Source: Caldithrix abyssi DSM 13497 (lineage in GTDB: Bacteria > Calditrichota > Calditrichia > Calditrichales > Calditrichaceae). From it: a DNA stretch of 64,000 nt. Below the pieces are notes generated by a model that saw only the letters and a program-made list of their open reading frames with translations, did no database searches and was not told the DNA's origin. Shown one piece after another: positions 1 through 64,000 of the stretch. Position 1 is the stretch's first letter; each line of letters starts with the position of its first letter. The DNA lies in NCBI RefSeq assembly GCF_001886815.1, contig NZ_CP018099.1, positions 3,966,501-4,030,500 on the forward strand, in the 5' to 3' direction. The translations under genes were made by a program, and so were the position numbers.

Positions 1-1722
1 AATGCCCCAGTTACGTTCGTCGTAAGGCGGCGAGGCATTCCACCGCCGGTACGAATGGCTGCCGTCGGAGCGGTAGTAAACGCGGTAGTGCCCGGCGGGC
101 AGAGAAATAATGGTGTTGACCATTCGGTTTTTATTGGCGCCGCCAGCGTGGACGGTGTTTTTGAAACGCATTTTCCATACAACCTGGCCGGTGGAAACGT
201 CTTTGATCCAGCCATAGTCGTACATTTCATCCCATTCTCCTTCACCCAGGCAGTAAATGCGTATGGATGAAGTCTTGCTCAAATAAAAATCTTTGCGCAG
301 ATACTCGTCGTCGCCCACCTGCACCAGCTGCGCCAGAACTTTTTTGGGTTTTAATTCCTGTTGATCGATTTTGCGCACGGCCTCTTTGTCGCCAAGATTG
401 TAGAGGGTGATGCCCCACATTTCTGGCTGCTGCGGAGGGCGGGCGTTCCACTCTTCGTAGGAGTGGGAATCATCAGTCTGGTAATGGATGATGTAGGCGC
501 CCGGCTGCAAGGTGATAACGCCGTCGAACAGTCGATTTTTTGACGAACCGCCGGCATGTCTGGTTTCGTCGTAGTTCATTTTCCAGACGACCTTGCCATC
601 GGAAACGCGACTGATCCAGCCGTAATCGTACATATCGCCGTTTCTTCCCTCGCCCAGGGCAAAGATGCGGATAGGCGTGGGCTTTAGCACTTTAATAAAC
701 GCCTCTGTGTAGGCATAGTCGCCCACGCGATTGATAGAAATCAGGGCGTTTTGACTTTCATCCACATATTTTTCGACGTTTTTCCAGTCAAAGTCTCTGG
801 AAACCGGTTTGACGACAATCCCCCAGAAAACGGGGTCATAAGGCGGATTGGCATTCCATTTTTCGTAAGAGTGCGAATCGTCGGTTTTGTAATAGACCAG
901 ATAATCGCCCGCTTTAAAATTGAGCGTGGTTTTAAAAAATCTGTTTTTGTTGGCGCCGCCGGCGTATTCGGTTTCGTTTTCTTCCATCATCCAGATGCGT
1001 TCGTGAGTGCGGGCGTTAATAATCCAGCCGTAATCGTACATCTTTCCGTAAGCGCCTTCGCCCACCGCGTAAATTAATAATTTTGCCGGTTGCTTAAGAG
1101 AAAAGCCTGTATGCTCAAGGCGGTTGTCCTTTTGCCTGATCAAGTGCGCCACAGTGCGGTCAATCCAGGAATCCTGTATTTTTTTTACATCAAATTTATC
1201 CAGCGTTTCATTCACACCCGTAATGCGCACCATCCATTTTTCCGCATCTTTATCCCAGCCCTTTGGGTCTTCAAAAAGGACCTTTAAAAGTAGTTTTAAG
1301 GAGATAAAGCCGCCGTCAATATTAAAAAAAGAAGGCACAAATGCCGAAAAATAAACCTCGTACGTTCCAGCCGGCAGGGTTACGTCGCCGTCGAACTTCC
1401 GATTAAATTTTGATCCTGGAATCTTTTGCGTATTATCGATGGTCATTCGCCAGACCATTTCTCTGGTTTCGCTGTTTAATATCCAGGCATAGGCAAACAT
1501 GTTGTTGGGATCCACCTGAAATGATTTGTTTTTGGTGATCTTTTTCTTGCCACCGGCTCCAACGGCCTCGATGTGAATTGGGCGCTCCTCATTTAAAATA
1601 AAACCGGCGTAAGAAATTTCGTCCACCAAAAAATCGCGCAGCTCCAGCGTCTCGTGCTGGGCCAGCGCCGGCTTGCCGATTAAAACCGCTAAGGTGATGA
1701 ATATCAAAAGTCTCCCTGACAT
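1..1722 (-). CDS. Secreted tandem-repeat protein, C-terminus cut by window edge
   Basis: The gene runs leftwards off the window; 574 codons are visible and no stop was found where I checked the frame. An ATG at 1722 with AAGGA upstream gives a signal peptide (MSGRLLIFITLAVLIGKPALA) cut near residue 21. Four tandem units follow, starting near residues 44 (divergent), 213, 349 and 486. Units 2-4 are about 137 residues long and carry the signatures 'GEG..(G/D/E)MYDYGWI', 'AGG(A/S)(N/S)KNR' and 'DSHSY..WNA.PP', then 'WGI'. The regular strand-like pattern suggests repeated beta-sandwich domains, exported to the periplasm or surface. It starts 11 bases after the upstream outer-membrane gene's stop, so the two are probably co-transcribed. 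I do not recognise a named family and assign no function. The true C-terminus, and any sorting tail, lies outside the window. Confidence 0.85.
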   Translation of the reverse strand, partial: MSGRLLIFITLAVLIGKPALAQHETLELRDFLVDEISYAGFILNEERPIHIEAVGAGGKKKITKNKSFQVDPNNMFAYAWILNSETREMVWRMTIDNTQKIPGSKFNRKFDGDVTLPAGTYEVYFSAFVPSFFNIDGGFISLKLLLKVLFEDPKGWDKDAEKWMVRITGVNETLDKFDVKKIQDSWIDRTVAHLIRQKDNRLEHTGFSLKQPAKLLIYAVGEGAYGKMYDYGWIINARTHERIWMMEENETEYAGGANKNRFFKTTLNFKAGDYLVYYKTDDSHSYEKWNANPPYDPVFWGIVVKPVSRDFDWKNVEKYVDESQNALISINRVGDYAYTEAFIKVLKPTPIRIFALGEGRNGDMYDYGWISRVSDGKVVWKMNYDETRHAGGSSKNRLFDGVITLQPGAYIIHYQTDDSHSYEEWNARPPQQPEMWGITLYNLGDKEAVRKIDQQELKPKKVLAQLVQVGDDEYLRKDFYLSKTSSIRIYCLGEGEWDEMYDYGWIKDVSTGQVVWKMRFKNTVHAGGANKNRMVNTIISLPAGHYRVYYRSDGSHSYRRWNASPPYDERNWGI

Positions 1723-1733
1723 CTTTTATCCTT

Positions 1734-3350
1734 CTAAAAAGGTTTATTGATTCTAAACGACACTTTCCAGGCTTTGTGCGAGGTATCCAGTCGTTTGGCG
1801 ATGTTTAATCTGAATCTCCCGGAAGCATTGGTTAAAGCGATTCCCAAATCGCTTTTGAAATCTTTTAACTGCAGGTGTTCAAATCCTTCGCTCCAGCCGT
1901 CCTTTTGCGCTACGTCTGCCCGATTCCAGACATGGCCCATATCGAAAAATACCACGTAATGGAAGTCGTCTCCAAATACCACCGGAAAGTGAAATAGGCG
2001 CGGATTGATGAAGTATTCCAGATTGAGCAGCAAAAGGCGATCGCCGCCGAAACCGCCGGCATTAAGCGAACGGTAATTGAAGGCGCGTAAGGTGCTTATG
2101 CCGCCGAGATGAAATCGTTTTTGCAGAGGAACAACGCCCTCCGAAGTGGCTGCTTTAAGGCGAACATCCAGCCGCTCCCAGGGCCCCAGCCTTTGATATT
2201 TACGAAATTCGAAAATATATTGGTTAAAAGAAAAATCGCTTTTCATCTTTTTGGTGGAGCTTTCCACGCTCAGCTTTACCAAAGAACCGTTACGTGCAAG
2301 TTGAGGATTGCTGCGCGTATCCCAGGATAATTCGCCGTACCAGCTGCGCATCCGTCCGGCGTCTATTTGCGGATTGTCCGGAAAACGGTCGTCGTCTTTA
2401 AATAACGCCCAGTCGGTCGTCTTAACCACGCTGTAGTACCGGTCGTTACGGTAGGCCACAAGGCCCTTAAAATGGGCAGTTAGATTCTGACTGGCATGAA
2501 GTTCATAGCCCTTGCGCTGGTAATAATCCAGATAGTCGTCATTTAAAAAGAAAGCGGCTAACGTGTTTTCCAGCGAAGAGATCAGCCAGGTGTCCTTGCT
2601 TTCGATTTTGTCGTAAAGCGCGGCGCCCAGTTCAAAGCGAAATGTATCCGGGCTAAAAAACCAGTGGTCCACGGCCAGCTCATAACGCGTCTTTTGATCG
2701 GAAAAGCCGTAGCCCAAAAATCCATGAACAGACAGGTAACGCTGTTTACGAGGCAGCATTTTGGGAATGGAAACGCCCAGAAAAACGCCCTGCACGCGGT
2801 TGTAACGAAAGAGCAAATCGGATTCCTTCTGGCTGCGAACGGTCAGGCTGCTGTAGCTGCTACCATACGGCCTGGTGTAGCGGCTTAGATATTTTTCCAG
2901 GATGTCTTCGTCGTAGTCTTTGCCAAATTCCCGCGCGGGAAAAAGGTTTTTCAAATTGGTCTCAATCTGGTTGCCGGTAACCGTGCTTTGCGCTTCCTGG
3001 CGGATTTTACCGTTGATGGCCGTTACATTGCCGTTAACCACGGCAAACGATTCGATTCGGATGTCGCCAAACAAAACCACCACATCGCCGTTTACAACGC
3101 CCTGTATCAGCAAATCGCCCTTGTTGAGCAAAATGTTGTAATTCACGGTGTCCCGGGCCTGAATAATTAAATCATCCTGATAACGGCGTGTGGGAAGCTC
3201 CGTTTGTCGGATGTATTTTTCGCTGGCTCTGCGCTCGATTTCGGGCATGGAAAATATTTTTTCGTAGTTTTTTGTTTTTTGCGCCCAAAGCGGCAGAGTA
3301 AATGACAGGCCAAGCATAAACGCCAGTATGAATTTAATGGAACGAAACAT
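1734..3350 (-). CDS. Outer-membrane beta-barrel protein (Omp85/D15-like) with bactofilin-like N-terminal region
   Basis: 538 aa. It starts at ATG 3350 with GGAG seven bases upstream and has a clear signal peptide ending near 'LPLWAQ'. Residues ~75-130 form a repetitive, glycine-spaced beta-helix-like stretch (KGDLLIQGVVNGDVVVLFGD) resembling polymer-forming/bactofilin or adhesin-shielding repeats. From ~150 to the end the protein is rich in amphipathic strands and matches the surface-antigen (Omp85/BamA) barrel style: 'FHLGGISTLRAFNYRS' looks like the conserved VRGF-like motif region, and the chain ends in phenylalanine (INKPF), the usual outer-membrane insertion signal. No POTRA domains are evident, so a TamA/BamA role is not claimed. 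It is the first gene of a two-gene operon with the secreted repeat protein. The shadow frames on the other strand are not genes. Confidence 0.8.
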   Translation of the reverse strand: MFRSIKFILAFMLGLSFTLPLWAQKTKNYEKIFSMPEIERRASEKYIRQTELPTRRYQDDLIIQARDTVNYNILLNKGDLLIQGVVNGDVVVLFGDIRIESFAVVNGNVTAINGKIRQEAQSTVTGNQIETNLKNLFPAREFGKDYDEDILEKYLSRYTRPYGSSYSSLTVRSQKESDLLFRYNRVQGVFLGVSIPKMLPRKQRYLSVHGFLGYGFSDQKTRYELAVDHWFFSPDTFRFELGAALYDKIESKDTWLISSLENTLAAFFLNDDYLDYYQRKGYELHASQNLTAHFKGLVAYRNDRYYSVVKTTDWALFKDDDRFPDNPQIDAGRMRSWYGELSWDTRSNPQLARNGSLVKLSVESSTKKMKSDFSFNQYIFEFRKYQRLGPWERLDVRLKAATSEGVVPLQKRFHLGGISTLRAFNYRSLNAGGFGGDRLLLLNLEYFINPRLFHFPVVFGDDFHYVVFFDMGHVWNRADVAQKDGWSEGFEHLQLKDFKSDLGIALTNASGRFRLNIAKRLDTSHKAWKVSFRINKPF

Positions 3351-3722
3351 CTAACAACTCCACGGTTAGGTCACTTTTTTTGCTGTTTAAATAATACGTG
3401 CATTTTGATCAAAAAGTTACATTTTTAAAGAATAAAATAGCCGGCGACTCCGCACAAAGCAAAATCGATATTTGCTTTTTACCGCCAAATCCCGGGCGAA
3501 CCATTGAAACCGTTTGCACAGGATGCCCGACCAAAAAGTTCCGACAGCGCAAGCTCCGCTTTGTCGTGTTTAATGAACCTGCCGTTGGTATTTGCTTCAA
3601 CTATTTCCGGCCATGATGCTTCTCCAGATTGCTTGAACGTAAAACATTTTTTGCAATTTATGATCAAAAAGCCCAAATTTCACCACCATTAAAAACAACG
3701 TGTAGGACTAAAAGTTAATGGA
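3351..3722. other. Divergent intergenic region
   Basis: 372 bases between two divergently transcribed genes. It must hold both promoters, but I see no convincing -35/-10 pair and no stem-loop. Short open frames here (for example 3398-3616) lack a ribosome-binding site and any recognisable sequence, so I do not call them genes. Confidence 0.5.
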
Positions 3723-4886
3723 ATGTCTTTGAAGGAACAAATTAAAAAAAATCCGATGTTTCGCTATCTGATGGTGCTGACCATTGCTTCCACGGCCGGT
3801 TTGCAAATCTGGCGGACTTTGTTTAATAATTTTGCCGTGGAGGTTGCACACCTGGGCGGCAACCATGTTGGCATTATTCAGGGCGTCCGCGAGGTGCCGG
3901 GCTTTTTAGCCCTGCTGGCCATCTTTTTACTTAAGTTGATTGCCGAGCACAAACTTTCGGCCCTTTCCATTTTGATTCTGGGACTGGGCGTGGGGCTCAC
4001 CGGCTTTTTCCCTTCATTTACTGGACTGATCGTTACCACCCTGATCATGAGCTTTGGCTTTCATTATTACGAGACGACCAACCAGTCCCTTACGTTGCAA
4101 TATTTCGACCGGCAGACCTCGCCGTGGGTGTTTGGCAAAATTCGCAGCATCAGCGCGGCTTCCAATATTGTGGCAGGGCTGTTCATTTACCTGTTAACCT
4201 ATTTGCTCAGCTACCGCAATCTCTATTTAACTGGCGGCCTGTTTATTGTGTTCATTGCCCTGTGGGCCTTGCTGCAGGATCCGGTAGATAAAAACTTACC
4301 GGTTCAACATAAAAAGATGATCGTAAAAAAGAAGTACTGGTTGTACTACGCATTAACCTTTTTAGCCGGAGCAAGGCGCCAGATTTTTGTGGCCTTTGCC
4401 GTGTTTTTGCTGGTTAAAAAATTCCAGTTTTCCATTCGCGAAGTAACCGTTCTGTTTATCGTTAATAATACGATCAACTATTTTTTAAGTCCTTTAATCG
4501 GCAAAGCCATCATTCGTTTTGGCGAGCGCAAAGTGCTCTCTGTGGAATATTTCAGTTTGATCTTCATCTTTCTGGCCTATGCCTTTGTCCAAAATCGCTG
4601 GGTCATCGCCTTGCTGTACATTCTGGATCACATCTTTTTTAACTTTGCCATCGCCATCCGTACCTATTTTCAAAAAATAGGCGATCCTAAAGACATTGCG
4701 CCTACCATGGCCTTCGGTTTTACGGTCAACCACATTGCCGCCGTTTTTATCCCGGTGCTTGGCGGCCTGCTGTGGATGCTGGATTACAAAATCCCCTTTC
4801 TGTTCGGCGCGGTCTTAAGCGTCTTATCGTTAAGTTTGATCCAATTAATCCGAACATCAAAAAAGCCCGAACAGGCGCGGTCATGA
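3723..4886 (+). CDS. Major facilitator superfamily transporter
   Basis: 387 aa with about 12 hydrophobic segments spread from residue ~15 to ~380, the usual size and layout of an MFS carrier in the inner membrane. The N-terminal half has the pattern 'GIIQGVREVPGFLALL', and the chain splits around a charged cytoplasmic loop near residues 195-205 (KKMIVKKKYW), as expected between two six-helix bundles. No substrate-specific motif is recognised. No good Shine-Dalgarno precedes the ATG at 3723, although no better in-frame start is present. It stands alone between intergenic gaps of more than 350 bases. Confidence is high for the superfamily and absent for the substrate. Confidence 0.85.
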   Translation: MSLKEQIKKNPMFRYLMVLTIASTAGLQIWRTLFNNFAVEVAHLGGNHVGIIQGVREVPGFLALLAIFLLKLIAEHKLSALSILILGLGVGLTGFFPSFTGLIVTTLIMSFGFHYYETTNQSLTLQYFDRQTSPWVFGKIRSISAASNIVAGLFIYLLTYLLSYRNLYLTGGLFIVFIALWALLQDPVDKNLPVQHKKMIVKKKYWLYYALTFLAGARRQIFVAFAVFLLVKKFQFSIREVTVLFIVNNTINYFLSPLIGKAIIRFGERKVLSVEYFSLIFIFLAYAFVQNRWVIALLYILDHIFFNFAIAIRTYFQKIGDPKDIAPTMAFGFTVNHIAAVFIPVLGGLLWMLDYKIPFLFGAVLSVLSLSLIQLIRTSKKPEQARS

Positions 4887-5252
4887 AACTTTTTTTGCAT
4901 TTTTTACTTTAATTGCTATTATTGATGAATAAACGGAAAAGATTAAAGGCGACGGCAAACAAAACGTCTGCCGCTTAAAATATGGGATGCCATTAAACAG
5001 ATGGCTGAAAAATACTGAGAAGCGTGTTATGATTTTTTATAATCCATGCAAACAGTCGATTGTAAAAATAATGCTGCGCCCTATTGCTCTGCATTTCAGT
5101 AGAAGGCTATTAAACAACCTGGATTTACAACACCGTTTTTAACGGCAATGAAAAAACTTAGGTCAATAGGCGCGTAAAAATAAGCCTGATTAAGTACAAT
5201 CTTGATATTTTTAAACTTTAGTCTGAGTATTCAAAACTTTTGAGGGAGCTTC
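4887..5252. other. Intergenic region without recognisable features
   Basis: 366 AT-rich bases between the transporter and the protease. No gene, tRNA or strong terminator hairpin was seen. The promoter for the protease is presumably in the last 100 bases, but no clean consensus is visible. Confidence 0.4.
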
Positions 5253-7277
5253 ATGAAGAAATTTGTCAATTTGCTCATATTACTCACGGCCACTTCTCTG
5301 TTTGCTTTTACGGCCTTTACCATCTCCTCGCTGAACGAGGAGGGCAATACGCCCGTGCTGGAACCATTGCCCATTCACCCGCGCGTGGAGCAGGCGGTAT
5401 CGTTCTTTTTACCGAAGATGCATTACAAAAAGCAACAACTGGACGACGAACTTTCCAGCCAGATGTTCGATTTTTACCTGGAGATGCTGGATCCGCAAAA
5501 ACTTTACTTTTTAAAATCCGATATCGATGAATTTGAAAAATATCGTTATTCGCTGGATGAAGCTTTGCGCAACGGCGATTTACGCGCGGCCTATGCCATT
5601 TTTAATCGCTTTATGACGCGCTACGCCGAACGACTGAACTTTGTTAAAAAACGATTGCAAACGCCGTTTAATTTTACGGGCGAGGATTCTTTTCAGGTGG
5701 ATCGGGAAGAAGCGCCCTGGCCGGAGACCAAAGCGGAGCTGGACACTTTGTGGTCAAAACGTCTGAAAAACGAAGCGCTTTCTTTAAAAATTGCCGGCAA
5801 AGACTGGGAGGCCATCAAAGAGCGTCTGGAAAAGCGATATAAAAACATGGAAAAACAGATGCTCAAAACCGAAAGCGAAGACGTTTTTCAGATTTACATG
5901 AATGCCTTTGCCTCCACCTTTGATCCGCACACCAATTACATGTCGCCCAAAACCAGCGAAGATTTCAAAATTCGTATGAGCCTTTCGTTAGAAGGCATTG
6001 GCGCCAGCTTGCGCACGGAAGATGATTACACCACCGTCGTAGAAATCATTCCGGGCGGCCCGGCCGATCGCAGCGGGCTGTTACACCCCAACGACCGAAT
6101 TATTGCCGTTGGCCAGGGCGAAGACGGCGAACTGGTAGATGTGGTTGGCTGGCGTATTGACGACGTGGTGCAGCTTATCCGCGGCAAAAAGGGCACTAAA
6201 GTCCGCCTGCAAATTATTCCGGCTGACGCCGCGCTCTCCGATCCGCCGGTGACCATCACACTGACGCGCGATAAAGTCAAACTCTCGGATCGGGCGGCAA
6301 AAAGCGACACACTGGAAGTTGAACACAACGGTAAAAAATACCGCTTTGGCGTAATCAATATTCCCGATTTTTATCTGGATTATGAAGCCATGCGGCAGGG
6401 CAAGGAAGATTACGCCAGCACCACGCGCGATGTGGAACGCCTGCTTAAAGAACTGCAGGGCGCGGATGTGGACGGCGTGATTATCGACCTGCGACGCAAT
6501 GGAGGCGGGTTCCTCTCCGAAGCGGTGGACCTAACCGGCTTGTTTATCGAAAAGGGGCCGGTGGTGCAGGTGCGCGATTCTCGCAATCGTGTAAAGATTG
6601 AACGCGATTTTGATTCAAAGGTAGTTTATACCGGTCCGCTGGCCGTGCTGGTCGATCACTTTAGCGCCTCGGCTTCAGAAATTTTTGCCGCCGCCATTCA
6701 GGACTACAGACGAGGCATTATTGTCGGAACGCAAACCTTCGGCAAAGGAACGGTGCAAAACATTGTGCCCATTTCCCGCTTCTTTCCCCACTCTAAGGAA
6801 AAATTGGGACAGGTAAAATTCACCATTGCCAAGTTTTACCGCATTAACGGCGGCAGTACGCAAATGGTTGGCGTGTTGCCCGACATCCGCATACCAACGC
6901 GCTACGACGTTATGGAGATCGGCGAACGTAGCGAAAAAAACGCCCTGCCATGGGACGAAATTGACCCCGCCAACTATGAACCGGTTGATCCGCTTCTTGA
7001 TAAAATACTGCCCCGTTTAAATAAATTGCACCAGGCGCGCGTTCAAAACAGCGAAGAGTACCGCCTGATACTCAAAGAAATCGAAAACTTAAGAAAAGAG
7101 CGGGAAAAAAACGTAGTTTCTCTGAATATCGAAAAGCGAAAAAAAGAGCGGGAAGAACGCGACGCGCTTAAAAAGGAGCTTAAAAAAGTCCATAAAAAAT
7201 CGGGCCATGACGACAAAGAAGATTTTTACATTGTGGAAACGGCTCATGTGTTAAGCGATTATATTCAGATACACTAA
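5253..7277 (+). CDS. prc: Tail-specific carboxy-terminal processing protease (Prc/Tsp, S41 family)
   Basis: 674 aa, the size of Prc/Tsp rather than the shorter CtpA. An N-terminal signal or anchor helix spans residues 4-26. A helical region precedes a PDZ domain at ~235-330 (SLEGIGASLRTEDDYTTVVE). The S41 catalytic core carries the conserved 'FSASASEIF' and 'TFGKGTVQ' boxes; by alignment to the family the nucleophile is Ser473 and the general base Lys498, 25 residues apart as in E. coli Prc. The C-terminal ~120 residues are charged and coiled-coil-like and end in 'DYIQIH', matching the DUF3340 tail of this subgroup. The start is supported by GAGGGAG upstream. The likely role is degradation of mis-tagged or unfolded periplasmic proteins and maturation or turnover of envelope proteins. 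It is monocistronic, followed by a terminator hairpin at 7334. Confidence 0.95.
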   Translation: MKKFVNLLILLTATSLFAFTAFTISSLNEEGNTPVLEPLPIHPRVEQAVSFFLPKMHYKKQQLDDELSSQMFDFYLEMLDPQKLYFLKSDIDEFEKYRYSLDEALRNGDLRAAYAIFNRFMTRYAERLNFVKKRLQTPFNFTGEDSFQVDREEAPWPETKAELDTLWSKRLKNEALSLKIAGKDWEAIKERLEKRYKNMEKQMLKTESEDVFQIYMNAFASTFDPHTNYMSPKTSEDFKIRMSLSLEGIGASLRTEDDYTTVVEIIPGGPADRSGLLHPNDRIIAVGQGEDGELVDVVGWRIDDVVQLIRGKKGTKVRLQIIPADAALSDPPVTITLTRDKVKLSDRAAKSDTLEVEHNGKKYRFGVINIPDFYLDYEAMRQGKEDYASTTRDVERLLKELQGADVDGVIIDLRRNGGGFLSEAVDLTGLFIEKGPVVQVRDSRNRVKIERDFDSKVVYTGPLAVLVDHFSASASEIFAAAIQDYRRGIIVGTQTFGKGTVQNIVPISRFFPHSKEKLGQVKFTIAKFYRINGGSTQMVGVLPDIRIPTRYDVMEIGERSEKNALPWDEIDPANYEPVDPLLDKILPRLNKLHQARVQNSEEYRLILKEIENLRKEREKNVVSLNIEKRKKEREERDALKKELKKVHKKSGHDDKEDFYIVETAHVLSDYIQIH

Positions 7278-7333
7278 CAACATTTAAGAGAATTTTTAAT
7301 TACCACAAGCCATGATCAAAAAGTTTAGATTTG

Positions 7334-7371
7334 AAGGCGTAAAGAAGCGACGTAATGCTTCTTTGCGCCTT
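7334..7371 (+). terminator. Long hairpin after the protease gene
   Basis: The arms 7334-7348 and 7357-7371 pair at 14 of 15 positions (AAGGCGTAAAGAAGC / GCTTCTTTGCGCCTT) around an 8-base loop. A T-rich stretch follows. The position 57 bases past the stop fits a transcription terminator, although the U-run is short. Confidence 0.55.
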
Positions 7372-7516
7372 CTTTGTGTTAAGCGTTTTGCGGTAAATTT
7401 TCCGTGCGAGGCTTTGTCCGGGCTTGCTCCTCTGTTCCTCTTGAGCTTACCACAAATTGCAAGCCGGCAGAGATGATCGACCATTAACAAACACAAAAGG
7501 AAAATCGATTAAACTT

Positions 7517-8701
7517 ATGAAAACCGTTATTCTTAAAAAAGGCCGTGAAAAATCGCTTTTGCGCAAACATCCCTGGATTTTTTCCGGAGCCGTTAAAAGC
7601 GTTGAGGGCCAACCGCAAAGCGGAGAAACGGTCGCCGTTCAGGATTGGCAGGGCAGATTTTTAGGTCGGGGAGCTTACTCCCCCCGTTCACAAATAGTAG
7701 TCCGGATGTGGAGCTTTGAGCAAGACGAAGCGATTGACAACACCTTTTTCGAAAAGCGTCTTTTACAGGCTCTGCGTTTACGCAGCACGTCGGGTATTGA
7801 TCGAGAAAGTACGGCCATGCGTTTAATAGCTTCCGATGCGGACGGCCTGCCGGGAATCATTGTGGATCGCTACAACCAATTTCTGGTTTGCCAGTTTTTG
7901 AGCGCCGGCGCCGAGCACTGGAAAAAGACCATTGTGCATCTACTGCAAAAACTGCTTGAGCCGCAAGGCATTTACGAACGTTCGGATGTGGATGTGCGCA
8001 AAAAAGAAGGACTGACGCCGACCAGGGGTTTGCTTGCGGGCCAGGAACCGCCAGATCTGCTGGAAATTAACGAACAAGAAATACGTTTTTTAGTGGATGT
8101 GAAAAGGGGCCACAAAACAGGCTTTTATCTGGATCAGCGCGTTAATCGCCGCCTGGTGCGTCAATGGAGCGCCGACCGCGAAACGCTCAACTGTTTTGCC
8201 TACACCGGTGGTTTTGGGCTGGCCGCTTTAAAGGGCGAGGCAAAACATGTAACCAATCTGGAAGATGTGGCCGGTTTACTGGAACTGCAGGAAAAAAATT
8301 TTAAACTCAACCAATTTAAAAGCGAGCGCTACGAAAACGTGAAGGCGGATGTGTTCCGCCAGCTGCGCCGCTACCACACGGAAGGGCGGCGATTTGATTT
8401 GATTATTCTGGATCCGCCTAAATTTGTCGATTCCCAACACCATCTCATGCGCGCCAGCAGAGGTTACAAGGATATCAACCGCCTGGCTTTTGAACTGTTG
8501 CGGCCGGAGGGCGTGTTGTTTACCTTTTCCTGCTCTGGTTTGATGAAAATGGATTTGTTTCAAAAGATCGTTGCAGACGCCGCCCTTGAGGCCAACCGCG
8601 AAGCGCAAATTTTGCAATGGCTGTCTCAGGCGCCCGACCACCCCATCAAATTACACATTCCCGAAAGCCTTTACCTGAAGGGCCTTTTGTGCAGAGTTTA
8701 G
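7517..8701 (+). CDS. Class I SAM-dependent rRNA cytosine methyltransferase (RlmI-like)
   Basis: 394 aa from ATG 7517. This start gives the canonical family N-terminus 'KTVILKKGREKSLLRKHPWI' and has AAGGAAAA upstream; an in-frame ATG at 7457 would add 20 residues of non-family sequence. Residues 1-80 form the PUA RNA-binding domain, followed by the EEHEE-like linker and a Rossmann methyltransferase domain from ~190. Visible motifs are the SAM loop 'NCFAYTGGFGLAAL', the 'LDPPKF' active-site motif and the 'FTFSCSG' cysteine motif. The family methylates a cytosine of 23S rRNA at C5 (C1962 in E. coli RlmI). The exact target base is inferred from family only. Confidence 0.9.
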   Translation: MKTVILKKGREKSLLRKHPWIFSGAVKSVEGQPQSGETVAVQDWQGRFLGRGAYSPRSQIVVRMWSFEQDEAIDNTFFEKRLLQALRLRSTSGIDRESTAMRLIASDADGLPGIIVDRYNQFLVCQFLSAGAEHWKKTIVHLLQKLLEPQGIYERSDVDVRKKEGLTPTRGLLAGQEPPDLLEINEQEIRFLVDVKRGHKTGFYLDQRVNRRLVRQWSADRETLNCFAYTGGFGLAALKGEAKHVTNLEDVAGLLELQEKNFKLNQFKSERYENVKADVFRQLRRYHTEGRRFDLIILDPPKFVDSQHHLMRASRGYKDINRLAFELLRPEGVLFTFSCSGLMKMDLFQKIVADAALEANREAQILQWLSQAPDHPIKLHIPESLYLKGLLCRV

Positions 8702-8750
8702 CGGGGGGAATGATTGAATAGACATCGGTCTGTCATGGCGCAGCGATTAG

Positions 8751-9072
8751 GATACTTCCTGCAAAAAATGTAATGCCTTAGCGTGCGAAAATTTTTGTGC
8801 TGCTGGATTGGTTGAATAGTTGATTAGTTGAATGGTTGAATGGTTGAATGGTTGAATGGCAACTGTCCACTTTCAGCGTTCCCCTCTCCCAGACTTTTAT
8901 TCTTGGAAAAGGAGATCAAGAGGGTGAGGGCAATTGAAACTATTTTTAATTTAATATAGTTTTTGCGACTTTGTGACTTCTCTGAGCTCTCTGTGGTCTC
9001 TTAAAATAATTTGTTTGATTTTTTTCTGCGATGATTGGCGTAATCTGCGAGAAAATTACCTCGCGCGCGTTG
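8751..9072 (+). repeat. Dispersed intergenic mosaic repeat, copy A (plus orientation)
   Basis: Composed of modules recurring elsewhere in the window: a 'GCTGCTGGATTGGTTGAAT' lead-in; five to six tandem GGTTGAAT units (about 8815-8862); a 'CTCTCCCAGACT...TCTTGG' module; 'GTGAGGGCAATTGAAAC'; a 'CTTTGTGACTTCTCTGAGC' module; and 'GGCGTAATCTGCGAGAAAA'. Other copies lie near 17981, 24716, 37130 (inverted), 40005 (inverted), 48317, 58997 (inverted) and 63577. It does not appear to code for protein. Confidence 0.8.
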
Positions 9073-9107
9073 CGTTTTTGCTACCCTGGAAGTTTGGAGA
9101 TAGTGTT

Positions 9108-9283
9108 TGAACCTTGATTAATATGATTACAGGATTAACTTGATTTTTTTTCTCGTGAAAGTTCACACTCAATTTTAAGGCGAAATTTTGTAAGTACAAA
9201 AAGCAAATCATGGAAATCTCTAAATTAAGTAAATCATGGTTCAAACTTCATTGGTCGCCGCCTGTCATTTATTCCCGCCCTGG
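9108..9283 (+). repeat. Partial copy of the 416-bp repeat, cut by the IS
   Basis: This stretch (GAACCTTGATTAATATGATT, then GTTCACACTCAATTTTAA, ending GTCATTTATTCCCGC) matches the second half of the unit tandemly repeated at 17981-18974. The insertion sequence at 9284 interrupts or abuts it. Confidence 0.75.
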
Positions 9284-10989
9284 AGGCTGTTGCAAATTCA
9301 GTTTGAGTAAAATTCAAAAAATTTGTAAATTCTGGGCGACAGATAAAACAAGTAATAACAAAGGAATTCCATGAGTTTTATTACTTATAATCGCTCACAA
9401 ATGAATCTCTTTGGCTATAGTGTGGAAGATTTTGCCAGAGACGATCCAAAGAGTCGATTTGTAGTGGAGTTGGTTTCGCGCCTTGATTTAAGTGCACTTT
9501 ATTCCCGTTATAGTTCGCAAGGCGGTGATTCTTATGCCCCAGACATGATGCTTGCCTTATGGTTTTATGCTTATAGTAACGGCATTACCAGCACCCGTAA
9601 GCTGGAGGAATTGTGTAAATATGATACGCGCTACATTTATATCACTGGGAATCAGCATCCGGATCATAGTACATTAAGTCGTTTTCGCAAGGCACATTTG
9701 GATTTATTAGACCAATATTTTGTAGAGATACTTTTAATTGCCCAGGCCGAAGGCATAAGTAGTTTCAACCAGATAGCCATAGATGGCACGAAAATCAAAG
9801 CGCACAGCAGTAAGCGTCATGGCTACACTGAGGATCAATTAGACAAACGTATAGAGAAGTTAAGAGCAGAGATCAAGCAATACATGCAGCGCTGTAATTT
9901 TGTAGAACAGGGGGCCACGGATGAATTAGATTTAGAAACTCTTCGAGCGGAGAAAGAACGGCTTGAGCGCTTAGAGAAAGAGATATTAGAACGTAAAGCC
10001 CAATTGAAAGAGCGTAAGAAACAGCTCAAATCAGAACATCGTTCAAGACATCAAATAAATGTAAAAGAGCCGGATGCCCGCATGATGCCTTCGGTGGATG
10101 GGCCGGGTTATAACGCACAATTAGGCGTAGATATGTCCAGTCATTTAATTGTAGCCCATGAAGTGGTAAGCCAGCCCAACGACCAGGGTCAATTCATACC
10201 GATTCAAGAACAAGTAGAGAAGAATCTTGGTTCAGATGATAAGCGATCTTACACGGCCGATTCCGGTTATCACAATAGCACAGACCTAAAAGAATTGGAA
10301 GAAAAGCAGATTGATGCCGTAATAGCCGATCCCCAGTTATCCAATCGTTCGATAAAGGAGACACCAACCTCCAAGGAAGAATTGCAAAAAGAAGAAAGAA
10401 AACTAAAACGAAGTGATTTTGTGTATCATGAACAGGGAGATTACTATGAATGTCCGACGGGTAAGAAGCTTTTTCCAGTTGAGAGGAATAGCGAACGGAT
10501 CGTATATCGTTCCAATGATTGTCAGGACTGTCCCTTAATTAATTTATGCATTTCCAGTAAAAAGAAAGTTAAGCAAATCCATCGTTCAGTTAATGAGAGT
10601 TATTGCGAACGTATGGCGAAAAAGTTACAAACTTCAGCGGCGCAGGAACGACTAAAAAAGCGTTCGGTGACAGTTGAACCTGTTTTTGGTAACTTGAAGC
10701 ATAATTTAGGCTATCGTGGATTTTCCTTATCTGGTCTTAATAATGTTCGTAGTGAATTTACGTTAATGTGTATTGGGCATAATATTAATGTTCTATTTAA
10801 AAATATGTTAGGGAAACGTTTAGCAGCGTTTATAACAGCATCACAAGAAAAAGATGATCTATTAATTTTATTTTCAAAGAATATTTTGGCGTTTTTAATT
10901 CTATATTTTGCCCAACGCTTAAGAATGAGAAAAAATTATCAATATCGGAGAATATAAGCATTAATTCCTCCCCCCCATGCAACAGCCTC
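9284..10989 (+). mobile_element. IS1182-type insertion sequence, copy 1
   Basis: 1706 bp bounded by inverted ends AGGCTGTTGCA / TGCAACAGCCT(C) and flanked by the 5-bp direct repeat CCTGG (9279-9283 and 10990-10994). A second copy of equal length and nearly identical sequence lies at 52104-53809 with its own different 5-bp duplication, which fixes the boundaries. It carries one transposase gene and inserted into or beside a dispersed repeat rather than a gene. Confidence 0.95.
9371..10957 (+). CDS. IS1182-family transposase
   Basis: 528 aa. The N-terminal ~110 residues form the DUF772-type domain (QGGDSYAPDMMLALWFYAYS) that recruits ends in IS1182-like transposases. A charged coiled coil at ~155-225 is inserted in the catalytic core. 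Likely DDE residues are D138 (AIDGTKIKA), D297 (TADSGYH) and E436 (VEPVFGNLKHN). A cysteine cluster (CPTGKK, CQDCPLINLC) sits at ~360-395, typical of the family. The start is preceded by AAGGAATTCC. It is intact and its translation is identical to the copy at 52191, so it is probably functional. Confidence 0.95.
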   Translation: MSFITYNRSQMNLFGYSVEDFARDDPKSRFVVELVSRLDLSALYSRYSSQGGDSYAPDMMLALWFYAYSNGITSTRKLEELCKYDTRYIYITGNQHPDHSTLSRFRKAHLDLLDQYFVEILLIAQAEGISSFNQIAIDGTKIKAHSSKRHGYTEDQLDKRIEKLRAEIKQYMQRCNFVEQGATDELDLETLRAEKERLERLEKEILERKAQLKERKKQLKSEHRSRHQINVKEPDARMMPSVDGPGYNAQLGVDMSSHLIVAHEVVSQPNDQGQFIPIQEQVEKNLGSDDKRSYTADSGYHNSTDLKELEEKQIDAVIADPQLSNRSIKETPTSKEELQKEERKLKRSDFVYHEQGDYYECPTGKKLFPVERNSERIVYRSNDCQDCPLINLCISSKKKVKQIHRSVNESYCERMAKKLQTSAAQERLKKRSVTVEPVFGNLKHNLGYRGFSLSGLNNVRSEFTLMCIGHNINVLFKNMLGKRLAAFITASQEKDDLLILFSKNILAFLILYFAQRLRMRKNYQYRRI

Positions 10990-11106
10990 CCTGGCTGGAG
11001 AGAGCCGTGAAAAAATTACATATCTCATCAGAGTCGTCAAAAAAAAGAAATTTTCCCTTTAGCCGATTATTTACTAAATTCAGGCAGTTTAAACACGGAG
11101 TTAAAA

Positions 11107-12144
11107 ATGGATAAAAAAATTGAATATTGCGAAAATGTTCTCCCGCGGGTATCGCGCACGTTTGCGCCGACTATCAGAAGACTACCCAAAGGATTGCGTT
11201 TGCCCGTAACCGTGGCCTATCTTTTATGCCGCGTTGCCGATACAATTGAAGATAGCCCTGACTTAACCATAGATCAAAAAAAACACATGCTAACTCTCTA
11301 CGCCAACATTTTTGCTCAAAACGACTCTACAGCCTATCAGCAATTGCTGGCCCTGCTTCAGCATTTGCCGCAACAAACCGAAGACGAAAAATTAACACAC
11401 AACCTGCCCATTCTGATGGATGTATTCCGTTCTTTTTCTGTCGCCATGCAGGGCCATATTGCCCGGTGGGTGGCTGAGATGTCGCTGGGCATGCGCAAAT
11501 ACGCTCAGGCCAAACAAAAACGACGATTCAGCTTTTTGAAATCGATGAAAGAGTTAGACGAATACACCTACTATGTGGCAGGCACCGTCGGCTATCTGCT
11601 TACCGAATTGTTTTACTTTTATTCCAGCAAAATAACGCCCATGGTAAAACATCGCCTCGAACAACTGGCCGAATCGTTTGGCAAGGGCCTGCAACTGGTC
11701 AACATCATCCGCGACACTGCCGCCGATTTAAGACGTGGGCAATCCTACATTCCGGATGAGCTCCTGCACAAATATCAGCTAACGCGCGAAAGCATCTTTA
11801 AAAAAGAAAACGCCGACCGCGCTCAGCAGCTTTTTAACGAGCTCATTCAGGATGCCGTCAATCATCTGGACAAAGCGTTGGATTACACCCTGACCATCCC
11901 CAAGGGAGAAACACGCATTCGCCTGTTTTGCATCTTACCTTTATTCTGGGCTTTGCGCACTCTGGAACTCATTCAACGCAATACCTTATCGCTGTTAGGT
12001 TCGGAAAAGATTAAAATCTCTAAATATGTAATCCGTAAAGAATTCTTTCTGGCTCTGATCCATGTCAATTCCAACCGCATGTTGCGCTGGTACTATAACC
12101 GAATTCGCAGCGCCATTGCTCGCCCGGCGCTTAATATGCGTTAG
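11107..12144 (+). CDS. Squalene/phytoene synthase family enzyme
   Basis: 345 aa with CGGAG upstream of the ATG. This is an all-helical trans-isoprenoid head-to-head synthase: the first aspartate-rich motif is D45-TIE-D49 in 'LLCRVADTIEDS', and the second is 'NIIRD203TAADLRRG', both needed for Mg2+-diphosphate binding. The family condenses two farnesyl or geranylgeranyl diphosphates to squalene or phytoene, at or in the membrane. The length and the 'FYFYS' helix near 180 are compatible with squalene synthase, but product specificity cannot be read from sequence alone. No other carotenoid or hopanoid gene is adjacent. The next gene starts 11 bases later, so co-transcription is likely, though a functional link is not obvious. 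Confidence 0.88.
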   Translation: MDKKIEYCENVLPRVSRTFAPTIRRLPKGLRLPVTVAYLLCRVADTIEDSPDLTIDQKKHMLTLYANIFAQNDSTAYQQLLALLQHLPQQTEDEKLTHNLPILMDVFRSFSVAMQGHIARWVAEMSLGMRKYAQAKQKRRFSFLKSMKELDEYTYYVAGTVGYLLTELFYFYSSKITPMVKHRLEQLAESFGKGLQLVNIIRDTAADLRRGQSYIPDELLHKYQLTRESIFKKENADRAQQLFNELIQDAVNHLDKALDYTLTIPKGETRIRLFCILPLFWALRTLELIQRNTLSLLGSEKIKISKYVIRKEFFLALIHVNSNRMLRWYYNRIRSAIARPALNMR

Positions 12145-12155
12145 TCTTTAAAATA

Positions 12156-13577
12156 ATGAGTAAAAAGCAGCGATCGATGGAACGAGAAAATAAATTTCTG
12201 AAAGCCTATCTTAAGGATCTGCTGGGAGATCAGATCACACGTTTCTGGAATGCCAGGCCGGAGCCGCGGGCCATCCGCGTTAACACCATCAAAACCACCG
12301 TTGCCGAGGTCAAAAAACGGCTGGAACAGTGGAACGTTCCATTTCGCCCGGTTTCCTTTAATCCCGAAGGCCTGATCATCGAAGACGACCATATGCCTTT
12401 AAGCCAGACGCTGGACTTTTTTTTGGGCAAGTTTTATTACCAGGGCGTGTCGTCTCAACTACCGGCCGTGGTTTTAAATCCGCAAAAAGGGGACAAGGTG
12501 TTGGATCTGGCCGCCTCTCCCGGCTCCAAATCCACGCAGATGGCCGCCATGATGGATAACACCGGCTTTCTGGTTTTAAACGACGTTTCCATGAAGCGCA
12601 TTCAGGCCCTGAACACCAACATTCAAAACATCGGCTCCGTCAATTATGCCATCTACCGCCAGCCCGGCGAACGCATTGGCAATATTCTGCCCGAATATTT
12701 CGACAAAGTGTTGTTAGACGCCCCCTGCTCTGCTCTGGGAATCATTCATTCCCATCCCGAAGTGTATTCGTGGCTCTCGGCAAAGCGCCTGGCTAAGATT
12801 GTAGAACAACAGCGCCAGTTGCTGGTTTCTGCCTACAAAGCTCTAAAAGTAGGCGGCGAAATGGTTTACTCCACCTGCTCCATCTCTCCGGAAGAAAACG
12901 AAGAACTCATCCAGTTTATGCTCGATCATTATCCGCTGGAAATCGTGGAGATCGCGCCTGAAATCCATAAGCTGTTCCTGCCCGGCCTGACCGAATATCA
13001 AAACAAAAGCTTTACGCCAGACATGACCAGAGCCATTCGCATCCTGCCCCATTTGCACGAAATGGAAGGTTTCTTTGTCGTCAAACTGCGTAAAACCGGT
13101 CGGAGACATAAAGCCGTAAAAACGTACCATACCTTTAAAACCCTGGCTTACAACCATCCGGACGTTGAAGATGATTTGCGGCAAATTTCCGAACAGTGGG
13201 GCATTCCGGAAGATACCTGGCAGCGCTATCGCTACATAAAAACACGCGACCGCCTGTGGATGGTCAACACGCAGATCAAAAACATTCCCCAGGAAAATTT
13301 TTTGAACGCCGGATTGCTGCTGGGCGAAAAACGTATTTTTGGCTGGAAGTTGCCCAACGACAGCATCCAATATTTTAGCAGGTGGATTACAAAACGGCAT
13401 TTGGCGGTAAGCGAAGAACAATTGCGCGAACTGTTTAATACGGGCATGACCAATGTGCCGGGCGTGGAGAAAGGATATTACGCCTTAAGCTGGCAGGGCA
13501 AGGCAATCGGTTCTTTGTACGTGGAAAAACAGCGGGCTAAAATCCGTTTGATGCATCGTTTTAAAGTCATCCTCTAA
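12156..13577 (+). CDS. RNA m5C methyltransferase (NOL1/NOP2/Sun; RsmF/RsmB-like)
   Basis: 473 aa. The SAM-binding loop is 'VLDLAASPGSKSTQ'. Both family cysteines are present: C191 in motif IV (DAPCSALG, product release) and C241 in motif VI (YSTCSISPEENE, catalytic nucleophile). The ~170-residue C-terminal extension (from ~310) resembles the RNA-binding tail of RsmF/YebU rather than RsmB, which instead has an N-terminal NusB-like domain. It probably methylates cytosine in 16S rRNA; tRNA is an alternative target. The start is uncertain: ATG 12156 and ATG 12177 both lack a clear Shine-Dalgarno. It lies 11 bases after the synthase gene, in the same direction. A 192-codon open frame on the opposite strand (12843-13421) is a shadow. 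Confidence 0.9.
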   Translation: MSKKQRSMERENKFLKAYLKDLLGDQITRFWNARPEPRAIRVNTIKTTVAEVKKRLEQWNVPFRPVSFNPEGLIIEDDHMPLSQTLDFFLGKFYYQGVSSQLPAVVLNPQKGDKVLDLAASPGSKSTQMAAMMDNTGFLVLNDVSMKRIQALNTNIQNIGSVNYAIYRQPGERIGNILPEYFDKVLLDAPCSALGIIHSHPEVYSWLSAKRLAKIVEQQRQLLVSAYKALKVGGEMVYSTCSISPEENEELIQFMLDHYPLEIVEIAPEIHKLFLPGLTEYQNKSFTPDMTRAIRILPHLHEMEGFFVVKLRKTGRRHKAVKTYHTFKTLAYNHPDVEDDLRQISEQWGIPEDTWQRYRYIKTRDRLWMVNTQIKNIPQENFLNAGLLLGEKRIFGWKLPNDSIQYFSRWITKRHLAVSEEQLRELFNTGMTNVPGVEKGYYALSWQGKAIGSLYVEKQRAKIRLMHRFKVIL

Positions 13578-13819
13578 TTCCGCGCTTCATCTCGCCTAAA
13601 AAAGCCGTGCACAGCAATTGGCCAAACAGCCGCGTACAATCCCACCTGTTCCCAATAAAAATTAGCTGGTGAACGAGGTACAGATGCTTGAATTGGAAAA
13701 GAGAAGATCGAAAACAGTATGCTGTAAATTGTGCAAAAATTTAAAATTCAATTGATCCTCCCATGTAACGCTCCATTAATTTTAGTAATGGTAATTCCAA
13801 AATTACAGGATATCTGGAA

Positions 13820-14240
13820 ATGGTCATTCCAAGATTTTTAAACCGCCTGAAGATAGTTATTTTTTATTCGCCCCCCGCGACACAGGCAAATCCACTTTTT
13901 AAAACAATTTTATTCCAATGCTCTGTGGATCGATTTATTAAAACCCGATGTCTTTCGTAATTACTCTTCCCGTCCCGAACGAATCATTGATCTGATCCAT
14001 GGAACCCCACAATTCAAGACGATTATTGTAGATGAGCGGCAAAAGGTTCCCGAATTTTTAAGCGCCGTTCACCATCTAATTGAAAGAAAATAAAAATTTG
14101 CAGTTTGTGTTGACCGGTTCCAGCGCCAGTAAAATCAAACGCAAAGATGTCAACTCTTTAGGCGGTCGCGCGCTTTAGCCTGCCTACCGTTGCGGTTTCC
14201 CCTACTTTTAAATTCACTTCTTAACTTTACGGCAGTCGCT
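13820..14240 (+). pseudogene. Decayed AAA ATPase of the ATP-binding/DUF4143 type
   Basis: Three-frame reading reconstructs a recognisable N-terminus: 'MVIPRFL', then 'PPEDSYFLFAPRDTGKST' (Walker A, normally GPRGTGKST), 'LWIDLLKPDVFRNYSSRPER', 'TIIVDE' (Walker B), 'FVLTGSSASKIKR' and 'LGGRAL'. At least three frameshifts and stops separate these blocks, including one near 13842, one just after Walker A, and one near 14090. The C-terminal half is missing. The family is a chromosomal ATPase often associated with toxin-antitoxin-like or mobile contexts. This copy cannot make protein. The bases on either side (13578-13819 and 14241-14295) hold nothing I recognise. Confidence 0.75.
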
Positions 14241-14295
14241 TCTTTGTTAACCGACCTGACGGTATGTTGAACCTAAGTTTCAGTAATCTTCAGAA

Positions 14296-15528
14296 ATGAT
14301 CAATTTTAGCTACCTCTTCAAAATTTTTACAATTGGACGACCATTAACAATAAAGATGGGAGGTCATTTGAATATTCGCAGATATTTGCCTAACAGGCGA
14401 ATTTTTACGGAAAACGCAGGCATTAAAGCGGCGATAATCATCGCCCTCAGCGCGTTTGTCGTCGGCGACGTTATTTACCTGATTGAATCGCGCATCAACA
14501 CAGGCTTTAAGTCGATTGGCGACGGCATCTGGTGGTTTTTTGTCACCATTTCAACAGTGGGTTACGGCGATAAGGTGCCCTCAACCATTACGGGCAAGGT
14601 TATCTCCATTCTGGTCATGTTTTTCGGCGTGGCGCTGCTGTCGGTCATCACCGCCACCATTTCATCCATTTTCGTGGCAAAAAAATTAAGGGAGGGTAAA
14701 GGTTTGCAAGAATTAAAATTGAAGGATCATCTCCTGCTTTGCGGCTGGAACAACAATTGTGAGCAGATATTAAATCTGCTGGAAAAGAGGGCGAACGAAT
14801 TTCCTGCCGTGGCATTGATTAATCAGCTACCTGAAGAAAACATCGAAGAACTTTTGACCCGCTACGACAGGCTGCATTTGCGCTTTGTGCGCGGCGACTA
14901 TACCAAAGAGAGCGTACTTTTGCGGGCAGCGGCTAAAAACGCGGCGGCGGCCATTATCGTGCCCGACATCAGTCATCCCATCCACGGGAAGGGAGACGAG
15001 CGCACCATCCTATCCACGCTCACGTTAAAGACATTAAACCCCAAAATTCGCGTAATCGCCCATATTCAGGATGCGGAGAATTATGCCCATTTAAACAAAG
15101 CGCGGGCAGATGAAATTGTGATCAGCGACGCTTATACCGGCCAGATTCTGGCCAACCATGTGCTGGCGCCGGGTGTGCCGCGCTTCTGGGAGCAGGTGTT
15201 TAGCGAAGATTCGCCGGTGCAGCTTAACCAATATCCGCTGCCCGGGCATTTGATCGGCAAAACCTATCAGGAGCTCAAAGAATATTGCCAGCAGTCGTGT
15301 GCGGCCAACATCTTAATCGGGCTGGTCGAAATAAGCGAACCGTTTGACCTGAGCAATTTATTGAGCGCAGACTATTCATATCTCGACGAGTTTATCATGC
15401 GCAAATTTAAAGAAGCCGGCCTGGGCACGGAGAAAGAAAAACAGGTAAAAACCCAATTGGCGCCGGATGCTTCTACGGTTTTAACCAAATCCCAGTTTTA
15501 CTTAGTTTTAGAAAGAAAAGAATCATGA
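14296..15528 (+). CDS. Two-TM potassium channel with cytoplasmic RCK/TrkA-N domain
   Basis: 410 aa. One TM helix at ~47-66, a pore loop with the K+ selectivity filter T87-VGYGD92, and a second TM helix at ~102-128. A Rossmann RCK domain follows from ~140 (DHLLLCGWNNNCEQIL) to ~270, and a C-terminal RCK_C-like region comes after that. This is the MthK-like layout of a ligand-gated K+ channel in the inner membrane. The start is uncertain: ATG 14296 has no Shine-Dalgarno, while GGGAGG near 14355 precedes an in-frame TTG giving 'LNIRRYLPNRR'. The gene overlaps the next by four bases (ATGA), so it is translationally coupled to the cyclic-nucleotide-binding protein. It contains no cNMP domain of its own, which makes the pairing suggestive. 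Confidence 0.88.
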   Translation: MINFSYLFKIFTIGRPLTIKMGGHLNIRRYLPNRRIFTENAGIKAAIIIALSAFVVGDVIYLIESRINTGFKSIGDGIWWFFVTISTVGYGDKVPSTITGKVISILVMFFGVALLSVITATISSIFVAKKLREGKGLQELKLKDHLLLCGWNNNCEQILNLLEKRANEFPAVALINQLPEENIEELLTRYDRLHLRFVRGDYTKESVLLRAAAKNAAAAIIVPDISHPIHGKGDERTILSTLTLKTLNPKIRVIAHIQDAENYAHLNKARADEIVISDAYTGQILANHVLAPGVPRFWEQVFSEDSPVQLNQYPLPGHLIGKTYQELKEYCQQSCAANILIGLVEISEPFDLSNLLSADYSYLDEFIMRKFKEAGLGTEKEKQVKTQLAPDASTVLTKSQFYLVLERKES

Positions 15529-16064
15529 TATCACAAAAAATTGATCCGTTTTTACTCAAAAACCTCCAATACTTTAAACAAGTTCGTTTATTCTACGATT
15601 TAAATAATGAGCAGATAAAAACCGTTTTAAGCGAAATGAAGGTGGAACGATTTCCTCCTGATACATATATCATGAAAGAAGGATCGGTTGGCGATAAGAT
15701 GTTCATTTTAATCAAAGGAGCAGTCGAAATATCCAAATCATTAATTTTACCCGAGTGGCTGCCCGTGCTTAATAAACAGGAAAAATCGCTTCTACACTTT
15801 AGCGAAAAAGATTTCCCATTTTTTGGTGAAATGGTTATGCTGCGCGATAACCTGATCAGATCGGCCAGCATTATTACGCGCACCGAAAGCATTTTAGCCA
15901 GCATTGGCAAAAAGGAGTTCGATTCCATTGTCGAGCGCGATCACACTTTAGGAATGAAATTATTCAAAAATATGGCCGGCGAATTAGCCGATCGCTTGCG
16001 AAAAACGAATAAGGATATTTTAAAACTAACAACCGCCCTTTCCATAGCGCTGGAAGGAAAATGA
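15525..16064 (+). CDS. Cyclic-nucleotide-binding domain protein
   Basis: 179 aa, essentially a single CRP/PKA-type beta-roll: 'FPPDTYIMKEGSVGDKMF' and 'ILIKGAVEI' form the first strands. The phosphate-binding cassette reads 'FFGEMVMLRDNLIRSAS', with the Glu and Arg that contact the cyclic phosphate. A C-terminal helix pair (~145-179) follows and there is no helix-turn-helix, so it is not a CRP-like transcription factor. Its ATG overlaps the stop of the K+ channel, and the next gene begins 6 bases after its own stop, placing it at the centre of the operon. I infer that it is a separately encoded sensor subunit for the channel or the downstream protein. Confidence 0.85.
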   Translation: MISQKIDPFLLKNLQYFKQVRLFYDLNNEQIKTVLSEMKVERFPPDTYIMKEGSVGDKMFILIKGAVEISKSLILPEWLPVLNKQEKSLLHFSEKDFPFFGEMVMLRDNLIRSASIITRTESILASIGKKEFDSIVERDHTLGMKLFKNMAGELADRLRKTNKDILKLTTALSIALEGK

Positions 16065-16070
16065 GGTTTG

Positions 16071-17939
16071 ATGAAAGTAGGTAAATTCAAATTCAAGAAC
16101 GAGGTTCATTATTTCAATTATATTATGCAGCGCTATTTTCGCAAAACGCCGCCCATCCCCACGCACATCTATTTGCAGTTCGACAAAGCGGAAGACGAAG
16201 TCATCCTTTCTAAAAAGTTGATCGCCGCCAATTGCCACTTCCCCGCCATTTTAAATGTGCTGGCGCACGATAAACACGAAGAGGTCAGAAACATCGTCTA
16301 TCAATCCACCTACTGGCAGCTGGTCGGCAAATACCAGGATGTGCTGGGATTCGGAAAACGGGAACGTAAAGCCTTTGCGCGCAACGAGTCCAAGCACAAC
16401 ATATTTATTTTACTAATGTTCGAAGACGATCCCGAAGTTTTTGTCGAGGTATTAAACAATCCGGCCATTTCACTAACCATGCTGGTGCGCTACATTCAAT
16501 TACTGCAAAAACGGGGACGCGGACGGCGGGACGAACATTTTTTGCGTCTTGCCCGGCAGGCGCTGAACCGCAAAAAAGATCAAATTCTCAAATTGTCTTT
16601 ACTGCAACGCCTGGTGCGCCACCCGGCAGCGCCAAAGAATGTTGAGGCCATTCTGCCCTTTCTTTATAAAGAAGAATCGCTGCTTAAACGCACGGTTTTT
16701 AACACCTTGCGCCGCGTTGACCAGGAAGTTTTGAAACGCGTCATTTTTGCGGCGATGAATGCTTCCTATTTTGAAAGCGCTCTGCAACAGTTTAAAGCCA
16801 TTACTTTCTTGTTAGAAATCCTGCAAAAACGACGGCAAACGGGCAACCTGCGCTATTCCAACGATCCGAGCATCTTCCTGCCCCACAACGAGTACCTGTG
16901 GAAATTACTGATGCGCAAACGGTTAAATATCGTTAAAGATTGTGCCGAAGACCTGGCCAACTTCAGCAACATTTTGATCTTAGCCTACTGCCATATCGAT
17001 AAGGATTCGGAAATCAGAGCGCTGGCCAGTAAAATCCTTTCGGTTGAAGATATTCTGGAAATTGCCCGCGATATTACCACACCGCGCAAAATATTCGTGG
17101 AAATCATCCACATTCTGGACAATCATTTTGACGAGAACATTGTCAACAAAGTACAGGAGCTGCGCTTGCTGGAAACCAAACGTCTGAAAGAAGCCCTCCA
17201 CGAAATGGAAAAAACGGTTCAGGCCTATATCGATATTATTTTTCAATCATTAGGCTACGACAAAATCAACGACTTTCGAGGCGTCATAAACTCCCTGGAA
17301 TTTGTCAACAAACAGATCAATAAATACGAAGAAAGGCTGGAACATACGGTCAACTCCGAGTTGAACACGCTGCGCGATGTCACCTCCAGCATCAAAGGCG
17401 TATTCCAGGGCTGGATCGATACCATCTATTACGAAACCAGCGCCCGCACTCTAACCGAACTGGAATATGTTAATGACAGCATTGAAGAGATTCTAAATCT
17501 AAAAGATCTTCACCATTTAACCCTGCGCCCGGGCACGTCCGAAGACGTGGAAAGCAACATTCGTCAAAAGGCGCATAAAATCTGGCAAAGCGCTTTAAGC
17601 ATCTACCTGGGTCGCATTAAGGACCTGTCGGAAATGCTTCAGCGCAAAACTCTGAAATTGGCGCGTCTGTACGACCGAAATCAAAACTTTATTAAAGATT
17701 TTAAAGAAGCTCTTGTTGAACTGGAAACCGATTACAAAAAGCAGATTGGTTGTACATTAAGCGTGCCCTGTCGTCGATGCAATCGGCGCGGTTGCGCGGC
17801 AGAACGATTCTTAAAAGAATCGCATTTTTTAATAGAACAACTGATCGATAACTTTGGCGAATACTTTAACGGCCAATCCGATCTGGAAAGCATTCTACAA
17901 TCGAGCCCGGACAAACTGCTTTCTCAACCCAAAAGTTAA
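16071..17939 (+). CDS. Large helical protein of unknown function with C-terminal Cys cluster
   Basis: 622 aa from ATG 16071 (GAGG upstream); an in-frame TTG three bases earlier is less likely. It has no signal peptide or TM segment, so it is cytoplasmic. Residues ~50-340 read as alpha-solenoid (HEAT-like) repeats, for example 'AHDKHEEVRNIVYQSTYWQL', 'RHPAAPKNVEAILPFLYKEE' and 'CHIDKDSEIRALASKILS'. Residues ~350-560 are long charged helices, probably coiled coil. The tail has four cysteines, C561-x5-C567-x2-C570-x4-C575 (CRRCNRRGC), that could bind a metal. It is the last gene of the channel/cNMP operon. I do not recognise a named family; a scaffold or effector of the channel pair is inference from context only. 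Confidence 0.75.
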   Translation: MKVGKFKFKNEVHYFNYIMQRYFRKTPPIPTHIYLQFDKAEDEVILSKKLIAANCHFPAILNVLAHDKHEEVRNIVYQSTYWQLVGKYQDVLGFGKRERKAFARNESKHNIFILLMFEDDPEVFVEVLNNPAISLTMLVRYIQLLQKRGRGRRDEHFLRLARQALNRKKDQILKLSLLQRLVRHPAAPKNVEAILPFLYKEESLLKRTVFNTLRRVDQEVLKRVIFAAMNASYFESALQQFKAITFLLEILQKRRQTGNLRYSNDPSIFLPHNEYLWKLLMRKRLNIVKDCAEDLANFSNILILAYCHIDKDSEIRALASKILSVEDILEIARDITTPRKIFVEIIHILDNHFDENIVNKVQELRLLETKRLKEALHEMEKTVQAYIDIIFQSLGYDKINDFRGVINSLEFVNKQINKYEERLEHTVNSELNTLRDVTSSIKGVFQGWIDTIYYETSARTLTELEYVNDSIEEILNLKDLHHLTLRPGTSEDVESNIRQKAHKIWQSALSIYLGRIKDLSEMLQRKTLKLARLYDRNQNFIKDFKEALVELETDYKKQIGCTLSVPCRRCNRRGCAAERFLKESHFLIEQLIDNFGEYFNGQSDLESILQSSPDKLLSQPKS

Positions 17940-17980
17940 AGCGTAAGAGTTGGATAGTTGAATGGTTGATTGGTTGAATG

Positions 17981-18974
17981 GTCGCCAGCCTGTCATTTAT
18001 TCCCGCTTTTGCGCAAAACTGGCCAGCACGGGAATCCCTTGCACCGTTGGAAATAACCGCCCATGCTCAGCGTCCACTCTCCCAGACTTCCATTCTTGGA
18101 GAATGGGTGAGGGCAATTACGGCAAACAAGAAACTATTTTTTTCATTTTTTGCGCCCTTTGCGACTTCTCTACGCTCTCTGTGGTTGCTTAAATCCCTGC
18201 AAAATATTGTGGTTGCGGCTGTGCTGTCTTAGATGATTAGTGATAATTTTTGAACCTTGATTAATATGATTACAGGATTAACCTGATTTTTTTCGCTCGT
18301 GAAAGTTCACACTCAATTTTAAGACGAAATTTTGTAAGCTCAAAAAGCAAATCATGGAAATCCCGAAATCAAGTAAATCATGGTTCAAATTGATTAGCCG
18401 CCAACCTGTCATTTATTCCCGCTTTTGCGAAAAACTGGCCAGCACGGGAATCACTTGCACCGTTGGAAGCAATCGCGCATGCTCAGTGTCCACTCTCCCA
18501 GACTTCCATTCTTGGAGAATGGGTGAGGGCAATTACGGCAAACAAGAAACTATTTTTTTCATTTTTTGCGCCCTTTGCGACTTCTCTACGCTCTCTGTGG
18601 TTGCTTAAATCCCTGCAAAATATTGTGGTTGCGGCTGTGCTGCCCTAGATGATTAGTGATAATTTTTGAACCTTGATTAATATGATTACAGGATTAACCT
18701 GATTTTTTTTGCTCGTGAAAGTTCACACTCAATTTTAAGACGAAATTTTGTAAGCTCAAAAAGCAAATCATGGAAATCCCGAAATCAAGTAAATCATGGT
18801 TCAAATTGATTAGTCGCCAGCCTGTCATTTATTCCCGCTTTTGCGAAAAACTGGCCAGCACGGAAATCCCTTGCACCGTTGGAAATAACCGCCCACGCTC
18901 AGCGTCCACTCTCCCAGACTTCCATTCTTGGAGAATGGGTGAGGGCAATTACGGCAAACAAGAAACTATTTTTA
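17981..18974 (+). repeat. Tandem repeat, 416-bp unit, about 2.4 copies
   Basis: The landmark 'CCTGTCATTTATTCCCGC' recurs at 17989, 18405 and 18821, exactly 416 bases apart. The third copy diverges after about 18971. Each unit joins the dispersed mosaic modules (CTCCCAGACT...TTCTTGG, GTGAGGGCAATTACGGC, CTTTGCGACTTCTCTACGC) to the 'ACCTTGATTAATATGATTAC' / 'AAGCAAATCATGGAAATCCC' module. A GGTTGAAT minisatellite precedes it (17950-17980). Open frames inside are repeat artefacts, without ribosome-binding sites. Confidence 0.92.
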
Positions 18975-19253
18975 ATTTTTAACATTCTTTGCGCCTTTGC
19001 GATTGATGATTTCTTTTTAATAGCAAAATCGTGTCTGCTTAAGTTTATCTGGTTGTTGCTAATGCCGTCAAAATAATTTTTGGATTTATTCACTTGTGTT
19101 ATTAGATTATTTGTTCCATGCTAATGGTATATGTTCTTTTAAAATTTTATTTGCTAATCCGTATCTTTCTTAACGCTCATGCATCGAATACAGAAATAAT
19201 TTTTTAATTAAAATAGTTTACAATAGTGTTTATCTAACCAATAGGAGTTTTAA
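18975..19253. other. Upstream region of the thioredoxin gene
   Basis: AT-rich 279 bases after the 416-bp array. Apart from the AGGAG ribosome-binding site at about 19242, nothing specific is seen. Confidence 0.4.
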
Positions 19254-19616
19254 ATGGTTCAACATTTAACCAAAGAAGATTTTTTGAAAAAGGTTTTCAA
19301 TTACGAAGAAAATCAGGACTGGAAATATGAAGGCGATAAGCCGTGTATCATCGATTTTTACGCGGACTGGTGCCAGCCCTGTAAAATCGTTTCGCCCATT
19401 TTAGATGAGTTGTCTGAAGAATATGCGGGCAAAGTTGATTTTTACAAGATCGATACCGAAGTCGAGCAGGAATTGGCAGCCATTTTTGGCATTCGCAGCA
19501 TCCCTTCGATTTTATTTGTGCCGATGAATGATCGCCCGCAGATGGCCGTTGGCGCTCTGCCAAAAGACACTTTAAAGCAGGCCATCAATGAAGTTTTAGG
19601 TATCGAAGCCGCTTAA
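19254..19616 (+). CDS. Thioredoxin
   Basis: 120 aa, single thioredoxin fold. The active site reads 'FYADWCQPCKIVSPIL', a WCxPC motif with Gln in place of the common Gly, giving a CQPC redox pair. The cis-proline loop 'RSIPSILF' and the C-terminal helix 'DTLKQAINEVLG' are present. There is no signal peptide, so it is cytosolic. AGGAG precedes the ATG. The N-terminus is about ten residues longer than E. coli TrxA (…YEENQDWKYEGDKP), as in many thioredoxins of the FCB group. It is monocistronic, with a strong terminator 24 bases after the stop. Confidence 0.93.
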   Translation: MVQHLTKEDFLKKVFNYEENQDWKYEGDKPCIIDFYADWCQPCKIVSPILDELSEEYAGKVDFYKIDTEVEQELAAIFGIRSIPSILFVPMNDRPQMAVGALPKDTLKQAINEVLGIEAA

Positions 19617-19639
19617 TTTTTAATTTGCAAACAAGACTT

Positions 19640-19667
19640 AAAAAGGCCGCACGTCGGCCTTTTTTTG
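19640..19667 (+). terminator. Rho-independent terminator after thioredoxin
   Basis: Stem AAAAGGCCG / CGGCCTTTT with a 5-base loop, followed by a run of T. A textbook terminator 24 bases past the stop. Confidence 0.92.
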
Positions 19668-19675
19668 TTTATATT

Positions 19676-19845
19676 GTTCTTCCCGCAAAGGCAGGGATTC
19701 CAGCGAACATCTCTTTGACTCGCAAGCAGAAATTCCTCCACATCATCAGAGTTTCATTCCCGCCCATCAGGGATAAACGGCAGTTGCTATTCCCCCCGGT
19801 TCTACAGGGATTCTGGCCCACACCGCCGTCCGGCCGGAATAACAT
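19676..19845. repeat. Degenerate copy of the REP-like hairpin unit
   Basis: Contains 'CTTCCCGCAAAGGCAGGGATTCC', split by divergence, and near 19810 'GGGATTCTGGCC...GTCCGGCCGGAAT', resembling hairpins A and B of the 124-bp units at 50745-51617. Pairing is partly lost. The rest of the gap up to 20042 shows only the AAGGAG site for the next gene. Confidence 0.5.
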
Positions 19846-20042
19846 CATCAACAGAAAAATATTTAAAGAATTACACATTTAGGTTCGAAAATAACCATTT
19901 GATTGGTTGAGGATGAAAGGAGCGCGTCAGCTTGTTACTTTTATTTTTTGACAAAGGTTGTTTTCTTGATTTAAAAATCAATTAAATATATATTGCTCAT
20001 GTTTGCAATGCCTCAGCAATATCTTAAAAAGGAGCGCGAAAT

Positions 20043-23000
20043 ATGAAAGCTCGTAATCTGCTTAAAAAAATAATTATTTTTGTATTAGCTTTAAATTGGA
20101 CTCATATCCAGGCGCAGGAGAGAGTAGCTGCCGAGTTTATCAGCAAATTCCCCCCTCCCAAAGCCATAGACGGAACGCCATACATGGACGGCTTAAAACA
20201 ATTATCCATAAAAGATCATTATCTCTTTGTGGTGGATGAATATGTTGGTGTGCAGGTGCTGGATATCTCTGATCCTGAAAATTTGCAAGAGGTTGCCGTA
20301 ATTTATCCGGAAAATCTTGCGCCCACGCAAAATGTGTATTTAACGGACTCCCTGGCTTTTATGTCCTGCCGCCTGGACGGCGTGTGGATTATTGACATCG
20401 CCAATCCTGCGGCGCCACAAAAGATTTCCCGCATTCGCCCACGAGCCGAGTCTTACTGGGTGACGGCCAACCTGCCCTATGTTTACATTGCCGAGGCCGA
20501 TTCCGGGGTGATGATCTATGATGTTCAGCAGCCCAAAAGTCCGCAGCTTGTCGGAAGGATCCAGACCGGCGGTTTCATCTGGGGCGTCGGCTTAATCCAG
20601 AATTATCTCTACCTCATTGACAAACGAAAAGGATTGCTGGTTTACGACGTTACCGATCCCACCGCACCGCTGGCCACAGGCGGCCAGCTTGAAGCGCTAA
20701 AATATACGCGCAGCATCTTTTTTGAAGATAATTACGCCTATGCCGCCAACGGCCCCGCCGGTTTAACCGTGCTGGATGTCAGCCAGCCAGCCAAACCAAA
20801 GCACATCCGTACAGTAAATTTAAAAGGTTATGCCTACAGCTCCTACAAAAGCGGCTCAACGGTGTTTGTGGGCAACGACGTGCTTAGAGAATTGCAATTT
20901 GTGGACGTTCAAAATCCGCGCGAGCCTTTTTTGATCGGTAAGTACAAATCCAATTCTCATATTTACTACGCTCTGAAAAAGGACATTTATGTTTATACAG
21001 CGGCCGACTCGGCAACGCTGGTATTGCGCTACAATCGCCCGCCGGTGCTGGCCGATATACAGGATCAGGTGGTGGACGAAGATCAGACCTTAACTTTTCA
21101 GGTAAAGGCATTTGATCCTGATGACGACGCAATCTTTTACTCGCTCTCATTTTTACCGGAAGGCGCTCAGTTCGATTCCATCAGCGGTGTGTTTAGCTGG
21201 CGGCCGACCTTTGAGCAATCCGGTGTTTACGGACCAATCGTTATTACAGCCCACGAGCGCACCCAAAGCCAGCTGACCGACAGCGACACCATTCGGATTA
21301 CAGTGAACCATGTAAACCGACCGCCAACCATCGCCGAAATTCCTGACTACGAAGTGGATGAAAATCAAACGCTTACTTTTACGATTCCGGAAGGCGAAGA
21401 CCCGGACAAGGAAGACGCCGGTAAATTAACTTATGCGGCGGAGAATTTGCCAGAAGGAGCGACCTTCGATCCGCAGACGCGCGTCTTTACCTGGAAACCC
21501 ACTTACGAGCAGTCCGGCGAGTACCCCATTGATTTTACAGTGTACGATCCTGCAGGCGCTTTTGCCAGAGAAGCCACTGTTATTACCGTACATCATGTGG
21601 ATCGTAAGCCGACCCTGGCCGAGGTTCCGGATCAAACGGTCCATGAAGACGAATTGTTAACCTTTACCTTGCATGGTTCCGATCCGGATAAAGAAGATCA
21701 AAACGCTTTGAGTTACGCCGCTTATAATTTACCGGAAGGCGCAACATTCGATCCGGCAACGGCTACCTTTTCGTGGAAGCCAACCTTTGAGCAGTCTGGC
21801 GTTTACAAAGACTTGTTATTTGTTTTCACGGCCGGCGCCCTGAGCGATTCGATTACGGTCAATATTACCGTTACCCATGTCAACCGTCCGCCGGTTATTG
21901 CCGCCGTGGGCGACAAAACCGTGGATGAAAATCAGTGGTTGCAATTTACGGTTTCCGGCGAAGACCCTGACCGTGAGGATTTCGGTCGTTTACAAATTAC
22001 GGCCGAAAATCTGCCTGAAGGCGCCACGTTTGACCCCGATTCCAATTTATTTAAATGGAAACCAACCTTTGAGCAGTCCGGCGTTTATCCCGATGTGCTT
22101 TTTATCATTCACGATCCTTCAGGCCTAACCGATACGGCAGCGGTAACCATTACGGTAAATCATGTCAATCGTCCGCCGGCGCTGGCTGAAATTCCCGCCA
22201 AAGTAATCGATGAAAATCAATTGCTGACCTTTGAGCTGCAGGGCAGCGATCCGGATCGGGAGGACCAGGGGAAATTAATTTACACCGCCGACGGCCTGCC
22301 AGAAGGCGCCCTGCTGGAAGGCAATCAGTTTAGCTGGACGCCTACCTACGACCAGTCCGGCGTTTACAAAATCACTTTTACGGTCAGTGACGGCCGGTTA
22401 AGCGACAGCCAATCCACAACCATCACCGTAAACCATGTCAACCGTCCGCCGGTTATGGCCGAACTCGCGCCGCAGACGGTGGATGAAAATCAACCGCTAA
22501 CATTTACGGTCGCCGGTTCCGATCCGGATAAAGAAGATACCGGCAAATTAACGTTAAATGCCCTGAATCTGCCCGAAGGCGCCGTTTTCGATCCGGCCAG
22601 CGGGAAATTCAACTGGACGCCGACCTTTGAACAATCGGGCGTGTATCAGGTATCGTTTACCATTCAGGATCCTGCCGGTTTAAGCGATACGCTGACCGTG
22701 CCCATTACGGTCAATCATGTAAACCGGACGCCGGTTTTTGCCGAACAGCCGCCGCAGGTTGTAGATGAAAATCAACCGCTGAACGTTCAGTTGATTCCGG
22801 CAACGGATCCGGACAAAGAAGACGAAGGAAAGTTAAAATACACGGCGCTCAATTTGCCGCAAGGCGCCAGCTTTGACCCAAACACCCTGACCCTGAGCTG
22901 GACGCCGACCTACGAGCAGTCAGGCGTTTACACAGTGACCATTCAGGTTACGGACGGCGAATTTACCGTGGAGCAACCTTTGCAAATTACGGTAAATCAC

Positions 23001-24692
23001 GTCAATCGTCCGCCGGTTTTACAACTCATTGCAGATCAAACCATCGACGAAAATCAGCCCTGGCAATTAGCCGTAACAGCCACAGACCCGGACAAAGAAG
23101 ATGAAGGTAAATTACATTTTAGCACGACGAATCTACCCCAGGGCATGACCTTTGACTCCACCAACGCTGTCTTTTCCTGGACGCCCACCTTTGAACAATC
23201 GGGCGTTTATTCGGCTATCACGGTTAAAGTCACCGACAGCGGCAATTTATCCGATCAAAAGCAGTTCAGCATTACAGTGAATCATGTGAACCGCGCGCCA
23301 TCTCTGGAGCCAATCCCCCCGATTCAGGGCGTGGAAAATTCGCCGATCACCTTTCAGTTAAAAGGCAGCGATCCGGATAAAGAGGATGACGGCAAGCTGG
23401 TTTACAGTTGCGCCAACCTGCCGGAAGGGGCCGTGCTGGACGCGCAGAGCGGAGCCTTTAGCTGGACGCCAAACTTTTTGCAGGCCGGCGCGTACAATTT
23501 GCAGTTTAAAGTAACGGACAGCGGCGGCTTATTTGCCGAACAGAGCGTATCGATGACCATCGATGACTTGAATCGCCCACCGCAATTACAGCCCATTGAA
23601 GCGAAAAAAGTTTTTGAAAATCAAACCCTCAGTTTTAAAGTAACTGGCAGCGATGAAGACACCGACAACACCCTGACTTACTCGGCGGAAGGTTTACCCA
23701 CAGGCGCGCAATTTGATGCGGCCAGTCAAATGTTTACCTGGAGGCCAACCTTTGAGCAGGCCGGAAACTACCAGGTTACCTTTAAACTGACTGACGGTAA
23801 AGAAGAGACCAGCGTTTCGGTGCCCATTGAAGTGGTGAATGTCAATCGTCCGCCTCAGTTCACCGCTTTGACCGATCAGCAGGTTAAAGAAAATGAACGC
23901 CTGCGCTTTACGGTAACGGCCAGCGATCCGGATGCGGGAACTACGCTTCAGCTGCAGGCGCAAAATCTGCCGGAAGGAGCGCAATTTAACGCCGACAATG
24001 GGACGTTCGAGTGGACGCCAACGTTTGAACAGGCCGGTGTTTACGCTGTAACCTTTAGCGTAAGCGACGGCGACACCACCGTCAGCAAAGAAATAAAAAT
24101 CACCGTACAAAACGTCAATCGCCCGCCGGTGTTTAATGAAATCGGCGCGCAGCAGGTTAAAGAAAACGAAGAACTGCGTTTTACCATCTCAGCATCAGAC
24201 CCCGATGCCGGCACGGAGTTAAAATTTAGCGCGCAAAATCTGCCGGACGGCGCAAACTTTGATCCCGCCACGCAAACCTTTGTCTGGAAGCCGAATTTCG
24301 ATCAGCAGGGCGAACACCAGGTAGTCTTTACCGTCAGCGACGGCGAAAGCGAAGTAAAACAAACCGTTGTCATAAGCGTGCAAAATGTTAATCGACCGCC
24401 AACGATCAATGGACCGACCAGCAACGAAGCGCAGGCAGGAGAAGCAATTCAGCTGCGGTTTAACGGAAGCGATCCGGATGGCGACGCCTTAAAGTTCTCT
24501 GGCGATAATCTGCCCTCCGGCGCTAAAATAGACGATTCAGGGAATTTTACCTGGACGCCAGACGACGGCCAGGTGGGCGCGCACAGCTTTGTGATAAAAG
24601 TCAGCGACGGGCAGGAAGAAGCCTCCATTAATGTAAAGATCGACGTCAAACCTAAACCTCAGCCCGCGCCGGCAGACACAACAGGAAATTAG
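20043..24692 (+). CDS. Giant secreted surface protein: LVIVD propeller plus 13 tandem Ig/cadherin-like domains
   Basis: 1549 aa, with AAGGAG upstream and a signal peptide ending near 'HIQAQ'. Residues ~45-320 hold at least five LVIVD-type blades (for example 'YLFVVDEYVGVQVLDISDP', 'YAYAANGPAGLTVLDVSQP'), a probable beta-propeller. From ~333 to the end, 13 copies of a ~93-97-residue domain follow, each opening with 'NRPP' or a variant and carrying 'VDENQ.LTF', 'GSDPDKED', 'LPEGA.FDP' and 'W.PTFEQSGVY'. This matches putative Ig (He_PIG) / cadherin-like repeats, and the acidic DPDxED loops suggest calcium binding. The tail is a short Pro-rich stretch (KPKPQPAPADTTGN) with no C-terminal sorting domain. 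It is probably an adhesin or matrix protein. Repeats 2-8 are closest to each other and 10-12 form a second subtype, suggesting expansion by duplication. Confidence 0.9.
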   Translation: MKARNLLKKIIIFVLALNWTHIQAQERVAAEFISKFPPPKAIDGTPYMDGLKQLSIKDHYLFVVDEYVGVQVLDISDPENLQEVAVIYPENLAPTQNVYLTDSLAFMSCRLDGVWIIDIANPAAPQKISRIRPRAESYWVTANLPYVYIAEADSGVMIYDVQQPKSPQLVGRIQTGGFIWGVGLIQNYLYLIDKRKGLLVYDVTDPTAPLATGGQLEALKYTRSIFFEDNYAYAANGPAGLTVLDVSQPAKPKHIRTVNLKGYAYSSYKSGSTVFVGNDVLRELQFVDVQNPREPFLIGKYKSNSHIYYALKKDIYVYTAADSATLVLRYNRPPVLADIQDQVVDEDQTLTFQVKAFDPDDDAIFYSLSFLPEGAQFDSISGVFSWRPTFEQSGVYGPIVITAHERTQSQLTDSDTIRITVNHVNRPPTIAEIPDYEVDENQTLTFTIPEGEDPDKEDAGKLTYAAENLPEGATFDPQTRVFTWKPTYEQSGEYPIDFTVYDPAGAFAREATVITVHHVDRKPTLAEVPDQTVHEDELLTFTLHGSDPDKEDQNALSYAAYNLPEGATFDPATATFSWKPTFEQSGVYKDLLFVFTAGALSDSITVNITVTHVNRPPVIAAVGDKTVDENQWLQFTVSGEDPDREDFGRLQITAENLPEGATFDPDSNLFKWKPTFEQSGVYPDVLFIIHDPSGLTDTAAVTITVNHVNRPPALAEIPAKVIDENQLLTFELQGSDPDREDQGKLIYTADGLPEGALLEGNQFSWTPTYDQSGVYKITFTVSDGRLSDSQSTTITVNHVNRPPVMAELAPQTVDENQPLTFTVAGSDPDKEDTGKLTLNALNLPEGAVFDPASGKFNWTPTFEQSGVYQVSFTIQDPAGLSDTLTVPITVNHVNRTPVFAEQPPQVVDENQPLNVQLIPATDPDKEDEGKLKYTALNLPQGASFDPNTLTLSWTPTYEQSGVYTVTIQVTDGEFTVEQPLQITVNHVNRPPVLQLIADQTIDENQPWQLAVTATDPDKEDEGKLHFSTTNLPQGMTFDSTNAVFSWTPTFEQSGVYSAITVKVTDSGNLSDQKQFSITVNHVNRAPSLEPIPPIQGVENSPITFQLKGSDPDKEDDGKLVYSCANLPEGAVLDAQSGAFSWTPNFLQAGAYNLQFKVTDSGGLFAEQSVSMTIDDLNRPPQLQPIEAKKVFENQTLSFKVTGSDEDTDNTLTYSAEGLPTGAQFDAASQMFTWRPTFEQAGNYQVTFKLTDGKEETSVSVPIEVVNVNRPPQFTALTDQQVKENERLRFTVTASDPDAGTTLQLQAQNLPEGAQFNADNGTFEWTPTFEQAGVYAVTFSVSDGDTTVSKEIKITVQNVNRPPVFNEIGAQQVKENEELRFTISASDPDAGTELKFSAQNLPDGANFDPATQTFVWKPNFDQQGEHQVVFTVSDGESEVKQTVVISVQNVNRPPTINGPTSNEAQAGEAIQLRFNGSDPDGDALKFSGDNLPSGAKIDDSGNFTWTPDDGQVGAHSFVIKVSDGQEEASINVKIDVKPKPQPAPADTTGN

Positions 24693-24715
24693 GCCTTCTG
24701 GCGGCGGGCAGAGAA

Positions 24716-24880
24716 GATTAGTTGAATGGTTGAATAGTCAGCGGTTTGTCACTGCGAATCCTGTGCAGGCAGGATGACTGTCAACCATGGTTGTAGGGGT
24801 GAAGAGTCATCAGCCTGTCATGACGCAGCGAATAGATTGCTGTCAGTGTTAAATAAAGACCGCTGAGCGTGAATTCGATT
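24716..24880 (+). repeat. Dispersed mosaic repeat, partial copy
   Basis: Begins with 'GATTAGTTGAATGGTTGAAT' and continues with fragments (TCAGCCTGTCATGACGCAGC, CGCTGAGCGTG) seen in the other mosaic repeats. It is strongly degraded. Confidence 0.6.
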
Positions 24881-24886
24881 TGCTGA

Positions 24887-25060
24887 GGGTGTCTCAAAAG
24901 CGACATCTAATGAAAAATTATACAAAGACAGGAAAAATCTTACAGTAGCCCTCACCCCCTGCCCCTCTCTCCCGATTTTCGGGAGAAGGGGGAATTAAAG
25001 GGGGTGAGGGAAAGAAAAACTTTATAAAAATACATTGTCTTTGACTTTTGGGACAGCCCC
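24887..25060. repeat. ~174-bp palindromic MITE-like repeat, complete copy
   Basis: The ends are related inverted repeats: GGGTGTCTCAAAAG on the left and CTTTTGGGACAGCCCC on the right. The centre is a strong stem, 'CCCTCACCCCC' / 'GGGGGTGAGGG' enclosing 'CTCCCGATTTTCGGGAG'. The same element in opposite orientation, split by a transposon, occupies 59138-59225 and 63460-63556. No coding capacity. Confidence 0.85.
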
Positions 25061-25067
25061 AGTAAGC

Positions 25068-25175
25068 GCCGTGTGCGAGGGCAATGGAAATTATCTTTAA
25101 TTTAAAACATTCTTTGCGCCCTTTGTGACTTCTTTGCGCTCTTGGTGGCTCGTTTTTTTGCAGCGGCTGCGCTGC
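25068..25175 (+). repeat. Dispersed mosaic repeat, partial copy (CTTTGTGACTTCTTTGCGCT module)
   Basis: Carries the 'GAGGGCAATGGAAATTA' and 'CCCTTTGTGACTTCTTTGCG' modules and 'GCGGCTGCGCTGCCCT', as in the copies at 8751 and 48317. The remainder up to 25320 shows only the AAAGGTG ribosome-binding site of the next gene. Confidence 0.6.
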
Positions 25176-25320
25176 CCTGGTTTGTAACAGAGACTTCTTT
25201 CCGGTCTGGCTTACCAATCAACAATCTTTTTTCTTACATCTTTACTTCCTGTTTGCACATTCATTTGACCCGCGCTAAAAATTGCCTAAATTTTAAAAAA
25301 ACAATCAAAAGGTGAAAACA

Positions 25321-28300
25321 ATGGCGGAAAATAAACCGACAGATATTTCTCGTTTAAAACAACTCTTTTCAGCGGGTGAATTAGCCATGGAAGCGGAAGA
25401 ATGGCCACGGGCTATTAAACGCTTCGAAAAACAAATACATACCCTGGTTCGTTCTTCCGCTTTTAATGAGCGCGAAGTTTTATTAGAGTTAAACGAATTG
25501 TTTGATATCATCTTCAAAACAGGCCTTGCAGGCTCGTTCACAGCCCAAATGCCTGAGCAGACCTTTTTATTACTCGGCCGGCATCTGCTAACGGTCAGTG
25601 GCGATTTGCAGAACGAGGCGCGAAAAATCATCCACCTTTATTTGGAATTATTTCGCCAGCCCGCTTTTCTAAAGCAGATCAAGCAAACTCAACCCTGGGA
25701 AGAGCTGATTTTGCAGTTGATTGAAAAGAGCAATTTTACCATCGCTCCCCTTTTACGCCAGCGTTTTCAATTATATGCAGATAAAACCATTTTTGCCTTG
25801 ATCAGCGGCGAAAACGTGGTTCGCTACAGCTTTGCGACCGTCAGGGAACGCATTTTACAATACGCCCGCGGATTGCTGGCTCTTGGCGGTTCCGTGCCAC
25901 AGGGACGTCCGACGGTGGCCTTTTTCATGGAAAACAGTCTGGAGATGGCCTTATTAGACCTGGCCTGCCTGTCCAGCGGCCTGGTCAATGTGATGATTCC
26001 GGCCAATTCTGTAGGCCATCAGGTGGCTTTTATTCTGAATCAAACCGGAGCTAAAATCCTTTTGATCTCCGGGCACAAACAACTGGAAATCGTCAACCAG
26101 GTGCGCAGGGAGCTGAGGCATGTCGATCAAATCGTAATGATTAAAGAACAGCCCACAGAAGAACGGATTCTTTCTCAGACGCAATTAATTCAAATGGGCA
26201 TGAACATCAGCGACGATCAGGTCGTTGCCCGGCAAGAGAGTTTTACAACGCGCGACCTGGCGACCATTATGTACACCTCGGGAACGACCGGCGAGCCCAA
26301 GGGGATCATGTTCTCCCATTTGAATATTATTTACAAACGCTTTTGCCGCGCCATGGCCCTGCCGGAAATCGGGCCGCAGGATCGCTTCCTTTCCTATTTG
26401 CCGCTCTTTCACACCTTTGGCCGCTATCTGGAGATGATGGGCGCTGTTTTCTGGAGCGCCGAATATTATTTTATGGAAAATCCGGCCATCGACACCCTGG
26501 TGCGCAACATGCAACTGGTCAGGCCCACCATATTCATCAGCATTCCTAAAAAGTGGATGCAACTGTACGAATACATTGCCCGACGCGTGGATGTAGAATT
26601 GGACGACGAACGGCTTATTCTTAAAACATTAAAAGAAGTAACCGGCGGCCAATTGCGCTGGGGGCTTTCCGCCGCCGGCTATCTGGATCCGGCCATCTTT
26701 CGCTTTTTTCAGCGCAATGGCGTGGAACTGCTCAGCGGCTTTGGCATGACCGAAGCCACCGGCGGTATTACCATGACCGAACCTGGCAACTATGTGGAAA
26801 ATACGCTGGGTAAACCGCTGCCCGGCATCGAAGCAAAACTGGCGAAAGACGGCGAACTGTTAATTCGCGGCCCTTACGTAATGATCGGCTACTACGGCCA
26901 CCGCGAACAACCCTTTGTGGACGGCTGGTTCCCGACCGGCGATATTATGCGCCGTCTGCCCAATGGGTATTTTGAAATCATCGATCGCAAAAAAGAGATT
27001 TACAAAAACATCCGCGGCGAAACCATCGCGCCGCAGCGCATCGAAAACTTCTTTTACGATTCAGAGTTTGTGAAGCAGGTGTTTCTGGTGGGCGATAACC
27101 GGCCCTTTAACACGGTTCTCATCTATCCTAATTTTGAGGGAGCGGATAATCCTTTGCGACAAATGAATGCAGAAGAACTCCACGACTTTTTCTCTTCTCT
27201 GGTGGTTACGGTCAACAATTTTCTGGCGCCCTTTGAACGAATTGTCGATTTTAGAATTGTTGACCGCCCTTTTTCAGCCGAGCATGGCGAATTAACTCCC
27301 AAAGGAACCTTTAAGCGCCGTGTCATCGAAAAAAATTTTGCGCATTTAATCGAAGCCATGTACGAACAGAGCTTTATCGATTTTAAATGGCAGGGCTTAA
27401 CCTTGCAAATTCCAAACTGGTTTCTGCGCGAAAAGAGCTATCTGGTTAAAGATATTCAACTGGACGAAAACGGAATGATTGTGCCTGAATATGGCCGCGT
27501 TTTGCCCCTGCAGCGCATAGACCAAGACCTTTTGCAAATCGGTAATTACGTTTACCGCTTTACCAGGCCCTTTATCGACCTGCAAATCGTGTTCTCCAAC
27601 CCCCTGTACTGGCTGGGCAACCGCGCCATCATCGAATTTACCGGAGAAGAAATCTTTCACTGGTACCGGCTGGATAATTTTAGCGAATCCCTGCAAATCG
27701 TTCGCTATTATCACCCCATCGACCTGACCGCCAGGGAACAGGAAGAGTTCCTTCATCTTAATACATTGAAAGAGGTCAGCTTAAACGGCGTCCATCTGGC
27801 CCTGCTGCATATTCAAAGCGAAGATGAAGCAGCCATTGAAAAGGGCATTGCCTATTTAAAAATCATTTTAGATGATCCGCAGCAGTCGCTGTACGCCTTA
27901 CTCAGGCAAATCATCGGCTACCCGCGTTATGTGTGGAGCGTTTCTGCCTTGCAACAGATGTTCCGCCTGGGGCTTTCCCTGTTTAAAGGATGGGCATTTC
28001 AAGATTACCTGGCGCGCTATGTGGATTTCAATTTTCGTTTTTTAACGCCGGACTTTATTGCCGAAGTGGCGGACAAACTGGAAGTCGATGTAGAGGTTCT
28101 GCAGGGGATTCATTCTCTGATTAAAAATGAGATCAACAAAATGCAAGGCGGAATGGCGATCCGCCAGACCGGCATTGCCCCGCTATTGCATTTACTGGGT
28201 CAAATCGGCGTACTACATCCCATGTATTACAAACAAATTCGGCAGTGCATCGTCAGATATCAATTGAGAAAAGACATCCCCGGTCTGGCCGAACTGGCAT

Positions 28301-30111
28301 CGGAGGTGCGCATTAAGTTACTCGAAGGCTTTCGGCGCTGGATCGGCGAGAACCAGAAAATTTCCATTGATGTGGAAACCGGCGAAGAGTACCGCTGGAG
28401 CGATGTGGTTATTTTTGAAGAAGATATTCCGGCCGAAGATAAGGCGTTTCTACTTAAAGCCATCACCGAACGCCCGATCATCAGAGAGGCGTTGTTTTTG
28501 TTGGGAGACGGCATTCTGGCAGGATTGTACGACATCCCTCCTGGCGGAGTGTGGATCAGCACCTTATTCCATGAACCCGGGCACAGCGTTTATCGGGTTT
28601 CCGTTCAAACGCGCTTTCAGGGCGGCGCGGATTTTGTAATCAATCTGGAGCGCGACCAGCCCACCGAGACCATCCGCGAAGAGATGAACTGGCTCATCCA
28701 CGCCGGAGCGGCGGCCCGCGGCATCCGACTGGTGGAAGAGTTTGGCGGCTTCTGGCGGGAATTTAATCTGTGGACCGAAGAGTACATTCCCGGCGATTCT
28801 CTGCAGGTGTACATCTCCAAGTTAATGCGCCGCAACAACCAGGACTCTCGCCAACGTTTAAAAGTTCTCTGGCCGCACTTCGTCTGGTCGGGCATTTCCG
28901 CCCATATTAGCTTCTGGCGTCGTACGGGCTACCAGCTGGAAATTGAAGACAAAAGCGCGGCGAATATCATGATCCCTGCGCACGATTATTTAACCGGCGT
29001 GCGGATTTTTTCCATCCGCAACCGAAAAAAATCCGATGGCCTGCTGGCCTTAATCGCCGATTTTTATCGGCAGTTTGTCGAAACGCAGATCGCAGCCTAT
29101 CCGTTCTTAAAAGATGAAAAATTGTGGCATTATATCTTTAGCGGAATTCTTGACGCCGAAGGCGAAAGTAAAGCTCTGGAACAACTGCGCGCTTTGCTTA
29201 ATGAACAGGCAGAGCAACTTCAGGAACAGGGCTTTTTAAAGGCCCTGAAAACCTTTTTGCGCCAGGTGGAAAAAGACGGTTTTATTCCGCGCAACCTCTA
29301 CTTTGCCATTCAACGATTCAGACGCTGGATTAACCTTAATCCGCGCGCCGACTTTTCGGCCCAGTTATTTACCTTAAACGAGCTGTACGAAACCTATCAG
29401 CTTTCTAAATTCGAAAAGCGCTATCCGGAAATCCGCATTCGCTTTTACCTGGAAACAGTGTTCAAAGATTCCATTCCGGAAATGCGCAAAAAATTAAAAA
29501 ACATTATTCGACGCGCCGCGCAAAAAGCCATTCCTCACGAAGAGCGTTTAAAACTATTTTCTGAACTGCGCAATCAGTTCGACCTGAACGAAAAAGAAGA
29601 ATTCTTCCTCAGTCGCCTGGGCTATCCCCATTTGCAACCGGAAGATTCGGCCGGCTGGTTAAGCGCCTCGCCCAGCGGAGTGCAGCAGAGCGATGTGGTG
29701 GTGACCATGGAAGATTACGACGGACGCCGCTTTCATGTGCGCAAGCCCATGTCGCCCAAGGAGATCGCGCGTTTGCACAATATTTTTCTGGAAGCCAATT
29801 TACCGGTGGTCTTTAAACCAGAGCACCGATTTTTAATTGCCGTTTCGGAACGCGGCTATGTGATCGGCGGACTGTTCTATTCCATGCTAAACGAAGAAAC
29901 CGCGCACATGGAAAAAATTGTGGTCACCGCCAAATACCGCCGCAAGGGCATTAGTGAAGGCTTGATGGTGGAGTTTTTCAACCGCATGCGAGACGCTGGT
30001 TTTAAATACGTAACCACCGGCTTTTTCCGGCCTGAATATTTTTACCGCTTTGGTTTTAAAATTGAGCGCAAATACGCCGGTTTGGTAAAGGATTTGACGG
30101 AAGGGAACTAA
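25321..30111 (+). CDS. Giant fusion: long-chain acyl-CoA ligase-like domain, unknown middle, C-terminal GNAT acetyltransferase
   Basis: 1596 aa. ATG 25321 has AAAGGTG at good spacing; an in-frame GTG nine bases upstream overlaps that site and is rejected. After a helical N-terminus (~1-140) comes an ANL adenylation domain at ~150-690: 'TIMYTSGTTGEPKG' (~314-327), 'GFGMTEATGG', 'GWFPTGD' (~538) and 'DRKKEIYKNIRGETIAPQ', the pattern of long-chain fatty-acyl-CoA synthetases. Residues ~690-1460 are unrecognised, largely helical, with a conserved-looking block 'GVWISTLFHEPGHSVYRV' near 1077-1094. Residues ~1470-1596 form a GNAT fold with the acetyl-CoA loop 'YRRKGISEG' (~1538). No TM segment. I infer that an acyl-adenylate or acyl-CoA is made and an acyl or acetyl group transferred; the target is unknown. 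The convergent TetR regulator overlaps its stop codon. Confidence 0.85.
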   Translation: MAENKPTDISRLKQLFSAGELAMEAEEWPRAIKRFEKQIHTLVRSSAFNEREVLLELNELFDIIFKTGLAGSFTAQMPEQTFLLLGRHLLTVSGDLQNEARKIIHLYLELFRQPAFLKQIKQTQPWEELILQLIEKSNFTIAPLLRQRFQLYADKTIFALISGENVVRYSFATVRERILQYARGLLALGGSVPQGRPTVAFFMENSLEMALLDLACLSSGLVNVMIPANSVGHQVAFILNQTGAKILLISGHKQLEIVNQVRRELRHVDQIVMIKEQPTEERILSQTQLIQMGMNISDDQVVARQESFTTRDLATIMYTSGTTGEPKGIMFSHLNIIYKRFCRAMALPEIGPQDRFLSYLPLFHTFGRYLEMMGAVFWSAEYYFMENPAIDTLVRNMQLVRPTIFISIPKKWMQLYEYIARRVDVELDDERLILKTLKEVTGGQLRWGLSAAGYLDPAIFRFFQRNGVELLSGFGMTEATGGITMTEPGNYVENTLGKPLPGIEAKLAKDGELLIRGPYVMIGYYGHREQPFVDGWFPTGDIMRRLPNGYFEIIDRKKEIYKNIRGETIAPQRIENFFYDSEFVKQVFLVGDNRPFNTVLIYPNFEGADNPLRQMNAEELHDFFSSLVVTVNNFLAPFERIVDFRIVDRPFSAEHGELTPKGTFKRRVIEKNFAHLIEAMYEQSFIDFKWQGLTLQIPNWFLREKSYLVKDIQLDENGMIVPEYGRVLPLQRIDQDLLQIGNYVYRFTRPFIDLQIVFSNPLYWLGNRAIIEFTGEEIFHWYRLDNFSESLQIVRYYHPIDLTAREQEEFLHLNTLKEVSLNGVHLALLHIQSEDEAAIEKGIAYLKIILDDPQQSLYALLRQIIGYPRYVWSVSALQQMFRLGLSLFKGWAFQDYLARYVDFNFRFLTPDFIAEVADKLEVDVEVLQGIHSLIKNEINKMQGGMAIRQTGIAPLLHLLGQIGVLHPMYYKQIRQCIVRYQLRKDIPGLAELASEVRIKLLEGFRRWIGENQKISIDVETGEEYRWSDVVIFEEDIPAEDKAFLLKAITERPIIREALFLLGDGILAGLYDIPPGGVWISTLFHEPGHSVYRVSVQTRFQGGADFVINLERDQPTETIREEMNWLIHAGAAARGIRLVEEFGGFWREFNLWTEEYIPGDSLQVYISKLMRRNNQDSRQRLKVLWPHFVWSGISAHISFWRRTGYQLEIEDKSAANIMIPAHDYLTGVRIFSIRNRKKSDGLLALIADFYRQFVETQIAAYPFLKDEKLWHYIFSGILDAEGESKALEQLRALLNEQAEQLQEQGFLKALKTFLRQVEKDGFIPRNLYFAIQRFRRWINLNPRADFSAQLFTLNELYETYQLSKFEKRYPEIRIRFYLETVFKDSIPEMRKKLKNIIRRAAQKAIPHEERLKLFSELRNQFDLNEKEEFFLSRLGYPHLQPEDSAGWLSASPSGVQQSDVVVTMEDYDGRRFHVRKPMSPKEIARLHNIFLEANLPVVFKPEHRFLIAVSERGYVIGGLFYSMLNEETAHMEKIVVTAKYRRKGISEGLMVEFFNRMRDAGFKYVTTGFFRPEYFYRFGFKIERKYAGLVKDLTEGN

Positions 30112-30698
30112 CCGCCCAATAAACTTTGCTGCACATAATGCTGAACCTGCTCGCGCGCCTCTTCTAAGTCTATGGAAGGTGGAGCATACGCCCAGCGGTG
30201 AATGATGTGGTACAAACCGCCAAACACAAAATGAAAATAGGTTTCGCATTTGATGCCCGGATTAAAAAAACCTTCGGCAACGCCCTGTTCGTAAACGCGG
30301 CAAAAACTTTTGGTTAGATGCAAATACTCTTCCTTTGAGGCGTCAATCCCTTTTTTACGCAATTCGTTGTGCTCTTTGATGACCACAAAGCCCAACTGCG
30401 GATTGCCGGTAAAAGCGTCAAACGTGGCGTCCACCATTTTGCGGATCTTTTGCAGAGGGTCCAGATCGGCGGCCTTGCTGATTTCGTGCAGTTTCTGACT
30501 GAATTGTTTCCACACCGCAGAGATCATCTGGTACAACAATTCTTCTTTATTTTTGTAATAGGTGTAAACGCTGCCGTGGGCAACCCCGGCCTTTTTAGCG
30601 ATTTCTGATATCTTGGCCTGCTGATACCCCTTTTGAGCAAAGATTTCCACGGCGGCCTGTAAAATCTTCCGGGCTTTCTCATCCGGTTTGGTGCGCAT
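30108..30698 (-). CDS. TetR/AcrR-family transcriptional regulator
   Basis: 196 aa. ATG 30698 is chosen because GGGGGAG lies five bases upstream and the product then begins with the typical 'MRTKPDEKARKILQAAVEIF'; an ATG at 30749 would add 17 atypical residues. The N-terminal helix-turn-helix reads 'YQQAKISEIAKKAGVAHGSV' then 'YTYYKNKEELL', the TetR DNA-binding signature. The C-terminal ligand domain (~60-190) resembles fatty-acid-type FadR/TetR regulators, which fits the adjacent acyl-CoA-ligase fusion. The two genes are convergent and their stop codons overlap by two bases (TAA on plus, TAG on minus). Regulation of the neighbour is an inference. Confidence 0.9.
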   Translation of the reverse strand: MRTKPDEKARKILQAAVEIFAQKGYQQAKISEIAKKAGVAHGSVYTYYKNKEELLYQMISAVWKQFSQKLHEISKAADLDPLQKIRKMVDATFDAFTGNPQLGFVVIKEHNELRKKGIDASKEEYLHLTKSFCRVYEQGVAEGFFNPGIKCETYFHFVFGGLYHIIHRWAYAPPSIDLEEAREQVQHYVQQSLLGG

Positions 30699-30840
30699 TG
30701 CTCTCCCCCATTGAATTTTGCGTTGTTGAAAAGATACAATAAAGCGCAAAACTAAACAAGAGAAAGTTTTCCGCTTGCCGAACGTTCCCTCAAAAATTAT
30801 TGAAGCATCTTTTTTTTAAAAGACGAGCTGTTTAAGAAAT

Positions 30841-30918
30841 AGGGGGAACGGCGTCCATTCCCCCTCATTTTTCCCGGAAATAAAGGCGGATTTTGTCGCG
30901 CTTCAATCCCGCCTTTCC
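30841..30918 (-). terminator. Tandem hairpins downstream of the M1-M28 peptidase
   Basis: On the minus strand two stems follow the peptidase stop: AAAGGCGG / CCGCCTTT (about 30882-30918) followed by ATTT, then AGGGGGAA / TTCCCCCT (30841-30865). Both arms pair perfectly. They probably terminate leftward transcription. The rest of 30699-30949 is plain AT-rich sequence. Confidence 0.6.
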
Positions 30919-30949
30919 ACTTTGCAAAAAAATGGAAATAGCAAAGTGT

Positions 30950-33900
30950 TTAGCGCTCTTCGAGTTTTACTCTGATTTCTTTCTGTTCACCGTTGCGTTT
31001 AATTTGTAAAACAATCACATCGCCGGCCTGATGTTTTTTCAACAACACGCTGTAATCCTTCAAATTGGCGACCGGTTGTTTGCCCAGGGCCACAATCACA
31101 TCGCCGGCCTTCAATCCTGCGCGGGCGGCAGGTGAATCTTTGTCAACGCTTTTAATTTTAACGCCCTGCCCCTCAAAAGCAAAGTCCGGCAGAATACCGG
31201 TGCGCACCTTTCTGCCTCCCTGATGGGCGGCGGCAGATTTTTCGGCGGTCTTTTTTGCGGTAAACGTCAGCGGCTCCTTGCGTTCAGCGCTCAGGTACGC
31301 CAGCGTTTCTCGCGTTAATGTGGCACTTTTAACCAGCCCATCTGCATTGATCTTATCGACCGTATCGCTGGGACGATGATAATCGGTGTGCGGCCCGGAA
31401 AAAATCTGCACGGCCGGAATACCCGCTTCAATAAAGGCTACCTGGTCGCTGGCATCCAGCGGCGGGGTTACTATCTGGGCATCCACGCCTGTCACGTGTC
31501 CGACGCCCATAAAAATATAAGGCCATTCTTTAGCGCTGGACACATTAAGAATCATCACTTTATTGTCCTTTAAACGGCCCACGGTGTCCAGATTTAAATC
31601 GGCCATAATTTTATCCGGCGGAAAACGGCGATAATGTTTAACAAAGTAGCGCGAGCCTTTAAGTCCGCTCTCTTCGGCCGTAAAGGCCACAAAAATAACC
31701 GTGCGCTGCGGTTTAAAGCTTTGGCCAAGGACGCGCGCCAACTCTAACAGCGCCGCTACGCCGCTGGCATTGTCATCTGCCCCCGGATGAATCTTTCCCT
31801 CGTCGCCACGGTGCACATCCGGCCAGCCGCGTCCCAGATGGTCGTAATGGGCGCTGACCACCACCGCCTGATCTTTTAAGTGGGGATCCGTACCCGGAAT
31901 GAGACCGATGATATTTTTAACCGACGCTTTATTACCTTGGTCGTCAACAATTTCCGGCCATACCTGAAAATAAGTGCCGTCATCCGCGCCGGGTTGCAGC
32001 CCGGCCTTTTTAAACTGTTCGGCGATGTACCGGGCGGCTTTTTCCAGGCCTTCGCTGCCCAGGCCGCGCCCTTCCAGCTCTTCGCTGGCCAGATAACGAA
32101 TATCTTGCAACATGCGCTCTGCAGAAAACAACGGAGTCAACTGAGCAAGCGCAGGACGCTTTTTCAAACGCACATTCTGCGGCAGTTTTTTATCGTTTAG
32201 CGTCTTTTGTAATGGCGAATTTATGATGGGCCATTGACCTTTGGCAATGTTGGTGGGCTCGGCGCCGCTAAAGGCCAGGTAGCTGTACTTGCCGTAATGG
32301 GGCAGCTTGCGCGCCAGCCCCTTAACCGCCTGCGGATTGCCGATGCGCAGCCAGACCAGCGCCGCCTGACGATTTTTAGGATGGCGCACGGTAATGACAA
32401 AACTGTTGTTTGCTAACGGAAGATCAAATTTTTCCAGTTGCACACGATCGGCTTTGATTTGAGCGTCATAATTTTTTAAAGCTGTTTTGATCTCTTTCTT
32501 AAACGGGTTGTCGTCGCCAAAGACCCACACGGATCGATCATCTGGCAGCTCGTTTACTTCTGAGGCCGCTTTAACCTGCACGTCTTTGCTTTTGCTGCCC
32601 GACCAGATGTTGGCCAGCTTAACGTAAGGATTATCTGCGCTTAAGCCATCGGGTAGAACAATGAGCACCTTGCCGGCGCCAAAAATTTTAGAAAGGGCGG
32701 GCGGAATTTCGCTGTAATGCAGGCGGCGAAAAACCTGAAACTGTGGATCAACCGCCACTTTTACGGGTTCTTTTTGAAAGCTCCACTCTACATCTTTTTG
32801 CCGTTCATTCATCGCCGCCATTTTTACTTCTACGGTGTCTTCAAAATAAACGGCAATCGGCACATTCAATTGAAAGGGTTCTTCCTTTTGAACCTGCCGT
32901 AACTGCAATTGCAAACCAAAGGTATCTTTATTCTGCTGTACTCTTGCCTCTGCTAACAATAATTCAGGCGCGCCGCTGCGTTTTACCCATTGATCAAAAA
33001 AGGATTGTAGCAGTCGGCCGCTTACCTTTTCAAAGCTGCGGCGCAAATCGTCAAAAGAAGCGCGTTTAAAAAGGTTATGGTGATAAAAATGGCGCAAACC
33101 TTTCACAAATAACCGATCGCCCAGATCGGTACGCAGCATTTCCCAGAGCATCAAGCATTTGCCATAGCCAACGGCCTCCGAAGGCGCGTCATGGCGGGAG
33201 AGAAATTGCGCCAGGGGAAAATCATTCGTTTCGTTAACGTAATCGGTATATTTTTGCAGAGTGGCTCTGCGGTAAGCGTCGCCCTGCCCCCGCTGCTCCT
33301 GAATCAGATGATCGGCCAGGTAAGCGGTTAGCCCCTCGCACCAGTTTCCGCCTTTAAAATCAACATAAACGCCATTGCCCCACCAGTTGTGCAGCAGCTC
33401 GTGCGGATAAGAAGAATGGAGAATGAAGGGGAAGCGAATGACCTGCGGGCCAAGCAGAGTAAAAGAAGGCATGCCGTAACCCGTTTCCCAGAAATTTTCC
33501 ACCAGGGCAAATTTCCAGAAGGGGTAGTTTCCGATCAGCTTACGGTACATTTCCAGGTACTGGCCGGTCACATCCAGATATTTATTGGCCAGCGCTTCAT
33601 CAGGCGAACGCAAAAAGGCCATGACCTTTACTTTTCCCACATCGCGCTGGTATTCGACAAACTTAGCGGCGATTAAAAACACCTCTTCCATGGGTTTGTC
33701 GCAAATCCAGCGCACCTGACGCGCGCCATCTACCGTCCGGTGGGTGGCGCGTTTACCCTGGCTGACCACATCCCAACCGGCGGGCGCTTCTACCGTCAAC
33801 GAAAAGGTAACAAGCCTTTTGTCGAATTGCGGCAACCAGACGCTGGAACCAGACAGATAAACGCCCTGAGAATCGATGATGCCCGGGGTGGTGCTGAATC

Positions 33901-34327
33901 CGCGCGCATACTCTTCGGCCAGTTGCTGAATTTCGTGATGAATTTTTCCGGAAAAGGCCAGCACCACACGCCGCGGTAACTTTCTTGACCGCGGCGCCTT
34001 CAGCCTGTAACGGTTTTGTTTCACGCGTTTTAAAACCTCCGGCGCCTCCACATCCATGCCGCGGTCGCTTCCGACAATGTTTGTTTCAATTAATTGCAGG
34101 GTTAATCCGCCCGTTAAATTTTTAACCGTCAGGGCAGAATGCAAAGTAAACTCCACATAACTGGCAGGCGGGTCCAAATTCAGCGTCAGCGTATCCACCA
34201 CGGAAATAGTTTGCTCCATTGGAAACACGCGGGCGTGGATGGCGTGATGCACGGCCGCTTCTTTGGCAAGGGCAAACTGCGCCAAAACGCCAATTAAAAC
34301 AAATAAGCGGGCTATTCTGGTTTTCAT
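30950..34327 (-). CDS. Secreted M1-like aminopeptidase fused to M28 peptidase and PDZ domain
   Basis: 1125 aa with GAGG before ATG 34327 and a signal peptide ending near 'QFALA'. Residues ~25-490 are an M1 (aminopeptidase N-like) module: zinc motif H309-ELL-H313 followed by 'NWWGN' and a third ligand, E331 in 'NWCEG'. The spacer is 17 residues, one shorter than the usual 18. The GxMEN motif of classical M1 enzymes is not obvious. A linker (~490-740) is followed by an M28 zinc exopeptidase (~740-1010) with 'SAHYDHLG', 'GADDNASGVAALLELA', 'AEESGLKGS' and 'GPHTDYHRPSDT'. The last ~85 residues are a PDZ domain (AGLKAGDVIVALG). It is probably periplasmic or extracellular and degrades peptides. The M16 peptidase gene lies 47 bases upstream in the same direction, suggesting a proteolysis operon. 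Confidence 0.9.
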   Translation of the reverse strand: MKTRIARLFVLIGVLAQFALAKEAAVHHAIHARVFPMEQTISVVDTLTLNLDPPASYVEFTLHSALTVKNLTGGLTLQLIETNIVGSDRGMDVEAPEVLKRVKQNRYRLKAPRSRKLPRRVVLAFSGKIHHEIQQLAEEYARGFSTTPGIIDSQGVYLSGSSVWLPQFDKRLVTFSLTVEAPAGWDVVSQGKRATHRTVDGARQVRWICDKPMEEVFLIAAKFVEYQRDVGKVKVMAFLRSPDEALANKYLDVTGQYLEMYRKLIGNYPFWKFALVENFWETGYGMPSFTLLGPQVIRFPFILHSSYPHELLHNWWGNGVYVDFKGGNWCEGLTAYLADHLIQEQRGQGDAYRRATLQKYTDYVNETNDFPLAQFLSRHDAPSEAVGYGKCLMLWEMLRTDLGDRLFVKGLRHFYHHNLFKRASFDDLRRSFEKVSGRLLQSFFDQWVKRSGAPELLLAEARVQQNKDTFGLQLQLRQVQKEEPFQLNVPIAVYFEDTVEVKMAAMNERQKDVEWSFQKEPVKVAVDPQFQVFRRLHYSEIPPALSKIFGAGKVLIVLPDGLSADNPYVKLANIWSGSKSKDVQVKAASEVNELPDDRSVWVFGDDNPFKKEIKTALKNYDAQIKADRVQLEKFDLPLANNSFVITVRHPKNRQAALVWLRIGNPQAVKGLARKLPHYGKYSYLAFSGAEPTNIAKGQWPIINSPLQKTLNDKKLPQNVRLKKRPALAQLTPLFSAERMLQDIRYLASEELEGRGLGSEGLEKAARYIAEQFKKAGLQPGADDGTYFQVWPEIVDDQGNKASVKNIIGLIPGTDPHLKDQAVVVSAHYDHLGRGWPDVHRGDEGKIHPGADDNASGVAALLELARVLGQSFKPQRTVIFVAFTAEESGLKGSRYFVKHYRRFPPDKIMADLNLDTVGRLKDNKVMILNVSSAKEWPYIFMGVGHVTGVDAQIVTPPLDASDQVAFIEAGIPAVQIFSGPHTDYHRPSDTVDKINADGLVKSATLTRETLAYLSAERKEPLTFTAKKTAEKSAAAHQGGRKVRTGILPDFAFEGQGVKIKSVDKDSPAARAGLKAGDVIVALGKQPVANLKDYSVLLKKHQAGDVIVLQIKRNGEQKEIRVKLEER

Positions 34328-34374
34328 CTCTTTTACCTCAAATTTATTTTTTCAACCTTTTCACGAAGCAGGTG

Positions 34375-36927
34375 TCACCTTACGATAATTTTTATGGGAT
34401 TTTCAACCTGTAAATATTTTTGAGCCACGCGCCGCACATCTTTCAGGGTTACCTGTTTCAGGGCCTGCAAAAAATCTTCATCGTAGTTGATGTTCTGATG
34501 AAAATAATACGAATGCGTTAAATAATACGCCTGATTGATGCTGGAAAGGCGTCGGAACATCATGCGACCCAGAAACATATTAACCGATTTGATTACGGCT
34601 TCTTCATTAAAATCCTCTATTACCTGTGGGTTGAAAAACGAGGGATATTGCTTTAAAAGCGCGTCCACATTTTCCGGTACCGTGCCCTGCGAAACGTAAA
34701 ACAACGCCCGATCGTTATGCACATTAATGCCGGCCCGCATGCGGTAAGCCATGCCCTGTTTTTCGCGAATCTGGAAAACAATCTTATCGCCTAACAGCAA
34801 AGAAAGAACTTTAAGCGACGGCGCATCCTGCGCGTCGATGGTTTTTACGAATCCCCAAAAAATGTAGGAGCGCTGGCCGTTTCCCTGTTTTTCAATTTCT
34901 ACGGGCCGATCATGTAGCTTGATCTTCTTTGTCACGGGCGGCGGTTCCTGGTCGAGCGGCGTACCTTTAAATTCGGCAAACCATTTTTTTACCTCTTCCG
35001 GTTTTTCTGAAGACACCACCGCAATAATCATATTGGCCGGCTGAAAATAGTTGCTTGCAAACTCCAGCAAGGTTTGATATTCAATCTCTTCGGGACCTTC
35101 CGAATAGGGAAGCGTTTCGTAAACCTGCTCATCGAGTAATTGATCAAACAATTTTTTAGCAGGATCGCCGCGACGGCTCATCATGCCGCCCTTTCGACTA
35201 AACTTGACCACCGCTTTCTGAAATTCTTCCACGGTCGGTTTAAAATCTTTTAACTGACTGTTCAGAAAGTGAATTAATCCCGGCAAATCATCGTTTAACG
35301 CTTCAATACGCAAGTAACCGAAATCCGGATGGAGATAGATATCGTCCATGGGAATGTAAGGATTATCATTAGCAGTTACGGAAAGACCGTATTTTTGGCT
35401 GATGGCCAGATTTTGTTCGGACTTCAGCCGCTGGGCAAAACAATCATGTAAAATTTGTGCCGCTTTTTTGCCGTATTTTGACTGCCACAGAGCTTTGTGT
35501 TTAATCAGGTAATGCATGGCCACCAGTTGCGAGGCCGGATTCTGACGAACAATGAGCGTGGGAGCCCCGTCCTGTCCCTTGAATAACTTTGTGACCAATT
35601 TTATTTTTTGCGTATCCTGTTTCGATTCTTTTAACGGCAAATTTAGCACAACAATTGGCACGCCGTCTATTTTAAATTGATTTAACTGGCGGGCGGATTT
35701 AATAATGTTCTCTTTTTCGAACGAGGCCAGCATTTGATCAAAGCCCAGAACGGCAATCAAATGCGCGTTGTAAATACCGAACATGTGCGGCTTTTCCAGA
35801 TTTTTAAGAAAGCCTGTTTTGATTTTATTGGCTCTGGCTTCAATCGCCTCGTCCGAAGAGTAAAAATCCATTTGCGCTACAAAATGTTCTACCTGCTGGC
35901 GTAATTTTTCCACGTCCGGCCGGGCGACACTCAAGGTCAGCTTCACCTCTAAAAAGTCCGCCACCGGACTGTTGAGAGTCTGCATTTCCACACGATCAGC
36001 CAGGTCTCCCAGACGTTGATTCAGCTCCACAGCCTTATCGGCCAGCTTTTCATCCAGCAGCCGGAAGAAGATGTGACCGAACGTGCCGTTAATGGGAAAG
36101 ATAAATTCTACCACGGGCTTCTCACCCTGAAAAAAGCGCTGGATTACCTTTCCGGTTTGAATGGTTTTTAAATGCTGGCGGTCGAATCCGATACTCCAAT
36201 CAGAAAACTCCGGCAGCAGAACCTGTCCGGGCTCTTCCCGACCGTAAAACTCTTCGATCATTTTCAACATTTCGGCCGTGTCAAAATTGCCGATCACGCT
36301 CATGCGCATATTGTTTGGCACATAAAAATTCTTGTAAAATTCAAAAACCTGATCGCGAACCAGCCCTTTAATGGTGGCATAGGTGCCCAGCGTGGGCAGG
36401 CTTAATGCATGCCCCTCGTATAAAATATCATTCAAATTACGCTCCAGCTGCGCATCCGGGTCGGCAAAGGTCTTGGAAATTTCTTCCAGAACAATGCCCT
36501 TTTCTTTTTCAAATTTGTCTTCCGGCAATATGGAATGAAAAAGCATGTCCGATTGAAGCTCCAGCGCCTGCTTAATGTTTTCTGCCGGAACAACCATCAT
36601 GTAATTGGTGTAATACTGACCGGTGTTGGCGTTATTGTAGGCGCCAATGCGATCTACATCGTCATAAAGTTGTTTTTGGGTGCGCGATGTTGTGCCGTTA
36701 AACAACAAGTGCTCCAGCATGTGGCTCATGCCGCTGGTGGCAAACGTTTCGTACGCGGAGCCCACTTTAACGGCTACATTGACTCCCACCATGGGTAGAG
36801 CCGGGTTTTGAATCAACAAAACCTGCAAGCCGTTATCCAGTTGATGGATAACCACGTTATTGTTCTGCGCCGTAAGCAGCTGGACGCTTATTAACAATAG
36901 AGCAAAAAATTTAAGTTTTATTCGCAC
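34375..36927 (-). CDS. Secreted M16 (pitrilysin/insulinase-like) zinc peptidase
   Basis: 850 aa. GTG 36927 is preferred because GGAGGT lies seven bases upstream and the product begins with a clean signal peptide (VRIKLKFFALLLISVQLLTA). An ATG at 36975 would put 16 residues in front of it and lacks a Shine-Dalgarno. The inverted zinc motif is H69-ML-E72-H73 in 'SHMLEHLLFNGTT', and the distal glutamate lies in 'EKGIVLEEIS'. The second, inactive M16 half covers ~430-850 and includes an 'R..Y' type region (GMAYRMRAGI), as in two-domain M16B proteins. It is a periplasmic peptidase, probably of peptides left after export. It precedes the M1-M28-PDZ gene by 47 bases. Confidence 0.93.
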   Translation of the reverse strand: MRIKLKFFALLLISVQLLTAQNNNVVIHQLDNGLQVLLIQNPALPMVGVNVAVKVGSAYETFATSGMSHMLEHLLFNGTTSRTQKQLYDDVDRIGAYNNANTGQYYTNYMMVVPAENIKQALELQSDMLFHSILPEDKFEKEKGIVLEEISKTFADPDAQLERNLNDILYEGHALSLPTLGTYATIKGLVRDQVFEFYKNFYVPNNMRMSVIGNFDTAEMLKMIEEFYGREEPGQVLLPEFSDWSIGFDRQHLKTIQTGKVIQRFFQGEKPVVEFIFPINGTFGHIFFRLLDEKLADKAVELNQRLGDLADRVEMQTLNSPVADFLEVKLTLSVARPDVEKLRQQVEHFVAQMDFYSSDEAIEARANKIKTGFLKNLEKPHMFGIYNAHLIAVLGFDQMLASFEKENIIKSARQLNQFKIDGVPIVVLNLPLKESKQDTQKIKLVTKLFKGQDGAPTLIVRQNPASQLVAMHYLIKHKALWQSKYGKKAAQILHDCFAQRLKSEQNLAISQKYGLSVTANDNPYIPMDDIYLHPDFGYLRIEALNDDLPGLIHFLNSQLKDFKPTVEEFQKAVVKFSRKGGMMSRRGDPAKKLFDQLLDEQVYETLPYSEGPEEIEYQTLLEFASNYFQPANMIIAVVSSEKPEEVKKWFAEFKGTPLDQEPPPVTKKIKLHDRPVEIEKQGNGQRSYIFWGFVKTIDAQDAPSLKVLSLLLGDKIVFQIREKQGMAYRMRAGINVHNDRALFYVSQGTVPENVDALLKQYPSFFNPQVIEDFNEEAVIKSVNMFLGRMMFRRLSSINQAYYLTHSYYFHQNINYDEDFLQALKQVTLKDVRRVAQKYLQVENPIKIIVR

Positions 36928-37129
36928 GCTTCTGACCTCCTGTATTTTTAGGCGTAGGTTAAATTTAAAGAACAAATCAATTAAAAGAAAAATAAAACGT
37001 TTGCCGGTCCATATTTAATCCTCCATTTTTAAAATAATTCAAGCTCTGCAAAATGCACATCCATGTCATTTCTCATCCCGCCGGGGTGGAATCCTTGCTA
37101 TGACACTAAAATTTACATTTTGCAGAACT

Positions 37130-37517
37130 CTAAGGCAGCACAGCCGCAACCAAGATCAACCACAACGTGCGCAAAGTAGTTTTCGCGTAGATTACGGCAA
37201 TCCTCGCAGAAAAAGATTAAACAAATTATTGTAAGCAACCACAGAGAAGGTACAAATAGCAAAAAGAATGTTTTAAATTAAAAATAGTTTCAATTGCATC
37301 GCCCTATTTCCAAAAATAAAAGTCTGTGAGAGGGAGACGCTGAGCGTGGAAGATTATTTCTAAGGTTGGTAGGAGTTCACCACATTTGCAGAAACAGATT
37401 TGAAATAACAGACTGACTATTCAACCATTCAACTAATCAACTATTCAACCAATCCAGCAGCACAAAATTTTTCAAACCCCGCCAGGGCGGGACTAGATCT
37501 TTCAGAAGAAGTATCCT
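37130..37517 (-). repeat. Dispersed mosaic repeat, inverted copy
   Basis: The reverse complement of the copy type at 8751 and 48317: starts 'CTAAGGCAGCACAGCCGCAA', passes 'GATTACGGCAATCCTCGCAG', and ends in tandem ATTCAACC units (37420-37462) and 'CCAGCAGCACAAAATTTTTC'. The remaining bases of the 36928-37733 gap hold no gene that I can support. Confidence 0.8.
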
Positions 37518-37733
37518 AAAAATAATAAATGGTCACGAAAAAAGCCTCCGTTCAATTTGTCCATAGCCGCCCCCCATGATTCTTGTCGTAATTCATTAAA
37601 CAGTATTCTTCTGTTGACTTGCACAGTATCTTTATTTACTTTTAGTAAAGTTCTTCAGAAAATCAGCTTTAAAGGGATGATAAAATTTTTTACTCGCATC
37701 CCTGAATAGCTTCTCATTTATTTTGGAGACAGA

Positions 37734-38387
37734 ATGCAGCGTTCGGTTTATACTTATCTCACTTTATGTCTGCTTATCTTTATTTTACTCCCTTCCTGTA
37801 TTACCACCAACTATTACACCGCCCGAACTCTAAAAAAAGGCGAAAAAAAGATCGTTGCCGGGGCGGATAACTTAGTGTGGATGACAGAAGAAGAAGGTTT
37901 TATTAAAAAGCAACTGGCGTTCAGCCCCAGTCTGGGGATTGCCGCCGGCTTACCGCACCATTTTGAAGCGGGCATTCGCGCGTTTTTCCCTTACCTTTTG
38001 GAAGCCAATGTGCGCTATCAGCTTCCCCCTCGAATTTTTAGATGGTTTGATATGAGCGTGAATTTGCATAGCGGGATATTATTTGAAGAAAATTTTAAAG
38101 ATTATTCCGAGCCGTATTTTAAGTATGGTTTTACAATCAGTAAAAAAATCCGGTCTATCCAGCCGTATTTTAGCTATTATTTAAATAAAAATTTCATGAT
38201 CCATGATGAAAGCGAGGAATTCTCTAACTACTCCGTTTTCACATTTGGCATAGCCTTGCCAATTTTTGAGGGGGACATGCTCTTCCCGGAATTTAACTAT
38301 CTTGTTAATCAATGGGGCGGCAAAGATTTTATTACATTCGGCATTGGCCTTCGGGCTTCGTTGAACAGGAGAAAGACAAAAAAATAG
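37734..38387 (+). CDS. Predicted outer-membrane lipoprotein of unknown function
   Basis: 217 aa with TTGGAG before the ATG. The signal sequence ends in a lipobox, 'ILLPSC', so Cys at ~22 is the probable lipidation site. The mature part alternates short amphipathic strands (LGIAAGLPHHFEAGIRAFF, FITFGIGLRASLNRR), which suggests a small beta-barrel or lipocalin-like protein at the outer membrane. I recognise no family. The next lipoprotein gene starts 115 bases later in the same direction, so the two may share a transcript. Confidence 0.75.
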   Translation: MQRSVYTYLTLCLLIFILLPSCITTNYYTARTLKKGEKKIVAGADNLVWMTEEEGFIKKQLAFSPSLGIAAGLPHHFEAGIRAFFPYLLEANVRYQLPPRIFRWFDMSVNLHSGILFEENFKDYSEPYFKYGFTISKKIRSIQPYFSYYLNKNFMIHDESEEFSNYSVFTFGIALPIFEGDMLFPEFNYLVNQWGGKDFITFGIGLRASLNRRKTKK

Positions 38388-38502
38388 ACGTGGTTTTAAT
38401 CCTTATCGTACAAAATCAACACAGGATTGCGCGGCTCGTTTTCCGCTGCGGCTTAACATAAAAGATCGATTTTCTTACGTTCAAACATAGAAGGACGACG
38501 CC

Positions 38503-39444
38503 ATGAAACTTTCTTTATTTTTTGCGTTAATAATGTCGCTGATTTTATCCTCCTGTCAATCGGAGAAAAAAATTGAATTGAAATTCACCCCGGCGGTTGG
38601 TCAGAGTTTTCGCATGATTCTCATCAAAAAGCAGGTTATCACCGAAAGCTCCGCGATGGGGGATCGCAAAAGTGAAATTACAAGTAACACGGGTTACCGG
38701 TTTTTTGTTAAAGACAAACAGCAATATACTACCACGCTGGATGTTTCTATTGAAAGCGTAAAATTAAGATTATCAACACCGCAGGGCACCTTTCAGTTCA
38801 ATTCGGCAAAACCTGGCTCATCTACAAACTTTTTGTCTTTTATCTACCGACAGATGATCGGCCAAAAAGTGCAATTAATTTTAAAAACCGACGGCGAAGT
38901 CCTTTCTGTAAGAGGGCTGGATGCCTGGGCCGAACATATGCTCGATTCGCTGGGCGTTAGCGATCAAAAGATGCGGGAAAGTTTTAAAGAGGGCTTCAGA
39001 CAGTTTTATTCCGAAAACACATTACGCGCGGCTTACAACCGGGTTTTCAATATCTTTCCTGATAAAAAAATTAAACTTAACGAAACCTGGGAAAGGACGT
39101 TAAAGCTCGATATGCCTGTTGCCCATCAAAAGAAAGAAAGCTGGAAGTTAATTGAATACACACCTGAAAAAGCGGTGCTTGAACTGTACGCCAAAATTTC
39201 CTCGCCCGATTCCGGCGATACGCCCGAGCTACCTCAATTAAAAAGCAAATACCATGTGTGGGGAATTGAAACCGCCTCCTTTGAGATCGATCCCCGCACA
39301 GGATGGATTCTTGCGGCTAAAAGGCTATCGTATATTAAAAGCAAGATAACGCTGGAAAACAAATCGCAAAAGGCGTTAAAAGTGGAAGTTCCCATTAAAT
39401 TCCAGGAACAAATCAGATTTCTGCCTGTCGATGAGGTATTGTAA
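38503..39444 (+). CDS. Predicted lipoprotein, DUF6263-like
   Basis: 313 aa with AAGGA before the ATG. Lipobox 'LILSSC' gives a lipidated Cys at ~18. The mature protein is strand-rich with repeating 'F..G....V.L....G' patterns and the motif 'LNETWERTLKLD', which is common in a family of secreted proteins of unknown function in FCB bacteria (recalled as DUF6263). It has no enzymatic motif. It is convergent with the Spy-like gene, with a shared terminator between them. Confidence 0.75.
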   Translation: MKLSLFFALIMSLILSSCQSEKKIELKFTPAVGQSFRMILIKKQVITESSAMGDRKSEITSNTGYRFFVKDKQQYTTTLDVSIESVKLRLSTPQGTFQFNSAKPGSSTNFLSFIYRQMIGQKVQLILKTDGEVLSVRGLDAWAEHMLDSLGVSDQKMRESFKEGFRQFYSENTLRAAYNRVFNIFPDKKIKLNETWERTLKLDMPVAHQKKESWKLIEYTPEKAVLELYAKISSPDSGDTPELPQLKSKYHVWGIETASFEIDPRTGWILAAKRLSYIKSKITLENKSQKALKVEVPIKFQEQIRFLPVDEVL

Positions 39445-39448
39445 TTAC

Positions 39449-39483
39449 CTGGCGTCCGACCGTTCATATTCGCCGGACGCCAG
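39449..39483. terminator. Bidirectional terminator between convergent genes
   Basis: A perfect 10-bp stem, CTGGCGTCCG (39449-39458) / CGGACGCCAG (39474-39483), lies exactly between two convergent stop codons. The U-run is short on the plus strand (CAATTTTTC). Confidence 0.8.
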
Positions 39484-39491
39484 ACAATTTT

Positions 39492-39884
39492 TCAAAATCT
39501 TCTACCGCCTCCTCTTTTGTTGGGGCGGTTTTGTCTGTCTTCCTGACGCTTTTTTTGCTCTTTTAAATATTCTTTGAACTTCACTTTTTGCTCTTCGCGC
39601 AGTATGTTCATGATCTGGTAATTGGCCTGGTCGGTTAAATCGCGCATGGCCGCCTGCATGGCTCTTCGATCACCGCGGTTTGCTTCAAGCGCTTTTTTAA
39701 CGTTTTTATCCCGATTCTCCAGAATTTGTCTTACTTCCGTCTGCTGGTCTTCATCGAGATTTAAGGTTTTGGTTAATCGCGCCAGCCGCTCATCTATGGT
39801 ACGGCCTCCCGTTCCGGGCTGGGCAAAAGCATTGGTCATAAATATAAACAGTAAACTTACACTCAAAGCAACAATCTTACGCAT
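39492..39884 (-). CDS. Periplasmic Spy/CpxP-like protein
   Basis: 130 aa with AAGGAG before ATG 39884 and a signal peptide ending near 'NAFAQ'. The mature part is all-helical and highly charged, with the motif 'LNLDEDQQTEVRQIL' resembling the LTxxQ box of Spy/CpxP proteins, a second helix hairpin, and an Arg/Gly/Lys-rich tail (NKRGGGRRF). Such proteins act as ATP-independent periplasmic chaperones or envelope-stress modulators, or as metal sensors. The assignment is at superfamily level only. Confidence 0.78.
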   Translation of the reverse strand: MRKIVALSVSLLFIFMTNAFAQPGTGGRTIDERLARLTKTLNLDEDQQTEVRQILENRDKNVKKALEANRGDRRAMQAAMRDLTDQANYQIMNILREEQKVKFKEYLKEQKKRQEDRQNRPNKRGGGRRF

Positions 39885-40004
39885 GTCAATTTCTCCTTAT
39901 AATTTGTTAAATCATTGGAATTTGCCGTAAACCGTACAAATAACGTGCCATCACCTGCTCGCATTACCGGGTGAGGGGCGGCCCGTGGATGAGTTAAGAG
40001 TGTA

Positions 40005-40356
40005 AGAGTTGAATGGTCAGCGGCCTGTCATCCCGAATGCCGATTCACCTAATGAGGGCCATACCATGCAAAAAATAATTAATCCAAGGCAGCGTAGCCG
40101 CAACCAATGCCCTCCCCCCTTTCCAAGATAAAGAGTCTGGGAGAGTGGGAAGTTGAGCGTTAGGGGTTATTTCCAACGATGTAAGTGATTTATTCGCTGG
40201 CCAGTTTCTTGCAAAGGCGAGAAAAGGAATGACAGTCGGCGACCATTCAACCATTCAACCATTCAACCATTCAACTAATAAACTATTCAACCAATCCAGC
40301 AGCACAAAAATTTTCGCACGCTAAGGCATTACATTTTTGGAAGAAAGTATTCTAAA
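40005..40356 (-). repeat. Dispersed mosaic repeat, inverted copy
   Basis: The segment 40131-40245 is almost an exact reverse complement of 48428-48560 (GGTCGCCGACTGTCATTCC, CGAATAAATCACTTACATCG), pointing to a recent duplication. It ends with four to five ATTCAACC units (40244-40290) and 'GCACGCTAAGGCATTACAT'. The rest of the 39885-40462 gap holds nothing recognisable. Confidence 0.85.
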
Positions 40357-40462
40357 CCAACGTTTTTTATATTGCGTCCGTTCTGCTGGAGAGCTCTTCT
40401 TTTACTAAAACTCGCAGAAAGGGTCGAATTATTCGGCAATTTTGCCGAATTTTCTTTACACA

Positions 40463-41509
40463 TTATTCAATAGGCAGGGTAAAGTAAAAGGTGGAACCCC
40501 CTTCGCGATTGTTGTAGGCTGAAATTCTGCCCTGATGCGCTTCGATTAATGTTCGGGCGATATAAAGTCCCAGACCGCTTCCTTTGAATTGCTCGCGGGA
40601 TTGCTCCAGGCGAAAATACTTGTTAAAAATTCTGGGGATATGTTCATCGGGGATGCCCGGTCCGGAATCAATAACCTGCACAAGCACGGAGCGCGGCGTT
40701 TTGTTTAAAAGCCTGGCCTGAATTCGAATCGTCCCGTTTTGGGGGGTGAACTTAATAGCGTTCATGATCAGGTTAAACAATACGCGTTTAATGGCCGTAA
40801 CGTTAATCTGCACTTCCGGCAGGTTTTGCTGAATGGCGGTTTGCAGCTTGATGTTCTTTCTGTCCGCCATCCCCCACAAGGAGCGAATAACCTGGTTTAA
40901 AAGCAACGTCAGATTTACTCTTTCCTTGGGCAATTCGAACATTCGACGCTTGAATCTAAAAATATCCGTAATTTCCTGCAGCAGCTCTTCGGCCAGTTCG
41001 CTTTGCAAAAGAATATTACTAATGATTTTTTGCTGCCCCTTGTTCAACTCCCCAAAGATATTCTGACTGAGTAGTTCGACATAACTATTCAAATTTTGTA
41101 ATGGCGTGCGCAAATCGTGTAGCAGCAAGGAAGCCATTTCTTTTTGTCGTTTCAACCGTTCAGCCAGCCGGCAAAAATTCTTAACAATTGCCTCAAGCCT
41201 TCCCTCATCCCGGCAAAGCTCTAATGGCCAGCGAATATCGAAACGGGGACTATCGAACTTAAGAGGACCCAACCACACCCAGAACAAAAAGCCGCTTTCT
41301 TCCAGAGTTTTTTCAGCTTCTGGCGTCAAAACAACGTCTTTACGGACGATGCAGACAAAGACATCGAAACCTTTTTCTTTTACCAGTTGAAGCGCGTCCG
41401 ATAGCGTTTCTACCGTCTGGAATGAACATTCTGACTGCTTGAGAATTTTCAGAAAGATTTCGCAGACGGGCGGGATTTCATTTACAATAAGAAATGCGGG
41501 CCGTTCCAT
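40463..41509 (-). CDS. Sensor histidine kinase with degenerate receiver-like N-terminus
   Basis: 348 aa, no TM segment, so cytoplasmic. Residues 1-~115 have a CheY-like pattern (PAFLIVNEIPPVCEIFLKIL...) but lack a phosphoacceptor aspartate where expected ('FDVFVCIV' in place of the usual D-x-MP strand end). The DHp helix carries H131 in 'LLHDLRTPLQNL'. The ATPase domain has the N box 'NLIMNAIKFTP', the G1 box 'DSGPGIP' and the G2 box 'GSGLGLYIARTLIEAHQG'. It autophosphorylates and presumably passes phosphate to a regulator encoded elsewhere, since no partner is nearby. It starts two bases after the crotonase stop, at the end of a three-gene operon. Confidence 0.9.
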   Translation of the reverse strand: MERPAFLIVNEIPPVCEIFLKILKQSECSFQTVETLSDALQLVKEKGFDVFVCIVRKDVVLTPEAEKTLEESGFLFWVWLGPLKFDSPRFDIRWPLELCRDEGRLEAIVKNFCRLAERLKRQKEMASLLLHDLRTPLQNLNSYVELLSQNIFGELNKGQQKIISNILLQSELAEELLQEITDIFRFKRRMFELPKERVNLTLLLNQVIRSLWGMADRKNIKLQTAIQQNLPEVQINVTAIKRVLFNLIMNAIKFTPQNGTIRIQARLLNKTPRSVLVQVIDSGPGIPDEHIPRIFNKYFRLEQSREQFKGSGLGLYIARTLIEAHQGRISAYNNREGGSTFYFTLPIE

Positions 41510-41511
41510 AA

Positions 41512-42297
41512 TTAACGGCCCTTAAACTGTGGCTGTCTTTTTTCGAAGAAAGCCTGAATCCCTTCAGTTTTATCTTCCGTATTGCAAACACGGCCAAAGT
41601 GCAAAGCCTCTATTTCCATGGCTTTTTCGATGGACTGCTCCAATCCCGAGTGCACCGCCTCTAAGATCGAAGCCACGGCAATGGCGCCCTTTACCGTAAT
41701 CTTGCGCAATATTTTCTTTCCTTCGTCCATCAAGCGTTCCGGCGGGGTAACATGATTAACCAGCCCCATACGTAACGCTTCCTGTGCATCGATCATATCG
41801 CCGGTTAGCAACAACTCCAGCGCGCGCCCTTTGCCCACAAGACGCGGCAACCGCTGCGTGCCCCCGTAGCCGGGAATAATGCCCAGATTAATTTCTGGCT
41901 GGCCGAAGCGGGCATTTTCGGAAGCCAGACGAAAATGGCAGGCCATGGCCAGTTCGCAGCCGCCGCCCAGGGCATAGCCATTAACCAGAGCGATAATCGG
42001 TTTTGGGAAATTCTCAATTTTGCTGAACAGAGCCTGCCCAAATCGGGCAAAAGCAATGGCTCCTTCTTCATCCAAATTCTGAATCTCTTTCAGATCGGCC
42101 CCGGCTACAAACGCTTTATTTCCGGCGCCGGTCAGCAACACGCCCCTGACCTGTTCGTCCTTTTTTACCTGCTCCAGAAACTGTTCCAACTCTTCCAGCG
42201 TCTGGCGATTTAAGGCATTCATCTTTTCCGGACGGTTGATGGTAAGGGTGGCTATAAAATCTTCAATTTCCACCAGTAAATTTTGAAAGGTCGTCAT
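41512..42297 (-). CDS. Enoyl-CoA hydratase/isomerase (crotonase) family protein
   Basis: 261 aa, with GGGGGGAAGC directly before ATG 42297. The oxyanion-hole loop is 'AFVAGADLKEI', and the second is 'NGYALGGGCELAMACHFRLA'. The two acidic catalytic residues of true hydratases are present in 'GGCELA' and 'FGQPEINLGIIPGYGGTQR'. It therefore most likely hydrates trans-2-enoyl-CoA in fatty-acid or amino-acid degradation. It lies between a nucleotidyltransferase (14-base gap) and a histidine kinase (2-base gap); the grouping has no obvious pathway logic. Confidence 0.93.
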   Translation of the reverse strand: MTTFQNLLVEIEDFIATLTINRPEKMNALNRQTLEELEQFLEQVKKDEQVRGVLLTGAGNKAFVAGADLKEIQNLDEEGAIAFARFGQALFSKIENFPKPIIALVNGYALGGGCELAMACHFRLASENARFGQPEINLGIIPGYGGTQRLPRLVGKGRALELLLTGDMIDAQEALRMGLVNHVTPPERLMDEGKKILRKITVKGAIAVASILEAVHSGLEQSIEKAMEIEALHFGRVCNTEDKTEGIQAFFEKRQPQFKGR

Positions 42298-42311
42298 GCT
42301 TCCCCCTGCGT

Positions 42312-43376
42312 TTACAAAAGTTCTATTCGGCTTTGATCGCCGATTAAAAAACGATTTGTGGCCGGGCGGCCCTGGGTTTTTACGATTTCCACTTCATTGC
42401 CCAGCAAACTGTGCTCCACTCTAATGGTTACATCGATCAGCTTACACCTTTCCAGCAAGATGCTGAATTCCACCTCGCTATTCTGGATTAAACAGTTATC
42501 ATAAATCGAGGTAAACGGTCCGATGTAGCTGTTATCGATCACCGTATTTTTACCGATGATCGCCGGGCCGCGCACAATGGAATTGATGATCTTTGCTCCT
42601 TTTTCCAGCACCACTTTACCGGTTACCAGACTGTTTTCGTCCACCTGCCCTTCGTTTTTTTCCTGCAGATTATCCAGCACCAGACGGTTGGCCTCCAGTA
42701 AATCGTAAGGCTTGCCGGTGTCTTTCCACCAGCCGGTAATTTCGGAATAGGTGATCTTATAGCCATGATCCAGCAGGTATTGGTGCGCGTCGGAGATTTC
42801 CAGTTCGCCCCGGGCGCTGGGTTTGATGTTGTTAACCGCTTCGAAAATGGATGAATCGTAGATATAAATACCGGCCACGGCATAATCGCTTTTGGGTTTT
42901 TGCGGCTTTTCTTCAATGCGTACGATGCGCTGGCCAACGATTTCCGGCACGCCAAACCGTTGAGGGTCTTTTACTCTGGCCAGGGTTAAGTGACAATTGC
43001 TCTGATTTTTTTCAAACTCGTCGATGAAACGTTTTAGGCCGCCGACCACCATGTTGTCGCCCAGATAAAACACAAATGAATCGTCGCCAATAAAATCCTG
43101 AGAAATTTTCACCACATGCGCCAGCCCAAGGGGCGCCTCCTGCGGAATGAAGGTCAGTTTTACGCCAAATTGCGCGCCATCGCCCAGCGCATCCGGGATG
43201 GCGGTAGAATCGGCATTATAAACGATGCCAATCTCTTTAATGCCCGCCTCCGCGCAGTACTCGATGGCGTAATGAATGATCGGCTTGTTGGCAATAGGAA
43301 TGAGGTGTTTGTTTTGCGTATGCGTTAACGGCCTCAGGCGCGTGCCCCGACCGCCGCTGGTGATAAGCGCTTTCAT
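42312..43376 (-). CDS. Glucose-1-phosphate thymidylyltransferase, long form
   Basis: 354 aa. The N-terminal nucleotidyltransferase domain begins 'MKALITSGGRGTRLRPLTHT', with the signature GGxGTRLRPLT and the sugar-phosphate region 'EITGWWKDTGKP'. The C-terminal ~110 residues form a left-handed beta-helix with hexapeptide-like repeats (NTVIDNSYIGPFTSIYDNC). This length and tail match the 'long' RmlA subtype (StrD-like) rather than the 290-aa RmlA. It makes dTDP-glucose or a similar NDP-sugar for surface glycans or deoxysugars. No rmlBCD gene is adjacent. It is the first gene of the operon with crotonase and kinase; no clear Shine-Dalgarno is seen. Confidence 0.88.
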   Translation of the reverse strand: MKALITSGGRGTRLRPLTHTQNKHLIPIANKPIIHYAIEYCAEAGIKEIGIVYNADSTAIPDALGDGAQFGVKLTFIPQEAPLGLAHVVKISQDFIGDDSFVFYLGDNMVVGGLKRFIDEFEKNQSNCHLTLARVKDPQRFGVPEIVGQRIVRIEEKPQKPKSDYAVAGIYIYDSSIFEAVNNIKPSARGELEISDAHQYLLDHGYKITYSEITGWWKDTGKPYDLLEANRLVLDNLQEKNEGQVDENSLVTGKVVLEKGAKIINSIVRGPAIIGKNTVIDNSYIGPFTSIYDNCLIQNSEVEFSILLERCKLIDVTIRVEHSLLGNEVEIVKTQGRPATNRFLIGDQSRIELL

Positions 43377-43573
43377 ATACTGGCCCTATCTGTTAGGTTA
43401 ACTAAAGAAATTTGCACTTTAAAGAGAAAATAACAACGAGACACGATACATTCAAGTGTTCCGGGACAAATTTCCGCATAAAAAATTTTAAATCTGCAAT
43501 TAACAGTACGCTTACTGATTTAATGGCTTTTCGGCCCTGTGTAAACCTAAAATCCGTAAAACGTAAAAATATC
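43377..43573. other. Intergenic region upstream of groEL
   Basis: AT-rich sequence between the start of the minus-strand sugar gene and the groEL promoter. No groES gene is present here in any frame; the short open frames match nothing recognised. Confidence 0.6.
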
Positions 43574-43602
43574 TTGCAATACATTGAACATCTTTTTAAA
43601 TT
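43574..43602 (+). promoter_or_regulatory. groEL promoter (sigma70-type)
   Basis: -35 TTGCAA (43574-43579), a 17-base spacer, and -10 TAAATT (43597-43602). The -10 overlaps the start of the CIRCE operator, as expected for HrcA repression. Confidence 0.65.
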
Positions 43603-43627
43603 AGCACTCTCGAACAAAGAGCGCTAA
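43601..43627 (+). promoter_or_regulatory. CIRCE operator (HrcA-binding site)
   Basis: TTAGCACTC-N9-GAGCGCTAA; one mismatch to the consensus inverted repeat (GAGTGCTAA). It lies 130 bases before groEL and overlaps the promoter, so heat-shock control by HrcA is expected. Confidence 0.93.
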
Positions 43628-43756
43628 TTTTAACTTACTGATTTTTTAGAAATTAAAAATTCAAAAAATTCGATGTAACTTATTAGTGTTCAATTGAATC
43701 TAAATTCATTTGAAAAAACACGATTAAGGTTAAACCATACAAGGAGGAAACTGTAA

Positions 43757-45385
43757 ATGGCAGCTAAAATAATCGAATTCGATATTGATGCGCTGAACAA
43801 GATTAAAGACGGAATCGACATTCTGGCCAAAACCGTTAAAATCACCCTGGGACCAAGGGGTCGCAATGTGGTTATTGATAAGAAGTTTGGTGCGCCAACG
43901 GTTACTAAAGACGGCGTAACCGTGGCCAAAGAGATCGAGCTGGAAGATCCGTTTGAAAACATGGGCGCTCAGATGGTTAAAGAAGTTGCTTCTAAAACCA
44001 GCGACGTTGCAGGCGACGGAACGACCACAGCAACGGTATTAGCACAGGCAATTTTTACGCAGGGTTTAAAGAACGTTGTAGCAGGCGCCAATCCCACCGA
44101 TTTAAAACGGGGCATCGATAAAGCAATTGCAAAGGTCGTAGAATATCTGAAAGAAATGTCTCAGGAAGTTGGCAACGACAAAAACAAAATTGCTCAGGTC
44201 GGCGCCATTTCGGCAAACAATGACGAATCCATTGGCAATCTGATTGCCGACGCCATGGAAAAAGTGGGCAAAGACGGCGTGATCACCGTTGAAGAAGCCA
44301 AATCCATCGAAACCACTCTGGAAGTTGTGGAAGGTATGCAGTTCGATCGCGGTTATGTTTCTCCTTACTTTGTAACCGATTCCGAAACCATGGAAGCCAT
44401 TTTAGAAGACGCATTTATTTTAATTCATGACAAAAAGATCAGCGCCATGAAAGACCTGTTGCCGGTTCTGGAAAAAGTAGCACAGACGGGCAAACCATTG
44501 CTGATCATTGCCGAAGACATCGAAGGCGAAGCGCTGGCCACGCTGGTTGTGAACAAACTGCGCGGCACCTTGAAAGTATGCGCTGTTAAAGCTCCGGGCT
44601 TCGGCGATCGTCGCAAAGCCATGTTAGAAGATATCGCCATCCTGACCGGCGGCCGCGTAATCAGTGAAGAGACCGGTTTTAAACTGGAAAACGCCACGCT
44701 GGATGATCTGGGTCGCGCAAAACGGATTACCATTGATAAAGACAATACGACCATCGTTGAAGGCGCCGGATCGACTGAAGACATCAAAGGACGCGTTAAT
44801 CAAATTAAAGCGCAAATTGAAACGACCACCAGCGATTACGATCGTGAAAAACTGCAGGAACGTCTGGCTAAATTGGCCGGCGGCGTTGCCGTGTTAAAGA
44901 TCGGCGCTGCTACCGAAGTTGAAATGAAAGAAAAGAAAGCCCGCGTGGAAGACGCTCTGCATGCAACCCGCGCTGCGGTTGAAGAAGGTATTGTGCCTGG
45001 CGGCGGCGTTGCTCTGCTGCGCGCAGTTAAAGCGCTGGATAAAATGAAACTGGAAGGCGATCAGCAGATCGGCGTGGACATCGTTCGTCGCGCTCTGGAA
45101 GAGCCCATCCGTCAAATCGCTGAAAACGCCGGTCACGAAGGTTCGGTTGTGGTGAATAAGGTTAAGGAAAGCGAGGGCGCGATCGGCTTTAACGCTCAAA
45201 CCGAAACGTATGAAGACCTGCTTAAAGCCGGCGTGATCGATCCGACAAAGGTTACTCGCAGCGCGCTGGAAAACGCTTCTTCTGTCGCTGGCTTGCTGTT
45301 GATGACGCAGGCGATGATTACCGAAAAACCGGAACCGGAAAAACCAGTTCCTCCTGCGCCAGGCGGTATGGGCGGCATGTACTAA
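43757..45385 (+). CDS. groEL: Chaperonin GroEL (60 kDa)
   Basis: 542 aa, full length, with AAGGAGG before the ATG. It opens '[20 protein letters not shown]', carries '[19 protein letters not shown]' and the nucleotide loop '[17 protein letters not shown]', and ends in the flexible 'GGMGGMY' tail. It forms the double heptamer ring that folds cytosolic proteins with ATP and GroES. Unusually, groES is not upstream or downstream within the window, so it must be elsewhere. Expression is probably HrcA-controlled through the CIRCE site. A strong terminator follows. Confidence 0.98.
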
Positions 45386-45398
45386 GATTTCATTCGAA

Positions 45399-45429
45399 AA
45401 AAAAAGGCGGATTTTATCCGCCTTTTTTT
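45399..45429. terminator. Bidirectional terminator between groEL and tyrS
   Basis: AAAAAGGCGGAT / ATCCGCCTTTTT stem with a run of T on either strand, between convergent genes. Confidence 0.93.
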
Positions 45430-45559
45430 ATTGTCAAACAGCGCTAACCTATTTGAGCAAGCCGCTCCCTTTTGCCCCATTTTAACGGAAACAAATGCCT
45501 TTATATTGCAATCGTTAAAACTTCATCGTAGCGTCTGAATCGCCCATGCAGGATGTTTT

Positions 45560-46852
45560 TTAACGCGGCGCCAGAACCAGAAAGTGATCTTTCTTCCCTT
45601 TACGCACCATGATGAAACGGCCGAACAGTAAATCGTTCTCCGTTACCTGATAGTCGATATCATCCACCACTCTGCCGTTTAAACGGATGGCCCGGCTTTT
45701 GATCAAATTGCGCGCCATCTGCTTGGAAGGGATAAAGCCGCACTCTTTTAAAAAGTCCAGAATACGCATGCCTTCGCCGAGTTGCACTTCAGCCGAGGGA
45801 ATGTGTCTGGCCAGCTCCTGGAAATCGCCCTCATCCAATTCGGACACGTCGCCGTAAAACAGAGCTCTGGAGATGCGTTGAATACGCTGCAGGGCCGCCT
45901 GCCCGTGTACGAATTCGGTAACTTCGCCGGCCAGCGCCTGCTGCGCCGCCCTTTTTTCGGGGCGTTCGGCCACTTCTTTTTCCAGCGCTTCAATTTCCTG
46001 CAAAGGTTTAAAGGTAAAATATTTTAAAAAGCGCAGCACATCGTCGTCGTTTACCCTAATCCAGTATTGATAAAAATCGTACGGCAGCATTTTATCGGCC
46101 TCCAGCCATACCACTTCGCCTTCGCTGGTTTTCCCGATCTTCTTTCCTTCCGAATCCAGGATCAGAGGCATGGTCAGACCAAAGGCCTGATCGTCTTTCA
46201 AGCCCGAATCCGCTTCCAGGGATTTTTTAGCGATCAGATCCATTCCTCCGGTGATATTGCCCCATTGATCGCTGCCTCCGATTTGCAAAACGCAATCGTA
46301 CTCCTTTTTTAAATAGTAAAAATCATAAGCCTGAAACAGTTGATAGGAAAATTCCAGGAAAGAAATCCCTTGCTCCGACTCCAGGCGCTGCTTCACCGAA
46401 TCCTTTTTGATCATCTCATTGACTTTAAAGTACTTGCCGACCTGTCTTAAAAAGTCGATCAGGCTTTGTTTACTTAACCAGTCATAATTATTGAGGATTA
46501 AAATACGCTGTGGGTCTTTTTCTGCGCCCAGCAAGCGGGAAAGCTGTGCTTTAATTTTTTGGGCATTGTTCAAAATGACTTCCTGAGTTAACAACTGACG
46601 TTCTTCGTTTTTCCCGCTGGGATCGCCAATCAAAGCCGTGCCGCCGCCGATTAGAGCAATGATTCGATGGCCGGCTTCGTAAAAACGGCGCAGGGTGATA
46701 ATGGGCAATAAATGTCCCACGTGCAGGCTATCCGCCGTGGGATCAAATCCGGCGTAAACAGTCAGCGGAGATCGCAGGCGCGCAGCCAGCTCTTCTTCAT
46801 GGGTTGTCTGGTAAATCAGGCCGCGTTGTTTAAGTTCTTCTAATAACGTCAT
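45560..46852 (-). CDS. tyrS: Tyrosyl-tRNA synthetase
   Basis: 430 aa. The class I HIGH motif appears as 'SLHVGHLLPI', the tyrosine-binding stretch as 'LQIGGSDQWGNITGGMDLI', and the KMSKS-equivalent as 'GKKIGKTSEG'. The C-terminal S4 RNA-binding domain covers ~360-430 (FIPSKQMARNLIKSRAIRLN). Length and motifs fit the bacterial TyrRS with S4 tail. It charges tRNA-Tyr in the cytosol. AAGGA lies 12 bases before the ATG, a little far. No T-box or tRNA gene is seen upstream. Confidence 0.97.
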   Translation of the reverse strand: MTLLEELKQRGLIYQTTHEEELAARLRSPLTVYAGFDPTADSLHVGHLLPIITLRRFYEAGHRIIALIGGGTALIGDPSGKNEERQLLTQEVILNNAQKIKAQLSRLLGAEKDPQRILILNNYDWLSKQSLIDFLRQVGKYFKVNEMIKKDSVKQRLESEQGISFLEFSYQLFQAYDFYYLKKEYDCVLQIGGSDQWGNITGGMDLIAKKSLEADSGLKDDQAFGLTMPLILDSEGKKIGKTSEGEVVWLEADKMLPYDFYQYWIRVNDDDVLRFLKYFTFKPLQEIEALEKEVAERPEKRAAQQALAGEVTEFVHGQAALQRIQRISRALFYGDVSELDEGDFQELARHIPSAEVQLGEGMRILDFLKECGFIPSKQMARNLIKSRAIRLNGRVVDDIDYQVTENDLLFGRFIMVRKGKKDHFLVLAPR

Positions 46853-47035
46853 CGTGCTTCAAATCCTTTTTCTCTTAAATTTCCGTTTAAATCTGAAAGG
46901 GGCAAAGTTACATTATTTTTATCAGAATTTAAAATTTTTTTGGCAGGCGCCCTGCCAGGCAAAAATCGACCGCGGCCTGGTTATTCGGTGCCCTTGGGCT
47001 AAAAACGGCCGCAGTCATTCTTTTCTGTCTCGTTC

Positions 47036-47140
47036 GGTCATTCAGGCCCCACCTTTGATGGCGAAGACTCGCCAATTTGTTTTTAGAACAGGCTCGAAAG
47101 TTGTAGTTCATGCACTTTTTACATTGGCGTTTTTTACGGC
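47036..47140 (+). repeat. Left flanking repeat of the 198-bp array
   Basis: 'TCATTCAGGCCCCACCTTTGATGGCGAAGACTCGCCAATTTG', split across lines, and 'GGCTCGAAAGTTGTAGTTCATG' are matched by 48168-48275 on the other side of the array (CATTCAGACCCCGCCC, ACTCGAAAGTTGTAATTCATG). The array is thus bracketed by ~105-bp diverged direct repeats. Confidence 0.75.
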
Positions 47141-47187
47141 TTTCTGTTCAGCTTTTTCTCTTAATGATAAAGAGAGGTGAAGTTGAA

Positions 47188-48122
47188 TGTTTGTTTTAAA
47201 ACCCATCCCCCCGGCCCCCTTCCCTTTAAAAAAAGGAAGGGGGAGTTATGAGTTCGCCCCAAAAAGCGCGACATGTCATTTCGAACGAAGTGAGAAATCT
47301 TTTAACTCAAATAAAAAACGATTTAGCTTTTATGGGGGATGTTTTTAAAGCTGTAATTTACGCGCCTTTTACATTGGGATGTGTGTTGTTGTTTTAAAAC
47401 CCATCCCCCCTGCCCCCTTCCCTTTGAAAAAAGGAAGGGGGAGTTATGAGTTCGCCCCAAAAAGCGCGACATGTCATTTCGAACGAAGTGAGAAATCTTT
47501 TAACTCAAATAAAAAACGATTTAGCTTTTATTGTGGATGTTTTTAAAGCTGTAATTTACGCGCCTTTTACATTGGGATGAATGTTGTTGTTTTAAAACCC
47601 ATCCCCCCGGCCCCCTTCCCTTTGAAAAAAGGGAAGGGGGAGTTATGAGTTCGCCCAAAAAAGCGCGACATGTCATTTTGAACGAAGTGAGAAATCTTTT
47701 AACTCAAATAAAAAACGATTTAGCTTTTATGGGGGATGTTTTTAAAGCTGTAATTTACGCGCCTTTTACATTGGGATGAATGTTGTTGTTTTAAAACCCA
47801 TCCCCCCGCCCCCCTTCCCTTTAAAAAAAGGAAGGGGGAGTTATGAGTTCGCCCCAAAAAGCGGGACATGTCATTTCGAACGAAGTGAGAAATCTTTTAA
47901 CTCAAATAAAAAACGATTTAGCTTTTATGGGGGATGTTTTTAAAGCTGTAATTTACGCGCCTTTTACATTGGGATGTGTGCTTTTGTTTTAAAACCCATC
48001 CCCCCGGCCCCCTTCCCTTTAAAAAAAGGAAGGGGGAGTTATGAGTTCGTCCCAAAAAGCGCGACATGTCATTTCGAACGAAGTGAGAAATCTTTTAACT
48101 CCAATAAAAAACGATTTAGCTC
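47188..48122 (+). repeat. Tandem repeat, 198-bp unit, five copies
   Basis: The landmark 'AAAACCCATCCCCCC' recurs with spacings of 198, 198, 199 and 198 bases (CCC at 47202, 47400, 47598, 47797, 47995). Each unit contains a hairpin, 'CCCCCTTCC' ... 'GGAAGGGGG', then the block 'ATTTCGAACGAAGTGAGAA', and 'TTTAAAGCTGTAATTTACGC'. Copies are nearly identical. The fifth stops after 'AACGATTTAGCT'. No coding frame is conserved. Confidence 0.95.
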
Positions 48123-48167
48123 TAAAAAGCAGGATTTGTCATCCGGGCCTGTTAAGCTTGCCCTGTC

Positions 48168-48275
48168 ATTCAGACCCCGCCCTTGAGGAAGAAGACGCGC
48201 AATTTGTTTTTAAAGAGTTCCTGGGACTGACTCGAAAGTTGTAATTCATGCTCTTTTTTCCATTGGCGTGTTTTT
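48168..48275 (+). repeat. Right flanking repeat of the 198-bp array
   Basis: Diverged direct copy of 47036-47140. Confidence 0.75.
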
Positions 48276-48316
48276 TTCGAATTCCTGTTCAGCACCTATT
48301 CTATAAAAAGAAAGGG

Positions 48317-48741
48317 ATACTTCCTCTGGAGGATCTAGTCCCGCCCGGGCCGGATTTGAAAATTTTTGTGCTGCTGGATTGGTTGAATAGTTAATTAGTT
48401 GAATGGTTGAATGGTTGAATGGTTGAATGGTCGCCGACTGTCATTCCTTTTCTCGCCTTTGCAAGAAACTGGCCAGCGAATAAATCACTTACATCGTTGG
48501 AAATAACCCCTAACGCTCAACTTCCCACTCTCCCAGACTCTTTATCTTGGAAAGGCGTGAGGGCAATTGAAACTATTTTTAATTTAAAATAGTTTTTCCG
48601 CCTTTGTGACTTCTCTGAGCTCTCTGTGGTCGCTTAAAATAATTTTTTTAATCCTTTTCTGCGATTATTGGCGTAATCTGCGAGAAAATTACCTTGCGCA
48701 CGTTGCAGTTGATTTTGGCTGCGGCTATGCTGCCTTAGACT
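48317..48741 (+). repeat. Dispersed mosaic repeat, long copy
   Basis: The most complete copy: 'GATACTTCCTCTGGAGGATC', 'TGCTGCTGGATTGGTTGAAT', a GGTTGAAT minisatellite (48382-48432), 'CTCCCAGACTCTTTATCTTG', 'GACTTCTCTGAGCTCTCTG', 'TTATTGGCGTAATCTGCGAG' and 'GCGGCTATGCTGCCTTAG'. Confidence 0.85.
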
Positions 48742-48861
48742 TTGCTTTGTAAAATCTAATTTCTAAATATTCATCTACTCCAGCTTTTGGGAAAGCCCCG
48801 GAAATGAAAAAGACATTTTTTAGAGCGCGCTCATAACAAATTCGCTTTGCATTGTTTAGCA

Positions 48862-48897
48862 TTCTCCCTTAAACTAAGCGCTAAAAATAAGGGAGAA
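48862..48897 (+). promoter_or_regulatory. Hairpin that sequesters the crcB ribosome-binding site
   Basis: Perfect 10-bp stem TTCTCCCTTA (48862-48871) / TAAGGGAGAA (48888-48897) with a 16-base loop that itself contains the palindrome AGCGCT. The 3' arm carries GGGAG, the only Shine-Dalgarno candidate before the crcB ATG at 48909. It does not match the known fluoride riboswitch consensus. Confidence 0.5.
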
Positions 48898-48908
48898 GAT
48901 AAACGATC

Positions 48909-49286
48909 ATGACTCGATTACTATTGATTGGAAGCGGAGGATTCCTTGGCGCGGTTTCACGATACCTGCTGAGCGGTCTGGTGTATCGATTAGTCCGGGA
49001 TCCATGGTTTCCTTATGGAACGCTGGCGGTTAATCTTATCGGCTGTTTGATCATCGGTTTTTTAAATGGATTGATCGAAATGCGCCATATTCTTTCGCCG
49101 GATACGCGCGCTTTATTGCTGATTGGTTTTCTGGGCAGCTTTACCACATTTTCCACTTTTGCGTTTGAAAGTTTTTCGCTGGCCCGCGACAGCCAGTTCA
49201 TGAGCACGTTTTTAAATCTCATTTTGCATATTGTACCCGGCGTTTTGTTTGTGTGGTTAGGGTATTCTCTTGCTAAAACGTTATAG
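48909..49286 (+). CDS. crcB: Fluoride channel CrcB/FluC
   Basis: 125 aa with four TM helices. The family signature 'GSFTTFSTFAFES' and the pore region 'PYGTLAVNLIGCLIIGFLNG' are present. FluC proteins form dual-topology dimers that export F- passively from the cytoplasm. The ATG at 48909 has GGGAG upstream inside a hairpin. The gene is followed after 11 bases by a DUF190 gene, a common pair. Confidence 0.95.
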   Translation: MTRLLLIGSGGFLGAVSRYLLSGLVYRLVRDPWFPYGTLAVNLIGCLIIGFLNGLIEMRHILSPDTRALLLIGFLGSFTTFSTFAFESFSLARDSQFMSTFLNLILHIVPGVLFVWLGYSLAKTL

Positions 49287-49297
49287 GAGGTTACACC

Positions 49298-49639
49298 ATG
49301 ATGCTTCCGGAAAAAGGGCATTTATTGCGTATCTTCATTGGCGAAGACGACCGCCATGAGGGCAAACCGCTTTACGAATGGATTGTGCACAAGGCGCGTG
49401 AAGCGGGGCTTGCCGGCGCAACTGTTCTGCGTGGTCTCGAAGGATTTGGGGCGCACAGTCGTCTGCATACCGCCAAATTCCTGCGTCTTTCTGAAGACTT
49501 GCCGATTATTATTGAAATTGTAGATACGCTGGACAAAATTGAAGCTTTTTTGCCGATTATTGACGGCGCCATTGAAGAGGGCCTGGCCACGATTGAAAAG
49601 GTGGAAATCCGATTTTATCGAAGCGGGAAAAAGCGTTGA
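49298..49639 (+). CDS. DUF190 family protein (PII-like fold)
   Basis: 113 aa with AGGAGG before the ATG. The sequence 'LRIFIGEDDRHEGKPLYEWI' then 'GLAGATVLRGLEGFGAHSRL' is the DUF190 signature; the family has a ferredoxin/PII-like trimeric fold and usually sits next to crcB. It may sense nucleotide or modulate the channel, but no function is proven. Translated with crcB. Confidence 0.93.
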   Translation: MMLPEKGHLLRIFIGEDDRHEGKPLYEWIVHKAREAGLAGATVLRGLEGFGAHSRLHTAKFLRLSEDLPIIIEIVDTLDKIEAFLPIIDGAIEEGLATIEKVEIRFYRSGKKR

Positions 49640-49785
49640 TTGACGAAGACATAAAAATTGGAGAAGGAGGGGAAATAATAAACTTTTAAATAAAGAACTT
49701 GCGTATTTTTTCTCGCTGATTTCGCTAATTCACGCAGATTTCTTTTCTATTTTTTTTATCTGCGTGATCCTTTTTGCTTTCAAGC

Positions 49786-50616
49786 CTAATAGCCGTCTTC
49801 ATAATAGTCCGGGATGGCCGTAAAGATAAATATGAATCGTTCCAGCATTTCACCCATGATCAGAAAGAACACGCTGATAGCGATTACATTTTCTTTAGAC
49901 CAGGCCTGATACAAACAAAAGATCAAAGGAATGAAGATGCCGATCACCATCCTCGCGCCAAAAACAAAACCATAATTTATCAGGATTAAACGAACGGTTT
50001 GTCTGGTTTCCGGGCGAATCATATTCAGCGCCTTAAACCTTCCAAATATAGAGAACAGTTCCAGAGCAATGAGCGAGCAAATCCACCATTCCAGATCATA
50101 CACATGAAAAATAAACACCCAGGCGGCAAACATAAACTTGGCCACGCCAAAACCCATGTTGAGCGTCGTGAAAAAGTTTTGCCAGGCCGGAAATCCATAC
50201 TCGGTAATATATTTTTGAAACTGATAGAACAGAAAGACCATCCCAAAGGCCAGAAATAATTCAATGAATTTCAGATGAAAATTGATTTTGTTCAGGAAAT
50301 AGAGCGCATACATCACCGCCAGCGTTAGCAAGAAATAATAGCTGGTGATACGCGTTTTTTGAAACCAACGAGGGAGTTCTTCTACCTTTTTTAAGGCCAC
50401 AAATAGAAACACCAACGGCAGCATGATCATCGTAGCAATGCCGGCAAAGAGAATAAAGGTGTCATAATACTGCGCTTGAAAGTGAGCGCCAGGATGAACA
50501 TTGATTTTGTTGTAATAATACAAAAATCCGGCCAAATATCCGCCCAGTCCGCTTTCAAAGGCCATGGCGTACAAATACAACCACTGTCTGGTTAGGGTTT
50601 CATGTGATAATCTCAT
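49786..50616 (-). CDS. Polytopic membrane protein, DmsC/NrfD-like
   Basis: 276 aa with AAGGAG before ATG 50616. About eight TM helices. The C-terminal helices 'FGARMVIGIFIPLIF' and 'GEMLERFIFIFTAIPDYYEDG' resemble the membrane-anchor subunits of DMSO-reductase-type enzymes (DmsC/NrfD), which bind quinol. However, no molybdopterin or Fe-S partner gene is adjacent, so it is an orphan. Alternative: an unrelated 8-TM protein. Confidence is moderate for the family. Confidence 0.6.
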   Translation of the reverse strand: MRLSHETLTRQWLYLYAMAFESGLGGYLAGFLYYYNKINVHPGAHFQAQYYDTFILFAGIATMIMLPLVFLFVALKKVEELPRWFQKTRITSYYFLLTLAVMYALYFLNKINFHLKFIELFLAFGMVFLFYQFQKYITEYGFPAWQNFFTTLNMGFGVAKFMFAAWVFIFHVYDLEWWICSLIALELFSIFGRFKALNMIRPETRQTVRLILINYGFVFGARMVIGIFIPLIFCLYQAWSKENVIAISVFFLIMGEMLERFIFIFTAIPDYYEDGY

Positions 50617-50744
50617 AAAACTCCTTAAAAAAATTCATGTCCAGATACAGGCGTTCTTACAGATTAAATAAACGGAATTAAAATACAAAATTTTAGGATG
50701 AGATGAAAATTCGGTTATATGCTATCCTTTCCAGCCTCAACTGC

Positions 50745-51030
50745 CATTCCCGCGAAAGCGGGAATCCCTTTCACACTACCACGTCATTCCCGCGAAAGCA
50801 GGAATCCCACCCATCCTCCAGGGGATTCCGGCTCTCGCTGCCGCTCGGCCGCAATGACACCGAACAGTCATTCCCGCGCAAGCGGGAATCCCTCTCACCT
50901 TTCCAAGTCATTCCTGCGAAAGCAGGAATCCCACCCATCCTCCAAGGGATTCCGGCTCTCGCTGCCGCTCGGCCGGAATGACACCGGACAGTCATTCCCG
51001 CGCAAGCGGGAATCCCTCTCCTATACAACC
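50745..51030. repeat. REP-like hairpin array, left block (124-bp unit)
   Basis: Hairpin A 'CATTCCCGCGAAAGCGGGAAT' is split by one base per arm and recurs at 50745, 50869 and 50993, exactly 124 bases apart. Between them lies hairpin B, 'GGATTCCGGCTCTCGCTGCC' ... 'GGCCGGAATGAC', plus a spacer 'CCCACCCATCCTCC'. Two full units and a final hairpin A precede the GIY-YIG gene. This is not CRISPR: the spacers are not unique. Confidence 0.92.
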
Positions 51031-51339
51031 TTCCCCATCCTTCCCTCCCAGCAAATCATAATACAAATCCTTCCACTCCGGATTCATCCCTTCTATCAAT
51101 TCAATTTTCCAGGCACGTTTCCATTTTTTAATTCTCTTTTCACGAATAATAGCGCTCATAGGATCGTGATGAATTTCGTAATAGACTAGCTTATCAACAT
51201 TATATTTTTTTGTAAATCCATCTATAAGTTTGTGTTTATGTTGGTAGGTACGTCTTATTAAATTATTGGTAAAGCCTGTGTAAAGAACGCCATGTGGTTT
51301 ATTGGTCATGATGTAAACATAATAATTTTTCAAGGCCAT
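50992..51339 (-). CDS. GIY-YIG single-domain endonuclease
   Basis: 115 aa. The motif set 'YYVYIMTNKPHGVLYTGFT' and 'LIRRTYQHK' matches the GIY-YIG nuclease fold (UPF0213-type, GIY as VYI, YIG as YTG), with the downstream 'REKRIKKWKRAWKIELI' typical of the single-domain family. The last ~9 residues (GEGFPLARE) and the stop codon are encoded by hairpin A of the flanking array, so the gene and the repeat are physically joined. No clear ribosome-binding site. REP-like blocks sit on both sides (50745-51030 and 51370-51617). Confidence 0.88.
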   Translation of the reverse strand: MALKNYYVYIMTNKPHGVLYTGFTNNLIRRTYQHKHKLIDGFTKKYNVDKLVYYEIHHDPMSAIIREKRIKKWKRAWKIELIEGMNPEWKDLYYDLLGGKDGEGCIGEGFPLARE

Positions 51340-51369
51340 TTTTCGTTATTTCATTACACTTGACAACTT

Positions 51370-51617
51370 CACACCATTTTCCCGCGAAAGCGGAAATTCC
51401 TTTCACACTTTCACGTCATTCCTGCGCAAGCCGGAATCCCACCCATCCTCAAGGGGATTCCGGCTCTCGCTGGCGCTCGGCCGGAATGACACCGGACAGT
51501 CATTCCCCCGAAAACAGGAATCCCTTTCACACTTCCACGCCATTCCCGCGAAAGCAGGAATCCCACCCATCCTCCAGGGGATTCCGGCTCTCGCTGCCGC
51601 TCGGCCGGAATGATACC
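51370..51617. repeat. REP-like hairpin array, right block
   Basis: Two more A+B units in the same orientation as the left block (A at ~51372 and ~51501), somewhat more diverged (TTTTCCCGCGAAAGCGGAAA). The array ends two bases before the stop codon of the Lamin-tail gene's C-terminal fragment. Confidence 0.88.
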
Positions 51618-52103
51618 TTTATTTTACCATGCAAACCTTTATGCTTTGTTGAACATCCCTGGCCCGCAGTACCACAAAGTAAATGCCCGCCGGCAAAGGC
51701 TGCCCCGCGTCGCTGACGCCGTCCCACTGCAGACGATATTGCGCGTTGCCCGTCAATGCGCCGCTAAACAACGTGCGAACTTTTTGGCCCTGTATATCGA
51801 AGATGTTGATGGACAGATTAGCCTCGCCTTGCTCAAGCTGCGGTACGTCAAATGTAATGGTGGTGGAAGGATTGAAGGGATTGGGTTGATTGGGATAAAG
51901 CCGGAAGTTTTTAATCACCGATGTCGAAACAGCGGCATTTAGATCGCCCTGCGTAACCTGAACTTTAATCGGCCCGCGGAACGTGCGCTGACCTTTTAAA
52001 TCCACATCGGCCAATTTGTAATAGTAAGCTTGACCGGCGGCGACAGAATAATCCTCATACTGATAGTCGTGCGCATGGCTGCTGTTGATCTGTCCCTTTA
52101 AAG

Positions 52104-53809
52104 AGGCTGTTGCAAATTCAGTTTGAGTAAAATTCAAAAAATTTGTAAATTCTGGGCGACAGATAAAACAAGTAATAACAAAGGAATTCCATGAGTTTTA
52201 TTACTTATAATCGCTCACAAATGAATCTCTTTGGCTATAGTGTGGAAGATTTTGCCAGAGACGATCCAAAGAGTCGATTTGTAGTGGAGTTGGTTTCGCG
52301 CCTTGATTTAAGTGCACTTTATTCCCGTTATAGTTCACAAGGCGGTGATTCTTATGCCCCAGACATGATGCTTGCCTTATGGTTTTATGCTTATAGTAAC
52401 GGCATTACCAGCACCCGTAAGCTGGAGGAATTGTGTAAATATGATACGCGCTACATTTATATCACTGGGAATCAGCATCCGGATCATAGTACATTAAGTC
52501 GTTTTCGCAAGGCACATTTGGATTTATTAGACCAATATTTTGTAGAGATACTTTTAATTGCCCAGGCCGAAGGCATAAGTAGTTTCAACCAGATAGCCAT
52601 AGATGGCACGAAAATCAAAGCGCACAGCAGTAAGCGTCATGGCTACACTGAGGATCAATTAGACAAACGTATAGAGAAGTTAAGAGCAGAGATCAAGCAA
52701 TACATGCAGCGCTGTAATTTTGTAGAACAGGGGGCCACGGATGAATTAGATTTAGAAACTCTTCGAGCGGAGAAAGAACGGCTTGAGCGCTTAGAGAAAG
52801 AGATATTAGAACGTAAAGCCCAATTGAAAGAGCGTAAGAAACAGCTCAAATCAGAACACCGTTCAAGACATCAAATAAATGTAAAAGAGCCGGATGCCCG
52901 CATGATGCCTTCGGTGGATGGACCGGGCTATAACGCACAATTAGGCGTAGATATGTCCAGTCATTTAATAGTAGCTCATGAAGTCGTAAGCCAGCCCAAC
53001 GACCAGGGTCAATTCATACCGATTCAAGAACAAGTAGAGAAGAATCTTGGTTCAGATGATAAGCGATCTTACACGGCCGATTCCGGTTATCACAATAGCA
53101 CAGACCTAAAAGAATTGGAAGAAAAGCAGATTGATGCCGTAATAGCCGATCCCCAGTTATCCAATCGTTCGATAAAGGAGACACCAACCTCCAAGGAAGA
53201 ATTGCAAAAAGAAGAAAGAAAACTAAAACGAAGTGATTTTGTGTATCATGAACAGGGAGATTACTATGAATGTCCGACGGGTAAGAAGCTTTTTCCAGTT
53301 GAGAGGAATAGCGAACGGATCGTATATCGTTCCAATGATTGTCAGGACTGTCCCTTAATTAATTTATGTATTTCCAGTAAAAAGAAAGTTAAGCAAATCC
53401 ATCGTTCAGTTAATGAGAGTTATTGCGAACGTATGGCGAAAAAGTTACAAACTTCAGCGGCGCAGGAACGACTAAAGAAGCGTTCGGTGACAGTTGAACC
53501 TGTTTTTGGTAACTTGAAGCATAATTTAGGCTATCGTGGATTTTCCTTATCTGGTCTTAATAATGTTCGTAGTGAATTTACGTTAATGTGTATTGGGCAT
53601 AATATTAATGTTCTATTTAAAAATATGTTAGGGAAACGTTTAGCAGCGTTTATAACAGCATCACAAGAAAAAGATGATCTATTAATTTTATTTTCAAAGA
53701 ATATTTTGGCGTTTTTAATTCTATATTTTGCCCAACGCTTAAGAATGAGAAAAAATTATCAATATCGGAGAATATAAGCATTAATTCCTCCCCCCCATGC
53801 AACAGCCTC
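52104..53809 (+). mobile_element. IS1182-type insertion sequence, copy 2
   Basis: 1706 bp with the same ends as copy 1. The flanking 5-bp direct repeat is TAAAG (52099-52103 and 53810-53814). It is inserted in the coding part of the secreted Lamin-tail protein, antisense to it. Confidence 0.96.
52191..53777 (+). CDS. IS1182-family transposase (copy 2)
   Basis: 528 aa, protein identical to the transposase at 9371. By eye about nine base differences exist between the two copies and all are silent, four or five of them clustered near 52920-53000. Intact, with the same DDE residues, D138, D297 and E436. Probably active. Confidence 0.95.
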   Translation: MSFITYNRSQMNLFGYSVEDFARDDPKSRFVVELVSRLDLSALYSRYSSQGGDSYAPDMMLALWFYAYSNGITSTRKLEELCKYDTRYIYITGNQHPDHSTLSRFRKAHLDLLDQYFVEILLIAQAEGISSFNQIAIDGTKIKAHSSKRHGYTEDQLDKRIEKLRAEIKQYMQRCNFVEQGATDELDLETLRAEKERLERLEKEILERKAQLKERKKQLKSEHRSRHQINVKEPDARMMPSVDGPGYNAQLGVDMSSHLIVAHEVVSQPNDQGQFIPIQEQVEKNLGSDDKRSYTADSGYHNSTDLKELEEKQIDAVIADPQLSNRSIKETPTSKEELQKEERKLKRSDFVYHEQGDYYECPTGKKLFPVERNSERIVYRSNDCQDCPLINLCISSKKKVKQIHRSVNESYCERMAKKLQTSAAQERLKKRSVTVEPVFGNLKHNLGYRGFSLSGLNNVRSEFTLMCIGHNINVLFKNMLGKRLAAFITASQEKDDLLILFSKNILAFLILYFAQRLRMRKNYQYRRI

Positions 53810-54682
53810 TAAAGCGGGATTGCTGCGATAGCTGTCGAGTAGTTGAAAGCCCGTAGAGGACATTAACGAACGATAGATTTCGAACCCCAGGTTTTCCACT
53901 TCGCTTTCTGTGCGCCACTGAAGAAGCACATGGCCATGCTGTACAACGGCCCGGAAGGAAGAGAGGGTAACGGGGAGGGATTGGTCGAGGCCATATTTTC
54001 TACCAGGAGAGGCTTGCGGATCAGTAAGAGTTACCGTGTGATCAACAGACCAGTCAACAGTACCCGTTATGGTCGGGTGGAAAGACCAGCTCCCGCTATA
54101 ATCCGGATTACGTGATTGTGACTGGCCGGCTATCCAGCTATTAGATATTGTAACTTCCGTACCTACTAAAGTTGCACCGGTGGTAAAATCAGCGGGTAAA
54201 ACTCCTGTGCCCCATTTGACACTAATATACAGCCCATTGGTATTCTTTAACCCGATGACATCGTCACTATTACTTAACCTTATACCAGCTGGAGTTGATG
54301 TAACAAGGTTTCCGCTACCAGGATTGAAATTCGATACATCCGCTCCATACATATAAACGACAATAGACTTTCCCGGGTTAATTGAAGTTGGATCAGGGAA
54401 AATAAGATAGGTAGTTGTATTATCCGATAAAGTCCACCCCCCTATGTTTATTGTTTGATCCGATGAATTAACTATCTCTACAAACTCATCTTTGTCGCTT
54501 GTGGAGCTTATGATTCCATCTGCATTGTAATCAAACGCTGAGCCATTTGCACAAATTTCATTTAGGGTGATTCCTGACGTATAGGTTGTTACATTATCAT
54601 TTCTTAAATAACCCTGAGCAAATAATAAAGAATTGAAAAAAATAATACACACCAATATTTTTAAAATAACTAAATAACGCAT

Positions 54683-55125
54683 AACTCCTCCCCATATTTA
54701 AAATTGGCTCTATGTAGGGATAAAACTTTCTGCCCTAATATAAAAACTTTCCATGCCATAATCCAATGGTTTTTTTAGATTTTTGTTAACATTTTTTTTG
54801 ATTTATGTTGATTTTTAAAGGCAGGAGAAGGAGGGGAGTAGAGTGTAAGAGTATAAGGGTGTAAGAGTTGAAGAGTAATATCGTGAAACCTGTGAAATAT
54901 TAATTTTTATAAAAAACTCACCTCCTGCTTCCCGCTTCATGCTCTGTGAGTCTTTGGAAAAGAAAGTGGGACTTAATTACTTGATAAAACATAAGTTGAC
55001 TTTCTTAGGGGATGAGTTAGAAAATTTATCAAAACATGAAAAAAGTTTAAAGTTCTCTAATTTTTCTGATTTTTTCAAAGGTTTCATAGTGTTTAAATGA
55101 TGATGGGATTGGACGGTTTTCCGGT
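54683..55125. other. Intergenic region with a degenerate GTGTAAGAGT-like minisatellite
   Basis: 443 bases. Near 54838-54875 short repeats of 'GTGTAAGAGT' / 'GTATAAGGGT' occur, like the 'GTAAGAGTTG' strings near 17943 and 40003. Otherwise AT-rich with no gene seen. Confidence 0.5.
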
Positions 55126-56607
55126 TCAGTCAATGCCAAAGCTAAAGTTGGCCAGATACTGAAAACCCAATTTGACCACCCAGTTGCCCCTTTCCGCATA
55201 ACGGTTGGAATAATGCACGGGCTCTTTGCGGTACCAGATATCCGAAAATAATCTAAGTCTATTGCTGGCATAATAGCGTAATTTCAAGTGATTAATAAAA
55301 TTGTAGGTAACCGGCGCAAGAGGGAAGGGCTCTTTTATTAAAGGAAACAAATCCGTTACCGAAACGGAGCCATAACGTCCGTAGATGGATTCATTTGAAA
55401 CATAAAAGGGAAAATATCGCCAGATATCTATTTTAACCTTAAACTCCTCCAGACCCGGCGCCGGATAGCCCAAACCATAGCCGCGATAATGGTAGTTCTC
55501 CCATGAAAATTTTGATTGATAGGTCCGATTCCAGATTCTAACATAAGTCAATGACCAGAGTGTACCATTTATTAACCAATCTGCTTGACGGAAAGAAGCT
55601 AATATCCCCAAACGATCCGGATACCTTCCCCGGTCATCAATACCCGGATCGTTATTAACAATAATGTCATCCACCAAAAATTGACCCCATATAGCCGTTT
55701 TTTCAAATGGCTTCCAGAAGACGTCCACACACCAAAATCCATCCATCTGCTTTTTATCGTTGCGTTGAATGGGATAATAGAAATTCATGGGATTTAAAAA
55801 GGCCCATTCAAATGGGCGATTTTCGCCTCCGTAGGTGGCCATCTCTGTTAATGCAAACTGGAATCTATCGCTTACATGAATATCCAGACGATGGCCAATG
55901 AGATTCCTGCGCACGTTTTGAACAGGCGGATCAGGATTTTTATAAGAGAAAACAGGCTGATATTCATCCAGTTGCGCATAGATTAAAGAGAACTTAATTC
56001 GTTTAAGATTGAGGGCGATCAATAAGTGATCATAAGTATAAGGATTGTTAGAAAGGATTAAGCCATACTCACCCAAAGGGCCCCAGTTGCGATGCGTTCT
56101 ACCATAAAATATATTAAATTTTTCCTGATGAAAATCCGCATACGCTTCATTCACCCGGCCATATAACCAGTGATCGGCTTCGGAAAGATCGCCGGCAAAG
56201 TTTGCATCATATTTAAATTCCTGATCGACTGTGGTTTGATTAACTAAAGTGAGATACGCATTCGTAAAATAAACGCCTCCATCCAGCCGATAACGATTAA
56301 GCAAAGCTTTGTTCCACTTTACGGACTCTAAAGCCTTAACAAATAAATTGGCTTTACGCGGAGCAAAATATTGCTTATAGTAGGTATGAAAATAAGAGGC
56401 AGGCTTTGAATTCTGCTTTTGAAACATCTCGTGGAAACGATAAGGTTGATTCAAAATAAAATAAGGCGCTACCGCTCCTCTGGTTATTTGATAGTTAATA
56501 TAATGATACGCTCCGTCATCCAATGGAACGTAGCTTTGAATTTTTTGACTGAACAGTAAATAAGGCAGAAAAACGCAATAAACGATTAAAAAGAATTTGG
56601 GATTCAT
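55126..56607 (-). CDS. Outer-membrane barrel, Wzi/capsule-assembly-like
   Basis: 493 aa from ATG 56607, which has AGGAG five bases upstream; a GTG three bases earlier is less likely. A signal peptide ends at 'LLFSQ'. The mature chain is dense in aromatic, alternating strands (GYGLGYPAPGLEEFKVKIDI, WVVKLGFQYLANFSF) and includes 'FNIFYGRTHRNWGPLGEYGL', a motif style seen in Wzi-like capsule-assembly proteins. The family match is from memory and moderate. It is 77-80 bases downstream of the sugar transferase in the same direction, so a surface-polysaccharide export role is plausible. Confidence 0.65.
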   Translation of the reverse strand: MNPKFFLIVYCVFLPYLLFSQKIQSYVPLDDGAYHYINYQITRGAVAPYFILNQPYRFHEMFQKQNSKPASYFHTYYKQYFAPRKANLFVKALESVKWNKALLNRYRLDGGVYFTNAYLTLVNQTTVDQEFKYDANFAGDLSEADHWLYGRVNEAYADFHQEKFNIFYGRTHRNWGPLGEYGLILSNNPYTYDHLLIALNLKRIKFSLIYAQLDEYQPVFSYKNPDPPVQNVRRNLIGHRLDIHVSDRFQFALTEMATYGGENRPFEWAFLNPMNFYYPIQRNDKKQMDGFWCVDVFWKPFEKTAIWGQFLVDDIIVNNDPGIDDRGRYPDRLGILASFRQADWLINGTLWSLTYVRIWNRTYQSKFSWENYHYRGYGLGYPAPGLEEFKVKIDIWRYFPFYVSNESIYGRYGSVSVTDLFPLIKEPFPLAPVTYNFINHLKLRYYASNRLRLFSDIWYRKEPVHYSNRYAERGNWVVKLGFQYLANFSFGID

Positions 56608-56686
56608 CACAACTCCTGATGGTGTAACTTCGTTTTCTGGCTGATCATTGCATTGTAAACATATAAAGGAAGGTATATTGACGACA

Positions 56687-58774
56687 TTATCTGCTGCGAG
56701 CGTTTCGGAACAGGATATTAAACATCGCTTTTGTGAAATATTGGCAATCGGTTAAGAAGGGCGATTGCATCTTTTTCAGAAGATATCGGCGTTCGGATTC
56801 GACAATCTCTTCAAAAGAGTTGGGCATATCGGCATAGTAAGGCGGCACCAGCCCCGGCTTGAACTTGATGCGCATTTCCTTAACGTCATCGGGATAAAGG
56901 CTAAAATAATGGGGGCTTAGAGCGCGTACGCCGATTAAACTCAAATCGCCGCGTAAAAAATTGTACAACTGAGGCAATTCATCAATCCACAGGCGACGCA
57001 TCCATTTGCCCCATGTGGTTATTCGGAAATCATTGGCAAACTTCCCGTTCTGTTCCAGCTTATTCTTTTCATAAACATAATCTTGCAAGTATTCGGAATA
57101 GGGATGCATGGTTCGAAACTTGTAAACGTAGATTAATCGCCCGTCCAGCCCGATTCTCCTTAATTTAATTAATGGGCCGTAAGAGGGATTGCGATCAATC
57201 GATGGAAAACGAATCTTGCGTGCAATATAGTAAAGGCGGTTATTCATTTCTTTTTCGGCGATTACTTTAAAACCGCAGAAATGCAATCTCCCCAGCACTT
57301 CGGCGCGGGATATTAAGCGATTCTGTCCGCGCGTAATCAAAAAGTAAATGTTTTTAATATACGGCAATTTGGGACAAACGCGTCTGAAGAAAAAATCCAG
57401 CGGATAAAGCAGGTTGGCAATAAAGGTTGGAAATTTTTCATACATCCAATCTTTATGCGTTTTTAACGTATGCGCCTGTCCGACAAAATATCCCCCGGGC
57501 AATAATTTACGATGGACAATAAGGAAATATCGATTGACCCGGCGAAAATCATTCAATTTGTGCAGATTGATCAACAATTGTTTGGAATTATCGTTTATAA
57601 CCTCCAGGTTAAAAGAGGTATGGGTATTCAATACCACAGACTTTTGCTCATCCACCTTCTGCAAATCGATATTTTGCGCAATAAATTCAAAGAGCTCCGG
57701 GTAGGCCGTTAGATATTGATTTTGCAAACGCTCTTTCACCGACCGGACAACGGCGTCAGATTCTTCCAGAGACAGGAAATGTGCGATCGCTTTTTCGCTA
57801 CGCCAGGACTTTTCCATTTCGGCAACTTCTTCAATATCGGCAGGCATCTGCTTGCGCGTAATATAAAGGAAGAATACGCCGGCGATTTCTAATCCAAAAA
57901 ACATGGAAATACTTCCAAAGATCAGTTTGTGAGATAGCTCGTACCAGCCCAGAAAGAACATGGATAAACCGGTAAGGGCAAACATAACCAGATAGCTCTT
58001 AAAAATAGGCGATATTTTGTAAAAGAAATTTTTGTATGGTAAAATCTCAAACTTGCGCGTCGAAAAACCGGCTATGGCTCCGGTGCCCACTAACAAAATA
58101 AGCATGCGTTCGTGCTCAGGCTGCAGAGCAAAAGTATTGTATCTGATATAATAAATAAGATAATAGGAACCTAAAAAGAGAAAAAAATCGAGGATGATAA
58201 ATCGATAATTCAATTTGCCGTGTTCAAACCAGCGTTCTTTTACGCCGTTCAGACTTTTTAAAAGCCTCTCCCCTCCCAGATGGTAGAAAGCCAGATACAC
58301 GGCGAACAGCAGAGCCTGATATAGTACAAAACTAAATAAAAAGTGGATGCGCGACAGGTAATACACCTTAAACAGCACCATAATAAAGGCGTTCAGATAA
58401 AGCACGCCTACGGTTGTCCTTAATAAAAACCACAGCCCATACTTTTTATTGATATATAAACCAGGCGTATATTTTTTTACAAAAGCGCCGACGATTAAAA
58501 ACGAAATATTAGCAATTAGCAGAAAGTCCGGATATTGTGAATAGGATGCAAACCACCAATTTTTTAAGGAGGCTGCCATATAAATGGATAGATTAAATAA
58601 GATTAAATCGGCCAGGAAAAAGTACACGATGTATTTTGCTCTCGATTTTGGCATAGAGTTCGGTTCATCCTCGAAATCACGTGTAAAGGATTTGAGCATC
58701 AAATTCCATAATGCAATATAATTAACGCCCGCCTTTTGGTAATTCATTCCATTCTTATCGTCCATTTTAACCAT
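56687..58774 (-). CDS. Membrane sugar transferase (undecaprenyl-phosphate sugar-1-phosphate type) with methyltransferase-like middle
   Basis: 695 aa. The first ~330 residues hold about nine TM helices. Residues ~340-530 resemble a SAM-methyltransferase-like fold lacking a clear SAM loop ('LLPGGYFVGQAHTL', 'GRLHFCGFKVIAE'). The C-terminal ~150 residues form the bacterial sugar transferase domain: 'VYKFRTMHPYSEYLQ', 'WIDELPQLYNFLRGDLSLIG', 'KPGLVPPY'. Such enzymes move a sugar-1-phosphate to a lipid carrier to start a capsule or O-antigen unit at the inner membrane. Start uncertain: ATG 58774 or 58765, neither with a good Shine-Dalgarno. Followed by the Wzi-like barrel. Confidence 0.83.
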   Translation of the reverse strand: MVKMDDKNGMNYQKAGVNYIALWNLMLKSFTRDFEDEPNSMPKSRAKYIVYFFLADLILFNLSIYMAASLKNWWFASYSQYPDFLLIANISFLIVGAFVKKYTPGLYINKKYGLWFLLRTTVGVLYLNAFIMVLFKVYYLSRIHFLFSFVLYQALLFAVYLAFYHLGGERLLKSLNGVKERWFEHGKLNYRFIILDFFLFLGSYYLIYYIRYNTFALQPEHERMLILLVGTGAIAGFSTRKFEILPYKNFFYKISPIFKSYLVMFALTGLSMFFLGWYELSHKLIFGSISMFFGLEIAGVFFLYITRKQMPADIEEVAEMEKSWRSEKAIAHFLSLEESDAVVRSVKERLQNQYLTAYPELFEFIAQNIDLQKVDEQKSVVLNTHTSFNLEVINDNSKQLLINLHKLNDFRRVNRYFLIVHRKLLPGGYFVGQAHTLKTHKDWMYEKFPTFIANLLYPLDFFFRRVCPKLPYIKNIYFLITRGQNRLISRAEVLGRLHFCGFKVIAEKEMNNRLYYIARKIRFPSIDRNPSYGPLIKLRRIGLDGRLIYVYKFRTMHPYSEYLQDYVYEKNKLEQNGKFANDFRITTWGKWMRRLWIDELPQLYNFLRGDLSLIGVRALSPHYFSLYPDDVKEMRIKFKPGLVPPYYADMPNSFEEIVESERRYLLKKMQSPFLTDCQYFTKAMFNILFRNARSR

Positions 58775-58927
58775 AAATTAAGTTAAAAATTAATGACTAT
58801 AAAAACTACTTGCCTGCTTAAAGGATTAAACTCAAATCCAATGAATTAATAAAGTTAATCGAGAAAATAATTGGGGATTAAACTATGTGAAATATAAACA
58901 AAAAAAATCAAATGTCAAATAAAAAAA

Positions 58928-58953
58928 CCAGATTTCTGAACAAGAAAATCTGG
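58928..58953 (-). terminator. Hairpin with U-run on the minus strand
   Basis: CCAGATTT / AAATCTGG stem, 10-base loop. On the minus strand it is followed by TTTTTTT. It would terminate leftward transcription arriving from the VanZ-like gene before the transposons entered. Confidence 0.65.
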
Positions 58954-58996
58954 CTTATAATACAACAAAAAAAACAGTAACATTAAATCAATAAAA

Positions 58997-59105
58997 AAAC
59001 TAAGGCAGCAAAGCCGCAACCAAAATCAACCGCAACGTGCGAAAAGTAATTTTCTCGCAGATTACGCAAATAATCGCAGAAAATGATTAAACAAATTATT
59101 TTGAG
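58997..59105 (-). repeat. Dispersed mosaic repeat, inverted partial copy
   Basis: 'CTAAGGCAGCAAAGCCGCAA' then 'TTTTCTCGCAGATTACGCAA': the reverse complement of the 3' half of the copy at 48317. The rest of 58775-59137 is AT-rich. Confidence 0.75.
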
Positions 59106-59242
59106 AAAAAAGTTAAGCAATTAGGCACAATTTCTCCGGGGCTGTCCCAAAAGTCAAAGACAATGTATTTTTATAAATTTTTTTCTTTCCCTCACCCCCT
59201 TTAATTCCCCCTCTCCCGATTTTCGCTGGACCTGGCACACAC

Positions 59243-59271
59243 TTGACACAGGGGGAATAATTTGTTAAATT
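59243..59271 (+). promoter_or_regulatory. Promoter of the DruA-like/transposase gene
   Basis: -35 TTGACA (59243-59248), exact consensus, 17-base spacer, -10 TAAATT (59266-59271). The ATG at 59278 is only 6 bases after the -10, so the mRNA would be leaderless or nearly so. Confidence 0.6.
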
Positions 59272-59475
59272 TTCTACATGCAAATATATGGGAAAATTTT
59301 TAGCGAACCAATATTAAAACGTATTAATGCGATCATTGCCCGGCAGCCGCAGATATCTCGTAGGAAATTATCACGAGAGGTATGCGAACTGATGGACTGG
59401 AAATCTCCCAATGGGAAATTCCAGGAGATGAGCTGCCGTAAAGCCTTATTAGAGCTGGATCGGCGCGGTTTAATC

Positions 59476-61360
59476 CCCAGTTTGACAGTTAACGCCAAAT
59501 TTTTCAAAGCCAAATCAAAAAAAACATATAATTAAGTTTCTCTGTTTCAATTTCTTTGTAGTCTATGCAGGCGTGCTTTTTTTATTTGCTATCAAATCGT
59601 TTTATTATTATATTCATTCTATGTTTGTTAAGGTAAGTCGATCCAAAAGAAATAACAAAGTCCATGAGACTTTACAAATCGCTGAGTCCTACAGAGACTC
59701 AAATGGAAAAGTACGCCATCGAATCTTGCTGCATTTAGGCCCTACCGACAAATTCATCAAAAAAGACGTAGACACGCTTATCAACGGACTTTTAAGGGCT
59801 AAGGGGTTAACTTTACAGGACTTAGATAGCAATATTGATAATGTCAAGGCCTTCGGTCAAATCTGGGCGCTTGTCCATTTATGGAAAGAGCTTAAAATGA
59901 GCCAGATTATTGCCAGGCAAAAGGAAAAAAGCGGAATAAAGTTTGATCTTGAAGCTCATTTAAAAAGTCTGATATTTAACCGCCTGGATGATCCTTCTTC
60001 CAAACTAAAACTACTCACCTGGTTAGAAACCGTTTATATTCCGGGTATCAACAAAGACGACATTCGTTATGAGTATCTTTTAAGAGCGATGGATTTTCTA
60101 ATAGCTCATAAGGAAAAGATTGAAACCCAACTTGCTAATCGTTTACTAGATCTGTTTAATCAGGATCTAAAGGTTTGTTTTTATGATTTAACATCAAGCT
60201 ACTTTGAAGCCGAAAACTCATTGGTAGAAGGCGATATTCGTCAGTTTGGTTATAGTCGTGACCACCGCGGAGATAGAGAACAGATCGTAATTGGCGTGGT
60301 GATGACCGGAGATGGTATTCCTATAGCCCATTACGTCTTCCCTGGCAATAAGGCTGATCGCTCTACCTTGCAAGAGATGCTCAATGATATTCGCAGGCGA
60401 TTTAAGGTAAAAGATATCCAGCTGGTGGCAGACAAAGGTTTATTAAGCAATGACAATCTCTGGCATTTAATCCAACAAGGTTATGAGTTTATTCTTGGAG
60501 AGAGTGTTCGTCAGAGCAAGGATGCCAAATCGGTTATAAAAGAAGCCAATGCGCATAAAGAGGCGACTGGTGAGACGATCTATGAGCGCCTAACGGAGCG
60601 TGAAATCAAGTCAAAAGATGGTAAAAAGGAAAAGATAAAACTTCGTTATGTGGCCAGTTACAATGCCGCCACGGCATTAAAGCGCTATAAAAATCGCATC
60701 AATCGTATTAATGAATTTTTAGAGCTGTCAGAAGAGATTAAGAAAAAGGAAATAAACACAGAAGATAAATATCATCAAATAAAGAGTGTATTATCAAGAA
60801 AACGTTTAAGTCGTTTCTTTAATGTTGAATTAACAGAAGATACGATAGAGATTCATAAGCAAGATGAGGTATTATCAGAAGAAGAAAAGAGCGACGGTTG
60901 GTTTATAGTGATAAGCAATGCTCATGACCTGAGTAAATCAGAACTCATAGCGCGCTATAAAGATTTAAAATATGTGGAGCATGGTTTTTACGAATTAAAG
61001 CATAGTTTGAATTTACGTCCCAATTTTCATTGGACAGAGAAGCGTATCAGGGCTCATGTGATGGTATGTTTTCTTGCATTCCAGATGGCGGTATTGTTTG
61101 AGAAGCGTTTGAGTGGCATAAAATTAAGTTGGCAGCGTGCTATGGAGAGCCTGCGTCGAGTCGTGGTTGTAGAATGGGAAAATGAAGGGAGACGTCGTAA
61201 AGGATTATCCAGAGTGCATGGCGAACAATTGGAAATATTTCAGGAGATAGGCAGCAGCAAGCCAACGCTTTTATCTTTGTAGTGACAACTTAACGAAAAT
61301 GAAATTAAACTAACTTAATAATAATAAAGGAATTATGTTCCATACAACTGTCAAACTCAA
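59476..61360 (+). mobile_element. IS1634-type insertion sequence nested in the transposase gene
   Basis: 1885 bp. Subterminal inverted repeats AGTTTGACAGTT / AACTGTCAAACT lie 3 bases inside each end. The flanking 8-bp direct repeat is GTTTAATC (59468-59475 and 61361-61368). Removal of the IS and one repeat restores the host frame '...RRGLI-KLPERKKS...'. Confidence 0.88.
59621..61282 (+). CDS. IS1634-family transposase
   Basis: 553 aa from ATG 59621, which gives the typical 'MFVKVSRSKRNNKVHETLQI' N-terminus; an in-frame ATG at 59573 adds 16 hydrophobic residues and is less likely. Probable DDE residues are D189 (CFYDLTSSYFE), D271 (LVADKGLLSND) and E453 (YVEHGFYELKHSLNLRP). The C-terminal 'RIRAHVMVCFLAFQM' is characteristic. 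The gene is intact and probably functional; it is transcribed in the same direction as the host transposase. Confidence 0.93.
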   Translation: MFVKVSRSKRNNKVHETLQIAESYRDSNGKVRHRILLHLGPTDKFIKKDVDTLINGLLRAKGLTLQDLDSNIDNVKAFGQIWALVHLWKELKMSQIIARQKEKSGIKFDLEAHLKSLIFNRLDDPSSKLKLLTWLETVYIPGINKDDIRYEYLLRAMDFLIAHKEKIETQLANRLLDLFNQDLKVCFYDLTSSYFEAENSLVEGDIRQFGYSRDHRGDREQIVIGVVMTGDGIPIAHYVFPGNKADRSTLQEMLNDIRRRFKVKDIQLVADKGLLSNDNLWHLIQQGYEFILGESVRQSKDAKSVIKEANAHKEATGETIYERLTEREIKSKDGKKEKIKLRYVASYNAATALKRYKNRINRINEFLELSEEIKKKEINTEDKYHQIKSVLSRKRLSRFFNVELTEDTIEIHKQDEVLSEEEKSDGWFIVISNAHDLSKSELIARYKDLKYVEHGFYELKHSLNLRPNFHWTEKRIRAHVMVCFLAFQMAVLFEKRLSGIKLSWQRAMESLRRVVVVEWENEGRRRKGLSRVHGEQLEIFQEIGSSKPTLLSL

Positions 61361-63576
61361 GTTTAATCAAATTACCAGAACGAAAAAAAAGCTATGCTTT
61401 TGAAAAAAAGAAAAAGCGTAAGCTTGATGTTCCAATCGCCTCCATTGAAGGCCATTTATCGGTTTTAGGCGAAATTGTAATCGAGCCGATCAAAAGCCGC
61501 TACAGCAAGGATTCGCGCGCATGGTTTCAGTTAATAGAGAATTTCCATTACCTTAAAAGCGCAAAACTTTGTGGCGCTCAGATTCGCTATATTGTAAAAA
61601 GCGAGAAGTATGGCTATATTGGCGCTTTAGGCTTTAGTTCAGCGACTTATAAATTACGAGCCAGGGATGCCTATATTGGCTGGAGCGAAAAGGCGCGAAG
61701 GGAGAATATCCAGTATGTGATCAGTAATGATCGTTTTTTGATCGTACCTACGGTTAAGGTCAAGAATCTGGCTTCATTTCTGTTGAGTAAAGCCTTGCAG
61801 CGTATTGGAACCGATTGGGAGAGTCGTTATGGTTATCGCCCGGTTTTGGTGGAAAGTTATGTGGATTCTAGTGTTTTCAAAGGCATCGGTTACCTGGCTT
61901 CCAACTGGCTTTATGTAGGAAATACCAGCGGTCGTCGTGACGGTATCGCCAAAAAGGTATTTCTTTATCCATTGCAAAGGAACTGGCGAAAGATTTTGTG
62001 TCAGGAGAGTGCGGACGGTTTAGGCCAAGGACGATTAATCAAAGACTCATCGAATTGGGCGGAGCGGGAATTTGGCAGCATTCGCTTATATGACAATCGT
62101 CTCAAACAGCGTTTGTACGCCATAGCGGATGACTTTTACAACAAGCCGCAGGCCAACATTCCGGAGGCCTGTGGTGGTAAGGCGCGCACGATGGGCGCCT
62201 ATCGATTTTTTCAAAACGAGAAGGTAACCATGGATATTATTTTAGATGCACATACCGAGGCGACGATAGATCGCATAAAAGAACACAAGGTGGTTTTAGC
62301 GCCTCAGGACACGACCATTTTAGACTACAGCACGCATCCCATGACCAAAGACTTGGGGCCGACAAGCCATATAGATCACCAGAGCATTGGCTTGATTTTA
62401 CATGATACATTGGCCTTTAGTGAGGATGGCACGCCGTTAGGCGTATTGGATGCCCAGGTATGGGCTCGTGATCCGAAGGATCGAGGCAAGACGCGTCGTC
62501 GTAAGGAATTACCCATTGAGCAAAAAGAGAGTATGAAATGGTTACGTAGTTATCGCCGGGTCAACGAGATAGCTAAGTTATGTCCGGAGACGCTTATCGT
62601 AAGCGTGGGCGATCGAGAGGCGGATATCTACGAATTATTTCATGAGGCTCAAAGGAAAGATAGCAAGGCAGGACTTTTGGTACGCGTGGGCAAGCGCCGC
62701 AATCGCAAAGTGGCCGGAATTGATCTGTGGGATTACATGTCCAGTCAAGAAGAGCGCGGTCAATTTCAAATTCATGTTCCTCGTAGGGGCAATATCAGGG
62801 CTCGTGAGGCCAAGATGTCCTTGCGTTATTCGTCGATAGACTTAGAACCGCCGAAACGATTTTCGTCCTCTAAGCCCATTAAGGTGTGGGCTGTTTATAT
62901 CCGAGAGGTCGATCCGCCAGCTGATATTAAGAGTCCAATAGAGTGGATGTTATTGACCACGGTGTCGGTAGAGAATTTTACTGATGCCTATCAACGAGTG
63001 CAGTGGTACACTCGTCGTTGGGGTATCGAGATATATCATCGAACGCTCAAGAGCGGCTGCCGCATAAAAGATCGTCAATTAGGCAGTGCGGATCGTTTAG
63101 AGACGGCCTTAGCCGTGGATATGGTTGTAGCCTGGCGCATTTATCATATGACCATGTTAGGTCGTGAAATACCGGATTCGCCGGCGAGCGTATTTTTCAA
63201 AGAAGAGGAATGGAAAGCGTTGTATTGCTATGTGCATAAGACGCCCATAGCGCCGGAGGAGCCGATGAGTTTACGAGAAGCCATCCGTATGGTAGGTCAG
63301 ATCGGAGGCCATTTAGGCAGAAAGAGTGATGGCGAGCCTGGCACAGTAACGCTCTGGCGAGGAATACAGCGATTGGATACGGCAACCGAGATGTATATTA
63401 TTTTTACTTCAAGCCGAGACGGCCCATAACCCACGGTGCTATGTGTGGGTAAAGGTCAGCGATTTTCGGGAGAGGGGGGCAGGGGGTGAGGGCTAATGTA
63501 AAGTTTTCCATGTATTTAAATAAATATACATTTAATTTCTCTTTTGAGACACCCCCGGCTGGGGGATGAGTTTTAA

Positions 63577-63622
63577 AATTTTCGCACGCTAAGGCACTAG
63601 ATCTTTCGAAGGAAGTATTCTA
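63577..63622 (-). repeat. Dispersed mosaic repeat fragment overlapping the VanZ-like 3' end
   Basis: 'TTTTCGCACGCTAAGGCACT' and 'AGATCTTTCGAAGGAAGTAT' match the ends of the inverted copies at 37517 and 40356. It forms the last few codons and stop of the VanZ-like gene. Confidence 0.65.
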
Positions 63623-63947
63623 AGGGAATAAATATGAATGTACACCCTGCTACATTGGCAAAAATATCAAATAAATTAAACGACCGATATGGCAACCAAT
63701 ATTGCGCCGCCTCCAGTCCGATCCCCCATAATAAAACCACCATTCCTATCTTCCATCTTCTATCAAAAATCGTTGAATAATAACCTATCCCCATGCCGGC
63801 GGCGTAGGCAACGACATGCTGGAAATATCCATGTTTGTCAAAGGACAACGGCCCTTCCGCTAATGCCTCATTATCCGGGAAAACAGACAAAATAAGCACA
63901 GCGATTAACCATATCAAGAAGGCGAGATTTGTTAGACGATGTTTCAT
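63597..63947 (-). CDS. VanZ-like membrane protein
   Basis: 116 aa with three to four TM helices. 'LAFLIWLIAVLILSVFP' followed by 'FDKHGYFQHVVAYAAGMGI' (the conserved D-K-x2-H/F-x-aromatic region) and 'GLEAAQYWLPYRSFNLFDIF' (E..Q...R...D.D-like block) fit the VanZ family, some members of which lower teicoplanin susceptibility; most have unknown roles in the membrane. No clear Shine-Dalgarno upstream of ATG 63947. Its C-terminus is encoded in a dispersed repeat fragment, so the end may have been altered. Confidence 0.8.
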   Translation of the reverse strand: MKHRLTNLAFLIWLIAVLILSVFPDNEALAEGPLSFDKHGYFQHVVAYAAGMGIGYYSTIFDRRWKIGMVVLLWGIGLEAAQYWLPYRSFNLFDIFANVAGCTFIFIPLEYFLRKI

Positions 63948-64000
63948 TTTTTGTTGAGAGGTTTAGGAGTTTAGGTGTTTAGTGGCGAATGACGGTAAAA
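63948..64000. other. Window end, AT-rich, no feature seen
   Basis: Short remnants of 'GTTTAGGAGTTTAGGTGTTT' only. Confidence 0.4.

Follow-up and report, generated by a model that had tools for sequence, protein, structure and literature searches.

The window analysed here is a 64,000-nucleotide stretch of the Caldithrix abyssi DSM 13497 genome (contig NZ_CP018099.1, forward-strand positions 3,966,501 to 4,030,500). Between an open reading frame (ORF) of 1549 aa that ends at 24692 and another of 1599 aa that starts at 25312, there lies a non-coding palindromic element, which an earlier note had placed at 24887-25060 with a length of about 174 bp. Here, the right end holds, but the left end had been set two bases short, and the element covers 24885-25060 (176 bp). 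This copy, a second one, and the related features of the window are as follows.

24885..25060, plus strand: intact copy of the putative MITE, 176 bp, both 16-bp ends present
24885..24900, plus strand: left terminal repeat GAGGGTGTCTCAAAAG, 13/16 identical to the end of the 2008-bp IS described below
25045..25060, minus strand: right terminal repeat, reading GGGGCTGTCCCAAAAG, 16/16 identical to the same IS end
24949..25010, no strand: central G/C-rich hairpin CCCTCACCCCC...GGGGGTGAGGG with inner stem CTCCCGATTTTCGGGAG, from DNA folding
59138..59225, minus strand: right half of the second copy, from sequence match
59226..63459, plus strand: 4234-bp insert at the hairpin apex of the second copy, which it splits; carries two transposase ORFs
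59573-61282: IS1634-family ORF inside the insert
61717-63429: IS4/Tn5-like ORF inside the insert
59217-59225 and 63460-63468: 9-bp duplication CGATTTTCG bordering the insert
63460..63556, minus strand: left half of the second copy, adjoining the host repeat CCGGCTGGGGGATGAGTTTT
48784..48799, minus strand: lone degenerate terminal end GGGGCTTTCCCAAAAG
9273-10999 and 52103-53821: second IS1182-family IS, ends GAGGCTGTTGCA, IS1182 profile 385 bits

When folded as DNA, the window copy forms a single long hairpin, imperfectly paired and G/C-rich at the core, and its energy of -41.2 kcal/mol compares with -18.1 kcal/mol for shuffled sequences (z -8.2, with none of 200 shuffles equally good). This confirms that a palindromic element is present, far above chance, and bears out the earlier claim that the palindrome spans the full length. 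Although a 99-aa minus-strand ORF (24918-25217) overlaps the copy, it bears no sign of being a real gene, and with a simple ORF caller none of 38 genomic copies falls within an ORF of at least 120 aa, in agreement with the proposed lack of coding. The end pattern GGGNTGTCYCAAAAG, with at most one mismatch, occurs five times in the window against 0.07 expected. The second window copy does lie in the opposite orientation, as had been noticed, but it is not intact, being split by the 4234-bp insert. As a side observation, residues 2-73 of the IS4/Tn5-like ORF in that insert match the DruA profile PF14236 at 33 bits (cut-off 27).

To place the element in its genome, a single contig of 4,978,541 bp was searched. 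The exact end pattern gave 85 matches and its reversed-pattern control none; likewise, a pattern for the right half with at most two mismatches gave 61 matches and a control of none. Both ends were present in 38 elements of 148-180 bp, a number that is not a full census because the roughly 385 kb of genome stretches read were fetched for holding a match. Further copies with fixed ends, on whose existence the earlier note had made its reading depend, are thus abundant. With BLAST, 36 matches cover most of the window copy, at pairwise identities of 80-99% (median 88%). Partial copies were also read (23 right-hand and 20 left-hand), some of which are two halves of one interrupted copy. Moreover, AACCGTTNNAACGGTT occurs 38 times in the genome, and 38 copies of an 18-nt palindrome have been reported for C. 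abyssi (PMC5317091), where the passages concerned mention the 18-nt palindrome and not a 176-bp MITE.

These ends are shared by a full-length IS, for which the earlier note had suggested a search. The same 16-bp ends occur as eight pairs spaced exactly 2008 bp apart, the eight IS copies are mutually 98.3-100% identical, and a 586-aa frame is open in all eight; a ninth copy is interrupted, with 3304 bp between its ends. The 586-aa transposase belongs to the IS1182 family (profile NF033551, 447.3 bits against a cut-off of 270). Compared with the IS, the window element matches at 16 of 16 positions in the right end and 13 of 16 in the left, and over 38 bp at the right end the two are 84% identical. 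The presence of an IS with the same ends and an open transposase frame supports the proposal of a non-autonomous element that depends on a transposase encoded elsewhere. By sequence comparison, then, classification as a MITE of the IS1182 family is supported, and the transposase of the 2008-bp IS is the probable agent of its movement.

Rather than target duplications, what marks the insertion sites is complementarity between the flanks. None of the 46 full-length elements (38 MITE and 8 IS) is bordered by a flush direct repeat of 4-20 bp, although a target duplication would be usual for a MITE, and the listing of flanking duplications proposed earlier is therefore empty. When boundaries are moved by up to 3 bp, three of the 46 sites read as a 6-bp CCCGGG duplication, and with uneven shifts one reads as 5-bp CCGGG. 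We read these as palindromic stubs; a boundary 3 bp further in is disfavoured because the terminal G's are conserved at unrelated sites. The 46 elements were then divided by a filter for the host repeat described below, which caught 19 and left 27. Of the 27 unfiltered sites, three resemble one another in the right flank, and 4646237 belongs to the host repeat after all. Over the first six positions, 71 of 162 flank positions in this group are complementary, compared with a shuffled mean of 44.9, and one of 20,000 shuffles gave as many. At the nearest three positions, all are complementary at eight sites, two at eight, one at five, and none at six. In sequence terms, the 27 sites would thus fit inverted-repeat targets of the kind expected for hairpin replacement, for which no consensus in the primary sequence is required, with at least two of the nearest three positions complementary at 16 of 27, but 11 of 27 (one or none) show little complementarity. 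Short palindromes, for example AACG/CGTT, make up several of the other sites. The 19 filtered insertions give no complementarity excess (53/114 against a shuffled mean of 61.9), because their flanks are nearly alike.

A complex intergenic repeat starting AAACTCATCCCCCAG is a landing site of both the MITE and the IS, and it has 61 matches in the genome with at most one mismatch (control none). Sorted by eye, these 61 rows include 27 unoccupied copies that carry the hairpin CCCCTTCTCTTT-AAAA-AAGAGAAGGGG or something close to it; six of the 27 have a shorter right arm and one a degenerate left arm. As several are locally clustered (five at 4767998-4769611 and three at 4784074-4784921) or paired (1533287/1533677 and 4306399/4306696), these 27 are not all independent. 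In 21 other copies, an end of the MITE or IS occupies the repeat, and in 20 of them the hairpin is no longer visible. The exception is an IS at 4646237, which sits at the 3' foot of an intact hairpin with a possible 2-bp duplication. Two partial hairpins and 11 others, among them three that hold no element and have at most a very short hairpin, make up the remainder. As the empty sites are paralogous repeat copies and not one locus before and after insertion, the comparison indicates apparent loss of the target hairpin in 20 of 21 occupied copies. Because the occupants comprise the MITE in both orientations as well as the IS, several of the insertions are independent. Around the window copy, the alignments with three genus relatives reach at most 413 bp (65-93% identity), and no row listed spans the insertion site.

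The remnants of the stem mostly match on the two sides of the occupant. The left stub has kept 0, 2, or 3 C of the stem, and the right stub has the same number of G at 15 of the 18 insertions counted; by chance, the shuffle mean is 7.9, with as many in 19 of 100,000 shuffles. These lengths were counted by hand for 18 of the 20 hairpin-less occupied copies (omitting 2754461 and 4538703, and ignoring an extra C at two), and the variant-flank sites 778747, 1842397, and 3013566, together with 4825996 and its foreign right side, were also left uncounted.

Taken together, we propose, at a probability of about 0.8, that the element is an IS1182-family MITE moved in trans by the transposase of the 2008-bp IS, and that it replaces DNA hairpins at insertion. 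Here, the transposase would act on the 16-bp ends of the MITE and mobilise it into inverted repeats, which would be recognised as a cruciform or hairpin. Instead of a staggered, target-duplicating cut, the two strands of the stem would be cut where they face each other or close by, so that the tip is removed, presumably in the same step as the insertion, while the outer stem survives as a short, complementary stub on either side. The hairpin-shaped MITE would then take over the position of the target hairpin. An IS1272-like route would be the simplest account of this movement, and for insertions of the IS1272 type a target duplication is not expected.

Alternatively, this may be an ordinary MITE whose IS prefers the centre of short palindromes (e.g., CCCGGG) and inserts without deletion, the hairpin-less copies belonging to a separate and perhaps older form of the repeat. 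The many CCC-element-GGG junctions, three of them readable as a CCCGGG duplication with a moved boundary, would suit this, as would the short palindromes at several other sites. So would three unoccupied copies with no hairpin or a very short one (403149, 535808, and 4699194), since at some sites the hairpin could have been missing before the element arrived. However, these three compare with 27 unoccupied copies that have the hairpin, and the stubs vary in length with left and right changing together, as expected if one stem is cut at different heights. Moreover, the target hairpins of IS1272 were lost in the before/after pairs described in passages of PMC5678879. We regard insertion without deletion as unlikely.

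Far less probable still is that a bidirectional terminator or an RNA-stability hairpin has been spread by selection and not by transposition. Besides the strong fold, this could draw on the neighbouring genes: these were callable for 35 of 38 copies (13 convergent, 18 tandem, and 4 divergent), and 44 of the 70 gene ends facing a copy are 3' ends (one-sided p 0.02, with a crude ORF caller). Yet the bias is weak: it may reflect a preference for hairpins at gene ends or selection that keeps copies out of promoter regions, and terminator hairpins serving as targets would produce it too. The 16-bp ends are fixed, common to the IS, and conserved outside the hairpin. A terminator scan found no site in the element, neither strand has a T-run after the stem, and Rfam gave no match in the window at the gathering threshold; the sequence thus lends no support to the strong bidirectional terminator that the earlier note had offered as its other option.

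The MITE hairpin is itself a target for other elements. In the second window copy, a Tn5-like IS breaks it with the 9-bp duplication, and the junction sequences recur at 435485, 2103997, and 2414770; elsewhere, an IS110-family element (1911143-1912826; Pfam DEDD_Tnp_IS110, 94 bits) lies inside the hairpin. Two copies of the 2008-bp IS border on remnants of the MITE, one at MITE position 80 (with one base in between) and the other at position 104; in the folded MITE, these two positions are paired. The IS possibly inserts into the MITE hairpin as well, and this is only suggestive because each of the two has one MITE half. We also noticed chimeras, whose MITE hairpin gives way, from about positions 75/112 on, to a different inverted sequence (TTCCAAGAAAAAGAG...). 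Among the inspected halves, these comprise ten right (415637, 499525, 774807, 1575002, 4357751, 4381940, 4460656, 4482126, 4492611, and 2797878) and two left (1533826 and 4935076).

Among 39 other genomes, matches to the MITE were found in six (7/40 with its own), and these were to the core hairpin or right end only; the IS transposase is matched in three of the 39 (4/40 with its own). In a collection of genome contigs, the transposase has two loci, each with 39% identity in its best segment. A sister species (G001) contains five elements of 343-434 bp with ends GGGGCTGTCCCAAAAG (one change in one copy) and GGGGTTGTCTCAAAAG, whose interior differs from that of the MITE and whose nearest four flank positions are complementary at 3, 3, 1, 1, and 2. 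In another genome (G037), a pair of similar ends stands 1964 bp apart around a related transposase, with a flank complementarity of 1/4. Such partial complementarity in both genomes counts against the hairpin-replacement reading. As for the core, a 21-mer with at most one mismatch is found in 6 of 40 genomes of the phylum, counting its own. At 12 loci of a further genome (G008, L201-L212), it sits in a different MITE, for which both ends were found at nine; of these nine, five have an exact 9-bp direct repeat and two more match at 8 of 9 positions. A closely similar core (exactly GGGGGAATTAAAGGGGGTGAG in most copies) accordingly occurs in two MITE families that are unrelated in their ends and differ in how they treat the target. 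Near contig ends in the same genome, the half MITEs of L205 and L212 are joined at the apex to TGCAACAGCCT(C), which is the end sequence of the second C. abyssi IS1182-type IS. Searches of plasmids gave no match to the core hairpin at E 0.001. In viral contigs, it has 12 exact 18-mer stretches, most in unrelated-looking contexts, and the 16-bp end has 12 stretches; in the DNA available around these, no second end pointing towards the first lies within 4 kb.

Closest to the C. abyssi element in published work are IS1272 and TnSha1 of staphylococci, which are IS1182-family elements and, from the passages describing them, likewise combine 16-bp terminal repeats and an IS1182-family transposase with hairpin targets that are partly or wholly lost, and with insertion without duplication (PMC5678879, PMC4923244). 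Thus, in before/after genome pairs for IS1272, inverted repeats of 24, 30, and 22 bp were replaced without duplication (PMC5678879), and for TnSha1 part of the hairpin was deleted by blunt stem cuts (PMC4923244). However, as presented there, these are an autonomous element or a gene-bearing composite, whereas in C. abyssi it is mostly a gene-less 176-bp hairpin in another phylum. MITEPye1 of Paracoccus yeei resembles the C. abyssi MITE in its IS1182-family-like terminal repeats and long stem-loop, but is described with 1-3 chromosomal copies and direct repeats at its borders (PMC11578231). Similarly, the ISMac2-related MITEs of Methanosarcina acetivorans (160 and 169 bp) are assigned to an IS1182-family IS, but have 14 and 7 copies, and the passages on them mention no target hairpins; the last figures in their table rows, 26, 4 and 25, 0, are probably the sizes of repeat and duplication (PMC3852290). 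Within C. abyssi, the second IS1182-family IS has 30 near-full-length transposase matches in the genome and 5 more in two pieces, and its transposase is 28-29% identical to that of the 2008-bp IS in full-length rows. Its targets are also palindromic, of the type TCCCGC-GCGGGA, but unlike the 2008-bp IS it has an apparent 4-bp duplication inside this palindrome. While IS1182-type MITEs are already known, as is hairpin replacement for IS1272, we found no paper joining the two in searches of open-licence full texts, the broader of which were covered by their 20 best matches.

We further consider, as a tentative extension that probably goes too far, that one hairpin is exchanged for another, with a mobile hairpin spreading by substituting for resident intergenic hairpins and then becoming the next target. 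If true, the hairpins of a genome, including terminators and RNA-stability elements, would be turned over and not interrupted, and a past exchange of this kind would have left its trace in the similar core that two MITE families share despite their unrelated ends. Under hairpin replacement as proposed above, intergenic RNA hairpins would be edited irreversibly, because excision cannot restore a lost one. In any case, C. abyssi offers within one genome, and far from the staphylococci, a natural series of many insertions into one hairpin repeat. As filled and empty sites stand side by side in it, the hairpin-replacing mechanism of IS1182-type transposases becomes testable, and the series suggests that gene-less passengers can use hairpin replacement as well.
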